This document shows, piece by piece, positions 1 through 41,702 of a stretch of 41,702 bases of DNA. The notes beneath the pieces are model-generated. The model was not told the DNA's origin and searched no databases. It saw only the letters and a list, made by a program, of their open reading frames with translations. The stretch lies in the NCBI GenBank assembly GCA_903927265.1, contig CAIYMF010000120.1, positions 1 through 41,702 on the forward strand, given 5' to 3'. Position 1 is the first letter of the stretch, and every line of letters begins with the position of its first letter. Origin of the DNA: an uncultured bacterium (lineage in GTDB: Bacteria > Actinomycetota > Actinomycetes > S36-B12 > CAIYMF01). A program made the position numbers and the translations under genes.

Positions 1-620
1 GCCGCATACAACCCGATCTCATCGGATGTTGCAGCGGCACCGACCGCAAGCACCACCGAAGCACCGACTCTCTCGGGCGCCATGATGGCCCACTCAAGTG
101 CGCGCATCCCGCCCATCGACCCACCCGCAACTGCGACCCACCGATCGATACCGAGCGCTTCGGTGAGGCGAATCTCAACTTCAACTTGGTCACGAATGGT
201 AATGCGGGGCCAGCGCGACCCCCACGGCTTTCCATCAGGTGCGAGCGAGGACGGGCCGGTAGTTCCTTGGCAGCCGCCCAGCACGTTGGGGCACACGACG
301 AACCACTCATGGGTGTCGACCGCGAGGCCGGGCCCCACGATCTCGTCCCACCAACCCGCGGTGATCTGCCCCGGACCCTCAGACCCGCTGACGTGAGCAT
401 CGGCGGTGAGTGCGTGAAGAATCAATACCGCATTGGTGATGCGTCCGGACTCGTCACGCTGCGGGGTTCCGAACGTCTCGTACGCCACTCGCACAGCCGG
501 CAATGCGCCGCCCGCTTCGAGGGTCAATGACGGCAGGTCGATGAACTGACGCCAACCGGGGTGATCCCCCTCCCGCCAGGCTGCGCTGGCAGGAGGGGGC
601 CCGTCGTACGAGATCGGCAT
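1..620 (-). CDS. metX: Homoserine O-acetyltransferase MetX, C-terminal part cut by the window edge
   Basis: Transfers an acetyl group from acetyl-CoA to homoserine, giving the O-acetylhomoserine used by MetY next door. About 206 N-terminal codons are present; the frame is still open at position 1. Translation starts MPISYDGPPPASAAWREG and contains the family blocks VAYETFGTP, ILHALTADAHVSG, CPNVLGGCQGTTGPSS and the nucleophile elbow GGSMGGMRALEW near positions 100-130, with Ser as the expected nucleophile. The catalytic Asp and His lie beyond the edge. The ATG at 620 follows the metY stop by 29 nt on the same strand, so the two are probably cotranscribed behind the SAM-IV riboswitch at 2148-2271. 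Family assignment is firm; acetyl versus succinyl specificity is inferred from the MetY partner. Confidence 0.93.
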   Translation of the reverse strand, partial: MPISYDGPPPASAAWREGDHPGWRQFIDLPSLTLEAGGALPAVRVAYETFGTPQRDESGRITNAVLILHALTADAHVSGSEGPGQITAGWWDEIVGPGLAVDTHEWFVVCPNVLGGCQGTTGPSSLAPDGKPWGSRWPRITIRDQVEVEIRLTEALGIDRWVAVAGGSMGGMRALEWAIMAPERVGASVVLAVGAAATSDEIGLYA

Positions 621-649
621 AACTACTCCTGAGTTGCTCAGCTGAGCGC

Positions 650-1966
650 TCAGGCCTCCTTGGCTGCGCGGAAGCCCGCGTCGAGGTCAGCCAGGATGTC
701 GTTGATGTTCTCGATACCGACCGCGAGGCGAACCAGCCCCGGGGTCACGCCGGCGCTGGCCTGCTCTTCGGGTGTGAGTTGCGAGTGGGTCGTCGAAGCC
801 GGGTGAATCACCAAGCTGCGAACGTCGCCGATATTGGCGACGTGGCTGTGCAACTCGAGCGCCTCAACGAAGGCCTGACCGGCTTCGATGCCACCCTTGA
901 TCTCGAAGCTCAGCACAGCACCCGTGCCCTTGGGCGCGTACTTCTTACCGAGCGCGTACCACGGGCTCGACGCGAGACCCGCATAGTTCACCGACTCGAC
1001 CTCGTCACGGCCCTCAAGCCACGTGGCAACGGCCTGCGCGTTCTGCACGTGGCGCTCCACACGCAGCGACAGGGTCTCGATACCCTGCGCGATGAGAAAG
1101 GCGTTGAAGGGCGAAACTGCAGCACCAAGATCGCGCAGCAACTGCACGCGCGCCTTGAGAATGAAGGAAAGGTTCGCGCCGAATGCCGAGCCCACGCCGA
1201 GATCACGCGCGTACACGAGACCGTGGTAGCTGGGATCGGGCTGGTTGTAGTTCGGGAAGCGATCGGGGTACTGGGCGTAGTCGAATGTGCCACCGTCGAC
1301 AATGACACCGGCGACCGACGTGCCATGACCACCGAGGTACTTGGTCGCAGAGTGGATGACGACGTCTGCACCGTGCGCGAGCGGGTTGATCAGGTACGGC
1401 GTAGCCACCGTGTTGTCAATGAGCAGCGGCACCCCCACTTCATGGGCCACCGCGGCCACGGCCTCGATGTCGAGCACGTCGTTCCTCGGATTGGCGATCG
1501 ACTCACCGAAGAAGAGCTTTGTGTTCGGCTGAACCGCCGCACGCCATGACTCTGGGTCGTCGGGGTTCTCGACGAATGTGGTGGTGATGCCGAGCTTAGG
1601 CAGCGTGTAGTGCAGCAGGTTGTAGGTGCCGCCGTAGAGGCTCGGGCTCGACACGATGTGGTCGCCGGCTTCGGCGATGTTCAAGAACGCGAGTGTCTCC
1701 GCCGCCTGACCGCTGGCCACGAGCAGCGCCGCGACGCCACCCTCGAGAGCGGCAATGCGATCCTCCACCACGGCCTGGGTCGGGTTCATGATGCGCGTGT
1801 AGATGTTGCCGAGCTCCTTGAGCCCGAACAGGTTCGCGGCATGCTCGGTCGAGTCGAAGGTGTACGACGTGGTCTGGTAGATCGGCAGTGCGCGGGCGTT
1901 GGTCGCCCCGTCGGGAGACTGGCCGGCGTGCACCTGCTTGGTCTCGAAGCTCCAGGCGTTGGACAT
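650..1966 (-). CDS. metY: O-acetylhomoserine sulfhydrylase MetY
   Basis: PLP enzyme of the Cys/Met-metabolism family that makes homocysteine from O-acetylhomoserine and sulfide. It is 438 aa, the usual length for MetY and longer than cystathionine gamma-synthases. The start MSNAWSFETKQVHAGQ, the block YTRIMNPT, and SATKYLGGHG with the PLP lysine at about residue 209 are all typical. The ATG at 1966 is preceded by GGAG about 10 nt upstream. It is the first gene after a 396-bp leader holding a promoter and a SAM-IV riboswitch, and metX follows 29 nt downstream. Expression should fall when S-adenosylmethionine is plentiful. The function call is secure from the motifs together with the metX neighbour and the riboswitch. 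Confidence 0.96.
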   Translation of the reverse strand: MSNAWSFETKQVHAGQSPDGATNARALPIYQTTSYTFDSTEHAANLFGLKELGNIYTRIMNPTQAVVEDRIAALEGGVAALLVASGQAAETLAFLNIAEAGDHIVSSPSLYGGTYNLLHYTLPKLGITTTFVENPDDPESWRAAVQPNTKLFFGESIANPRNDVLDIEAVAAVAHEVGVPLLIDNTVATPYLINPLAHGADVVIHSATKYLGGHGTSVAGVIVDGGTFDYAQYPDRFPNYNQPDPSYHGLVYARDLGVGSAFGANLSFILKARVQLLRDLGAAVSPFNAFLIAQGIETLSLRVERHVQNAQAVATWLEGRDEVESVNYAGLASSPWYALGKKYAPKGTGAVLSFEIKGGIEAGQAFVEALELHSHVANIGDVRSLVIHPASTTHSQLTPEEQASAGVTPGLVRLAVGIENINDILADLDAGFRAAKEA

Positions 1967-2056
1967 GATGTGTGTTCTCCTCGTGAAGGTGGGTGGGTCG
2001 CGTGTGTCGCGGCTCGGGGCGTGTCTGTGCCGAAGGCCCGCTGTCAGGCGTGAAAT

Positions 2057-2072
2057 GCCGTCGATCGACGGC
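2057..2072. repeat. 16-bp perfect palindrome in the metY leader
   Basis: GCCGTCGATCGACGGC is a perfect palindrome lying between the riboswitch and the metY start, about 90 nt before the ATG. As RNA it could form a short hairpin. No run of U follows it, so it is not a classical terminator. It may belong to the expression platform of the riboswitch or be a protein site. Confidence 0.4.
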
Positions 2073-2147
2073 GTGCGCCTAGCGGTGGGTATTCCGACAA
2101 CAGAGCATGCAGACCTCGCCTCTATGGAGGGGCCTTGCCCTGTGCAA

Positions 2148-2271
2148 GACCCGCGCTTGCCGATACCGAGGTATTTCCTCAGAACCGACCAGGTCGTTCA
2201 CCCGGAGCACCCCACCGCGGTTGGAGGGTTGCCGACCAGCAAGCCGGGGCTTGATGCTGGCACTCATGACC
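2148..2271 (-). ncRNA. SAM-IV riboswitch upstream of metY
   Basis: Read on the minus strand, the segment begins GGTCATGAGTGCCAGC and continues with AAGCCCCGGCTTGCTGG, CGGCAACCCTCCAACC, GCGGTGGGGTGC, TCCGGGTGAACGACC and ends GGCAAGCGCGGGTC. These blocks occur in the order of the known actinobacterial SAM-IV aptamer (Rfam family SAM-IV), including the multistem SAM core and the pseudoknot-forming 3' part. A variable peripheral hairpin with arms CTGAGG and CCTCGG lies at about 2165-2180. The element is followed by about 180 nt of leader before metY. A plausible promoter at 2279-2308 would start RNA almost exactly at the aptamer's 5' end. Whether control is translational or by termination cannot be decided by eye; no U-rich terminator is visible. 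Confidence 0.95.
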
Positions 2272-2278
2272 TACCTTG

Positions 2279-2308
2279 AGGCTACGACATCGTTGACGAG
2301 GATTTCAA
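2279..2308 (-). promoter_or_regulatory. Promoter for the metYX riboswitch transcript
   Basis: On the minus strand TTGAAA (2303-2308) and TAGCCT (2279-2284) are separated by 18 bp, a good housekeeping sigma-factor pair. The expected start, about 7 nt beyond the -10, falls at about 2272, right where the SAM-IV aptamer begins. Confidence 0.6.
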
Positions 2309-2362
2309 CTTCCGGTACGCACATCTCGCATCATGAGACGCTCACTGCGAGATTCGTGCACC

Positions 2363-3457
2363 TCACGCCACCCGACCGAGTCTGAGGTCATCGGGATCGA
2401 GGGAACCAAACACCTCGCGCATGACCGCAGGAGGCATTCCCCCTGCGAGCGCGGTGGAAACGAGGGTAGCCAAGCTGTAGTCGCGGTCTTCGGTACGCGC
2501 TCGGTCGAGTGCGACCCACGCGCGCGCCCCGTCGCCGCTGAGATAGCGCAGGAGTCCGAGAGTGGTGGCAGACGACGCCACGAAGTGACGGGGAGCGAGC
2601 GAGACGGTGCGCGCGAGCAGCTCGCACAGGCCATCGGATCTCGTACGCACGGCCAGCGAAATGAAGGCGTCGCGCAGCCAGAGATCGCGCAACCCCGCGA
2701 GCAGTAACGCCTGATCGTCAAGGGTGACTGCGGCCGGGTCGGCCACTACGCCCGACATCGCCGTCCAGCAGCGAACGCGCAGTTCCTTCGACAGCGGCGC
2801 CGGAACTCCCCTCGTGGTCGTGGCCCACACGCCCGTTCCGGAAATCAGGGTGCGCATGCGCCGCACGGCCGCCGCGGGCGCCGCGGCCACCTCGGCAAGT
2901 AACTCGTCGCGTGAAGCAAGCGGAGCTGAGCCCGCCACGACGAACTGCGCCTCAACTTCTAGCCGTACCGACGGGTCGATGACGGTGCCACACAGATCGC
3001 AGCAGTCGGCGTCACTGCACAGGTACGACCACCAACGATCACCTTGAACGCAGAGCACGTCGCCAGCGCGGCGACCGGCTTCGTCAAGGCGGCGGAGCAG
3101 CACAGCCACGAGATCGGATTCAGGCAGCGACTCGTCACGGTCGGTCACGCTGCTCACAGGCGCACCATCGGAAAAGACCATGATGAATGGCACGGCATCG
3201 GCGGGAAGTCGGGGCACCGGAACGAACAGCATCTCGACCAGGTTCTCGAGCATGGCGGGGCGATCGGAAACCTCGACGCCCAGCAGATCAGAACGCATCG
3301 TCAGCACGATGCGGCTCTTCGACGGGGATGTCCACACCACGACGACTGACTGATACGGGTGGAATCCGAGGAGATAGGGCACCGCCGAGACGAGGGCGTC
3401 GGGGCCGCTCAGACGAACGTGTGCAAAATCGGGCTGGCGCGAGGCGTGAGTAGTCAT
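2363..3457 (-). CDS. DUF4192 domain protein
   Basis: A 364-aa cytoplasmic protein of the actinobacterial DUF4192 family, function unknown. Recognisable features are the N-terminal block VRLSGPDALVSAVPYLLGFHP followed by SVVVVWTS, and a central CSDADCCDLCGT cysteine cluster (CxxxxCCxxC) that could bind a metal. A longer open frame reaches back to 3613, but its first 52 residues are arginine-rich and lack family features, so I place the start at the ATG at 3457 (MTTHASRQPDF). CAGACT sits 7 nt before that ATG and could be the -10 of a leaderless message. It is divergent from the acyltransferase at 3747, across 289 bp of noncoding DNA. No function can be deduced from the neighbours. Confidence 0.85.
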   Translation of the reverse strand: MTTHASRQPDFAHVRLSGPDALVSAVPYLLGFHPYQSVVVVWTSPSKSRIVLTMRSDLLGVEVSDRPAMLENLVEMLFVPVPRLPADAVPFIMVFSDGAPVSSVTDRDESLPESDLVAVLLRRLDEAGRRAGDVLCVQGDRWWSYLCSDADCCDLCGTVIDPSVRLEVEAQFVVAGSAPLASRDELLAEVAAAPAAAVRRMRTLISGTGVWATTTRGVPAPLSKELRVRCWTAMSGVVADPAAVTLDDQALLLAGLRDLWLRDAFISLAVRTRSDGLCELLARTVSLAPRHFVASSATTLGLLRYLSGDGARAWVALDRARTEDRDYSLATLVSTALAGGMPPAVMREVFGSLDPDDLRLGRVA

Positions 3458-3620
3458 GGCGGTGAGTCTGCGGTGCTCTTCAGCCGCGGCGCGAGGGCCA
3501 ACGTGGCGCTGTGGACAACGTATGTGGATGCGGGTGAGCGGCTCGCTATCGCCTCGTCGTCGATTGCCCCCCGCACGCTTCCCGACACGCCGAGACGCAG
3601 GGGAATTAGGCACGCACGAG

Positions 3621-3660
3621 CCCGGTCATCCGCAGGCTTCCCCTCCCGCAGATGACCGGG
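3621..3660. repeat. 10-bp inverted repeat between divergent genes
   Basis: CCCGGTCATC (3621-3630) and GATGACCGGG (3651-3660) are perfect inverted copies separated by 20 nt. They lie in the 289-bp gap between the DUF4192 gene and the acyltransferase, which otherwise holds no gene. The element could be a regulator-binding dyad serving one or both genes, or an RNA hairpin upstream of the acyltransferase. It is about 75 bp before the -10 box of the acyltransferase gene. Confidence 0.5.
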
Positions 3661-3746
3661 CAAGCACCACCCTAGAGGGTGCGGCCGCGACAGTCCGCAC
3701 ACGACACGCCATGCCACGGACCCCACGAAGGCAGTACGGTTCGGGG

Positions 3747-4526
3747 GTGGGCGACTTCACGTATCGACGCATCGTTTCCGGTGCCAAGGGCTTCTTTAAG
3801 ACCATCGGACTCCAGCTGACGGTGGTCGGCGAAGAGAACATTCCGCTCGAGGGCGGTGCTGTTCTGGCCATCAATCACACCGGCTATCTTGACTTCGTCT
3901 TCGCGGGCATCCCCGCCGACAAGCGCGGCAAGCGGCTGGTGCGGTTCATGGCCAAGGACGACGTGTTCACACACCCGATCTCCGGACCGCTCATGCGCAG
4001 CATGAGCCACATTCCTGTCGATCGCTCTGCCGGGAGTGCTTCATTTCGCGCGGCAGTTGACGTGTTGAAAAGCGGCGAACTCGTCGGAGTGTTCCCTGAA
4101 GCAACGATGAGCCGGTCTTTGGAAATCAAGGAGATCAAGAGCGGAGCGGTACGAATGGCGCGGGCCGCCAAGGTTCCGCTCATACCGATGATCTTGTTCG
4201 GCTCTCATCGAGTGATGACCTACGGACACCGCGACCTCTCACGCGGAACTCCCGTGTACATCACTGTCGGCGAGCCTATTGCGACAACCGGAGACCCTGA
4301 GATCGTTGCCGAAACGCTCAAGGCCACGATGCAGGCCATGCTCGACGAAACTATTGCCCGCTATCCCGATCGCCCGACCTCCCACGATGATGCGTGGTGG
4401 ATGCCAGTCCGACTCGGAGGCACGGCGCCCACTCTTGAAGAAGCTGCGGCGATGGAGGCCGAATTCGTAGCGGCTCGTGCGGCTCGCAAGGCCGCTGCCG
4501 CCGCCGAAAAGAAAGCGAAGGGCTAG
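3747..4526 (+). CDS. 1-acylglycerol-3-phosphate acyltransferase family protein (PlsC-like)
   Basis: A 259-aa lysophospholipid acyltransferase of the PlsC family, expected at the inner face of the membrane, adding an acyl chain during phosphatidic acid synthesis or remodelling. The HX4D active-site motif is NHTGYLDF (His44, Asp49). The glycerol-phosphate-binding block is FPEAT at about residues 116-120, a variant of FPEGTRS. The C-terminus is rich in Ala and Lys. The frame is open back to 3456, but GTG at 3747 is preferred: TACGGT (3735-3740) lies exactly 6 nt upstream, giving a leaderless start; an ATG at 3711 is the alternative. Its stop overlaps the stop of the convergent cytochrome gene by 4 bp. 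Substrate is not predictable. Confidence 0.88.
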   Translation: MGDFTYRRIVSGAKGFFKTIGLQLTVVGEENIPLEGGAVLAINHTGYLDFVFAGIPADKRGKRLVRFMAKDDVFTHPISGPLMRSMSHIPVDRSAGSASFRAAVDVLKSGELVGVFPEATMSRSLEIKEIKSGAVRMARAAKVPLIPMILFGSHRVMTYGHRDLSRGTPVYITVGEPIATTGDPEIVAETLKATMQAMLDETIARYPDRPTSHDDAWWMPVRLGGTAPTLEEAAAMEAEFVAARAARKAAAAAEKKAKG

Positions 4527-5200
4527 TCGCCCTCAGCGTCCGGGGCACCCTCGGCAGACACCTGCTGTCGTTCAATTTCGGCAGCCCATAGTGGATGTTC
4601 AACACGGGCCCAGACGTTCGACACGGTGCCTGTGCGCATTCCGGTGCGTGCCTCGACATCTGCCCACGCTTTGCTCATGTGCCCGATTGTCACGAGCACG
4701 AGACATAACGCCGTGAAGTCGTGCACGAAGGTGGCACCGTTGCGCGTGGTGTCCGCAAAGAAACCGAAGTAGCGCAGCATCAGTCCGGTGATGAAGAGCA
4801 GTACCACGGCACCGAGAACGAATGAAGAATTCAATTTCTGGCCGGCATTGAACTTTCCAACAGCCGCGCTGATTCGACCGGCCCGCGACCGAAGCCACTG
4901 CCAGTCAGCAGGGAAGAAACGGTTGAGGCGGCGCACGTCATCACGGAAGGCGGCAGACAACAGCGCACCGGCGATCAATGGAACGGGCAGCAGCAGACCA
5001 CTAGCAAAGTGAATGGTCGACACTAATTCGCGATGACCGATCCACGAACTGACGAAACCGAAATAGAGCGCTGCCGCCGTGAGCATGCAGATGCCCATGA
5101 GAATTCCGAGACTTCGATGCACCCAGCGTTCACCGTCGGAAAATCTGCGCAGCCGACCGTCTGCCTCGGTGTCACTGGATGGGAGCTTCATGGCCGCCAT
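4523..5200 (-). CDS. Cytochrome b/b6-domain (formate dehydrogenase gamma-like) membrane protein
   Basis: A protein of about 225 aa with four predicted transmembrane segments, numbered here from the ATG at 5200: about 30-50, 64-85, 127-148 and 159-178. Histidines suited to b-heme ligation lie in or beside the helices (about His28, His64, His160, His174). The loop KFNAGQK matches the hallmark of the formate dehydrogenase gamma/cytochrome b family. It should pass electrons between the quinone pool and the molybdoenzyme encoded directly upstream, whose 3' end it overlaps (stop 5172). ATGs at 5200 or 5191 are both possible and neither has a clear ribosome site. It is the last gene of a five-gene minus-strand run. 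The partner relationship is inferred from position. Confidence 0.82.
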   Translation of the reverse strand: MAAMKLPSSDTEADGRLRRFSDGERWVHRSLGILMGICMLTAAALYFGFVSSWIGHRELVSTIHFASGLLLPVPLIAGALLSAAFRDDVRRLNRFFPADWQWLRSRAGRISAAVGKFNAGQKLNSSFVLGAVVLLFITGLMLRYFGFFADTTRNGATFVHDFTALCLVLVTIGHMSKAWADVEARTGMRTGTVSNVWARVEHPLWAAEIERQQVSAEGAPDAEGD

Positions 5201-5903
5201 TCGATGCGCCAACCCACGCGTCGGTGTCGTAACCCAGGTGCTCCCAGTAACCCGGCTCGACACCGGCCGCCACAGTGATCGATCCCAGCCACTTCAACGA
5301 CTTGTAAAAGTACATCGGTGCCACGTACAGACGCACCGGGCCACCGTGCTCATTAGTGATCGGCGCGCCTTGCATGCTGGTAGCAACTAGGACATCCGGG
5401 CGCAGCGCTTGGGCCATCGTGAGTGATTCGGTGTAGGTGCCATCGAACGAACCGAACGTCACGGCCGGCGCAGACAGATCAGCTCCGACGTGTGTGAGCA
5501 CATCCGACAGCAGCACTCCGGTCCAGGGAACCTGCGGAACCCGCCACCCGGTGACGCACTGCACGTCTTTGACCAGCGTGGTTTGAGGAAGAGCGGCCAA
5601 GTCGGCGTACGACAAAGACACTTGCTGGGCTCCCGTGCCCGCAGTCGGGGTGACCTTCAACGAGTACTGAGCCGGCGGAACCTCGTCGACCGCACCGGTG
5701 ACCGTGTAGTAGCGGAATCCACCTCCGACAGGGAGCAGACTCGTAATTCCCGTGGGGTCCTTGGAAGCAACCGTCGCCACGGCAGAGTTGATGCGACTAC
5801 CCACCGCCAAGCCAAGGGCACCGAGTCCGAGCATGCCCAAGACCACCCGCCGTCCTACTGGCGTTCCACGCTCACGCTCGGGATTGTCGCGCAGTTCATT
5901 CAT
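5172..5903 (-). CDS. Molybdopterin-dependent oxidoreductase (sulfite oxidase/MsrP fold), exported
   Basis: A 243-aa protein with the sulfite-oxidase-type molybdopterin fold. The N-terminus has a twin-arginine-like export signal or anchor, GRRVVLGMLGLGALGLAVGS at about residues 16-35. The cofactor cysteine lies in DVQCVTGWRVPQVPWTG. The substrate-site region NEHGGPVRLYVAPMYFYKSLKWL is also typical. It should face outward and work with the four-TM cytochrome b whose gene overlaps its 3' end, as MsrP works with MsrQ. The substrate is unknown. A longer frame opens at 6128, but the ATG at 5903 comes 7 nt after the stop of the preceding 92-aa gene and gives a normal signal sequence. Expression is probably from the promoter of the upstream run. 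Confidence 0.88.
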   Translation of the reverse strand: MNELRDNPERERGTPVGRRVVLGMLGLGALGLAVGSRINSAVATVASKDPTGITSLLPVGGGFRYYTVTGAVDEVPPAQYSLKVTPTAGTGAQQVSLSYADLAALPQTTLVKDVQCVTGWRVPQVPWTGVLLSDVLTHVGADLSAPAVTFGSFDGTYTESLTMAQALRPDVLVATSMQGAPITNEHGGPVRLYVAPMYFYKSLKWLGSITVAAGVEPGYWEHLGYDTDAWVGASNGGHEAPIQ

Positions 5904-5910
5904 CGTGCGG

Positions 5911-6189
5911 CTAGCCCTCGCCATAGTCGGCGCCGGCAATGGCATCAATGGTCTGCTCGCGAGTGAAATCCTCGGAACCGGGAATCTTCGGAACGAATCC
6001 CACCAGCACCCCGTCACGCATGACCATCGCTTCGAGCCCCGCGGCCCCATCGACATCCCAGATCGCCTCACGACCCCCAGAAAGGGCGATGCGGATACCG
6101 ACGCGCGTGGTTGACGCGTGGTGCACATGAGCGAAGAGTCCGCGGACCTTCAACTCCTCAACGACCGGCTCTACATCCTCACGCAGCAT
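5911..6189 (-). CDS. Conserved-looking 92-aa protein of unknown function
   Basis: A small soluble protein, MLREDVEPVVEELKVRGLF..., with no signal peptide or membrane segment and an acidic tail ending GADYGEG. I do not recognise a family. Its start overlaps the end of the flippase-like gene by 11 nt, in the run ATGCTGCGTGA, and the molybdoenzyme start follows its stop by 7 nt, so translational coupling supports it being real. The pattern of alternating beta-like stretches (RVGIRIALSGGREAIWDVDG, EAMVMRDGVLVGFVP) suggests a compact alpha/beta domain. Position suggests a helper of the redox pair, but this is only inference. Confidence 0.7.
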   Translation of the reverse strand: MLREDVEPVVEELKVRGLFAHVHHASTTRVGIRIALSGGREAIWDVDGAAGLEAMVMRDGVLVGFVPKIPGSEDFTREQTIDAIAGADYGEG

Positions 6190-7276
6190 TCGAGCCCTCC
6201 TTCTTATGCATTCGGCGAACCTGCACCCTCCAGTAGAAGATACAGATCAAACCAATGATGATCTGCGGCACGTACGAAACCGCACGCCACAACAGGTCGG
6301 CCGCAGTCGCGTCGCCTGTACTGGCGCCGAAGGAAATCAGCAGGCTGATCATGACTGCGTCGACAGTGCCGAGCCCGCCCGGCGTAATGGGCACCATGAG
6401 ACCGAGTTGGGCAATCGCAAAGGCGGCAAACACCGACCAGCCGCTGATGTGCGATGCCGTTTCGACTCCACGGAATGCCACGAGAAGAATGAGGAAGCTA
6501 CTCAGCGACACCGCCAACTGGGCACCGGTGATAGCGGCCCAGCGGCGACGCACGAGGTCGACGATGTCGGTGCGCAGACGCACGATTGAATCAGACAAGT
6601 GCACTGACGGACCCGGCTTGAAGCGATGAATCACGGCATTGGTCACTCGATCAACAAAATCTCCAACCTTGCGCGCCAATTCTTCGCTGCGCAGGATCAA
6701 GCCGAATACCACGATCATTGCGATCAGAATCGCCAGACCGATGACCGCTGTCTTGGTGTAGTTACCAGAGGCGCCGCCATCGATCACGAGGGCAATGACC
6801 CCCATCACTGGTAGGGCACAGGTGAGGAATGTGCTCCATACTCCCGTCGCCGTGATGCCGGCTGTGGCTGCCGTCGGAGTCACTTTGTACGACGTGAGCT
6901 GCGCGTACTGCAGTCCGAGACCTAATGCCCCTCCACCCGGCACGCCATTGCTCACTGTGAATGCTGACTGATTGACGATCTGCGAATTGGGATAACTCAA
7001 CCCCGGCACGGAAGCCATGAACGGAAGTCCGTACAGCGCGAGGTACAACAGCACCGCCGCAATCAACCACATCAAGTCGGTGCCGTTCATGTGCTGCAAC
7101 GAGGTTACGGCCTCGGAGTACGAACCAATCTGCGGGATGACCTTCGCGAACACGATCGCGAGGAAGGCGACGGCAATGATTCCGGCAATGATTGACTTGC
7201 GTCGGTTGAGCGTCATGCTCGGCGCAGTCGTCGCCACCTCGTCGGGGGTGGCGCCAGCGGTATCGCTCTCACTCAT
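6179..7276 (-). CDS. Lysylphosphatidylglycerol synthase transmembrane/flippase-like protein (UPF0104)
   Basis: An integral membrane protein of about 365 aa with roughly eight hydrophobic helices, starting after a polar N-terminus with NRRKSIIAGIIAVAFLAIVF. The blocks SNGVPGGGALGLGLQYAQL and LGLMVPITPGGLGTVDAVMI match the family of MprF/YbhN membrane domains, which flip or accommodate lipids. There is no soluble synthase domain, so transport or scaffolding is more likely than lipid aminoacylation. The ATG at 7276 is preferred over one at 7282 because AGGA lies 7 nt before it. It follows the DUF445 gene by 28 nt and overlaps the 92-aa gene by 11 nt. The lipid substrate is unknown. Confidence 0.82.
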   Translation of the reverse strand: MSESDTAGATPDEVATTAPSMTLNRRKSIIAGIIAVAFLAIVFAKVIPQIGSYSEAVTSLQHMNGTDLMWLIAAVLLYLALYGLPFMASVPGLSYPNSQIVNQSAFTVSNGVPGGGALGLGLQYAQLTSYKVTPTAATAGITATGVWSTFLTCALPVMGVIALVIDGGASGNYTKTAVIGLAILIAMIVVFGLILRSEELARKVGDFVDRVTNAVIHRFKPGPSVHLSDSIVRLRTDIVDLVRRRWAAITGAQLAVSLSSFLILLVAFRGVETASHISGWSVFAAFAIAQLGLMVPITPGGLGTVDAVMISLLISFGASTGDATAADLLWRAVSYVPQIIIGLICIFYWRVQVRRMHKKEGSNAA

Positions 7277-7304
7277 CTGCACATCCTGACATCTTGGACG
7301 CGAT

Positions 7305-8549
7305 TCAGCCCATTAGGAGGCTGAACGCGTGAATGAGCACGCCGACGAGAGCTCCCACCACCGCACCATTGATGCGGATGAATTGCAGGTCGCGCCCCGC
7401 GGCGATCTCAATGCGGCGAGAGGTTTCTTCGCCGTCCCAACGCTCAACGGTGTCGGTGATCGTGCGGGTGAGTTCATCGCTGTAGTTCGCCACAACGTGC
7501 GCCGCCAGGTTCTCAACCCACAGGTCTGCCTTGCCACGCCACTCCGGATCGTCAACGAGTCGCTGCCCGGCCGAACGAATCGCTTCGACCACTCGCAGTC
7601 GTAATCCGGACGTGGGGTCATCGACCGCTTCGAGCACCATCCGACGAGCGGCCGCTGCCATATCGGCCATCGCAGCCCGCGTGCTGGGGTGATCGAGCAA
7701 CCGATCCTTGGCGGCTTGAGCGCGCGCGATCATTTCCGGATCGTGCTGCAGCCGGTACGAGAACTGAATGAGAGCCGCGTCAATCGTTCCGCGCAGCGGG
7801 TGGTTGGGGTCCGAACTCACATCGGATGCGACCCGAATGAGTTCGGCATGGACGCGACCGCCGATCGCTTCATCAACCATGCGAGGTGACCACTGCGGCG
7901 ATGCCGCGGCAACGGCCTCAATCACCTCGCGAGGATGTTCGACCAGCCACACGCGTGCGTGCTCGGCCAGAAGGTCAACTGTTCCACGATGTGCACCATC
8001 GGCGAGCACTTCATCGAGTACCCGACCCAATGGCGGGCCTACTTCGAAGGTGCCGAGGCGGGCCACCACCGTGCCTTCCAGTAGTTCCTGTACATCGGCG
8101 TCGCTGAGCACCAGCAACGCCCCGCGCACGGCACTGGCGAGTTCGGCTGTCACGCGTTCGGCATTTGCCGGTACCGCGAGCCACGAGCCCACTCGACCAG
8201 CAACTTCCGCTCGCTGAATGCGAACTCGCACGACGTCTTCGTTGAGGAAGTTGCTGCCGACGAACTCTCGCAGGTTTTCGCCCAGTGCTTCTTTGCGCTT
8301 GGGAATGATCGCCGTGTGCGGAATTGGAATCCCGAGAGGGTGACGGAAGAGCGCTGTCACAGCGAACCAGTCTGCGAGGCCACCGATCATGGCCGCCTCC
8401 GCGCCGGCTCGCACGAAACCAACCCAGGTGGGAGCGCCGGAAGTTTCGGCCCGCCATGCCACCAACCACACCACCAACGCGGCGACGAGAACGCCCGTGG
8501 CAACGAGTTTCATGCGCCTGAGATCGCGCAGTCGCTTGTCATCGGTCAC
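7305..8549 (-). CDS. DUF445 family membrane-anchored protein
   Basis: A 414-aa protein of the DUF445 family (YjiN/YheB relatives), function unknown. Near the N-terminus a hydrophobic segment (LVATGVLVAALVVWLVAW) is followed by the family block GGLADWFAVTALFRHPLGIPIPHTAIIP. A long helical middle follows, and the protein ends with a second membrane helix, INGAVVGALVGVLIHAFSLLMG, the usual DUF445 layout. The frame is open back to 8612, but GTG at 8549 (VTDDKRLRDL) is chosen: GACGAT lies 6 nt upstream and the divergent glyoxalase-like gene begins 41 bp away. It is the first gene of the minus-strand run that continues to the cytochrome at 4523. Confidence 0.85.
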   Translation of the reverse strand: MTDDKRLRDLRRMKLVATGVLVAALVVWLVAWRAETSGAPTWVGFVRAGAEAAMIGGLADWFAVTALFRHPLGIPIPHTAIIPKRKEALGENLREFVGSNFLNEDVVRVRIQRAEVAGRVGSWLAVPANAERVTAELASAVRGALLVLSDADVQELLEGTVVARLGTFEVGPPLGRVLDEVLADGAHRGTVDLLAEHARVWLVEHPREVIEAVAAASPQWSPRMVDEAIGGRVHAELIRVASDVSSDPNHPLRGTIDAALIQFSYRLQHDPEMIARAQAAKDRLLDHPSTRAAMADMAAAARRMVLEAVDDPTSGLRLRVVEAIRSAGQRLVDDPEWRGKADLWVENLAAHVVANYSDELTRTITDTVERWDGEETSRRIEIAAGRDLQFIRINGAVVGALVGVLIHAFSLLMG

Positions 8550-8590
8550 CCCCCGATCGTCGCAGATGAGGAGGATGTCATGATCGTTGA
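8550..8590. promoter_or_regulatory. 41-bp divergent promoter region
   Basis: The whole space between the GTG starts of the DUF445 gene and the glyoxalase-like gene is 41 bp. It holds a -10-like GACGAT (8556-8561, minus strand) 6 nt from one start and CATGAT (8579-8584, plus strand) 6 nt from the other. Both messages would be leaderless and their -35 regions would have to overlap the opposite promoter or gene. Assigned by spacing; neither box is a perfect consensus. Confidence 0.4.
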
Positions 8591-9238
8591 GTGCGACTAG
8601 ATCATCTCTCATATGCCGTTTCGCCGAACGAGCTTGTCGACACCGTGCAGCGCATTGGCACGGCTCTCGGAGCTTCGCTCATTGATGGCGGACGCCACCC
8701 ACGCTTCGGCACCCGCAACTTCGTTCTGCCCCTCACCGGCGGCACCTACTTCGAAGTTGTCACCACACTCGATCATCCCGCCACCGACGCGAGCGCGTTC
8801 GGTCGCGCCGTGAAGTTGCGCGCCGAATCAGGGGGCGGCTGGTTGGGCTGGGTCATCGCTGTCGACGACATCGGCCCCTTCGAAGATCGCCTCGGTCGCG
8901 AGTCGGTCGAAGGCCACCGGGTACGCCCCGACGGCTACGACCTTCGCTGGCGTCAACTCGGCGTCAACGGCCTCTTGGCCGACGCCCAGTTGCCATTCTT
9001 CATCGAGTGGACGAGCGACCCTGCCGAACACCCTTCGAACGGAGGGCGAGGATCGGTGTCACTGTCGGCTCTCGACATGGTCGGTGACCCCGCCGTGGTC
9101 TCCGACTGGATCGGCCACGACGCCAGCACGGCTCTGGAAGGTGTGCACGTCACGTGGCACGACCCAGACGACGACAACGAGGCTGGAATCACTAGCGTCA
9201 CCTTCGCGACAGCACACGGCGACATCACCATCGACTGA
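8591..9238 (+). CDS. Glyoxalase-like domain (VOC superfamily) protein
   Basis: A 215-aa cytoplasmic protein beginning with GTG as RLDHLSYAV, the typical first strand and metal-binding His of vicinal oxygen chelate proteins. GTRNFVLPLTGGTYFEVVT follows, as in the Glyoxalase_3-type domain. The C-terminal half (SALDMVGDPAVVSDWIG, GITSVTFATAHGDITID) looks like the second VOC module. The reaction and substrate are unknown. It is divergent from the DUF445 gene across 41 bp, with CATGAT 6 nt before the start suggesting a leaderless message. A small GC hairpin follows the stop, and the AI-2E-type exporter gene begins 79 nt later. Confidence 0.8.
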   Translation: MRLDHLSYAVSPNELVDTVQRIGTALGASLIDGGRHPRFGTRNFVLPLTGGTYFEVVTTLDHPATDASAFGRAVKLRAESGGGWLGWVIAVDDIGPFEDRLGRESVEGHRVRPDGYDLRWRQLGVNGLLADAQLPFFIEWTSDPAEHPSNGGRGSVSLSALDMVGDPAVVSDWIGHDASTALEGVHVTWHDPDDDNEAGITSVTFATAHGDITID

Positions 9239-9268
9239 TCGTTCGCTCCCCCGCAAGTCACGCTCAAG

Positions 9269-9288
9269 CCCCGCGTGCCTGAGCGGGG
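9269..9288 (+). terminator. Possible weak terminator hairpin
   Basis: CCCCGC and GCGGGG pair with an 8-nt loop, 30 nt after the stop of the glyoxalase-like gene and before the next gene's start region. It is followed by AAACC rather than a U run, so termination would be inefficient or need Rho. Confidence 0.35.
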
Positions 9289-9317
9289 AAACCTGTCTGC
9301 CGTGACACTCTGATGTC

Positions 9318-10472
9318 ATGGCAGACACGACCGCGGGGCCGACTGAACCACAGAGCACCGCCTCCGACGTACGTCCCATCTCCATCCTCACTGGCGGCGA
9401 GGTTCCACACGGACTTCAAACCGCCGCAGGTGTCGCGTGGCGAGTGCTCCTGCTCCTCGCCTGCGTGGTTGTCGCCGGAGCGGTCTTCGGCGCCATCACG
9501 CCGGTCGTGATTGCGTTATTCATGGCACTGGTCGTTACCGCGCTTGCCCAACCGATGGTGAGTCGCCTGCGTCCCCACATGCCCGCGGCACTCGCCGTCA
9601 TCCTCACCCTGCTGGTGATGGCCGTAGTGCTTTTCGTCGTCTTCGGCTTCGTCGTGCGGGCCATCATCGGTGAAATGCCACAACTCGTCGATCAGTTGCA
9701 AAACGGCTTCAAGGAGATCGAGAACTGGCTTGTCACTGGACCTCTCAAGATCGACGCTGCCACCATTCATGCCTTCCCAGAATCGATCACCACCTGGCTC
9801 AAGAATCAGGCCGGAACGATCGCCTCGTTCGCACTCGGCGAAGTGAGTTCAGTATTCCTACTGATCACCGCGGCCTCCGTCTTCTTCTTCGGCGTGTTCT
9901 TCTTTCTGCACAGCCCCGACCGCATTTGGGCGTGGGTCGTGAGTTGGATGCCGCACCGCTCACGCCCCATCGTTAACAACTCGGGCGGCGTCGCGTGGGA
10001 GACGATGTCGGGCTACGTGCGCGGCATCATTCTCGTTGCCCTTGCTGATGCGTTCTTCGTGTTTGTCGGTCTGGCGATCTTGCGCATTCCCCTTGCGCCC
10101 GTGCTGGCAGTCGTTGTCTTCTTCGGCGCACTGATTCCCATCATCGGTGCCCCGATTGCCACCCTTCTCGCAGCTGTTGTCGCGCTGGCCACCGAAGGCC
10201 CCATCAAGGCCCTACTGGTGGTAGCACTTACCGTGCTGGTGGGTTCACTGGACGGTGACGTCTTGCAACCGCTCATCATGGGCCACGCGGTCAGCCTGCA
10301 TCCGCTGGCAATTGTCACGATTTTGGCGATCGGAACCATGGCCGGCGGCCTCCTCGGAGCACTGGTGTGTGTACCGCTGGCTGCCACGGTCTACGCCATC
10401 GCCAAATACCTCACCGGACGAATGACCGCTAACGGCGAGACGCCGTCGGATGCACCGCTAGGAACCACTTAG
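9318..10472 (+). CDS. AI-2E family transporter
   Basis: A 384-aa integral membrane protein of the AI-2E/PerM-like exporter family (PF01594 type). After a polar N-terminus of about 40 aa come paired helices (RVLLLLACVVVAGAVFGAI and following), a central soluble stretch (MPQLVDQLQNGFKEIENWL), and a helical C-terminal half with LGALVCVPLAATVYAIAKYL, which resembles the family signature near the end. About eight membrane segments are predicted. Members have been linked to efflux of small molecules or ions; autoinducer transport cannot be assumed here. The ATG at 9318 has CACTCT 6 nt upstream. A 6-bp hairpin at 10491-10511 follows the stop. Confidence 0.88.
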   Translation: MADTTAGPTEPQSTASDVRPISILTGGEVPHGLQTAAGVAWRVLLLLACVVVAGAVFGAITPVVIALFMALVVTALAQPMVSRLRPHMPAALAVILTLLVMAVVLFVVFGFVVRAIIGEMPQLVDQLQNGFKEIENWLVTGPLKIDAATIHAFPESITTWLKNQAGTIASFALGEVSSVFLLITAASVFFFGVFFFLHSPDRIWAWVVSWMPHRSRPIVNNSGGVAWETMSGYVRGIILVALADAFFVFVGLAILRIPLAPVLAVVVFFGALIPIIGAPIATLLAAVVALATEGPIKALLVVALTVLVGSLDGDVLQPLIMGHAVSLHPLAIVTILAIGTMAGGLLGALVCVPLAATVYAIAKYLTGRMTANGETPSDAPLGTT

Positions 10473-10490
10473 CCCCGATCACCCGTTTGG

Positions 10491-10511
10491 GCCTCGCGTG
10501 CTGCCCGAGGC
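10491..10511 (+). terminator. Hairpin after the AI-2E transporter gene
   Basis: GCCTCG (10491-10496) and CGAGGC (10506-10511) form a 6-bp stem with a 9-nt loop, 19 nt after the stop. No U tract follows, so a terminator role is plausible but weakly supported. Confidence 0.35.
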
Positions 10512-10569
10512 GTGTCGAAACTCTGAGTACGCCGCATGCTAGAGGCATGCATCAGGGCTGGAGCCGCCG

Positions 10570-12315
10570 ATGGCAGTGAGTACCGCGGTAACGCCGGTTG
10601 TGCGCACCGTGACCCAACAGGTGGTGGTCACGTACAAATACAGCGCGCGCACCCACGTGACCACGGTGACGCGCTCGCGCAAACGCCGAGTCAAGGCTCG
10701 TTTCGTGGGCACCACAATCTACCTGCTCAACGCTGCGGGCCACTGGGTACGCATTCCCTATATCTGGAGCGCTCGCAAAGCCGCCTTGGTGTACGACCGA
10801 CGTCTCCACCTCGCCCTCATCGCTGCAGCCAAGCCCAAGCCCAAGCCCAAGCCAACCCCACCGGCTCCGGGCGCCGATCCGAGCCCGGGATACGTCTCCC
10901 AGGACCCCGCGCGGCATCTGCTGCGCCGTGCCACCTACGGATCGACTCCCGCACTTCTCGAGGAAGTCGCCCGGCTCGGCATTGCCGGATGGGTCGATCG
11001 ACAACTCAACCCTGGCGCCATCAACGACAGTGCGTGTGAAGCAGTGCTGGCCCGGCTTCCCGATCAGGCCGAGCCCATCTGGCAGGTTCACGACCTGCTC
11101 GACCGCGACGAGCGCAGCGGCTGGGATCAACTGCGCGGCGTCATGACTGCCCACGTGGCGCGCGCCGCGTGGTCCGAACGGCAACTGCTCGCCGTAATGG
11201 AGGACTTCTGGGGCAATCACTTCAATGTCACCACTCCCGGCGCTGAAGTGCCCTCCTCACGCGCGCACTATGCCTACACGATTCGCACCCACGCTTTCGG
11301 CAAATTCGCCGACTTACTGCGCGCCGTCACGCTTCACCCAGCGATGCTGACCTACCTCAACAACCGCACATCAAGCGATGTACATCCCAATGAGAATCAC
11401 GGCCGCGAACTGCTTGAACTGCACACCGTCGGAGTCGATGCCGGGTATGGCGAGCAAGGCGTGTTGAACTCCGCCCGTATCCTCACCGGCCTCTCAGTCT
11501 CGTGGGACTCCGGGGAGTACTTGTATGCACCGTGGCGGCACTGGGTTGGATCGGTGTCGGTGATGGGGTTCAGCCACTCAAATACGACGAAGGCCGGTGG
11601 CGAGGCAGTAGCGATTGCCTACATCAACCATCTGGCACGCCAACCCGAGACCGCCCACCGCATCGCTGTGAAGCTCGCGCGCCACTTCGTCAGCGACACT
11701 CCCCCGACGTCACTCGTTGACGCACTGGCCAGCACCTACCTCGCCCATGACACCGCTATTGCCCCGGTGCTTCGTCAACTCTTCACTTCCACCGAGTTCA
11801 GCGCGAGTATCGGCATGAAGACCCGACGCCCGTACGAAGAGCTCATCGCGACGGTGCGCACACTGGGCCTTGGCGCCGAAAAGGGCACCGGCGTTGAGTC
11901 CATCGAAGCCCTCATCTGGATGGCGGGAGATGCTGGACAGCCGCCGCTGGGGTGGCCGTTCCCCACAGGACATCCCGACGTTGCCGCCGCGTGGCTGTCG
12001 ACCGCGTCGACCCTCGCCCGCTGGAACAACACGATGAATCTGGTTGCGAATTGGTGGCCCACCACGTTCACTCGACCCGACCTGCGTCAGCATCTGACGC
12101 ACGGAGTGACGCCGGCCACCTGCGGAGCGGCAGTCGACATGGTGTGCCTGCGCCTCTTCGGGCGCACGCTGACTCCGGCCCATCGGGCCGCAGTCCTCGC
12201 GTTCCTTGACGAGGACGCCGACGCTCCCATCACCGAGAACACCGGCGTGCTCACGTGGTATCTCGAGCAATTGGTCGCACTACTCCTCAACTCCCCCTAC
12301 CACCTCACCCGTTAG
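10570..12315 (+). CDS. DUF1800 family protein
   Basis: A 581-aa protein. Residues about 100-580 are a DUF1800 domain: ARHLLRRATYGSTPALLEEVARLG, WVDRQLNP, MEDFWGNHFNV, NENHGRELLELHTVGVDAGYGEQGV, LARHFVSDTPP and RRPYEELIATVRTLG are the usual blocks. The first 100 residues are different: Thr/Val/Arg-rich beta-like sequence with YSARTHVTTVTRSRKRR, then the linker KPKPKPKPTPPAP. No signal peptide is visible, and TAG at 10540 blocks any longer frame, although the partner DUF1501 protein has a Tat signal. The gene ends 7 nt before DUF1501, the standard pairing. The function of this pair is unknown; it is common in environmental bacteria and suspected to act in the envelope. Confidence 0.87.
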   Translation: MAVSTAVTPVVRTVTQQVVVTYKYSARTHVTTVTRSRKRRVKARFVGTTIYLLNAAGHWVRIPYIWSARKAALVYDRRLHLALIAAAKPKPKPKPTPPAPGADPSPGYVSQDPARHLLRRATYGSTPALLEEVARLGIAGWVDRQLNPGAINDSACEAVLARLPDQAEPIWQVHDLLDRDERSGWDQLRGVMTAHVARAAWSERQLLAVMEDFWGNHFNVTTPGAEVPSSRAHYAYTIRTHAFGKFADLLRAVTLHPAMLTYLNNRTSSDVHPNENHGRELLELHTVGVDAGYGEQGVLNSARILTGLSVSWDSGEYLYAPWRHWVGSVSVMGFSHSNTTKAGGEAVAIAYINHLARQPETAHRIAVKLARHFVSDTPPTSLVDALASTYLAHDTAIAPVLRQLFTSTEFSASIGMKTRRPYEELIATVRTLGLGAEKGTGVESIEALIWMAGDAGQPPLGWPFPTGHPDVAAAWLSTASTLARWNNTMNLVANWWPTTFTRPDLRQHLTHGVTPATCGAAVDMVCLRLFGRTLTPAHRAAVLAFLDEDADAPITENTGVLTWYLEQLVALLLNSPYHLTR

Positions 12316-12322
12316 GCATCCC

Positions 12323-13600
12323 ATGACCGACATCGAGTGCACGACCTGCGAGCCGTCGCGCGGCATCAGCCGTCGCACGGTGCTGCGCGGCATGGCCATC
12401 GGTGCCGCTGTCGCTGGCGTCAGTTCCGCGCTCGGTCCCATCGGAACGCGGGTGGCGTGGGCCGCCACTCCCGGTTACACGGGCGACACATTGGTGGTTC
12501 TGTCGTTGCGCGGCGGATTTGATGCCATGTCGGCGATCGTGCCGGCAGCTGACCCCGATTACTACCGGCTGCGTCCCTCGATCGCCATTCCGGCGGCGCG
12601 CACCCTCCCGATCGATTCACGGTTCGGGCTTCACCCCTCCCTCGCGCCACTCATTCCGCTCGCCAACGCAGGACAGCTTGGGTTTGTGCACGCCGTCGGC
12701 CTCCCAGCACCTAACCGCTCACACTTCGACGCGATGGATCAACTGGAGCAGGCCGCCCCTGGTAGCACCCTGCGCACCGGCTGGCTTGACCGAATGCTGG
12801 CTCTGCACGACCCGACCGGCCCCTTCGGTGCGGTGCAAATGGGGTCCACCACGATGCCCTATTCACTGGCTGGCCCCTTCCCCGCTCTTGGTATGGACTC
12901 ACTCGAGGGCTTTCGCCTGCACGCGGCATGGGATGCCGCCTCGACCACACGCTGGTCGAATGCCCTCACTGCACTCCATACCGGCGCTGGCGCCCAATTG
13001 CAGGGCTCGGCCACCGGAACCCTGAGCGCACTGGCCACCACCTCGGCCCTTGCCAGCGATGCCAATGCGTCGGCCGTGACCTACCCCGATTCGAACTTGG
13101 GGCGGGCACTCAGCGATGCGGGACGACTCATTCGTGGAAACCGGGGGGCGCGCGTCATCACGATCGACGAAGGCGACTGGGACATGCACGCCGGCATGGG
13201 CACCGTCGACGGAGGGTGGATGGTCGACCACCTCACCGATCTCGGTGCCGCTCTGGCAGCCTTCGCCGCCGATCTCGGATCGCGCATCGCCAACGTCACG
13301 CTGCTTACCATCACCGAGTTCGGTCGGCGCGCGAGCGAAAACGAATCACAGGGACTTGATCACGGCTGGGGCTCGGCCATGATGCTGCTGGGCGGCGGCG
13401 TGGTACCTGGCGTTCACGGAAGCTGGCCCGGGCTCACCGATGCCGCCCTCAACGACGGCGACTTGGCAGTGACAACGGACTACCGCGCGGTACTCGCCGA
13501 TGTACTGACCAACCGCTGTGGTGCCTCCACCTCAGAAGTTGCCAACGTTCTACCCGGTTTCACCGGCGCCACGCTCGGAGTGACTCGAGCGCGCGCGTAG
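12323..13600 (+). CDS. DUF1501 family protein with Tat signal
   Basis: A 425-aa protein with a clear twin-arginine signal, SRRTVLRGMAIGAAVAGVSSA at about residues 15-35, ending near AWAA. The mature part has DUF1501 features: TLVVLSLRGGFDAMSAIVP, YYRLRPSIAIP, GLHPSLAPLIPL, DAMDQLEQA and the late block LLTITEFGRRASENESQGLDHGWGSAMMLLGG, which resembles sulfatase/alkaline-phosphatase-like metal sites (EFGR, DHG). The ATG at 12323 comes 7 nt after the DUF1800 stop. A longer frame to 12206 overlaps DUF1800 and would bury the Tat signal. Exported and probably folded before export; substrate unknown. Its TAG stop is also the first half of the next gene's -10 box. Confidence 0.88.
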   Translation: MTDIECTTCEPSRGISRRTVLRGMAIGAAVAGVSSALGPIGTRVAWAATPGYTGDTLVVLSLRGGFDAMSAIVPAADPDYYRLRPSIAIPAARTLPIDSRFGLHPSLAPLIPLANAGQLGFVHAVGLPAPNRSHFDAMDQLEQAAPGSTLRTGWLDRMLALHDPTGPFGAVQMGSTTMPYSLAGPFPALGMDSLEGFRLHAAWDAASTTRWSNALTALHTGAGAQLQGSATGTLSALATTSALASDANASAVTYPDSNLGRALSDAGRLIRGNRGARVITIDEGDWDMHAGMGTVDGGWMVDHLTDLGAALAAFAADLGSRIANVTLLTITEFGRRASENESQGLDHGWGSAMMLLGGGVVPGVHGSWPGLTDAALNDGDLAVTTDYRAVLADVLTNRCGASTSEVANVLPGFTGATLGVTRARA

Positions 13601-13603
13601 GCT
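13598..13603 (+). promoter_or_regulatory. -10 box TAGGCT sharing its TAG with the DUF1501 stop codon
   Basis: TAGGCT begins with the stop codon of the DUF1501 gene and ends 7 nt before the ATG of the hydrolase gene at 13611. The spacing suits a leaderless transcript. No clear -35 was found inside the upstream gene. Confidence 0.45.
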
Positions 13604-13610
13604 CACCGTC

Positions 13611-14195
13611 ATGAAGCGGGCGCTACTGATTCACGGCTGGACCAACCGTCGACCCGAAGGTCACTGGCTCCGGCGCCTGGCAGGCTCACTACGCGATCAG
13701 GGCAACCTCGTGCAGTACCCGCAACTGCCCGACACTGACTCACCGACGCTGGATGCCTGGTGCGAGGTACTCAGCTCTGAACTTGAACTTCTGCACGAAA
13801 GCGGTGAGGGCGAAACAGTCGTCGTCGCACATTCATTGGGCTGCGTGACGTGGCTGCACCTGTGTCAGCGAGGCCTCGTGCCGTCACCTATCGACCGCGT
13901 ATTGCTGGTTGCTCCGGCCGCTCCGGAGACGATCACCGATCTGCCGTCGTTCGCAGTCGACGTTGCCTCGGCTCGAGAATCACTCATGTCGGCAAGCCTC
14001 GCCGTCACGGTCGTTGCTAGCGACGACGATCCCTACCTTCCCCGCGGAGTGCAGGAAACGTATGGCGAACCCTTGGGCGTGAACGCCGTCATCATCCCGG
14101 GTGCCGCTCATTTGGCGCTCGGCGATGGTTGGGGACCCTGGCAGGGCGTCATCGACTGGGTCGCTGATCCGGCGGCCGATCTACGTCAACGCTGA
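13611..14195 (+). CDS. RBBP9/YdeN-like serine hydrolase
   Basis: A 194-aa alpha/beta hydrolase. ALLIHGWTNRRPEGHWLRRL at the N-terminus, VVVAHSLGCVTWLHL with the nucleophile Ser in AHSLG, the aspartate region VVASDDDPYLPRG and the late His in PGAAHLALGDGWGPW give a complete catalytic set in the RBBP9/YdeN order. There is no signal peptide. Members hydrolyse esters in vitro; the natural substrate is unknown. The start is leaderless in appearance, with TAGGCT 7 nt upstream. The stop is 3 bp from the stop of the convergent desaturase gene. Confidence 0.88.
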   Translation: MKRALLIHGWTNRRPEGHWLRRLAGSLRDQGNLVQYPQLPDTDSPTLDAWCEVLSSELELLHESGEGETVVVAHSLGCVTWLHLCQRGLVPSPIDRVLLVAPAAPETITDLPSFAVDVASARESLMSASLAVTVVASDDDPYLPRGVQETYGEPLGVNAVIIPGAAHLALGDGWGPWQGVIDWVADPAADLRQR

Positions 14196-14198
14196 CAC

Positions 14199-15128
14199 TC
14201 AGCCCTTTGCGGCCTGACGTGCGCGTCGCGCTTCGCGCTGCTCGACGAAACGGGTTGCCTGAACGTCGAGTTCGACCATGAACGTCATGATCTCTTCGCG
14301 AGCCTGCTCGGCCTCACCGCTGAGCCCTTCAATCGACTCGATATCCCATGCGCGCAGCACGGGTGCCAGCACCTCGTCGTGGTGAATTCGTAGATCGTAG
14401 ATTCCGGCCATCGCGATGGTGAGGGCACGCCTAGTGAAGCCTTCTACTCCAGCGCCCGGCATGCTGAAGTTGGTGACGACATCACGAATTGCCGGAAGCA
14501 TTGTCTGCGGGTCGCGTTCGAGCGCCGCACCGGCGATGTTGCGGTAGAAGAGCATGTGCAGGTTCTCGTCGAGGGCCACCCGCGCCAGCATCGCCTCAAG
14601 GTGCTCGTCTTGCGAGTGACGGCCGGTGTTGCGGTGCGAAATGCGCGTTGCGAGTTCCTGGAACGACACGTACGCCACGGTGTGGGCCATGTCGAGTTCG
14701 TAAGGGCTGGTGAAGCCCGCCGTCATGTGCACCATGCGCTCACGTTCGAGGGCGACTGGGTCGATGGCCCGCGTCACGGTGAGGAAGTCGCGGATGACCG
14801 TAGCGTGGCGACCTTCTTCTGCTGTCCACCGTCCGATCCAAAATCCCCACGCACCGTCGCCACCAAATGATCCACCGATCTCGGTGTGATAACTCGGCAA
14901 GTTGTCTTCGGTGAGCAGGTTGATCACCAAGGCGGTACGGGTGACCTCGTCAACATTGGATTGTTCAGGGGTCCACGCCTCGCCGCTGAACATGCCCTCG
15001 AAGTCGCGCCCACGGCTCCACGGAACGTACTCGTGCGGGAACCATTCTTTGGCGGTGGACATGTGACGATCGACTTCAGCGGCAGCGAACGGCTCAAGAT
15101 CGCTCAGCAGTGCGGTGTCGCTCGACAT
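14199..15128 (-). CDS. Acyl-ACP desaturase family protein (ferritin-like diiron enzyme)
   Basis: A 309-aa soluble desaturase of the stearoyl-ACP desaturase family (DesA1/DesA2 type in mycobacteria), expected to introduce a double bond into acyl chains on acyl-carrier protein. Diiron ligands are visible: Glu74 in LLTEDNLPSYH, Glu105-x2-His108 in EEGRH, Glu158 in FQELATRISH and Glu188-x2-His191 in DENLH. The ATG at 15128 (MSSDTALLSDL) has GGAGG just upstream and is preferred over a start at 15173. The C-terminus is basic (QREARRARQAAKG). It follows the DUF3293 gene by 34 nt on the same strand and may be the last gene of the signalling run above it. Regioselectivity cannot be told. Confidence 0.92.
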   Translation of the reverse strand: MSSDTALLSDLEPFAAAEVDRHMSTAKEWFPHEYVPWSRGRDFEGMFSGEAWTPEQSNVDEVTRTALVINLLTEDNLPSYHTEIGGSFGGDGAWGFWIGRWTAEEGRHATVIRDFLTVTRAIDPVALERERMVHMTAGFTSPYELDMAHTVAYVSFQELATRISHRNTGRHSQDEHLEAMLARVALDENLHMLFYRNIAGAALERDPQTMLPAIRDVVTNFSMPGAGVEGFTRRALTIAMAGIYDLRIHHDEVLAPVLRAWDIESIEGLSGEAEQAREEIMTFMVELDVQATRFVEQREARRARQAAKG

Positions 15129-15162
15129 AGTGCCTCCAACTGCTCGGTGTGGTTGGCACAGC

Positions 15163-15615
15163 CTACTGGTCAAGCAGACGCCATCCCATTTCCCAACGCC
15201 CGGGTTGCAGAACCCCCACGATCACCCACTCACTCGGAGTCCAGTGGAAGACGGCATTCTGACCGAACTGGCGAGCGAGGTCGATGACATCGTCGCCCGC
15301 CATTCCCTCGATCAGAAAACCCTCTTCCTTCCACTCTCCCCCGGCCTGACGACCCACCGTCTCGACCGGCGTCACTCCAGCCTCGAGAAGGAGACGGCGC
15401 ATCCGCTCGTGGCGTTGGGCGTTTTCGGCGCGGTCAAAAGCCACGCTGCCCGGATTACAGGCGGTAATCACCCACACCTCATCGGAAGCGAACGGCCATT
15501 CATCACTGCGGCCCGGTTCAGCGGCAGTGGCTGTGAACGGTGCCGCATCGTCGGGCATGACATCGAGAAGCGTCAGCGCATACTCCGACCAAATGTCGTG
15601 CTCGACCGGCCTCAC
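15163..15615 (-). CDS. DUF3293 domain protein
   Basis: A 150-aa cytoplasmic protein starting with GTG. The block VWVITACNPGSVAFDRAENAQRHERMRRLL, later GEWKEEGFLIEGM and ARQFGQNAVFHWTPSEW match the DUF3293 pattern (ITACNP, ExN, W-x-E, FGQNA). Function unknown. It begins 9 nt after the stop of the EAL response regulator and ends 34 nt before the desaturase start, so it is probably cotranscribed with both. Nothing in the sequence ties it to signalling beyond position. Confidence 0.82.
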   Translation of the reverse strand: MRPVEHDIWSEYALTLLDVMPDDAAPFTATAAEPGRSDEWPFASDEVWVITACNPGSVAFDRAENAQRHERMRRLLLEAGVTPVETVGRQAGGEWKEEGFLIEGMAGDDVIDLARQFGQNAVFHWTPSEWVIVGVLQPGRWEMGWRLLDQ

Positions 15616-15624
15616 TCGGTTCGC

Positions 15625-16824
15625 CTAAAACAGGGTTTCGGCTGTGCGAGCCCAGATACGGCAATGCTCAGCAAATTGGTCAGCAGACACAGGTGGGCTA
15701 AAGAGGTAGCCCTGCGCTCGTTCGCAACCCAAGTCGCGAAGTCGACGCAGGGTACGGGTGTCTTCGACGCCTTCGGCTACCACTTCAAGTCCGAGTTGCT
15801 GTGCCATCGCTACGGCATTGCGCACGATGATCCAGTCGCTGGCAGACCCGGCAACTTCGTCAGTGAGGAACGACCGATCGATCTTGAGTTCGCTGAAGGG
15901 ATACCACCGAAGCCGCTCGAGGTTCGACGAGCCGGTACCGAAATCATCAATAGCCAAACGGAATTCCATCAGGCTCAGACGCGTGATGACATCGAGTGCC
16001 ACCTCAGGTGCGCCCGACGTGGCCGTTTCAGTGATCTCAAGGGTCCACTGATGCGCGGGTGCAGCCTCAGTGAGGATCTCGTGCAGCATCGCAGGAAGCT
16101 CAAGGGATTCAAGATCGCGAATGGACACGTTGATTGCCAGGCACGGCAGCGCCGCAAGATCGGGGTTGGCCATCCGATCGGCCGCCACTTGGCGAGCAAC
16201 ATGCTCGAGTAACTCACCGGATGCACCCGACCGCTCCATTTCCGGAACGAACTGTGCAGGGCCGAGCGTGTAGTTTTCCCCGAGGTGCCAGCGCGAAAAC
16301 GTTTCGGCGCCTACCACCCGTCCGGTACGCAACTCGACAATGGGCTGGTAGGCCAATTGCACATCGCTGATGTGCATCTCGCCCACGCGGTCTTCGAGTT
16401 GCTGCTGGCTCATCGGGCTCTCGGAAGGCGACATCAGCGTGTCGCGGGCTTCGAGCAGTATCTGTCGTAGCGAACTAATCGCCAGCGGCTTAGGACACAC
16501 ACCGAGGACCTGCAAGCCGTACATTCCGGCCACCCGTTGGGCGCTTCCCAGCACCTTTTCAGGTGCTCCTGAAGCGACGATCACCGCTGACCCGGGCGCC
16601 TTCGTCGACAGCGCACGCATCGCACTCACGCCATCGTCACCGTCGAGAGTGAGATCGAGAATCGTCAGATCATGACCGCCGCCAAGCAACGCAGCGATAG
16701 CCAGCGAATCACTCGCTGTGTCGACCTCGAAACCGACACCCTGAGCAACTTCGCGGATGAGTTCGCAGATAGCGACCTCATCATCAACGATCAGAAGGCG
16801 GGGCCTGACAGTGCCATCAGGCAT
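15625..16824 (-). CDS. REC-EAL response regulator, probable c-di-GMP phosphodiesterase
   Basis: A 399-aa protein. An N-terminal receiver has the acidic pair VDDE, the phospho-acceptor Asp at about 57-59 in ILDLTLDGDDG and the Lys in CPKPL near 114. A C-terminal EAL domain follows from about 150. EAL residues present are AINVSIRDL, LEITETA, IDDFGTGSSNLERL, LKIDRSF, VVAEGVED and QGYLFSPP, so the metal and catalytic sites look largely intact. The signature itself reads GAETFSRW, so ETF replaces EAL. ATG at 16824 is chosen because AGGAGG lies 5 nt upstream; GTG at 16830 is an alternative. It overlaps the hybrid kinase gene by 8 nt, making that kinase its likely partner. Confidence 0.9.
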   Translation of the reverse strand: MPDGTVRPRLLIVDDEVAICELIREVAQGVGFEVDTASDSLAIAALLGGGHDLTILDLTLDGDDGVSAMRALSTKAPGSAVIVASGAPEKVLGSAQRVAGMYGLQVLGVCPKPLAISSLRQILLEARDTLMSPSESPMSQQQLEDRVGEMHISDVQLAYQPIVELRTGRVVGAETFSRWHLGENYTLGPAQFVPEMERSGASGELLEHVARQVAADRMANPDLAALPCLAINVSIRDLESLELPAMLHEILTEAAPAHQWTLEITETATSGAPEVALDVITRLSLMEFRLAIDDFGTGSSNLERLRWYPFSELKIDRSFLTDEVAGSASDWIIVRNAVAMAQQLGLEVVAEGVEDTRTLRRLRDLGCERAQGYLFSPPVSADQFAEHCRIWARTAETLF

Positions 16825-19819
16825 GTCCACCTCCTGCCTTCCCCCCGTCGCTTCCCGAACGTTGACTCACGCCGGGCCCTTCAGTTGCCTTCAGTGTGCC
16901 ACCATCTGTCTCAAACAGGACACGATAGAGGTCTTGACGACCGAAGGGTTTGGCGAGGGTCACCATTCCACGCCTCTGCAATTCGACCATGCGGTCGGAG
17001 AATCCAGTCATAAACACCACAGTGATATCGGGGTGGGCGATCAGAATGCGCGCTGCCACGTCGAGACCGTCGACATCGGCTCCGATATTCATGTCAGTGA
17101 GCAACGCGTCGGGGTTGAACTCCTCTGCCGCTGCGAGCGCTGATTCCATGGAGTCGGCGACTCTGACTTCAACCCCGCGTTCCTTCACCCACCCGGCGAC
17201 GAGCCCCGCCAGCGTCTGTTCGTCGTCAACGATCAGCACGCGTGAAATCGTGTTGCTACCTTCGGCAGCAGCGACGGCATCAACCGCCGCATCGCCGCCA
17301 AAGACGGCTGGAATGATGATGGAAACTGAAGCACCCATCCCAGGCTTCGACGAGATCACCGCGGTACCCCCGCTCTGACGAGCGAACGAGTAGACGCTGG
17401 CCAACCCGAGTCCTGAGCCTTGACCCACCGCTTTGGTCGAGTAGAACGGCTCGAAAGCGCGCACTGCCACCTCCGACGACATTCCTTCACCGTCGTCGAC
17501 AACCTCAATGACCACATAATCGCCCGCTGGCAGGTCGTCTTCGCCCGCGGAGTTTCTACGTCGCTGCGCGCTCAGCAGCACCGAGCCGCCCGGCTCGGTC
17601 GCGTCACGCGCATTAATCACAAGGTTGAGCAAGCTGCTCGACAGTTGACCAGGGTCAACCATCACATCGAGCGTGCCGTCGCCAATGCGTAGGTCGACGG
17701 TACGGTTCTCGCCGAGCGCTTGCCGTGCGAGCGGCATGATGCCATGCAGGAACGTTCCGACGTTGACAGCGCTAGCGTTCAGCGGCTGGCTGCGTGTCAC
17801 TGAAAGCAGCGATTTCGCGATCTCAGCGCCACGCTCGGCCGCATCACCCGCGTGAGCGACATAGCGTTCGAGATCGTCCTGACTACGAATACGCTCATCA
17901 CTTTGCATCAATTGCAAATAGCCGTTGATGATAAAGAGCAAGTTATTGAAGTCGTGCGCAAGACCTCCGGCCATCGCACCGAGCGCTTCAAGGCGCTCAC
18001 TCTGTGCGCTTCGCATCGCAGTACGTCGCGCATCAGTAACATCGATCACTTGCACTAGCGCAGCAGCGGACACATCCTCGCGATAGGCAACTGGTGTGGC
18101 CGCCACCTCGTAAATGTGCAAGGTGTCGTGGGAGACGCTATCGACACACTCGATCGTCGACTCATTGCCAGCGAGTGCTGACTCAAGCAGAGCCCGCACC
18201 TTGGGCAGATCTGAGTCGGACGGTACGAACGGCATGGCAGCCAATGCATGGCGGCCTACCAACGATTCCTGTGTTACCGCATCAATCTCGTTCGCCATCA
18301 CCACACTCTGCGAGCGGTTGATCAACATCACGAGTCCGGGGGACGACTCAATAGCGGCCGCGAGCAGCGCTTCACGCTGTTCAAGTGACCGCTGAATGCG
18401 GAAGCGTGAGTTAGTCGCCGTGAGGAACAGCAAGAGAACCACAAGGCCGATCAGTACTTCCCCCAGCAACGTGAGCATCTGCTGGAGTCGCGAAACACCG
18501 AGTCCGTCGGCTGCGGTGGCAGTGACCATGACGGGGATATCGCCCAGACTAATCGGATCAGGCGCGGAGACGGGCACGGCGCCGCTCTTCGGAGCGGGAC
18601 CGTAGCCAAGGGCTAACGGCGCAGTACCTGCTGGGGGGTCAACCTGATCGATCGAGAAGTGGATGTTTCCGGCGTCGGGGCCGACGTTGCGAATCGCATC
18701 AACCATGTTGACTGGCACTGACATGGCAACAGCGAGGAATTCGGGTGCGCCCTGCTCCTTGGACGCCTGCGGAACGACATACACCAGACTCGGCACTGAT
18801 TCGTTTTCAGCACCTGGGACGTTTCGAATACCCAGCAATACTGGCGCACCAGCATCGGCAGCCCGATTAATTGCCGCAGCATCGGCAGGATCGGCACCGA
18901 GAATCGACGCAAGCTTCAGCGTCGAGCCCTGTCGATCAATCTCGTATTTCATCGGGTGACTGTCACCCGTCAAGGGCCCCAACAGGGCCAAGGCAGAAAT
19001 CGAGGTGTTTCCGAGCAGGAGTGGTTGGTTTACTGCCGCGAACCCCGCTTGGTTCACAAAGGGAGTGCGAGGTGGCTCACCAGCGCGTGCGAGGTAAGCG
19101 TTGAGGTCGTCACCAAGCCCAGCGTCAAGAGCCGCCGATGCAGTCGCAGCGGCGGCCGAGAGAGTGTCTTCCTCTTGCTGAGCCCAGTAGACGGAGGTGA
19201 GATAGGGAGCGATCGCCATGAGCGCAATGACAATGAAACCCAACGAAAGTCGCGCCAGCCAGCGAGGCTGCCGCGAGACGACAGGGCGTGACCACGCGGC
19301 AGCGCCCAACATCACAGCCGCCAGCATCGGCACGAACCGTCGGAAGAACCTCACCCAGAAGTCACCGGTGTCGAGGAACTCAATGGGGCCGAAGTGATTG
19401 GCGAGCTGGAACAGCGTGCCAACGGCTGCAATGACGATGAGCAACACCGCGGCCAAAGCGAAACGCACGCTGGGAGGCGTACGCGGGGCACCCTTCAACC
19501 GGCGCAATACGATCGCGCACCCCACCGCCACTGCGACCGCGATGGCAAGACGAAGGATGGAAGCAGCGTCATTTCCGGAAACAACGACCGTGGTCAATGC
19601 CATGACGACAACCGCTACCACCGGATTGAGTCGCCGAACTGATTCGGCAAACACGACGATAAGAACGAGCACGTCGGCCCTGATGTATCCGGTCGTTTGA
19701 TGCGTGACCCATTCGGCACCGGCAGCAACCAACGCGACCAGGACAGCCAGAACCAGAGTTCGGAGCCGACCGTCTCGCTCTACCACATCGGCGGACGGTG
19801 TCTCAACGAGATCATTCAT
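16817..19819 (-). CDS. Hybrid sensor histidine kinase with membrane sensor, CHASE, PAS, HisKA, HATPase and receiver
   Basis: About 1000 aa; residues here are numbered from an ATG at 19840. N-terminal membrane helices span about 27-215. A CHASE-like extracellular domain covers about 220-435 (MKYEIDRQG, LGADPADAAAINRAADAGAPVL, PSLVYVVPQA). A helix at about 455-476 is followed by PAS at about 485-605. Kinase: His629 in GGLAHDFNNLL, N box NLVINARDA, DDGEGM and GSGLGLASVY. The terminal receiver has VDDE, Asp916 in LLTDMNIG and Lys964 in LAKPF. HDFNN marks the NtrB-like class. The start at 19819 is preferred since a G-rich ribosome-site-like stretch lies 9 nt upstream. The gene lies 48 nt after a secreted four-cysteine protein and overlaps the REC-EAL gene, so it probably senses an extracellular signal and feeds c-di-GMP turnover. 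Confidence 0.92.
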   Translation of the reverse strand: MNDLVETPSADVVERDGRLRTLVLAVLVALVAAGAEWVTHQTTGYIRADVLVLIVVFAESVRRLNPVVAVVVMALTTVVVSGNDAASILRLAIAVAVAVGCAIVLRRLKGAPRTPPSVRFALAAVLLIVIAAVGTLFQLANHFGPIEFLDTGDFWVRFFRRFVPMLAAVMLGAAAWSRPVVSRQPRWLARLSLGFIVIALMAIAPYLTSVYWAQQEEDTLSAAAATASAALDAGLGDDLNAYLARAGEPPRTPFVNQAGFAAVNQPLLLGNTSISALALLGPLTGDSHPMKYEIDRQGSTLKLASILGADPADAAAINRAADAGAPVLLGIRNVPGAENESVPSLVYVVPQASKEQGAPEFLAVAMSVPVNMVDAIRNVGPDAGNIHFSIDQVDPPAGTAPLALGYGPAPKSGAVPVSAPDPISLGDIPVMVTATAADGLGVSRLQQMLTLLGEVLIGLVVLLLFLTATNSRFRIQRSLEQREALLAAAIESSPGLVMLINRSQSVVMANEIDAVTQESLVGRHALAAMPFVPSDSDLPKVRALLESALAGNESTIECVDSVSHDTLHIYEVAATPVAYREDVSAAALVQVIDVTDARRTAMRSAQSERLEALGAMAGGLAHDFNNLLFIINGYLQLMQSDERIRSQDDLERYVAHAGDAAERGAEIAKSLLSVTRSQPLNASAVNVGTFLHGIMPLARQALGENRTVDLRIGDGTLDVMVDPGQLSSSLLNLVINARDATEPGGSVLLSAQRRRNSAGEDDLPAGDYVVIEVVDDGEGMSSEVAVRAFEPFYSTKAVGQGSGLGLASVYSFARQSGGTAVISSKPGMGASVSIIIPAVFGGDAAVDAVAAAEGSNTISRVLIVDDEQTLAGLVAGWVKERGVEVRVADSMESALAAAEEFNPDALLTDMNIGADVDGLDVAARILIAHPDITVVFMTGFSDRMVELQRRGMVTLAKPFGRQDLYRVLFETDGGTLKATEGPGVSQRSGSDGGKAGGGHA

Positions 19820-19867
19820 GGGCGGCATCCCCCACCCCATGTGCGATCGCCATGTGCTGCAAGTGGA

Positions 19868-20323
19868 TTAGCAGTACTTGCCGGCAATGTACGACGACAG
19901 CGCTGTGACGACTTTGCCGGTGCTGTCGGCGACCTTGACCCATGCCCAGTAGTACCGAGTGGTCGTCGATGTGGGGCAGTTGACCGTCAGTGCAGTGAGA
20001 CTCACCGTGGCGCTCTTGGCGACTGAGTAGGCCTTGGTGACCGAGTTGAGGACGGTACCGGCTGAGTTGCAGTTGTTCGCAGCGGTGCAGGCGGGCTTCA
20101 CGGCCGTCGATGTACGAACCAGTTGCACAGTCACCGAATATGTCGCGGTCACGGTCGCCGCATTCTTGAACGATCCACCCACCGAGAGCACGGAACTCTT
20201 CCACGCGGGGGTTCCGGCCTGAACGCTTGCGGGAGCAATGGCAGATGCGACTCCGACGGAAAGGAAGAGCGACACGAATGCCGTGACCAATCCCAGAAGG
20301 AAGATGCCCCGTTTGCTCGACAT
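19868..20323 (-). CDS. Secreted four-cysteine protein, copy 1 of a tandem pair
   Basis: A 151-aa protein with a Sec signal (GIFLLGLVTAFVSLFLSVGVASA) and a Ser/Thr/Val-rich mature domain. It matches the neighbour at 20438-20905 along its whole mature length: GSFKNAATVTATYSVTVQLVRT, then KPAC, NNC, LTVNC, TTTRYYWAWVKVAD and a terminal ALSSYIAGKYC. All four cysteines are shared, so two disulfides are likely; DsbB is encoded elsewhere in the window. I do not recognise a family. It is probably an all-beta domain, judging by alternating residues. The ATG lacks a ribosome site but has TAGTGT 6 nt upstream. It ends 27-48 nt before the CHASE kinase gene, on the same strand. Function unknown; an adhesin, a pseudopilin-like shell protein or a signal for the kinase are all conceivable. 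Confidence 0.85.
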   Translation of the reverse strand: MSSKRGIFLLGLVTAFVSLFLSVGVASAIAPASVQAGTPAWKSSVLSVGGSFKNAATVTATYSVTVQLVRTSTAVKPACTAANNCNSAGTVLNSVTKAYSVAKSATVSLTALTVNCPTSTTTRYYWAWVKVADSTGKVVTALSSYIAGKYC

Positions 20324-20329
20324 ACTTAC

Positions 20330-20335
20330 ACACTA
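20330..20335 (-). promoter_or_regulatory. -10 box of secreted copy 1
   Basis: TAGTGT on the minus strand lies 6 nt before the ATG of the secreted gene. No convincing -35 occurs at 16-18 bp, so activation may depend on the 24-bp element at 20368-20391. Confidence 0.4.
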
Positions 20336-20367
20336 CTCTCACGTCAAGCGTTCGGGAGGCTAATTGA

Positions 20368-20391
20368 GTGATCACTTCGTCACACTGTGTG
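20368..20391 (-). promoter_or_regulatory. Shared 24-bp upstream element, copy A
   Basis: On the plus strand this reads GTGAT, CA, CTTCGTCACACT, GT, GTG. It is identical to copy B at 20949-20972 at 20 of 24 positions and lies at nearly the same distance from its start codon (44 nt here, 43 nt there). It contains the dyad GTGA-N8-TCAC. It is likely a binding site for a shared transcription factor. Confidence 0.6.
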
Positions 20392-20437
20392 GTCACGCAA
20401 CGTCACCGCATCACGCGAGTGTGCGGGGGAACGCGGA

Positions 20438-20905
20438 TTAGCAGTACTTGCCAGAGAGGTAAGACGACAGCGCCGTGGCCACGTTTCCGGATGCGTCAGC
20501 GACCTTGATCCAGGTCCAGTAATAGCGCGTAGTGGTCGACGCAGCGCAGTTGACCGTCGTCGCGGTCACCGTCATTGTCGTTGCTTTCGCCACGGAATAC
20601 GACACAGCTCCGGAATTCTTCAACTGAGTCTGGGTCGTTGTGGTCGCGCAACCCGTCGCGACGACACATGTTGGCTTCGTGGCGGTGGCCGTGCGAATCA
20701 GTTGAAGTGTCACCGTGTACGTAGCGGTCACGGTGGCCGCGTTCTTGAACGACCCGCCACCCTTGAGAACTGATGACGACCAACTAGGTGTTGAACCCGC
20801 GACACTGCTCGGCATCACGGCCATTGCCGGACCCGCCGCGAGCACGCCGATTGCCGCCATTGAGGCAACTGCCCCAATGACTGAGGCGATTCGACGGCTC
20901 TTCAT
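20438..20905 (-). CDS. Secreted four-cysteine protein, copy 2 of a tandem pair
   Basis: A 155-aa paralog of the protein at 19868-20323. It has a different Sec signal (MKSRRIASVIGAVASMAAIGVLAAGPAMA) but a matching mature part: GGSFKNAATVTATYTVTLQLIRT, KPTC, TGC, TTVNC, STTTRYYWTWIKVAD and ALSSYLSGKYC. The central stretch between the second and third cysteines differs most, with TTTTQTQLKNSGAVSYSVAK here. The leaderless promoter is good: TTGGAA and TAACTT with an 18-bp spacer, and the ATG 6 nt beyond. The 24-bp element lies just upstream. The conserved C-terminal cysteine at the very last residue is unusual and suggests the C-terminus is pinned by a disulfide. Function unknown. Confidence 0.85.
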   Translation of the reverse strand: MKSRRIASVIGAVASMAAIGVLAAGPAMAVMPSSVAGSTPSWSSSVLKGGGSFKNAATVTATYTVTLQLIRTATATKPTCVVATGCATTTTQTQLKNSGAVSYSVAKATTMTVTATTVNCAASTTTRYYWTWIKVADASGNVATALSSYLSGKYC

Positions 20906-20911
20906 GGCTTA

Positions 20912-20941
20912 AAGTTACCACACGGATACACGAAGTTCCAA
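20912..20941 (-). promoter_or_regulatory. Promoter of secreted copy 2
   Basis: TTGGAA (20936-20941) and TAACTT (20912-20917) on the minus strand with an 18-bp spacer; the ATG is 6 nt beyond the -10, so the message should be leaderless. Confidence 0.55.
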
Positions 20942-20948
20942 CAACTCC

Positions 20949-20972
20949 GTGATTGCTTCGTCACACTCCGTG
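20949..20972 (-). promoter_or_regulatory. Shared 24-bp upstream element, copy B
   Basis: On the plus strand it reads GTGAT, TG, CTTCGTCACACT, CC, GTG. It ends 8 bp upstream of the -35 box of secreted copy 2, a position suited to an activator. See copy A at 20368-20391. Confidence 0.6.
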
Positions 20973-20992
20973 ATGAACACAGGGTAACGAAA

Positions 20993-21007
20993 TGGTCAAC
21001 TAGACCA
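20993..21007 (-). terminator. Weak hairpin after the GH3 gene
   Basis: TGGTC and GACCA pair around a 5-nt loop, 23 nt beyond the GH3 stop. On the minus strand they are followed by TTTCGTT, a partial U run. It is a possible short terminator separating the GH3 gene from the secreted pair. Confidence 0.35.
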
Positions 21008-21030
21008 GCTTTCTATCGACAGAGAGTGAT

Positions 21031-22665
21031 TCAACCGATCGTGCGCGTGACATCGCTCGGAATTGGCACCTCAAGTTCGAGCAACCGCAACTTGATTTGT
21101 GCCCTCGAGACCCCCGGCCGCAACTGTCGTTCGTAGAGGCGGTCTTGCCAACCGGCTGCCATCACGAGCACTCGCGGCGGCACGATGAGCCCTTGCGCGC
21201 GGAAAATGGGGTAGGCCATTCCGGCTCGTTCTAGTGCGGCATCCACTCGCTGCACGATGTCGTCAGGAAAAGGCGCCGACGATTCGGCGAGTTCAACACA
21301 CAGGTCGTAACCATGCCGGTCGTAATCGGTGACCACCGTGAAGTGACGCACGTTGACTCCGGCGTCGGCGAACATCGCGGTGAGCTCTTTGAGCAAAGAA
21401 CCGCCCGCGATCTTCTCCCCCGCGATGTTGGCGATGTCCCCGGCTTTCGACTCGAACACGATGTTGGGGTTTGTTCCAGTGAATCCGTCAACGCGGACGA
21501 GATCATGCATGTCGTATCGGAACAGACCGGCGTACGACGTGGTGATGACTTGGTACACGCCACCGTCAGTGAGTTCATGTGCAAGAAGTGGCTCACCACC
21601 ATCGATCGCAATGAACTCGAGGAACTGCGCGGCAAGCGCGACCGGTCCCGCCGCTTTACCAACGACAAGCGGCACATTGAAGCGACCTTCGCTCGCGCCG
21701 TAACCAATGTCGAAACGCACCACGTCATCAGGAACTTGAGCAGCGAGGTCTGCCATGTATCGGCCGACTGACCCTGAGAGCCAGAACACCAACCCGCGCA
21801 AACCTGGCCATGCCGAACCGGCGTCGAGAGTGCCCCGCTCAGTAATGGCCGCGGCTAGCTCATCGGCCCGCGCGGGATCGGGTGCGAGTTGCAGTGAATC
21901 GAGGAAGGCGCGATCGGCCTTCACCGAGGCACTCACCGTTCCGTTGCGAATGTCATCGATAAGTTCGTCTCGACGCGCATTGGCATCGTTGAGCAATGCA
22001 CTCAACCGGCCGGGGTTGTTTCCTCGTACCGCGCGAACGTCTTTCATCAGCGCCGTGCGCATGATCAAGTAGTCGACATCTTCAGCAGCATCAACGTTTT
22101 CCAAGATTGACAACGGGTATGCGAGACGGTCAGGGCCAAGGGGTGGCGCATAGGTGAGGTTACTTCCTGACGCTGAACCACACGGAATTCCGCACTCGCT
22201 ATCCCAGAACACCAACCTGTTTGCGAACGTGAGGATCGCTCCTGACTCGCGAAGACCAGGCACAGCATCGGCCAATGCTTGCGCACGCAGGTCGCTGGTC
22301 GCTTTCTTAGCCGCCATGGCTGCTGCAGATTCGGGAATATGCTTCGCCGCGCCCGTGGTGCCACTGGTGAGCACAAAGAAGTCAGGGGCACCCGCGAACG
22401 TGATGTCGGTCTCGCCTCGCTGCATACGTTCAGAAGCTTCTGCGTAGTCATCCCACGACGTGACAGGAACTCGTTCGCGAAAGTCTTCAACGCTGCGCAC
22501 CTCATTGAAGTAGTGGCGGCGGCCCCACTCGGTGTCGCGCGACTTTGCCACGATGTCGAGCAGCACCTCATGTTGCACGCGCTCAGCGTCGGCACACATC
22601 GTCGCGAACTCATCGAGTTTCGCCGCACCCTCAGCGGTTCCAATGATCTCGGTGGGGCTATTCAC
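21031..22665 (-). CDS. GH3 family acyl-adenylating enzyme
   Basis: A 544-aa protein of the GH3 family (named from plant auxin-responsive acyl-acid amido synthetases) within the adenylate-forming superfamily. The phosphate-binding loop is FVLTSGTTGAAKHIP at residues 97-111. YGASEGRFNVP, SYAGLFRYDMHDLVRV and FESKAGDIANIAGEKI correspond to the other adenylation motifs. It should activate a carboxylic acid with ATP and join it to an amine or another nucleophile, but bacterial substrates are mostly unknown. The GTG at 22665 has GGAGG 6 nt upstream. It lies 51 nt after vapC on the same strand, though read-through is uncertain. There is no signal peptide. Confidence 0.9.
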   Translation of the reverse strand: MNSPTEIIGTAEGAAKLDEFATMCADAERVQHEVLLDIVAKSRDTEWGRRHYFNEVRSVEDFRERVPVTSWDDYAEASERMQRGETDITFAGAPDFFVLTSGTTGAAKHIPESAAAMAAKKATSDLRAQALADAVPGLRESGAILTFANRLVFWDSECGIPCGSASGSNLTYAPPLGPDRLAYPLSILENVDAAEDVDYLIMRTALMKDVRAVRGNNPGRLSALLNDANARRDELIDDIRNGTVSASVKADRAFLDSLQLAPDPARADELAAAITERGTLDAGSAWPGLRGLVFWLSGSVGRYMADLAAQVPDDVVRFDIGYGASEGRFNVPLVVGKAAGPVALAAQFLEFIAIDGGEPLLAHELTDGGVYQVITTSYAGLFRYDMHDLVRVDGFTGTNPNIVFESKAGDIANIAGEKIAGGSLLKELTAMFADAGVNVRHFTVVTDYDRHGYDLCVELAESSAPFPDDIVQRVDAALERAGMAYPIFRAQGLIVPPRVLVMAAGWQDRLYERQLRPGVSRAQIKLRLLELEVPIPSDVTRTIG

Positions 22666-22716
22666 TGCGAACCTCCGCGCGCGTCGTGGTGATAGGTCGC
22701 AGGTTATCGGTCGGTA

Positions 22717-23139
22717 CTAGAGCAACAGCAAAGAGACGGTGTCGTATCGACTGAATCCCCGATCGAAGGACACCAGAGTGGCGTCGAGATCACGTGCAGC
22801 GGCAGCCAGCAACACATCCGGAACGGCGTCACCACTGGCGGCGTGAGCAGTGAGCAATTCGGTGAAGATGCGCCAACGAGACTGCCCGGGAGTGAGATGG
22901 TGCACCACTGGCGACGCCAGGAGCACCTCAAGGAAGGTCACCGCTTCGGCGATCGCACTCGGTGACTTCCAGATGCGTCGATTGGTCACAATGCGAAGAA
23001 AGCTCGCTGCGACTTCAGTGAGCACGACGACCGTCTCGTCAGCTGCGCGAGCACTACCCAACCACCCTGTAGCAGCCTGATGTGCAGGGTGATCGGCGCG
23101 AAAAGCGGCGACTAACACATTGACGTCAACGCACAGCAT
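22717..23139 (-). CDS. vapC: VapC-type PIN domain toxin
   Basis: A 140-aa PIN ribonuclease, toxin of a type II pair. The acidic site is complete: Asp5 in MLCVDVNVLVAAF, Glu42 in LTEVAASFLR, Asp104 and Asp108 in SGDAVPDVLLAAAA, and Asp126 in VSFDRGFSRYD. The block of histidine and aromatic residues after SPVVHHLTPG fits the subfamily with the family label TA_02315-like PIN proteins. Start at the ATG at 23139; the frame is open to 23289, but that extension overlaps vapB. It overlaps the antitoxin gene by 14 nt, typical of coupled translation. It is expected to cleave specific RNA when the antitoxin is lost. Confidence 0.88.
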   Translation of the reverse strand: MLCVDVNVLVAAFRADHPAHQAATGWLGSARAADETVVVLTEVAASFLRIVTNRRIWKSPSAIAEAVTFLEVLLASPVVHHLTPGQSRWRIFTELLTAHAASGDAVPDVLLAAAARDLDATLVSFDRGFSRYDTVSLLLL

Positions 23140-23383
23140 CGAGTGGCCGGTCGCTATCGAGCGCCGTGCGCACCGACGTCGAATCCATGATGTCGACCCC
23201 AGCCACCACGCCACCCGTCGAGCGCGAGACAGGCAACGCAGGAATTGCCACAGGAGCCACTGGTTGATGCAACGCAACGCGCAGGGCATCCTCGATGAGG
23301 GAGGTCATCGAACGCCCGCGCGCTGCCGCGGCGGTCTTGAGATCACGAAACAATTGGTCGTCGAGAACGAGCGTGGTACGCAT
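23126..23383 (-). CDS. vapB: VapB-type ribbon-helix-helix antitoxin
   Basis: An 85-aa protein. MRTTLVLDDQLFRDLKTAAAARGRSMTSLIEDALRVAL is a ribbon-helix-helix DNA-binding domain of the MetJ/Arc type. The C-terminal half (VAIPALPVSRSTGGVVAGVDIMDS) would thread into the PIN toxin's site. TAATCT lies 6 nt before the ATG, so the operon is probably leaderless, and an AT-rich dyad at 23386-23409 sits right on this promoter, fitting autorepression. The aldehyde dehydrogenase gene is divergent 61 bp away. Confidence 0.88.
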   Translation of the reverse strand: MRTTLVLDDQLFRDLKTAAAARGRSMTSLIEDALRVALHQPVAPVAIPALPVSRSTGGVVAGVDIMDSTSVRTALDSDRPLDAVR

Positions 23384-23385
23384 TG

Positions 23386-23409
23386 ATACAGATTAACATA
23401 TTTCTGTAT
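23386..23409. promoter_or_regulatory. AT-rich dyad, probable VapB operator
   Basis: ATACAGA (23386-23392) and TCTGTAT (23403-23409) are perfect inverted arms with 10 bp between. The dyad begins 3 bp before the vapB ATG and covers its -10 box TAATCT (23390-23395). It is much richer in A and T than its surroundings. TTGACA occurs farther upstream on the minus strand, but not at standard spacing to TAATCT. Confidence 0.6.
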
Positions 23410-23444
23410 TTCTCTATCAGTGTCAATGTGGAAGGCTTCGGCAC

Positions 23445-24956
23445 ATGTCGACCTCTGATGCCCTCACCACCCGTGCGCTCGCCGCGCTCGCCACCTGCGG
23501 CGCCGATGTTCCCACGGGCATCGGGCTCACCGCCCGCTCCCCCATCACCGGAACTGACCTCATCGAGTTGGCAACGATCGATGCCGGCGGTGTCTCTGAG
23601 GCAATCACGCGCGCCCACGACGCCTTTGCGACCTGGCGCACGACTCCCGCGCCTCAGCGGGGATTCTTGGTCAAGGCATGTGGACGACTGCTTGAGCAGC
23701 ACAAGGGTGACATCGCCGATCTGATCACGATCGAAGCGGGAAAGATTCGCGCCGAGGCACTCGGCGAAGTGCAGGAGATGATCGACATTTGCGATTTCGC
23801 CGTGGGTCTGTCTCGCCAACTCGAAGGCCGCACGATGCCATCCGAGCGCCCCGGACATCGCCTCATGGAGACCTGGCACCCGCGCGGTGTGGTCGCTGTG
23901 ATCTCGGCATTTAACTTCCCCGCTGCCGTGTGGTCATGGAATACCGCGATCGCGCTGGTGTGCGGTGACTCGGTGATCTGGAAACCGTCGGAGATGACGC
24001 CTCTCACCTCGCTTGCGTGCGCCGCGGTACTCGACCGTGCCATTGCCGAACACGGCGCTCCCGCAGACGTGCACCAACTCATCCTCACCGATCGCGATAC
24101 AGCCGGAGTCTTGCTCGACGACCCGAGGGTGGCGCTGGTGAGCGCGACCGGCAGTGAGCGCATGGGCGCCGAGGTGGCACCACGCGTTGCCGCTCGCTTC
24201 GGAACAAGCCTGCTCGAACTCGGTGGCAACAACGCCGCGATCGTTGCTCCGTCGGCCGATCTCGAACTTGCCGTGCGCGGCATTCTCTTTGCTGCCGCCG
24301 GAACAGCTGGTCAGCGCTGCACCACGATGCGCCGCGTCATCGCACACGAGTCGGTGGTCGACACGCTCGTGACTCGTATCGCTGAAGTTTTCGGTCGCCT
24401 CAATGTCGGCGACCCGTTTGATGACACCACTCTGGTCGGGCCGCTCATCAATGGAGCGGCGTACGAACGCATGCAGCAGTCGATCGCGCGTGCTGTCAAG
24501 CAGGGTGGAACGTTGGTGGCCGGCGGAGAACGTGTCGCCGTAGCCGGCGATGACTCGTACTACGTACGTCCGGCACTCGTGCGAATGCCTGCACAAACCG
24601 AAGTGGTGCGCGAGGAAACGTTCGCACCCCTTCTCTACGTGATGTCGTACAGCGAACTCGACGAGGCGATCGCCATTCATAACGACGTTCCTCAGGGGCT
24701 GTCGTCGAGCATCTTCACGCTCAACCAACGCGAAGCTGAACTGTTCATGTCATCGGCCGGCTCTGACTGCGGCATCGTCAACGTCAACATCGGAACCTCC
24801 GGCGCCGAAATTGGTGGCGCCTTCGGTGGCGAAAAGACAACCGGCGGCGGCCGCGAAAGTGGTTCGGATGCGTGGCGCGCCTACATGCGTCGTGCCACAA
24901 ACACCGTTAACTACTCCGACTCGCTGCCGCTGGCACAGGGCGTCGTGTTCGAGTAG
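23445..24956 (+). CDS. Aldehyde dehydrogenase, ALDH7/antiquitin type
   Basis: A 503-aa NAD(P)-dependent aldehyde dehydrogenase. Catalytic Cys292 lies in GTAGQRCTTMRR, the general base Glu259 in LLELGGNN and Asn157 in SAFNFPAAVWSWN. The C-terminal block GGGRESGSDAWRAYMRRATNTVNYS is the hallmark of the ALDH7 group, which oxidises alpha-aminoadipate semialdehyde in lysine catabolism (AmaB, antiquitin). That substrate is the best guess; no lysine aminotransferase gene is seen nearby. GGAAGG lies about 9 nt before the ATG. It is divergent from vapBC and convergent with dsbB, the stops being 3 bp apart. Confidence 0.9.
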   Translation: MSTSDALTTRALAALATCGADVPTGIGLTARSPITGTDLIELATIDAGGVSEAITRAHDAFATWRTTPAPQRGFLVKACGRLLEQHKGDIADLITIEAGKIRAEALGEVQEMIDICDFAVGLSRQLEGRTMPSERPGHRLMETWHPRGVVAVISAFNFPAAVWSWNTAIALVCGDSVIWKPSEMTPLTSLACAAVLDRAIAEHGAPADVHQLILTDRDTAGVLLDDPRVALVSATGSERMGAEVAPRVAARFGTSLLELGGNNAAIVAPSADLELAVRGILFAAAGTAGQRCTTMRRVIAHESVVDTLVTRIAEVFGRLNVGDPFDDTTLVGPLINGAAYERMQQSIARAVKQGGTLVAGGERVAVAGDDSYYVRPALVRMPAQTEVVREETFAPLLYVMSYSELDEAIAIHNDVPQGLSSSIFTLNQREAELFMSSAGSDCGIVNVNIGTSGAEIGGAFGGEKTTGGGRESGSDAWRAYMRRATNTVNYSDSLPLAQGVVFE

Positions 24957-24959
24957 TCG

Positions 24960-25625
24960 CTAGACGCCAATGCCTAGTTGATGCAGCAAGTTGTAGTACG
25001 TCGGGTCATCGGGCAGCACCAAGGCGAATCCTTCGAGCAGGATGATGGCGATGACGTTGGCCGCAATGATTGCGATGAACAACCAGCACACGCCCCACGC
25101 AACCCCACGCAGTGCCGGAGTTGTGGGAGCGAGCGGCACGGCATAGCGGTTGAGCGTCATTGCGACACCGCAGTAGAGAATGACGATGACGAAAGTAATC
25201 AGGGCCCACGTGTAGAGGTGCATTCCCAGAACGGCACCGCCGTAGCCCGGGTCTCCAGGTTTGATGTGAAGCAGGATCTGTCGCGTTGATTCAACAGCAC
25301 CACACACACTGGCGATGATCGACAGTCCGAGTGATCGCACATAGCGTCCGCGAGTGAGCGTTCCGCGCAGGTCTTCGATCACTATCCACATCGCCGGCAG
25401 CGTGGCAAGGATCATCGCGTACCGCTGCACCATGCACAGCGGGCACGGAAACTCACCGAGACCGAGTTGCACGCCGAAGGCACCAAGTAGCGTCGCGCAG
25501 TAGCCGAGGATGAATGCGACGGCACCCCAAAACATGATGCGACTGAGCACCGGGTTGGGCTGCGGTTCGATGGGCAACTCGCGCATGGGCGACTGCGGAT
25601 CAAGTGTGGAATCAGTAGTGGACAT
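24960..25625 (-). CDS. Disulfide bond formation protein DsbB family
   Basis: A 221-aa membrane protein with four to five helices that would reoxidise an exported thiol oxidase and pass electrons to quinone. The redox pair CPLC is at residues 61-64 in GEFPCPLCMVQRYAMI, directly before a helix as in DsbB. Further cysteines are near SVCGAVEST and LYCGVAM. The ATG at 25625 has AGGAGG 5 nt upstream, within the end of the small gene before it, whose stop is 9 nt away. No DsbA-like gene is in the window. The secreted cysteine-containing proteins at 19868-20905 are possible clients, but this is only a suggestion. Confidence 0.88.
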   Translation of the reverse strand: MSTTDSTLDPQSPMRELPIEPQPNPVLSRIMFWGAVAFILGYCATLLGAFGVQLGLGEFPCPLCMVQRYAMILATLPAMWIVIEDLRGTLTRGRYVRSLGLSIIASVCGAVESTRQILLHIKPGDPGYGGAVLGMHLYTWALITFVIVILYCGVAMTLNRYAVPLAPTTPALRGVAWGVCWLFIAIIAANVIAIILLEGFALVLPDDPTYYNLLHQLGIGV

Positions 25626-25634
25626 GATGCCCTC

Positions 25635-25793
25635 CTAGAAGCTCAGGTCGAGAGGGCTGGTGACGTGGTAGCGGAAGAGCAGCAGCATTGCGACTAGTCC
25701 GACCACCCACAACGTCACGACGACTCCGGCACGAGCTCCGCGATAGATCGCAATGGCCAAAGCCATCAGCACGATCATGATGAGGATGTCCAT
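25635..25793 (-). CDS. Small membrane protein, DUF5993-like, upstream of dsbB
   Basis: A 52-aa protein: MDILIIMIVLMALAIAIYRG, then a second hydrophobic segment (VVVTLWVVGLVAMLLLF) and the tail RYHVTSPLDLSF. Two helices with a short basic loop, and an ending of the type H-x-T-x-x-L-x-LSF, match the DUF5993 small-protein family, which often neighbours DsbB. The stop is 9 nt before dsbB. TAGCCT (25801-25806) ends 7 nt before the ATG with only GGCTGGC complement between, so the message is likely leaderless. It probably assists or anchors DsbB; function is not established. Confidence 0.8.
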   Translation of the reverse strand: MDILIMIVLMALAIAIYRGARAGVVVTLWVVGLVAMLLLFRYHVTSPLDLSF

Positions 25794-25800
25794 GGCTGGC

Positions 25801-25806
25801 AGGCTA
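25801..25806 (-). promoter_or_regulatory. -10 box of the small gene-dsbB unit
   Basis: TAGCCT on the minus strand, 7 nt before the ATG at 25793. A CTGACC at 25822-25827 could be a -35, but the spacer is only 15 bp. Confidence 0.4.
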
Positions 25807-25858
25807 GGCCAGTGGAGGGCAGGTCAGGCGACGACGCGCGGATCAGTGGAACGAAAGT

Positions 25859-27442
25859 TCAGGGGCGCAGATCGCGACGACGCCATGCGACCAGCCCCAC
25901 CGCGATGAGTACCGCCGCAACGCCCGTCAGAAGCGCCAACTGACCCGGGTCAACCTCGCCACCTGGCAAGCGCGGACTATGCGCGAAGGGCGAGACATCA
26001 AGGGCCCACTGCGGCAGTTGCCACAGCGATCCGAACTCGCCCAACACGATGAATGCCACGAGCAATCCCCAGGCACCGACCACCATCCGAGGCGCGACTC
26101 CAAACAGCAGCATCACGATTCCGGCGATCACGAGCGCTGCAGGAACCTGCCCCGCCGACGCTGCAAAGAGTCGAGGCACCTGACCGCCGACGTCGCCGAT
26201 GGCAAGTCCATGCGCCAAGCCGATCGCACTTCCGGTGATGACAATGATGATCGCCGAACCCACGCATGCGAATGCTAGATGCGAAGTCGCCCAGCGCACG
26301 CGAGTGGCGGGTGTTGAAAGCAACAGTTCAACATGGCCCGCCGTTTCTTCCGACCGCAGCCGCGAAGCGGCCGCAATTGCGTACGCACCGACGAGCGAGC
26401 CAAGGATTCCGATCTCGGCAGCGAGGAACATGGTGGTCAAGCCTTGGCTGCCACCAAGGGCTTCGAAGAACTTGGCCATCTCCGGCGAGTTGAGCAGGCC
26501 CGCAATGGTGTGCGCCACCGAACCGAGAACCATGCCCATGAGCGCGGAACCCAAAGCCCACGCGATGAAGAGCCCTCGCTGAAGTCGCCACGCGAGCCCC
26601 ATGACACCGCCGATAGTCCCGAGTGCCGGACCCCCTCGCTCAGGTACCAGCCCGCTTCCCAGATCACGTCGTGCGCGCAGTGAATACGCGATCGGAACCA
26701 ACACAGCGGTCGCAACAATGGGGACGGCGGCGATCCACCAGCGGTCGCCGGCGAAAGGACGGATTTGCTGACTCCACCCCACCGGCGACAGCCATGACAA
26801 CAAACCTGGGTCGGCGTCACCGAGGTCGCCCACGGCTCGTAGTGCGTAGGCAGCACCCACGGCCGCAACACCTACTCCGATCGCGGCGCGCGCAGACGTC
26901 ATTGCTTGAGCAGCAACCGCAGCGATGGCACTGAAAACAATTCCGGCAAGCGCCCAGCTCAGACCGAATGCGAAGGCGCCACCCCATGCGAGCCCGGCAG
27001 CACCGAGTCCTAATGCTGTGAGCACTCCCAACACGACGCTCGCGCCCATGCTGACGATGAGGGACGCAGTCAGTGGCGCGGCTCGTCCTACCGCTCCTGC
27101 TCCGATCAACTCGAGCCGACCGCTTTCTTCCTCAGCGCGAGTGTGACGAATGACGATGAAAACGAAGATGATTCCCACAATCGCAGCGCCGAACGCCGTG
27201 AGTTTGATGAGCGATATCGCACCCAGAGACGTGGGGTCGTAGACCTTGCCGTACAGCGCGACTAACGCAGCGGTTGCGTTGATCGTCTCGGCGGCCGACG
27301 TGAGCGATTCGCGCGTTGGATAAAGGTCACGGGTCGCAGTGACCGATGACGCGACCATCAGACTCAAACCGATGATCCACGCTGGCAACAAGATGCGATC
27401 GCGCCGCAGTGCCAACCGCACCAACGGCCAGGTTCCGGTCAT
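25859..27442 (-). CDS. ABC-2 type exporter permease (polyketide/antibiotic-exporter family)
   Basis: A 527-aa membrane protein with about twelve helices, MTGTWPLVRLALRRDRILLPAWIIGLSLMVASSV at the start and a repeated layout in which two similar halves are joined near residue 270 (LARRDLGSGLVPERGG-type linker). The cytosolic loop RHTRAEEESGRLELIGAGAVGR recurs in a variant SRLRSEETAGHVELLLSTPATR, showing internal duplication. It is the membrane half of an exporter whose ATPase gene overlaps its start by 4 nt (ATGA). Members export antibiotics or lipids; the cargo here is unknown. The C-terminus is ALLTGVAAVLIAVGLVAWRRRDLRP. Confidence 0.9.
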   Translation of the reverse strand: MTGTWPLVRLALRRDRILLPAWIIGLSLMVASSVTATRDLYPTRESLTSAAETINATAALVALYGKVYDPTSLGAISLIKLTAFGAAIVGIIFVFIVIRHTRAEEESGRLELIGAGAVGRAAPLTASLIVSMGASVVLGVLTALGLGAAGLAWGGAFAFGLSWALAGIVFSAIAAVAAQAMTSARAAIGVGVAAVGAAYALRAVGDLGDADPGLLSWLSPVGWSQQIRPFAGDRWWIAAVPIVATAVLVPIAYSLRARRDLGSGLVPERGGPALGTIGGVMGLAWRLQRGLFIAWALGSALMGMVLGSVAHTIAGLLNSPEMAKFFEALGGSQGLTTMFLAAEIGILGSLVGAYAIAAASRLRSEETAGHVELLLSTPATRVRWATSHLAFACVGSAIIIVITGSAIGLAHGLAIGDVGGQVPRLFAASAGQVPAALVIAGIVMLLFGVAPRMVVGAWGLLVAFIVLGEFGSLWQLPQWALDVSPFAHSPRLPGGEVDPGQLALLTGVAAVLIAVGLVAWRRRDLRP

Positions 27443-28350
27443 GGTGCCCCGCCGGGCTCGGAGTAGTGACTGAGGAAGAGTTCCTCAAGGGTCGGTGGAT
27501 GACTGACGAGCGAGGTGGCTCCGGCCGACGACAGTGCGGCGAGTAGCGGTGCGACACCGTCTGCGTCGACTTGAGCAGTGAAGCGATCACCCGTGAGGGT
27601 CGCCGCATACACGCCGGTCAGCGCCTCTACTCCCTCAGGTGAACGAGCCACGGTGGCCGACACTGTGGTGCGCGTGAGGTGACGCAATTGATCGAGCGTG
27701 CCCGTTTCAACAACTGCACCATCGCGAATGATGCTGACGCGGTCGCTGAGCACTTCGGCTTCACTCAGGATGTGCGAACTCAGCAGTACCGAGCGACCGG
27801 CATCGCGAAGTTGTACAACGCATTCTTTGAACTGCGCCTCCATCAACGGATCCAGTCCGGCCGTTGGCTCATCGAGCAGGTACAACTCAGCATCGGTCGC
27901 AAGCGCAGCGACCAGGGCCACCTTCTGCCGATTGCCCTTGGAATAGGTGCGCGCCTTCTTGGTCGGATCGAGATCGAAGCGCTCAAGCAGTTCAGTTCTG
28001 CGCGCTTGATCGATGCCACCGTGTAGTCGGCCGAGAAGGTCGATCACCTCTCCCCCGCTCAAGCCGGGCCACAACGCCACGTCCCCTGGCACGTAGGCCA
28101 ATCGACGGTGCACGTCGGCCGCCTGACTCCACGGGTCGAGGCCGAGTACCGACATCGACCCGCCATCGGAACGCAGCAACCCCAAAAGCAGTCGCAGAGT
28201 GGTGGTCTTTCCAGCGCCATTCGGGCCGAGGAACGCATGCACTTCGCCACGATTGACCTGTAGGTCTAGACCTTTGAGAACCTGCGTGCGACCGAAATTC
28301 TTCACCAGTCCGCGCACATCGATAACAAGGTCGGGCGACGCAGTGTTCAT
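27439..28350 (-). CDS. ABC transporter ATP-binding protein of the exporter
   Basis: A 303-aa ATPase. Walker A GPNGAGKTTT, Q-loop region AYVPGDVALWPGLSGGE, an ABC signature in the variant form TYSKGNRQKVALVAAL (SKGNRQ in place of LSGGQ, common in this subgroup), Walker B LYLLDEPTAGLDP and the switch His in SSHILSEAE are all visible. The C-terminal 80 residues (RTTVSATVARSPEGVEAL onward) form the extra domain seen in DrrA-like drug exporters. ATG at 28350 chosen; TATCAA lies 6 nt upstream. It overlaps the permease gene by ATGA, so the two make one complex. Confidence 0.92.
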   Translation of the reverse strand: MNTASPDLVIDVRGLVKNFGRTQVLKGLDLQVNRGEVHAFLGPNGAGKTTTLRLLLGLLRSDGGSMSVLGLDPWSQAADVHRRLAYVPGDVALWPGLSGGEVIDLLGRLHGGIDQARRTELLERFDLDPTKKARTYSKGNRQKVALVAALATDAELYLLDEPTAGLDPLMEAQFKECVVQLRDAGRSVLLSSHILSEAEVLSDRVSIIRDGAVVETGTLDQLRHLTRTTVSATVARSPEGVEALTGVYAATLTGDRFTAQVDADGVAPLLAALSSAGATSLVSHPPTLEELFLSHYSEPGGAP

Positions 28351-28436
28351 AGTCCATTGATACTCCACCGCCCCTGCCAATTCCCAGAGCCAGTCGTCCC
28401 GTTGAGCGAGCCACCTGACCTGCGTTCGGGCACACT

Positions 28437-29402
28437 GTGACCGTGAACGAAGCAGCCCCTCCTGCGCCCAGTTTCAAGGCTCGATTCGACGCCCTTCAGC
28501 GAAAGCATCCGGTTTTAGGTTTCCCGTGGGCAGTGCAGCGTAAATACTCGGAAGATGCCGGCGGTAGACACGCTGCGCTCATGACCTACTACGGGTTTCT
28601 CAGCCTCTTTCCAATCTTGCTTCTTATCGTGGCAATCGTGTCGCGCGTACTTGCCGGCAATGACCAACTTCGCCAAGAGGTGATCACGGCGATCGTGCCC
28701 GATCAGGCGCAGGCGACCGTCGATGCGGCGCTTCAGTCGATGCCGTCGAGTGGACTGCCGCTACTTCTCGGTGTTCTGGGTGTTCTTGGATCAGCCATCG
28801 GAATTATCACCAGCGCCTTCAACACTCTCAACCACGTCGCCGCCGTTCCACATCGCCGTCTCATTAAGGGTGTGAGGCGGTACCTGCGCATCTTCGCTCT
28901 CCTGGCCGTGCTGATGGTTGCGGCGGCGGCCATCGGCGGACTCTCGGTGTTCCTCGGAACGCGCGGGCCCGGGACGCTGACAACTATCGCGAACGCGGTC
29001 GCGGTTGTCGGCATGCTGTTCCTCGTCATCTGGTCTGCATCGGCACTGCTCTTGCCGAGAGCCCCGCGACTGCACGAAGTGTGGCTCATGGCGTTGCTCG
29101 GTGCTGTGATGATCACCGCGTTCCTTGCCTTTGCCGCCATCCTCATTCCACGTTTCGTTGAGAAGTCAGGCGCTGTCTACGGGGCGTTCGCCACGATTGT
29201 GGGGCTACTTGCCTTCATCGCGATCATTTGTCGAGTGCTGGTCTACACCGCTGAGATCACCGTCGTTCAGGCGTGGCATCTGTGGCCGCGCAGCCTTGAC
29301 AAGGACGATCCCACCGAGGCAGATCGCATCGCGCTAGGGCTGTTGGCCCGCGAACAGGAGCGCATCGACAGTCAGCGCGTGACGTCGACGATTACTCAGT
29401 GA
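28437..29402 (+). CDS. YihY/BrkB family inner membrane protein
   Basis: A 321-aa protein with about six helices. AGGRHAALMTYYGFLSLFPILLLIVAIV at residues 40-67 is the typical family opening, followed by SGLPLLLGVLGVLGSAIGIITSAFNTLNHV and a C-terminal helix before LVYTAEITVVQAWHLWPR. The name comes from a Bordetella serum-resistance locus, but the role in most bacteria is unknown. GTG at 28437 is listed; GTG at 28443 is equally possible and has CACACT 6 nt upstream. It is divergent from the ABC ATPase, and its 3' end overlaps the convergent DUF4031 gene by 11 bp. Confidence 0.87.
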   Translation: MTVNEAAPPAPSFKARFDALQRKHPVLGFPWAVQRKYSEDAGGRHAALMTYYGFLSLFPILLLIVAIVSRVLAGNDQLRQEVITAIVPDQAQATVDAALQSMPSSGLPLLLGVLGVLGSAIGIITSAFNTLNHVAAVPHRRLIKGVRRYLRIFALLAVLMVAAAAIGGLSVFLGTRGPGTLTTIANAVAVVGMLFLVIWSASALLLPRAPRLHEVWLMALLGAVMITAFLAFAAILIPRFVEKSGAVYGAFATIVGLLAFIAIICRVLVYTAEITVVQAWHLWPRSLDKDDPTEADRIALGLLAREQERIDSQRVTSTITQ

Positions 29403-29670
29403 CGCTGTTGCGCTGGCTAGGCGGCTGACGGATTCCCGCCGCGTAAAGGGCCGCCACGATTTCACGACTCGTGACTGGCTGCGCACCCTCGGCAATCACC
29501 ATCGGTCGAATCTCGTCGGGAATGTCGTAGTGGTCGCCACCGAATGCGCGCTTGGGAATACCAATCCATTCAGCGAAGGCGTGCAGTTCGTCGAGCGACG
29601 TGTCGCTGACCAAGTGGCACCACATGCGGTCGCGCCACGGCCAATGCGCTTCATCGACGAGCAGAGCCAT
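29392..29670 (-). CDS. DUF4031 domain protein
   Basis: A 92-aa protein: MALLVDEAHWPWRDRMWCHLVSDTSLDELHAFAEWIGIPKRAFGGDHYDIPDE. The D-x-x-x-W-P, W-C-H-L-x-S-D and H-Y-D-I-P blocks are the DUF4031 pattern. The conserved His, Asp and Cys suggest a metal or nucleotide site. Function unknown. The start is 97 bp from the delta-60 repeat gene on the other strand, and the stop lies inside the BrkB gene. Confidence 0.82.
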   Translation of the reverse strand: MALLVDEAHWPWRDRMWCHLVSDTSLDELHAFAEWIGIPKRAFGGDHYDIPDEIRPMVIAEGAQPVTSREIVAALYAAGIRQPPSQRNSVTE

Positions 29671-29767
29671 GCGGTGACCTTACCGTTTGGAAAGGTCACC
29701 TCCTCAAATCGCCCAACGAGACTTACTCTGCGCACACCACACGTGTCACCGAGCGAAAGGTTGTCCC

Positions 29768-31780
29768 ATGCTGCGTAGGTCCCGACGCGTCACAGCCACA
29801 GGACTTGGCGGAGTCCTCATTGCGGGCCTACTCGTCACCGGCGCGGCGAGTTCAGCTTCAGCGACGGAAGCAACGCCCGGCGTCGTCGACGCTTCTTTCA
29901 GCACCGCCATCGACCCAGGCGCTACCGACGGCGATCCCGGCGACGCCAGCTCGGTATTTGCGGTCACAGTGCAGCCCGATGGCAAGATCCTCGTCGGCGG
30001 AATTTTCACGTACTTCCACGGCACGCAAGTCGGACACCTCGTGCGCTTGAACCCCGACGGCACCGTCGACGAAGCCTTCTCCGACCGGCTCGACGTCGGA
30101 TTTGAGGGTGGCTCGGTTCGATCGATCGCATTGCAGAACGACGGCAGCATCGTCGTGGGTGGACTATTTGGCACAGCGAACGGAGTGCCCAGCCTGCATC
30201 TCGCGCGACTCAAGTCCACTGGCGCCGTCGATGTTCGCTTCTCACAGCAGCTGACCAACGGTGGAGACAACACCGGACTCGTTGGGGGCTCGGTGCGCGC
30301 GATCTCGATTCAAGACTCCGGCAAGATCGTTGTTGGCGGACTGTTCACGACACTCAACGGCGCTGATAGCAACCATCTGGCGCGTTTCAACAGTGACGGT
30401 TCACCCGACACCACGTTTAGCACCAACCTCGGCACCGCCCCGAACAACGGACTCGACGGAGACGTGAACGCTATTGCCCAAGATGGCAGCGGCAATCTGT
30501 TGGTCGGAGGCGACTTCGCTAACGCCAGCGGCACGCCGAGTATCGACCTCGCTCGTTTCTCAGTAGATGGCGTCTTCGACTCCGGATTCACTTCATCCAT
30601 GGGCTCCAGTTTCTCCGGTTCGCCGAGCCCCTATGTCAACACGCTCCTTAAGCAGGAGTCGGGCAAGATCATCATTGGCGGATTCTTCACAGGATTCGAT
30701 GGGCATCTCAGCAACAACATCGTGCGCCTGAGCAGCGCCGGAAGCTACGACTCAACGTTCACCACGAATGTTGGAAGTGGCTTTCAGACCTCGGCCACTC
30801 TCTCCGATGTTCGCTCCGTCATTGCAATGCCGGATGCCTCACTACTCGTCGGTGGCGATTTCAACCTCACCAACGGTGTGACCACCGGTCAGGTTGCACG
30901 CCTGTCGATCGATGGCCTACCCGACACGAATTTCACTGCCAACATGTTCGGGCTGACGTTCTCGAACACGAATACCGGTGAACCGCAGGTGTTCAAACTC
31001 GCGGCACTACCCAACGGCGCGGCCGTTATCGGGGGATGGTTCTCCTCCATTAGCGGCGTCGCCAGTTCAGGGCTCGCTCGATTTGCGGCTCCCGATTCCA
31101 CACCACCGATTTCAGCGATGCTCACTCCGACGGCGCAATTCCAAAAGTCATCGTCGTTCGGAGTTTCGTGGTCGGGCAGTGACCCGGTGGTGACCGGCGA
31201 GGTCACCTCCGGGGTCGGCCAGTACGCAGTGCGCTATCGCAGCGCAACAGCCGGTGGAGCCCTTGGCGATTACATCCAGTGGCGGCCAGCGATTGTGTCA
31301 ACATCGGCCACCTTCTCTGGATCTCCTGATACGCGATACTGCTTCTCATCTCAGACGCGCGAAGCCACGTCGGGTGTCGCTGGCGCCTGGTCTGCCGAGA
31401 AGTGCACGACGGTGCCGGCCGACGATCGTGCGTTGACTCGCAACAAGTCAACGGCATGGACGCGGGCAACGTCTTCTGGCTGGATCGCCAACACCTCATC
31501 ACAGTCGACGATCAAGGGTTCGTACCTCGTCACGACGGCCTCGCGTTCTGTGCGCACAGTGGGCGTTGTGGCCTGGCGCTGCAGCACCTGCGGTTCGGTC
31601 GATGTCTACGTGGGTTCGAGTAAAGTCGGCTCGATTTCCTTGAAGAAGAGCGGGGCAGCGGGTAGAGCACTGGTCACGTTGCCACGACTGGGTTCGGTGA
31701 AAACCGGAAAGGTCAAGATCGTCGTGACCTCAGCTGGCAAAGTCGTCAAGCTCGACGGAGTTGCCATCAGCGGTAGTTGA
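29768..31780 (+). CDS. Secreted delta-60 repeat beta-propeller protein
   Basis: A 670-aa exported protein. A Sec signal (RVTATGLGGVLIAGLLVTGAASSASA) is followed by seven imperfect repeats of about 60 aa with the pattern PDGKILVGG-F...G...-LARLN-DG--D-F (first VQPDGKILVGGIF, last LPNGAAVIGGWF), which should form a beta-propeller. From about residue 465 a Pro/Thr hinge (DSTPPISAMLTP) leads to a fibronectin-like part and a C-terminal beta domain with WRCSTCGSVDVYVGSSKVGSISL, seen in other actinobacterial exoproteins. AAAGG lies 8 nt before the ATG at 29768. No sortase motif was found, so it is probably released or bound by its C-terminal domain. A strong terminator follows. Confidence 0.88.
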   Translation: MLRRSRRVTATGLGGVLIAGLLVTGAASSASATEATPGVVDASFSTAIDPGATDGDPGDASSVFAVTVQPDGKILVGGIFTYFHGTQVGHLVRLNPDGTVDEAFSDRLDVGFEGGSVRSIALQNDGSIVVGGLFGTANGVPSLHLARLKSTGAVDVRFSQQLTNGGDNTGLVGGSVRAISIQDSGKIVVGGLFTTLNGADSNHLARFNSDGSPDTTFSTNLGTAPNNGLDGDVNAIAQDGSGNLLVGGDFANASGTPSIDLARFSVDGVFDSGFTSSMGSSFSGSPSPYVNTLLKQESGKIIIGGFFTGFDGHLSNNIVRLSSAGSYDSTFTTNVGSGFQTSATLSDVRSVIAMPDASLLVGGDFNLTNGVTTGQVARLSIDGLPDTNFTANMFGLTFSNTNTGEPQVFKLAALPNGAAVIGGWFSSISGVASSGLARFAAPDSTPPISAMLTPTAQFQKSSSFGVSWSGSDPVVTGEVTSGVGQYAVRYRSATAGGALGDYIQWRPAIVSTSATFSGSPDTRYCFSSQTREATSGVAGAWSAEKCTTVPADDRALTRNKSTAWTRATSSGWIANTSSQSTIKGSYLVTTASRSVRTVGVVAWRCSTCGSVDVYVGSSKVGSISLKKSGAAGRALVTLPRLGSVKTGKVKIVVTSAGKVVKLDGVAISGS

Positions 31781-31786
31781 AGTGAA

Positions 31787-31815
31787 CTGGGCGGGGGCCT
31801 CGCGCTCCCGCCCAG
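31787..31815 (+). terminator. Strong GC-rich hairpin after the delta-60 gene
   Basis: CTGGGCGGG (31787-31795) and CCCGCCCAG (31807-31815) form a perfect 9-bp stem with an 11-nt loop, 6 nt after the stop. No U run follows, as is frequent in GC-rich actinomycetes. Confidence 0.65.
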
Positions 31816-31848
31816 CACTCGCTGATCGCATTACGCGATGATGGCCGA

Positions 31849-33024
31849 GTGACGACAGGCTCCCAACGCGCGAGCAAATCAGTCTTCATCGCATTAATGC
31901 TTGTTGCATTCAATCTGAGAACTCCGATTACTTCACTTCCGACCGTTGTCACCGATATCGAGGCGACCACCGGTCTGGGCAAAGCAGGCCTTGGGGCACT
32001 CACCACGATGCCCATTCTGATGATGGGTGCGCTCGCGTTTACCGTGCCGAGTTTGTCGGCACGCATTGGTCTCACTCGCCTGGTGTGGATCGCCACGGGG
32101 ATTCTTGCGATCGCTTCGGGTATTCGCCTCGCGGGCGCGAACGTGCTGGTGTTGTATGCCTCTGCGCTTCTGGCAGGCGCCGCCATCGCTCTCGCGGGGG
32201 GCTGTGTTCCCGCGATTGTGCGTCAACAACTACCGCATCGCATCGGATCGGTCACTGGTGCGTGGACCACCACCATGATGATCGGCGCTGCGCTTGCCGC
32301 GATGTTTACTGTTCCGTTCGAACAGCGATTTGGGTCCTGGCAGGTCGCACTGGCCATGTGGGCCATTCCCGCTGCAGGCGCGTGGCTGGTGTGGTCGGTC
32401 GTCGAGCGTCGCGAGCGCCTCGCGCCACCAATTGCGCGCCGCGCCTCAGGAATCCGCGATCTTCCGTGGCGAAGCAGCACCGCATGGGCTATTACCGGGT
32501 TCCTTGCGATTAACTCGATCACCTTCTATACCACCGTCGCGTGGCTAGCCCCGTCACTGGAAGCGCGTGGCATGTCGCAAGCAGATGCTGGAGCAGCGTT
32601 CGGATTGTCGTCGGCCGTCGGATTCATCGCTGCATTGCTTCTGCCACCGTTGCTACAGCGCACACGCTTTCCACGCGCGCTGCTCGCCGTTGTCGTGCTT
32701 GTCGACTTGGTGTCATTCGCCGGAATTGCCTTCGCACCCTTCATGGCAACAGCCCTGTGGATGGTGCTCTTCGGTCTCACCAACAGCGGCTGGTTTGCCA
32801 TGGGTCAGGCGCTCATCGGCATGCTCAGCACCGACGCCGTTCATGCGGCACGATTAACGGCCATGGTGTACGCAGGAATGTACTTGCTCGCGGCGATCGG
32901 ACCCATCTCCGCTGGGATTCTGCTCGACCTCACCGGTTCGTGGACGGCACTCTTCGCACTCATTTCAGCCTCGACCGTGCTGGCGCTCATCGCCGTTCCG
33001 AAATTGACGCCGACGCGCCGCTAG
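31849..33024 (+). CDS. CynX/NimT-type MFS transporter
   Basis: A 391-aa transporter with about twelve helices. The first helix ends in FNLRTPITSLPTVVTDIEATTGLG, the CynX (cyanate/2-nitroimidazole) subfamily opening, followed by PILMMGALAFTVPSLSARIG. The second half has NSITFYTTVAWLAPSLEARGMSQADAGAAFGL, also a subfamily block. Substrate unknown. Starts with GTG; GATGAT lies 6 nt upstream, and the small dyad ATCGC-ATTAC-GCGAT at 31825-31839 overlaps the promoter region. The terminator of the delta-60 gene separates it from upstream transcription. Confidence 0.85.
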   Translation: MTTGSQRASKSVFIALMLVAFNLRTPITSLPTVVTDIEATTGLGKAGLGALTTMPILMMGALAFTVPSLSARIGLTRLVWIATGILAIASGIRLAGANVLVLYASALLAGAAIALAGGCVPAIVRQQLPHRIGSVTGAWTTTMMIGAALAAMFTVPFEQRFGSWQVALAMWAIPAAGAWLVWSVVERRERLAPPIARRASGIRDLPWRSSTAWAITGFLAINSITFYTTVAWLAPSLEARGMSQADAGAAFGLSSAVGFIAALLLPPLLQRTRFPRALLAVVVLVDLVSFAGIAFAPFMATALWMVLFGLTNSGWFAMGQALIGMLSTDAVHAARLTAMVYAGMYLLAAIGPISAGILLDLTGSWTALFALISASTVLALIAVPKLTPTRR

Positions 33025-33039
33025 GCGGTGATCACCTTC

Positions 33040-33357
33040 CTAACGAGCGCGCCACACACGCGTCCACGTCGTCGTACCTGAATGGGCAGACGTGGTGGGA
33101 ACCGCGACGATACGCACCTTGACCGGAAGTCGCGGAACGCCGTGAGTACTCACCGTGACGCGGCCTGTGACTCGGTTGACCGAGAACGTCGCTGGCCTCG
33201 TGTCTCCAAGTCGTGTCGCCCCAGCGCCAGCTGCTGTCGAAATGGTGAGGCGACATCCTGGTGAAGTCACCACCCGTGTCACCAAGACAGCACTTCCCCG
33301 TCGAGCGATTTTGGTCGAGGAGGGCAGCGCCGTAACGGTCAACGAGCACTTCGTGGA
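33040..33357 (-). pseudogene. 5'-truncated remnant of a secreted protein's C-terminal domain
   Basis: The minus frame gives STKCSLTVTALPSSTKIARR, then VLVTRVVTSPGCRLTIST and a tail VKVRIVAVPTTSAHSGTTTWTRVWRAR. It reads like the C-terminal beta-sandwich domain that ends many actinobacterial exoproteins, with a Cys pair and a final W-R-x-R. The open frame runs on to 33474, but beyond 33357 it becomes Arg/His/Glu-rich without any signal peptide and lies opposite the membrane-protein remnant. No start codon with a ribosome site was found. I judge it the 3' end of a gene whose 5' part is gone. Confidence 0.5.
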
Positions 33358-33360
33358 TAC

Positions 33361-33722
33361 CGGTCGTTCTTCCTGATCTGCACCATTCCGTTCGCGTTCG
33401 TGGTGGGTCCGTTCTGGCGCGCCGAACACCCCCCGCTTCGTGCACTCCTTACGACAGCCGTGGAGGGGAATCACCTACCTCGTACTGGCACTCGTCGTCG
33501 GCGCAGTGGTGGCAATCGCTCGCAGCCATTGTGGGAATCGCGCTCGCCAGGCTGTACGTAGCGCTCTGCGTGTACGTGACCGGCGAAGTTCCGTGGGGTC
33601 CGCCCGCCTTCGAGGGTGAAGTGTGGCTGGCTTCAGCACTTCTCGCGGTGACCTTCCCCTTCCTAGCTTTCCACGCGGACTTCTTCCAAATGTGGCCTGT
33701 ACGACGAACTGCGGAGCGCTAG
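33361..33722 (+). pseudogene. Frameshifted C-terminal remnant of a multi-spanning membrane protein
   Basis: Three frames in turn give hydrophobic coding-like sequence. Frame of 33361: RSFFLICTIPFAFVVGPFWRAEHPPLRALL. Then a +1/-1 change gives PWRGITYLVLALVVGAVVAIA around 33460-33520. Then another gives LAAIVGIALARLYVALCVYVTGEVPWGPPAFEGEVWLASALLAVTFPFLAFHADFFQMWPV up to the stop TAG at 33720-33722. Joined, these make four membrane helices of one protein. No start is present. Two frameshifts in about 150 bp fit either a decayed gene or local sequence errors. Family not recognised. The next gene begins 10 nt after the stop. Confidence 0.55.
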
Positions 33723-33725
33723 CGT
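33720..33725 (+). promoter_or_regulatory. -10 box TAGCGT sharing its TAG with the remnant's stop codon
   Basis: TAGCGT ends 7 nt before the ATG at 33733, and its first three bases are the stop of the upstream remnant. This is the same arrangement as at 13598-13603. Confidence 0.45.
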
Positions 33726-33732
33726 CGATCAC

Positions 33733-34458
33733 ATGAGCAGGCCACTGCGGATCATCGCGATGCTTGTGTCGCTGCTCGCGCTGAGTGCCAGCCTCACCGG
33801 ACTCTTCCTCGGGTTCCGCACGATCGTGACCGCCGGTGGCCTGTGCCCCGCGGACGGCGGAGGCACACCTGTCGCGACGTGCCCTGTCGGCGCACCGACA
33901 CTCCTCCTCGTATCAGTTATCGCTGGACTCGTCGGCTTCGCCGGCTATCGGGTCACCAGCCCTCGACTGCCAGGACCCCACCTCATTGCCTTGGTGTGGC
34001 CGGCCGCGTTTCTTCCGCAGGCGTGGACTGTGTTGAGCGGCGCGATTCATCAACCCGGATATGGCGGGTGGGGCGGCCTGGGGTTTGGCCTGCTGCTCCT
34101 TGTACTCGGTTCCTTTCCCCTGATCGATTTATGGCGTCGCGACACCCTGCGCGCAGTGTTCTACGCCGACGCTGTTGCGGCCCCGCGACGTGTTCGGGGA
34201 TACCCGCGCGGATACACCCTGGCAACAGCAATGAAGTCGATTGATGACATGGGACGCGACGACGGACTCAGCGAGGCAGACATGGCCGAGATGCGAGCAC
34301 GCGTCATGGATTCGCCTCTTGGCACACAGGGCCGTCCGCCTGAGGCCGACCCGAACGCGAATGCTGGGAAGCGTGCACTGACCGTGGCACAGGGAATCAT
34401 CGTGGTTGCTGGCATCGCAGTCGGATGGGCCGCTGCGTCGACACTGATGTCGCGGTAG
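33733..34458 (+). CDS. Membrane protein of unknown function
   Basis: A 241-aa protein with helices at about 5-27 (IIAMLVSLLALSASLTGLFLGF), 54-72, 82-103 and 115-132, then a cytosolic stretch of about 90 aa (RRDTLRAVFYADAVAAPRRVRGYPRGYTL, and acidic SEADMAEMRARVMD) and a last helix at about 217-237 (VAQGIIVVAGIAVGWAAAS). The loop after helix 1 has GGLCPADGGGTPVATCPVG, two cysteines that could bond outside the cell. I do not recognise a family. The start is leaderless in appearance. The stop is 17 bp from the convergent glpD stop, so no terminator fits there. Confidence 0.72.
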   Translation: MSRPLRIIAMLVSLLALSASLTGLFLGFRTIVTAGGLCPADGGGTPVATCPVGAPTLLLVSVIAGLVGFAGYRVTSPRLPGPHLIALVWPAAFLPQAWTVLSGAIHQPGYGGWGGLGFGLLLLVLGSFPLIDLWRRDTLRAVFYADAVAAPRRVRGYPRGYTLATAMKSIDDMGRDDGLSEADMAEMRARVMDSPLGTQGRPPEADPNANAGKRALTVAQGIIVVAGIAVGWAAASTLMSR

Positions 34459-34475
34459 AAAAAAGCTCTCGCCGC

Positions 34476-36026
34476 TCAGCGCTCGATCGACGCGAGAATC
34501 TCAGCAGCCCGTGGAGTAGCGGCAGCGAGGTCATCGGGAACAAGTGACAGGCGCGTTCGTCGAGACAGGATGTCGTCGAGGTCGCTCGCACCCTCACTTC
34601 GCACCGCGTGCACAATTTCAACGCCCAGCACCGCGATTCCGGGCGCCAGCGGCTCAAGGAGTTCGGGACGGTCTTCGGCATACGCAGCAACACGGCCCGC
34701 CTCAGTACCAAATCGTCGTTGCAGCCGAGGAACAGACTCGATGACTGAATTGCCCGCGCCCACCAACGGAAGTTCATGCGTGTGACACGGCACTGAACTA
34801 ATCAGATCAACCACGTCTTGCGCCATGCGTCGGTAGGTCGTGAGTTTGCCGCCTGTGACCGTGATCAACGAATCTCCCGTCTGGCGAATCAGGTGCCTGC
34901 GAGAGATGTCTGACGTTGCCCCCACTCCGCCGTCGTCGGGTGCCACCAACGGGCGAAGGCCAGCGAAGGAGCCCACCGCATCTGCTGCCGTTACCGGCGT
35001 GGCCAAGACCGATGAGATGACATCAAGAATCCAGTCGATCTCGGCCGCTGATGCGACCGGCTCGTCAGGAAGTGGGCGCGCCTCTTCCACTACATCGGTG
35101 AGGCCGCAATACACCAGGCCATCGGGTTGCGGAATCGCGAACACGAATCGACCCATGTGACCGGGCACAGGCACAATCATCGAGGCCTGCGGAAAACCGA
35201 GAGTGGCGGCACGAAGTACCACGTGAGTGCCACGCGAAGGTTGCAGTGTGACTGAAGGATCGAGTGTGTCAGCCCATACGCCTGTTGCATTAATGACATG
35301 CTTGGCGCGAATCTCAAACCGTCCGGGTTCGAGCGTGTCTTCAACAACCGCGCCCCCGGCACCGACCTCGAGTGCTCCTACACGCGTAAGGATGCGCGCC
35401 CCGTGGGCCGCCGCAGTACGCGCGATTGCCACCACCAGCCGCGCGTCATCTTCCAGTTGCCCGTCGAAACTGACGGTGCCAGATAGAAGTCGAGCGCGAT
35501 CAAGAGCCGGCGCCAATCGCGCGGCTTCCTCAGCGTTCACCTGGTGGTGACGCGGAAGTAGACCGCCCGTGCGCGCACCCAGCGCAAGCAAGTCGCCGGC
35601 TCCAAACCCGAGTCTGGTGAGGAACGAATCGCGACGACTATCTTCACGCATGTGAGGAACGAGGCCAGTGAGCGGATGTACGAGGTGAGGTGCGATGACG
35701 CGCATCAAATAGGCCCGCTCAACGGCACTTTCCCATGCCAGGCCAGCATTGCCTGTCACGAGGTAGCGCAGGCCACCATGCACCAACTTGCTTGACCACC
35801 GCGACGTACCAAATGCCAAGTCATGCCGCTCAACGAGCGCCACGGTCATACCGCGGCTCGCCGCATCAAGTGCCACGCCAACACCCGTCACCCCTCCGCC
35901 GATCACCAACACATCAACGAGTTGACCTTTGGCGAGCACATCACGATCGCGCGATCGCCGCCGCGGACTGAGGTCGGCACGAATGTCGCTGGGGGTGATC
36001 GTTGCCGACGATGAACGCACATTCAT
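34476..36026 (-). CDS. glpD: FAD-dependent glycerol-3-phosphate dehydrogenase
   Basis: A 516-aa flavoprotein that oxidises glycerol-3-phosphate to dihydroxyacetone phosphate and gives electrons to quinone. The FAD-binding loop is VLVIGGGVTGVGVALDAASRG at about residues 40-60. GTSRWSSKLVHGGLRYL, SRGTHVVLR and TVTGGKLTTYRRMAQD are GlpD blocks. The C-terminal DUF/GlpA-type tail with RRTRLSLVPDDL is present. Its ATG overlaps the TetR-family gene stop by ATGA, so the two are cotranscribed. The divergent partner at 36699 resembles an enzyme that uses acyl-DHAP, which connects the two through DHAP. Confidence 0.92.
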   Translation of the reverse strand: MNVRSSSATITPSDIRADLSPRRRSRDRDVLAKGQLVDVLVIGGGVTGVGVALDAASRGMTVALVERHDLAFGTSRWSSKLVHGGLRYLVTGNAGLAWESAVERAYLMRVIAPHLVHPLTGLVPHMREDSRRDSFLTRLGFGAGDLLALGARTGGLLPRHHQVNAEEAARLAPALDRARLLSGTVSFDGQLEDDARLVVAIARTAAAHGARILTRVGALEVGAGGAVVEDTLEPGRFEIRAKHVINATGVWADTLDPSVTLQPSRGTHVVLRAATLGFPQASMIVPVPGHMGRFVFAIPQPDGLVYCGLTDVVEEARPLPDEPVASAAEIDWILDVISSVLATPVTAADAVGSFAGLRPLVAPDDGGVGATSDISRRHLIRQTGDSLITVTGGKLTTYRRMAQDVVDLISSVPCHTHELPLVGAGNSVIESVPRLQRRFGTEAGRVAAYAEDRPELLEPLAPGIAVLGVEIVHAVRSEGASDLDDILSRRTRLSLVPDDLAAATPRAAEILASIER

Positions 36027-36658
36027 GACGCACTCCCCACTGGGGCTAGATAGCCCAGGACCAATTGCTGCAATTCATCGAATGCACGCGGGTCGATCTC
36101 CTGCACGATCCGTTCGGAGAACACAAATGACTGCGCGGTCATTGTGAGCGTGAATGCGAACAGATCGGGATCACCGTCACGCACCGAACCGTCGCCACCA
36201 CGAGAACTCATACCGGCAGCGATGGTGCCGGCGAGGTGTTCGCGCGCCATGCGCTGCGTGGAGCCGAGTCGATCGACCATCAACGGAAGGAGCGATTCAG
36301 GGTCAACGTCGAGCACTCGACGCATCAACGGATGCATGGCCACCGCCTTCGTGACGGCGGCCACCGCTTGGGCGGTGCTCGTTCGCGCGTTGAGTTTCGC
36401 GGGCAGATCCGCTTCGATCGTGGCCAGCAGGAATGTCAGCTCCTCACGCAACACGGTGGTGAACAGCGTGGGTAGATCGGTGTGGTGCCTGTAGAGCGTC
36501 ATTCGTGAAACCCCGGCCCGGCGCGCAATATCGGCCATGGTGACGCGAGAGACGCCAAAGTCGAGAACGCAGTCGTAGCAGGCTCGCAACACCGCATCGT
36601 CTGTGACGGCCGGCGATACCGGACGCGGCAGAGACTTACTGTTACGAATCGACGTCAT
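36023..36658 (-). CDS. TetR/AcrR family transcriptional regulator
   Basis: A 211-aa repressor-type protein. The helix-turn-helix is VTMADIARRAGVSRMTLYRHHTDLPTLFTTVL at about residues 39-70. The C-terminal helical ligand domain is unremarkable. TACAGT (36666-36671) is 7 nt before the ATG, so the message is likely leaderless. Only 40 bp separate it from the divergent flavoprotein gene, and dyads ACTG-TAC-CAGT and GTGT-C-ACAC lie in that gap, so it probably represses itself, glpD and the flavoprotein. The ligand is unknown; a lipid or acyl-CoA is a guess from the neighbours. Confidence 0.9.
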   Translation of the reverse strand: MTSIRNSKSLPRPVSPAVTDDAVLRACYDCVLDFGVSRVTMADIARRAGVSRMTLYRHHTDLPTLFTTVLREELTFLLATIEADLPAKLNARTSTAQAVAAVTKAVAMHPLMRRVLDVDPESLLPLMVDRLGSTQRMAREHLAGTIAAGMSSRGGDGSVRDGDPDLFAFTLTMTAQSFVFSERIVQEIDPRAFDELQQLVLGYLAPVGSAS

Positions 36659-36698
36659 GTGTCACACTGTACCAGTAGTCAACGAACAGGAGTCTGTT
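36659..36698. promoter_or_regulatory. Divergent operator-promoter between the TetR gene and the flavoprotein gene
   Basis: The 40-bp gap contains GTGTCACAC (36659-36667) and ACTGTACCAGT (36666-36676), two short overlapping dyads lying over the TetR gene's -10 box TACAGT. AGGAG at 36689-36693 is the ribosome site of the flavoprotein gene. A single bound TetR dimer could block both directions. Confidence 0.45.
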
Positions 36699-38393
36699 GT
36701 GGCGCAGCACGAGGCACCCGTCCCCGCGTGGCGCGAGCGAGGAGCTGACGAAGGCACGTACCGCTCGGTGTTCGCCTATGACTCCACGCGCGTGAAGCAT
36801 CCCAGTGCCGGGTGGGTGCGGATGTTCAAGGACGAATTCGGCATGACCGACACCGATTTCATGACATCGGGCGATCAGGGCGATGCCCTCGTGGAGTTGG
36901 CTGAGCCATCGCGAATCGACCCCCGACACCGCTCGGCCATGGTGGCAATCGTCGGCGCCGAGAACGTGGCCGACGACGACTACAGCCGCGTTAAGTACGG
37001 GCATGGCAAGTCGGTCGATGAAGATCTCGCCCTACGTGCTGGCGTGGCACCCCAGGTACCTGACCTCGTCGTGCACCCTCGCCACAGAGCCGACGTCGTC
37101 GACATCGTGGCCTACTGCGCCGCCGAAGAATTGCCGATCGTTCCCTATGGCGCAGGATCTGGAACGGTCATCGGTACGCGTACCGACGGCGGCATCGTTC
37201 TGGTGATGCGTACGCACATGAACCATGTGCTCTCGGTCAACGAACGCACGATGACCGCAATCGTTCAGCCCGGAATGATCGGCTCAGACTTCGAAGCGCT
37301 CTTGAACGACGCTCCCCGCACCTTCGGAACGTCACGCGCCTTCACCTGCGGCCACTTCCCTCAATCATTCGAACTCGCCTCAGTCGGCGGATGGATCAGC
37401 GCCTTAGGTTCAGGCCAAGCCTCGACCTACTACGGCGACGCCTACGACCTGGTGGTGAGCCAGGAATACGTCACCCCTGTGGGCATCATTCGCACCAAGG
37501 ACTACCCCGCCACCGCGACCGGCCCCAAGGTGAACGACATTCTCAAGGGCAGCGAAGGAATGTTCGGAGTGCTCGTTGAGGCGACGGTCAAGATCTTTCG
37601 CTACGAACCGAAGAACACACAGCGCTTCGCGTTCATGTTGCCTACTTGGGAAGCAGGCGTTGAAGCCACGCGCGACATCGTGCAGGGCGAATTCGGCTTG
37701 CCTGCCGTGCTGCGCATTTCCGACTCAGAAGAGACCGAGCGTGCACTGGCACTCAAGGGTTTCGACACCGGACCCGCCAATACCTTCTTGAGTATGCGCG
37801 GATTCACACCGGGCAAACGCTGCCTACTCGTGGGCACCGCCGAGGGTGAGAAAGGTTTTGCCAAACACGTTGCCTCCATGTCACGCAAGATCGCTCGACG
37901 TCACGGGGGCATGACACTCACCGGATTGGCTACCAAGCAATGGGAACACGGTCGCTACAGCGACATTTACGTGCGCGAAGACATTCTCGATTTTGGAATG
38001 GTCATCGACACTCTTGAGACGTCCGTCACATGGGACAACCTGCAGACCGTCTATCACGGCGTGCGTTCGTTTGTGAAGAGTCGGCCTGGAACGGTGTGCA
38101 TGACTCATGCTTCGCACTTCTACGGGCAGGGCACCAACCTGTACTTCATCCTCATTCTTAAGCCCGAGACGCCCGAGGAATACTTCGCATTCCGCTCGGC
38201 AATTGTCGACAAGATCGTTGAACTGGGCGGCTCGACCAGTCACCACCATGGCATGGGCAATCTCTTCGCCCCGTGGCTGAAAGAGCACCTCGGCACCGCG
38301 GAGATGGATGTGCTGCGCGCACTCAAGGCGCACTTCGATCCGGACGGAATCATGAACCCGGGCCATAAGTCCCTAATGAGGACGCAGTCCTAG
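36699..38393 (+). CDS. FAD-binding oxidase resembling alkyldihydroxyacetonephosphate synthase
   Basis: A 564-aa flavoprotein of the FAD_binding_4 (VAO) superfamily. RVKYGHGKSVDEDLALRAG, the FAD loop LPIVPYGAGSGTVIGT at about 145-160, DILKGSEGMFGVLVEATVKI and the late VELGGSTSHHHGMGN are in the order of alkyl-DHAP synthase (AGPS), which swaps an acyl for an alkyl group to start ether lipids. The HHH motif is kept, but the segment after it (NLFAPWLKEHLG) departs from the usual GKxR form. GTG at 36699 is chosen for AGGAG 6 nt upstream. A D-lactate or glycolate type oxidase is the alternative. Divergent from TetR-glpD; the shared DHAP link supports AGPS-like chemistry. Confidence 0.85.
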   Translation: MAQHEAPVPAWRERGADEGTYRSVFAYDSTRVKHPSAGWVRMFKDEFGMTDTDFMTSGDQGDALVELAEPSRIDPRHRSAMVAIVGAENVADDDYSRVKYGHGKSVDEDLALRAGVAPQVPDLVVHPRHRADVVDIVAYCAAEELPIVPYGAGSGTVIGTRTDGGIVLVMRTHMNHVLSVNERTMTAIVQPGMIGSDFEALLNDAPRTFGTSRAFTCGHFPQSFELASVGGWISALGSGQASTYYGDAYDLVVSQEYVTPVGIIRTKDYPATATGPKVNDILKGSEGMFGVLVEATVKIFRYEPKNTQRFAFMLPTWEAGVEATRDIVQGEFGLPAVLRISDSEETERALALKGFDTGPANTFLSMRGFTPGKRCLLVGTAEGEKGFAKHVASMSRKIARRHGGMTLTGLATKQWEHGRYSDIYVREDILDFGMVIDTLETSVTWDNLQTVYHGVRSFVKSRPGTVCMTHASHFYGQGTNLYFILILKPETPEEYFAFRSAIVDKIVELGGSTSHHHGMGNLFAPWLKEHLGTAEMDVLRALKAHFDPDGIMNPGHKSLMRTQS

Positions 38394-38440
38394 TTCACGG
38401 AGCATCCGCGTGTGACCATGGAAGAGACACAGGAGGCACC

Positions 38441-39853
38441 ATGAGTCGCATTCGACGGACTGCCCTGATCACTACCGCTGCGCTGGCCTTTATCGGGGCG
38501 AGCATTGCCGCCGTTCCCACACCGAGCGTCGCGGGAGACCTCATCGGAGGAGGCGGCACGCCATGCACCTTTGACGATGACCTCACCGCGTTCTACACGG
38601 CGCCACCCGGCGCGATCACCGCTGACCCGGGCACGCTCATCCGGTGCCAAGAGCGCACTGACATCCAAGGCCTCACCGGTGCGCACGCGTATCGCGTCAT
38701 GTACGTCACCGAGGCACCCGCACCCGGCAGCTACACGTCGACATCGAGTGCTCGTAAGTTCCGAGGTGTGGCACTGGTCAAGCGCTACAGCACCGGAATG
38801 ATCTTCGTTCCAACGGCGTTCGCACCGCTGACTGGCCGCAAGATCGTGGCCTGGGATCACGGCACTGTCGGCATGGGTCAAACCTGCGCACCGTCGATCA
38901 GTGCCTACAAAAAGATTGCTGCGGTCACGGCCGCGACTGTTCCGAACATGTCGTACGGCTTCGTGCAGAACATGATCAACAAGAACTGGGTCGTCACGGC
39001 GACTGACTACGCGGGTCTCGGCATCATCGGCCAATCGACGCAACTTCAGTACCTCGTCGGTGCAAGTGAAGCGATGGACACTGCGAACGCCGTTCGACTG
39101 GCGGCAGCATTCCCGGGAAGCGGCGCGAGGCCATTCGGGCGCAAGCCTGTGTACGCGGTCTATGGCCAGTCCCAAGGCGGTCACGCCGCCCTGTTCACGG
39201 GCACTATCGCGCCGGTGTACGCCCCAGAACTCACGCTGAAGTCCGTCGTTGCCTCTGACCCCGCGGCGAACATGGTGCCGTTGGTGCAGCAGCAGTACAA
39301 CAAACTCATCGCGTGGGTACTTGGTCCGGAAGTCGCATTGGCGTGGCCCGGCGTGCAGCCGTCATTGAACGCGAACGACGTGCTCACGACCATCGGTAAG
39401 GCCAACGTCAACTCACTCGCCGCAAAGTGCGTCACGAAGGCTGCCCTGGCCGCGTTACTGAAGGACCCGCGCGGTAAGAAACCGTTCTTCCTCTCAACGG
39501 TCAACACCAACCCCGGTTGGGTCGCCATGCTCAATGCTCAGACTCCCCCGGTGGTTAAAGGAATCCCGGTGCTGATCGGTCAGACGCAAAATGACGGCGT
39601 CGTGCTGGCCAACACCAACGCGTCGCTGCAGACCGCATGGTGTTCGGCCGGATCGAACCTGAAGATGTTCTGGGTCAAGCCCAGCGGAATACTTCCGAAT
39701 TCATTTGTCACCATGGCGATGGCCCACTTGAACAGTGCCTCGGTTGATGCACTCGCCGCAATCAAGTTCATCAACAACGCATTCATCGGAACCTCGGCCC
39801 CAATTGCCGGCGTAACCTCGTGTTCGACGCCCCCACCAACGCCACTGTCGTAG
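38441..39853 (+). CDS. Secreted lipase (fungal-type secretory lipase family)
   Basis: A 470-aa exported hydrolase. A Sec signal (RRTALITTAALAFIGASIAAVPTPSVA) leads to the alpha/beta hydrolase fold, with the elbow YGQSQGG giving Ser244, Asp385 in GQTQNDGVV and His429 in AMAHLNSAS as the likely triad. YVTEAPAP, WDHGTVG, WVVTATDYAGLG are blocks of the LIP family (PF03583 type). Four or more cysteines (PCTF, IRCQ, QTCAP, AKCV, AWCS, TSCS) suggest disulfides. AGGAGG is 4 nt before the ATG. The gene follows the AGPS-like gene by 47 nt and may share its message. Confidence 0.88.
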   Translation: MSRIRRTALITTAALAFIGASIAAVPTPSVAGDLIGGGGTPCTFDDDLTAFYTAPPGAITADPGTLIRCQERTDIQGLTGAHAYRVMYVTEAPAPGSYTSTSSARKFRGVALVKRYSTGMIFVPTAFAPLTGRKIVAWDHGTVGMGQTCAPSISAYKKIAAVTAATVPNMSYGFVQNMINKNWVVTATDYAGLGIIGQSTQLQYLVGASEAMDTANAVRLAAAFPGSGARPFGRKPVYAVYGQSQGGHAALFTGTIAPVYAPELTLKSVVASDPAANMVPLVQQQYNKLIAWVLGPEVALAWPGVQPSLNANDVLTTIGKANVNSLAAKCVTKAALAALLKDPRGKKPFFLSTVNTNPGWVAMLNAQTPPVVKGIPVLIGQTQNDGVVLANTNASLQTAWCSAGSNLKMFWVKPSGILPNSFVTMAMAHLNSASVDALAAIKFINNAFIGTSAPIAGVTSCSTPPPTPLS

Positions 39854-39870
39854 GGCGACTTACCCGCATT

Positions 39871-39913
39871 CTGTGGGCGTGAGAGTCCCAAATAGGGCGT
39901 TCCACGCTCACAG
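39871..39913 (+). terminator. Long imperfect hairpin between the lipase and sulfatase genes
   Basis: CTGTGGGCGTG (39871-39881) pairs with CACGCTCACAG (39903-39913) with one G-U wobble on the plus strand. An inner CCC-AAATA-GGG stem lies in the loop. No U run follows. It is probably a terminator for the lipase gene; a regulatory role is possible. Confidence 0.5.
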
Positions 39914-39981
39914 AAAGTGTCCCAGTGCCGCGTCTGCTTTAGGGTGACGAGAACGAACACCCGAGCCCGAGAGGTTTCCAC

Positions 39982-41702
39982 GTGTCGCACGAGCATTTCC
40001 ACCCACTGGGTAAGCAACCGTCAGCTGCCACTATCGCCTTGCGCGCAGCACTGAACGACCAACTGCCGTTCGACGATGCGCGCGACTTCGAGGAAGCGCA
40101 CCGCGGCTTCATCGCCGCGCCCGAATACCGGCAGATCATGGCCGAGGCAGGGCACGTGGCGTGGAACATGGGCAGCTACGACTTCCTGCTTGAGGGTGAG
40201 GAATTCGACTCGATTCACCCCTCGTTGCAGCGCCAGGCGATTCTCAACATGGAGTACGGGCTGTTCGAGGTGGTGCCCGGTCACATCTACCAAGTGCGCG
40301 GCTTCGACCTCGCCAACATCTCGTTCATTCGCTCCGACACCGGGTGGATCGTCTTTGACCCGCTGACGGCGAAGGAAACCGCTGCCGCCGCACTTGCTTT
40401 CGTCAACGAACAACTCGGCGAGCGTCCCGTCGTGGCTGTCGTCTACTCGCACTCGCATGGCGATCACTTCGCCGGCGCGCACGGAGTCGTCGATGAAGCC
40501 GACGTGCGGTCGGGCAAGGTTCCTGTGATCGCACCCGTGGGTTTCCTTGAACACGCCGTTGCCGAAAACGTCTACGCGGGCAATGCGATGAACCGACGCA
40601 TGTTCTACCAGTACGGCACCCTGCTCGATCGCAGTCCGTTCGGACATGTTGATCAGGCCATCGGAAAGGGTGTCGCCTCAGGCTCGGCCGGCCTGATTCC
40701 GCCGACCATCGACATCGTCGACGACATCGAAGAACTCACCATCGACGGCGTGCGCATGGTGTTCCACAACACGCCCGGCACCGAAGCACCCGCCGAAATG
40801 AACACCTGGTTCCCTGACCTCAAGGCATTCTGGGCAGCAGAGAACATCGTCGCCACAATTCACAACATCTACACCCTTCGCGGCGCTCTCGTACGTGACG
40901 CACTCGAATGGTCGCGACAGATCAACAAGGCGCTGTACATGTTCGGAACAGAGGCCGAGGTGATGTTTGCGTCGCACTCGTGGCCTCGATGGGGCAATGA
41001 GCGCATTCAAGAAGTGATGCGCACTCAACGCGATACGTACGCGAACCTCAATAACGGTGTGTTGCACTTGGCCAACCAGGGCGTCACGATCAACGAGATT
41101 CACCGCGTGTACCAAGTTCCTCAATCGCTTCAACGCAATTGGGCCGCACGGAGTTACCACGGTTCGGTCGAGCACAACTCGCGCGCTGTGGTGAATCGCT
41201 ACTTGGGCTACTGGGATGGCAACCCCTCCACTCTCATTCCGCTTGCGCCACGCGAGTCGGGCCCGCTGTATGTCGAGATGATGGGTGGTCCTTACGCCAT
41301 CATCAATCGGGCACAGCAACTGATGGAAGCCGGCGACTACCTGCTCGCGATCGAGATTCTCAATAAACTCGTGTACGGCGAACCTGATCACGTAGCGGGT
41401 CGCGAACTCCTTGCCGACGCGTTCGAGCAAGTGGGCTACCAGCAGGAAAGCCCCAGCGTGCGCAACAGTTTCCTCGCCGCCGCACTCGAACTGCGATCAG
41501 GTATTCCCAGTGGCGTGGCGCCCAAGAGTACGGGCCCTGATCTGGTGCGCGCACTGAGCACTCTGCAGTTCCTTGATTACCTCGGCATTCGCCTCGATTC
41601 TGCGGCCGTTGCGGGCGCGCACTTCACGATGAATCTCATCACGCCTGACAACGATGAGAGGTTCGTGGTCGAGTTGAGTAACGGAACACTCACGAGCCTG
41701 CA
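39982..41702 (+). CDS. Alkyl sulfatase (SdsA1/BDS1 type, MBL fold), cut by the window edge
   Basis: At least 573 codons, open at the right edge. Starts with GTG (SHEHFHPLGKQPSAATI) with GAGAGG 7 nt upstream. The metallo-beta-lactamase zinc motif is YSHSHGDHFAG, and the family blocks NTPGTEAPAEMNTWFPDLKAFWAAENI, THNIYTLRGA-type IHNIYTLRGALVRDALEW and SHSWPRWGNE follow. The dimerisation helix domain is next, and the last residues (FTMNLITPDNDERFVVELSNG) begin the C-terminal SCP2-like domain. It hydrolyses alkyl sulfates such as detergents to alcohols and sulfate; released sulfate or sulfur could feed sulfur supply. There is no signal peptide. TAGGGT at about 39940-39945 may be its -10 box. Confidence 0.9.
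   Translation, partial: MSHEHFHPLGKQPSAATIALRAALNDQLPFDDARDFEEAHRGFIAAPEYRQIMAEAGHVAWNMGSYDFLLEGEEFDSIHPSLQRQAILNMEYGLFEVVPGHIYQVRGFDLANISFIRSDTGWIVFDPLTAKETAAAALAFVNEQLGERPVVAVVYSHSHGDHFAGAHGVVDEADVRSGKVPVIAPVGFLEHAVAENVYAGNAMNRRMFYQYGTLLDRSPFGHVDQAIGKGVASGSAGLIPPTIDIVDDIEELTIDGVRMVFHNTPGTEAPAEMNTWFPDLKAFWAAENIVATIHNIYTLRGALVRDALEWSRQINKALYMFGTEAEVMFASHSWPRWGNERIQEVMRTQRDTYANLNNGVLHLANQGVTINEIHRVYQVPQSLQRNWAARSYHGSVEHNSRAVVNRYLGYWDGNPSTLIPLAPRESGPLYVEMMGGPYAIINRAQQLMEAGDYLLAIEILNKLVYGEPDHVAGRELLADAFEQVGYQQESPSVRNSFLAAALELRSGIPSGVAPKSTGPDLVRALSTLQFLDYLGIRLDSAAVAGAHFTMNLITPDNDERFVVELSNGTLTSL

Follow-up and report, generated by a model that had tools for sequence, protein, structure and literature searches.

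A predicted secreted Ig-like protein family linked to an unclassified membrane sensor in candidate c-di-GMP signalling units of one actinobacterial order

Introduction

Two described systems come closest to the locus reported here. One is the YfiR-YfiN system (YfiBNR/TpbB) of Pseudomonas and other Proteobacteria. YfiR is a soluble exported protein with four conserved cysteines; by acting on the periplasmic PAS domain of a membrane diguanylate cyclase, it represses that enzyme (PMC3375315). The outputs of such systems have been exchanged among GGDEF, GGDEF-EAL, HPT and histidine kinase modules, and one reported system of this type combines two YfiR homologs with a hybrid kinase (PMC3375315). 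YfiR corresponds to PF13689 and has a fold like that of ABC-type binding domains (PMC4655355). In Actinobacteria, the secreted protein HbpS, a GAF-like octamer able to bind iron, haem and cobalamin, modulates the membrane sensor kinase SenS, and the output through SenR is transcriptional (PMC4991794).

The locus lies in a stretch of 41,702 nucleotides from an uncultured actinobacterium, referred to below as the window. It encodes two small, putatively secreted proteins (sec1 and sec2, "sec" for the family), a membrane sensor kinase and a REC-EAL regulator. YfiR-YfiN is similar in joining a small exported four-cysteine protein to a membrane sensor with modular output, and is the closest mechanistic parallel of the unit. 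It differs in that the secreted proteins here are modelled as all-beta Ig-like sandwiches and are found in actinobacterial genomes. HbpS-SenS-SenR of Streptomyces likewise joins a secreted actinobacterial protein to a sensor kinase; here, however, the sec proteins are modelled as Ig-like and the predicted output of the unit is c-di-GMP turnover. Our literature search found no description of this arrangement of sec and sensor, which does not exclude one in print. A third point of comparison is offered by CHASE sensors, membrane-flanked extracytoplasmic domains carried by histidine kinases and GGDEF-EAL proteins.

Results

Organization of the unit

The four genes lie on the minus strand in the order sec2, sec1, hybrid histidine kinase, REC-EAL, with a GH3-family gene upstream and a DUF3293 gene and a fatty-acid desaturase gene downstream (Pfam):

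20438..20905, minus strand: sec2, predicted secreted Ig-like four-cysteine protein of 155 aa; signal-peptide-like N terminus at residues 1-29 (by eye)
19868..20323, minus strand: sec1, predicted secreted Ig-like four-cysteine protein of 151 aa, modelled in its mature part as a sandwich of 8 strands (pLDDT 81)
16817..19819, minus strand: hybrid sensor histidine kinase, with a conserved ATG at 19819 (longest ORF from 19840); in order, several TM segments, an extracytoplasmic domain of ~220 aa, a TM segment, PAS (weak), HisKA (weak), HATPase and REC
18512..19189, minus strand: sensor domain of the kinase, predicted extracytoplasmic, near residues 218-443 of the 1007-aa longest ORF; limits approximate, from TM positions of the sister protein and alignment
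15625..16824, minus strand: REC-EAL response regulator, predicted c-di-GMP phosphodiesterase; ATG at 16824 (longest ORF from GTG 16830)

ORF calls bear out the positions and strand that an earlier note on this DNA had given for the four genes, and its 48-nt gap between sec1 and kinase and 8-nt overlap between kinase and REC-EAL are reproduced with starts at 19819 and 16824. We prefer 19819 (MNDL...) to 19840 as the kinase start because this ATG is retained in the sister genome, G001, which has a 48-nt gap between sec1 and kinase as well.

The HATPase, REC and EAL domains all score above the Pfam cut-offs, HATPase_c and Response_reg in the kinase, EAL (E 5e-55) and Response_reg in the last protein of the unit; HisKA and PAS_4 fall below cut-off in the kinase. 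By pattern, the kinase contains HDFNN, NLVINARDA, DDGEG, GQGSGLG, VDDE, TDM and KPF, and thus the H-box, the N and G boxes and the receiver Asp and Lys of a predicted hybrid histidine kinase. The regulator contains AETFSRW, INVS, LEITE, DDFGT, LKID and AEGVE. Its EAL motif is written ETF and the remaining motifs, whose residues we take to be the catalytic ones, are present, so that the protein combines the fold and catalytic motifs of an EAL phosphodiesterase and is predicted to act as one.

Three neighbouring genes deserve brief mention. The DUF3293 gene (15163-15615, minus) starts 9 nt after REC-EAL and is not among the ORFs called there in G001; it is perhaps a gain or loss inside a conserved block. 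The GH3-family protein (21031-22665, minus) matches OlsH (lyso-ornithine lipid synthetase) with 71 of 620 bits (E 7e-20), far below the equivalog cut-off. A VapBC-like toxin-antitoxin pair occupies 22717-23383 (minus), a PIN-domain protein preceded by a ribbon-helix-helix protein (Pfam).

The sensor domain

The sensor had been described as CHASE-like, a label that we could not establish. Pfam returned no CHASE match (PF03924) in the window kinase at E up to 1, 5 or 10, and of the ten sensors of this family none exceeded the curated CHASE cut-off of 25 bits; one (G008) gave a sub-threshold match (E 0.098; in the genome search E 0.025, 15.6 bits). Proteins above the cut-off occur in 26 of the 162 genomes of the order searched for them, and the window genome, G000, has none even at E 10. 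When the sensor was compared by hhalign with 16 CHASE domains (of 30 fetched loci), the corresponding segment aligned at E 0.15, or E 0.11 after trimming. The trimmed score of 16.9 was higher than 19 of 20 column shuffles, the highest shuffle reaching 20.6. Judged by sequence, the domain may be analogous to CHASE or a very distant relative. What it shares with CHASE sensors is a membrane-flanked extracytoplasmic domain of ~200 aa on histidine kinases and GGDEF-EAL proteins.

A profile search with the sensor against PDB sequences returned two argininosuccinate lyases (E 8e-4) over ~50 positions, which we took as a chance match. The structure model of the kinase ectodomain (pLDDT 44) was too poor to search with.

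The secreted proteins

Both sec proteins have four cysteines and an N-terminal segment resembling a signal peptide. They are paralogs, 57% identical, and are each other's sole matches in G000 at E <= 0.001. Pfam assigned neither to a significant family, and their matches to DUF7927 and DUF11-type families were weak or below cut-off. In the annotated sec proteins one hydrophobic segment was called early in each sequence and none elsewhere. The family is Ser/Thr-rich (by eye) and present in 1-3 copies per unit. In an alignment of 14 rows R71, C120, Y129 and C155 (sec2 numbering) are invariant, and only one pair of cysteines is common to all rows; in an alignment of 15 rows R70, Y125 and C151 (sec1 numbering) are invariant, the other cysteine being placed differently by the aligner in two rows. 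A disulfide likely joins the last two cysteines.

Mature sec1, modelled from seven sequences (window, L054 and L055), is predicted to form an eight-strand all-beta structure (pLDDT 81, pTM 0.75; the five models ranged from 81 down to 56). In Foldseek and VIA-align comparisons it matched GH2 sandwich domains (E 2e-4) and a transglutaminase sandwich (Z 10.4, rmsd 2.8 over 104 residues), in both cases as partial matches of large enzymes. The sec profile gave weak matches to VH and nanobody chains among PDB sequences (E 0.36 and higher), with which an Ig-like fold agrees; its top row was an esterase (E 0.24), aligned over the signal segment. We predict, from the model, that the secreted protein is an Ig-like sandwich, a common fold that does not indicate function. 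CsgC/CsgH were rejected as relatives on their low Foldseek TM-scores (0.43-0.44).

The four cysteines and predicted export recall YfiR. However, sec1 and sec2 have no match to PF13689 by Pfam at E up to 1, nor is that family among the 10 matched by the 14 members of the sec profile (A1) at E up to 5, in searches whose HMMER filters drop most weak matches. No YfiR chain occurs among the 7 PDB sequences matched by the sec profile at E up to 10. YfiR was also not among the matches listed in fold searches with the sec1 model, which by itself excludes nothing. By the Pfam test, then, the sec proteins do not appear to be YfiR.

Linkage of sec and sensor genes

Profiles built from the secreted proteins (A1, 14 members) and from the N-terminal 480 residues of the kinase (A2) were searched over 166 genomes of the order. 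The sec family was found in 10 genomes as 17 rows, which represent 16 genes since two rows are parts of one gene at contig ends in G010. The sensor was found as 10 genes in 9 genomes, all among the 10 with sec. Every sensor gene (10/10) adjoins a sec homolog, in keeping with the conserved synteny that the earlier note had proposed to look for. In nine cases sec lies directly upstream on the same strand, with gaps of 19-102 nt at the chosen starts (the contig start truncates the G010 gene, and for G016 the gene was taken from the reading frame). In the tenth, G008, three tandem sec genes (L018 9292-10688, gaps between copies of 10 and 16 nt) are divergent from the kinase.

Conversely, 15 of the 16 sec genes are beside this sensor. 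The other belongs to G015, a genome without a sensor match, and is located downstream of a PAS-GGDEF-EAL gene (843 aa) for which no TM segment was called. The expectation that homologs should not stray from such a kinase therefore holds for 15 genes and fails for this one.

Seven of the ten sensors lead into an HK-REC output (G000, G001, G008, G009, G010, G016 and G017) and three into PAS-PAS-GGDEF-EAL. A REC-EAL gene is adjacent in 6 of the 7 HK-REC units; none was seen at G016, where the contig ends ~750 bases downstream. G009 has both sensor types, each with its own type of sec. Because the output is swapped while sensor and sec stay together, sec travels with the sensor half across two output types. 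An anatomy like that of YfiR-YfiN, with a small, predicted-exported cysteine protein beside a sensor of interchangeable output, is thus indicated at 10/10 sensors.

The sister genome G001 repeats the gene order sec2, sec1, kinase, REC-EAL of the window, and its unit is likewise flanked by GH3 (91% identical) and desaturase (97%) genes. Among the nine loci annotated, some cut by contig ends and two shorter than 8 kb, these neighbours were recognised only in G001; the unit therefore persists where the neighbourhood differs. Of the 17 genomes from the family of the window genome, 9 have sec and 8 have the sensor, each of these 8 being among the 9 with sec (hypergeometric p 3.7e-4, uncorrected for kinship, the related genomes not being independent). 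Nine of the ten sec genomes belong to one family, and all ten to one order.

As a control we used a rule that asks for an ORF of 90-260 codons on the strand of the sensor, with its end close to the sensor start, an early hydrophobic stretch and none later. It fired at 7 of 10 sensor loci and, among 25 true-CHASE loci from this order, at 2. The three misses were G010 (contig edge), the HK-type locus of G009 (gene present, rule failed) and G008 (opposite strand). In 23 of 25 cases, then, CHASE sensors of the order differ from this sensor in having no small secreted ORF by the rule, with the proviso that four control loci offered only ~450-520 bases upstream of the sensor frame, where longer ORFs could be missed. 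The two positive CHASE loci have a 93-aa ORF and a 166-aa ORF without cysteine, neither resembling sec by eye. L084 (cut by a contig end) and L094-L097 (below cut-off) were left out of the 25. Taken together, the argument from sequence for a functional link between sec proteins and sensor is strong.

Two further features were seen at these loci. A tRNA-Val gene (anticodon tac; L024 9499-9572, minus; ARAGORN) lies directly upstream of the distal sec copy in G017. Right after the second sensor gene (GGDEF-EAL) of G009 there is a 218-aa, lipoprotein-like, cysteine-containing ORF (L019 15419-16075), which the profile search did not place in the sec family.

Searches outside the order

Among 394 genomes of the class (order members included), clear sec proteins and clear sensors were each found in 7, all members of the order; the remaining rows, G270 (sec) and G277 (sensor), were short and weak. 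Among 396 genomes of the phylum, clear sec proteins occurred only in G000, with three others at E 5e-4 to 1e-3. These searches scored few candidates in each genome (at most 9 or 4), and more distant members could have escaped them. No confident member outside the order was found in these samples, and the set therefore stands at 10 genomes. With sec2 as query, plasmids gave no match, nor did viral contigs in a single-query search that detects close relatives only.

Several candidates were rejected. The G270 row lies in long membrane-protein-like frames, and that of G277 spans 69 of 456 positions of a membrane protein. By reading of the protein type, the G691 row falls in a 192-aa exported-type frame that lacks the C-terminal cysteine, the G631 row in an exported-type frame of 453 aa whose repeats are different, and the G801 row in a frame lying opposite a helicase-like ORF. 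The G045 candidate has in-frame stops and lies over an ABC-transporter-like ORF.

Transcription and upstream elements

Candidate elements upstream of the sec genes are as follows:

20912..20917, minus strand: -10-like TAACTT at -12 from the sec2 ATG, leaderless-type promoter element
20330..20335, minus strand: -10-like TAGTGT at -12 from the sec1 ATG, leaderless-type promoter element
20949..20966, minus strand: shared upstream motif GTGTGACGAAnnnATCAC, 18 nt, before sec2
20368..20385, minus strand: shared upstream motif GTGTGACGAAnnnATCAC, 18 nt, before sec1
20993..21007, minus strand: weak terminator-like stem between the upstream GH3 gene and sec2, also formable in the sister genome (by eye)

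Leaderless genes in Actinobacteria usually carry TANNNT at about -12. This element stands exactly at -12 in 10 of 16 sec starts and at -13 in G010, as against 6 of 3190 ATG/GTG triplets in the window. It is absent from five: the two inner copies of G008, G015 (two starts tried), G016 and the upstream copy of G017, whose start is uncertain. None of nine kinase starts, some of them uncertain and G016 left out, has TANNNT between -16 and -8. A scan with the sigma-70 consensus found no promoter on the minus strand. A strong transcription stop between 19868 and 19819, which would have spoken against a single unit, was not found: neither pattern nor folding revealed a terminator-like site between sec1 and kinase. 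Weak terminator-like sites in the region are at chance level in number. Since the -10-like elements are at sec and not at kinase starts, and with no terminator-like site between them, the kinase is probably transcribed from the sec promoter.

Exact matches to GTGTGACGAAnnnATCAC in whole genomes occur only at sec1 and sec2 in G000 and only before sec2 in G001, and give no sign of a wider regulon in these two genomes. When as many as 2 mismatches are allowed, the sites number 8 in G000 (2 for the backwards pattern) and 5 in G001 (3 backwards). The two copies are in register, with a spacing of 581 nt against 582 nt between the starts, and the motif was perhaps just inherited with the gene duplication; retention by selection is possible. 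A CRP/GlxR-type operator was rejected, as the dyad GTGA-N8-TCAC is spaced differently from operators of that type. In two other genomes, G014 (L021 3900) and G006 (L023 3854), the sec genes share an upstream TTCACTCTCTTGAC-N4-TCAAGAATG (by eye), unlike the window motif.

Co-diversification and selection

For comparison of the two families one sec per sensor was used: sec1 in G000 and G001, the first copy in G008, the kinase-proximal copy in G017 and the C-terminal piece in G010. Identity matrices of sec and sensor are correlated (Mantel rho 0.49, p 0.0045, 10 pairs; 0.42, p 0.013 without G001). This should be interpreted with some caution, as the test is small and partly reflects species descent, sec identities of 18-25% between genomes being near alignment noise. 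Sensors are mostly 20-46% identical across units. The HK-type sec of G009 is nearest to the HK sec of G010 (27%, sensors 46%), G017 following closely (25%), and its GGDEF-EAL-type sec to those of G014 (38%) and G006 (31%), the sensors sharing 26% in both cases. Within G009 the two sec proteins share 19% and their sensors 23%. Both trees group the GGDEF-EAL-type member of G009 with G014 and G006 (support 0.994 and 0.979) and the HK-type member with G010 (0.786 and 0.999); elsewhere they disagree, G016 and G017 being placed differently. Linkage at all ten sensors, these largely congruent trees and the promoter layout support the claim, made from the window alone, that the genes form one signalling unit.

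When G000 is compared with G001, mature sec1 (dN 0.065, dS 0.86) and the kinase ectodomain (dN 0.058, dS 1.00) are each 89% identical, whereas mature sec2 is 63% identical (dN 0.305, dS 2.07, saturated). The sec1 signal segment is 37% identical, REC-EAL 93% and HK-ATPase 94%. On these estimates mature sec1, next to the kinase, is under purifying selection like the ectodomain, and sec2 is not so constrained.

Discussion

That sec is nearly always beside one kind of membrane sensor hints at a hitherto undescribed pair of secreted protein and receptor. We favor, with modest confidence, the reading that the sec proteins are extracytoplasmic, input-side partners of the adjacent sensor that would bind it. 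Two lines of evidence incline us to this view. First, sec follows the sensor and not the output. Secondly, the proximal copy is conserved like the ectodomain. Linkage alone would fit a ligand or regulator just as it would fit a surface protein under shared regulation; it is the swapping of outputs that favors the input side.

According to our hypothesis, the sec proteins would be exported and fold with a disulfide, and would then bind the kinase ectodomain, or carry or present a signal to it. Their action would shift the kinase/phosphatase balance, in a direction that we leave unspecified. The kinase would phosphorylate its own REC and the REC-EAL protein, and c-di-GMP would be lowered; in three homologous units the same sensor would drive a PAS-PAS-GGDEF-EAL enzyme directly. 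The arrangement would work like YfiR-YfiN or HbpS-SenS, with a secreted protein from another family.

Some observations count against a partner of the sensor. The fast evolution of sec2 would also fit a surface protein, and the sec of G015 has no sensor and lies by a PAS-GGDEF-EAL gene without a called TM segment. Both would fit a view of the sec proteins as the output instead: proteins of the surface or matrix that the neighbouring c-di-GMP circuit causes to be made or released, and that do not regulate it. A richness in Ser and Thr (by eye), the predicted Ig-like fold and a copy number of 1-3 per unit, together with an exact upstream motif common to sec1 and sec2 and found nowhere else in the genome, would also suit such a role. 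However, sec tracks the sensor half and not one output type, sec1 is as conserved as the ectodomain, and the sec promoter appears to drive transcription of the kinase. We consider this explanation unlikely, if still a serious one.

The sec proteins could also be diffusible cell-to-cell signals, quorum- or kin-sensing ligands read by the sensors of neighbouring cells. They are small, with only one early hydrophobic segment called, and tandem diversified copies that co-diversify with a sensor suit the specificity of ligand and receptor; the tests made here fit a cell-bound partner too, and we regard diffusible signalling as rather improbable. That sec and sensor are neighbours merely through vertical inheritance or by chance, with no functional link, as might be argued from cases all in one order and from 9 of 10 genomes in one family, is very improbable given that the linkage holds across sensors of mostly 20-46% identity, different neighbours, swapped outputs and a divergent arrangement, that sensor and sec co-occur within the family (p 3.7e-4, uncorrected for kinship), and that only 2 of 25 CHASE-sensor controls satisfy the neighbour rule.

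An extended form of the partner reading can be put forward tentatively, and we would sooner doubt than endorse it. The undescribed secreted Ig-like family may consist of dedicated, co-diversifying ligands or antagonists of an unclassified sensor, an independent counterpart of YfiR-YfiN, in which tandem copies would tune or individualise c-di-GMP signalling, perhaps between cells.

To our knowledge, the extracellular inputs of most c-di-GMP enzymes are unknown. A secreted protein that travels with one type of sensor offers a concrete, purifiable candidate input together with a matching receptor domain, and what the sensor sees therefore becomes directly testable. If our interpretation is true, the accessory-protein design of YfiR-YfiN would have arisen a second time from other parts.
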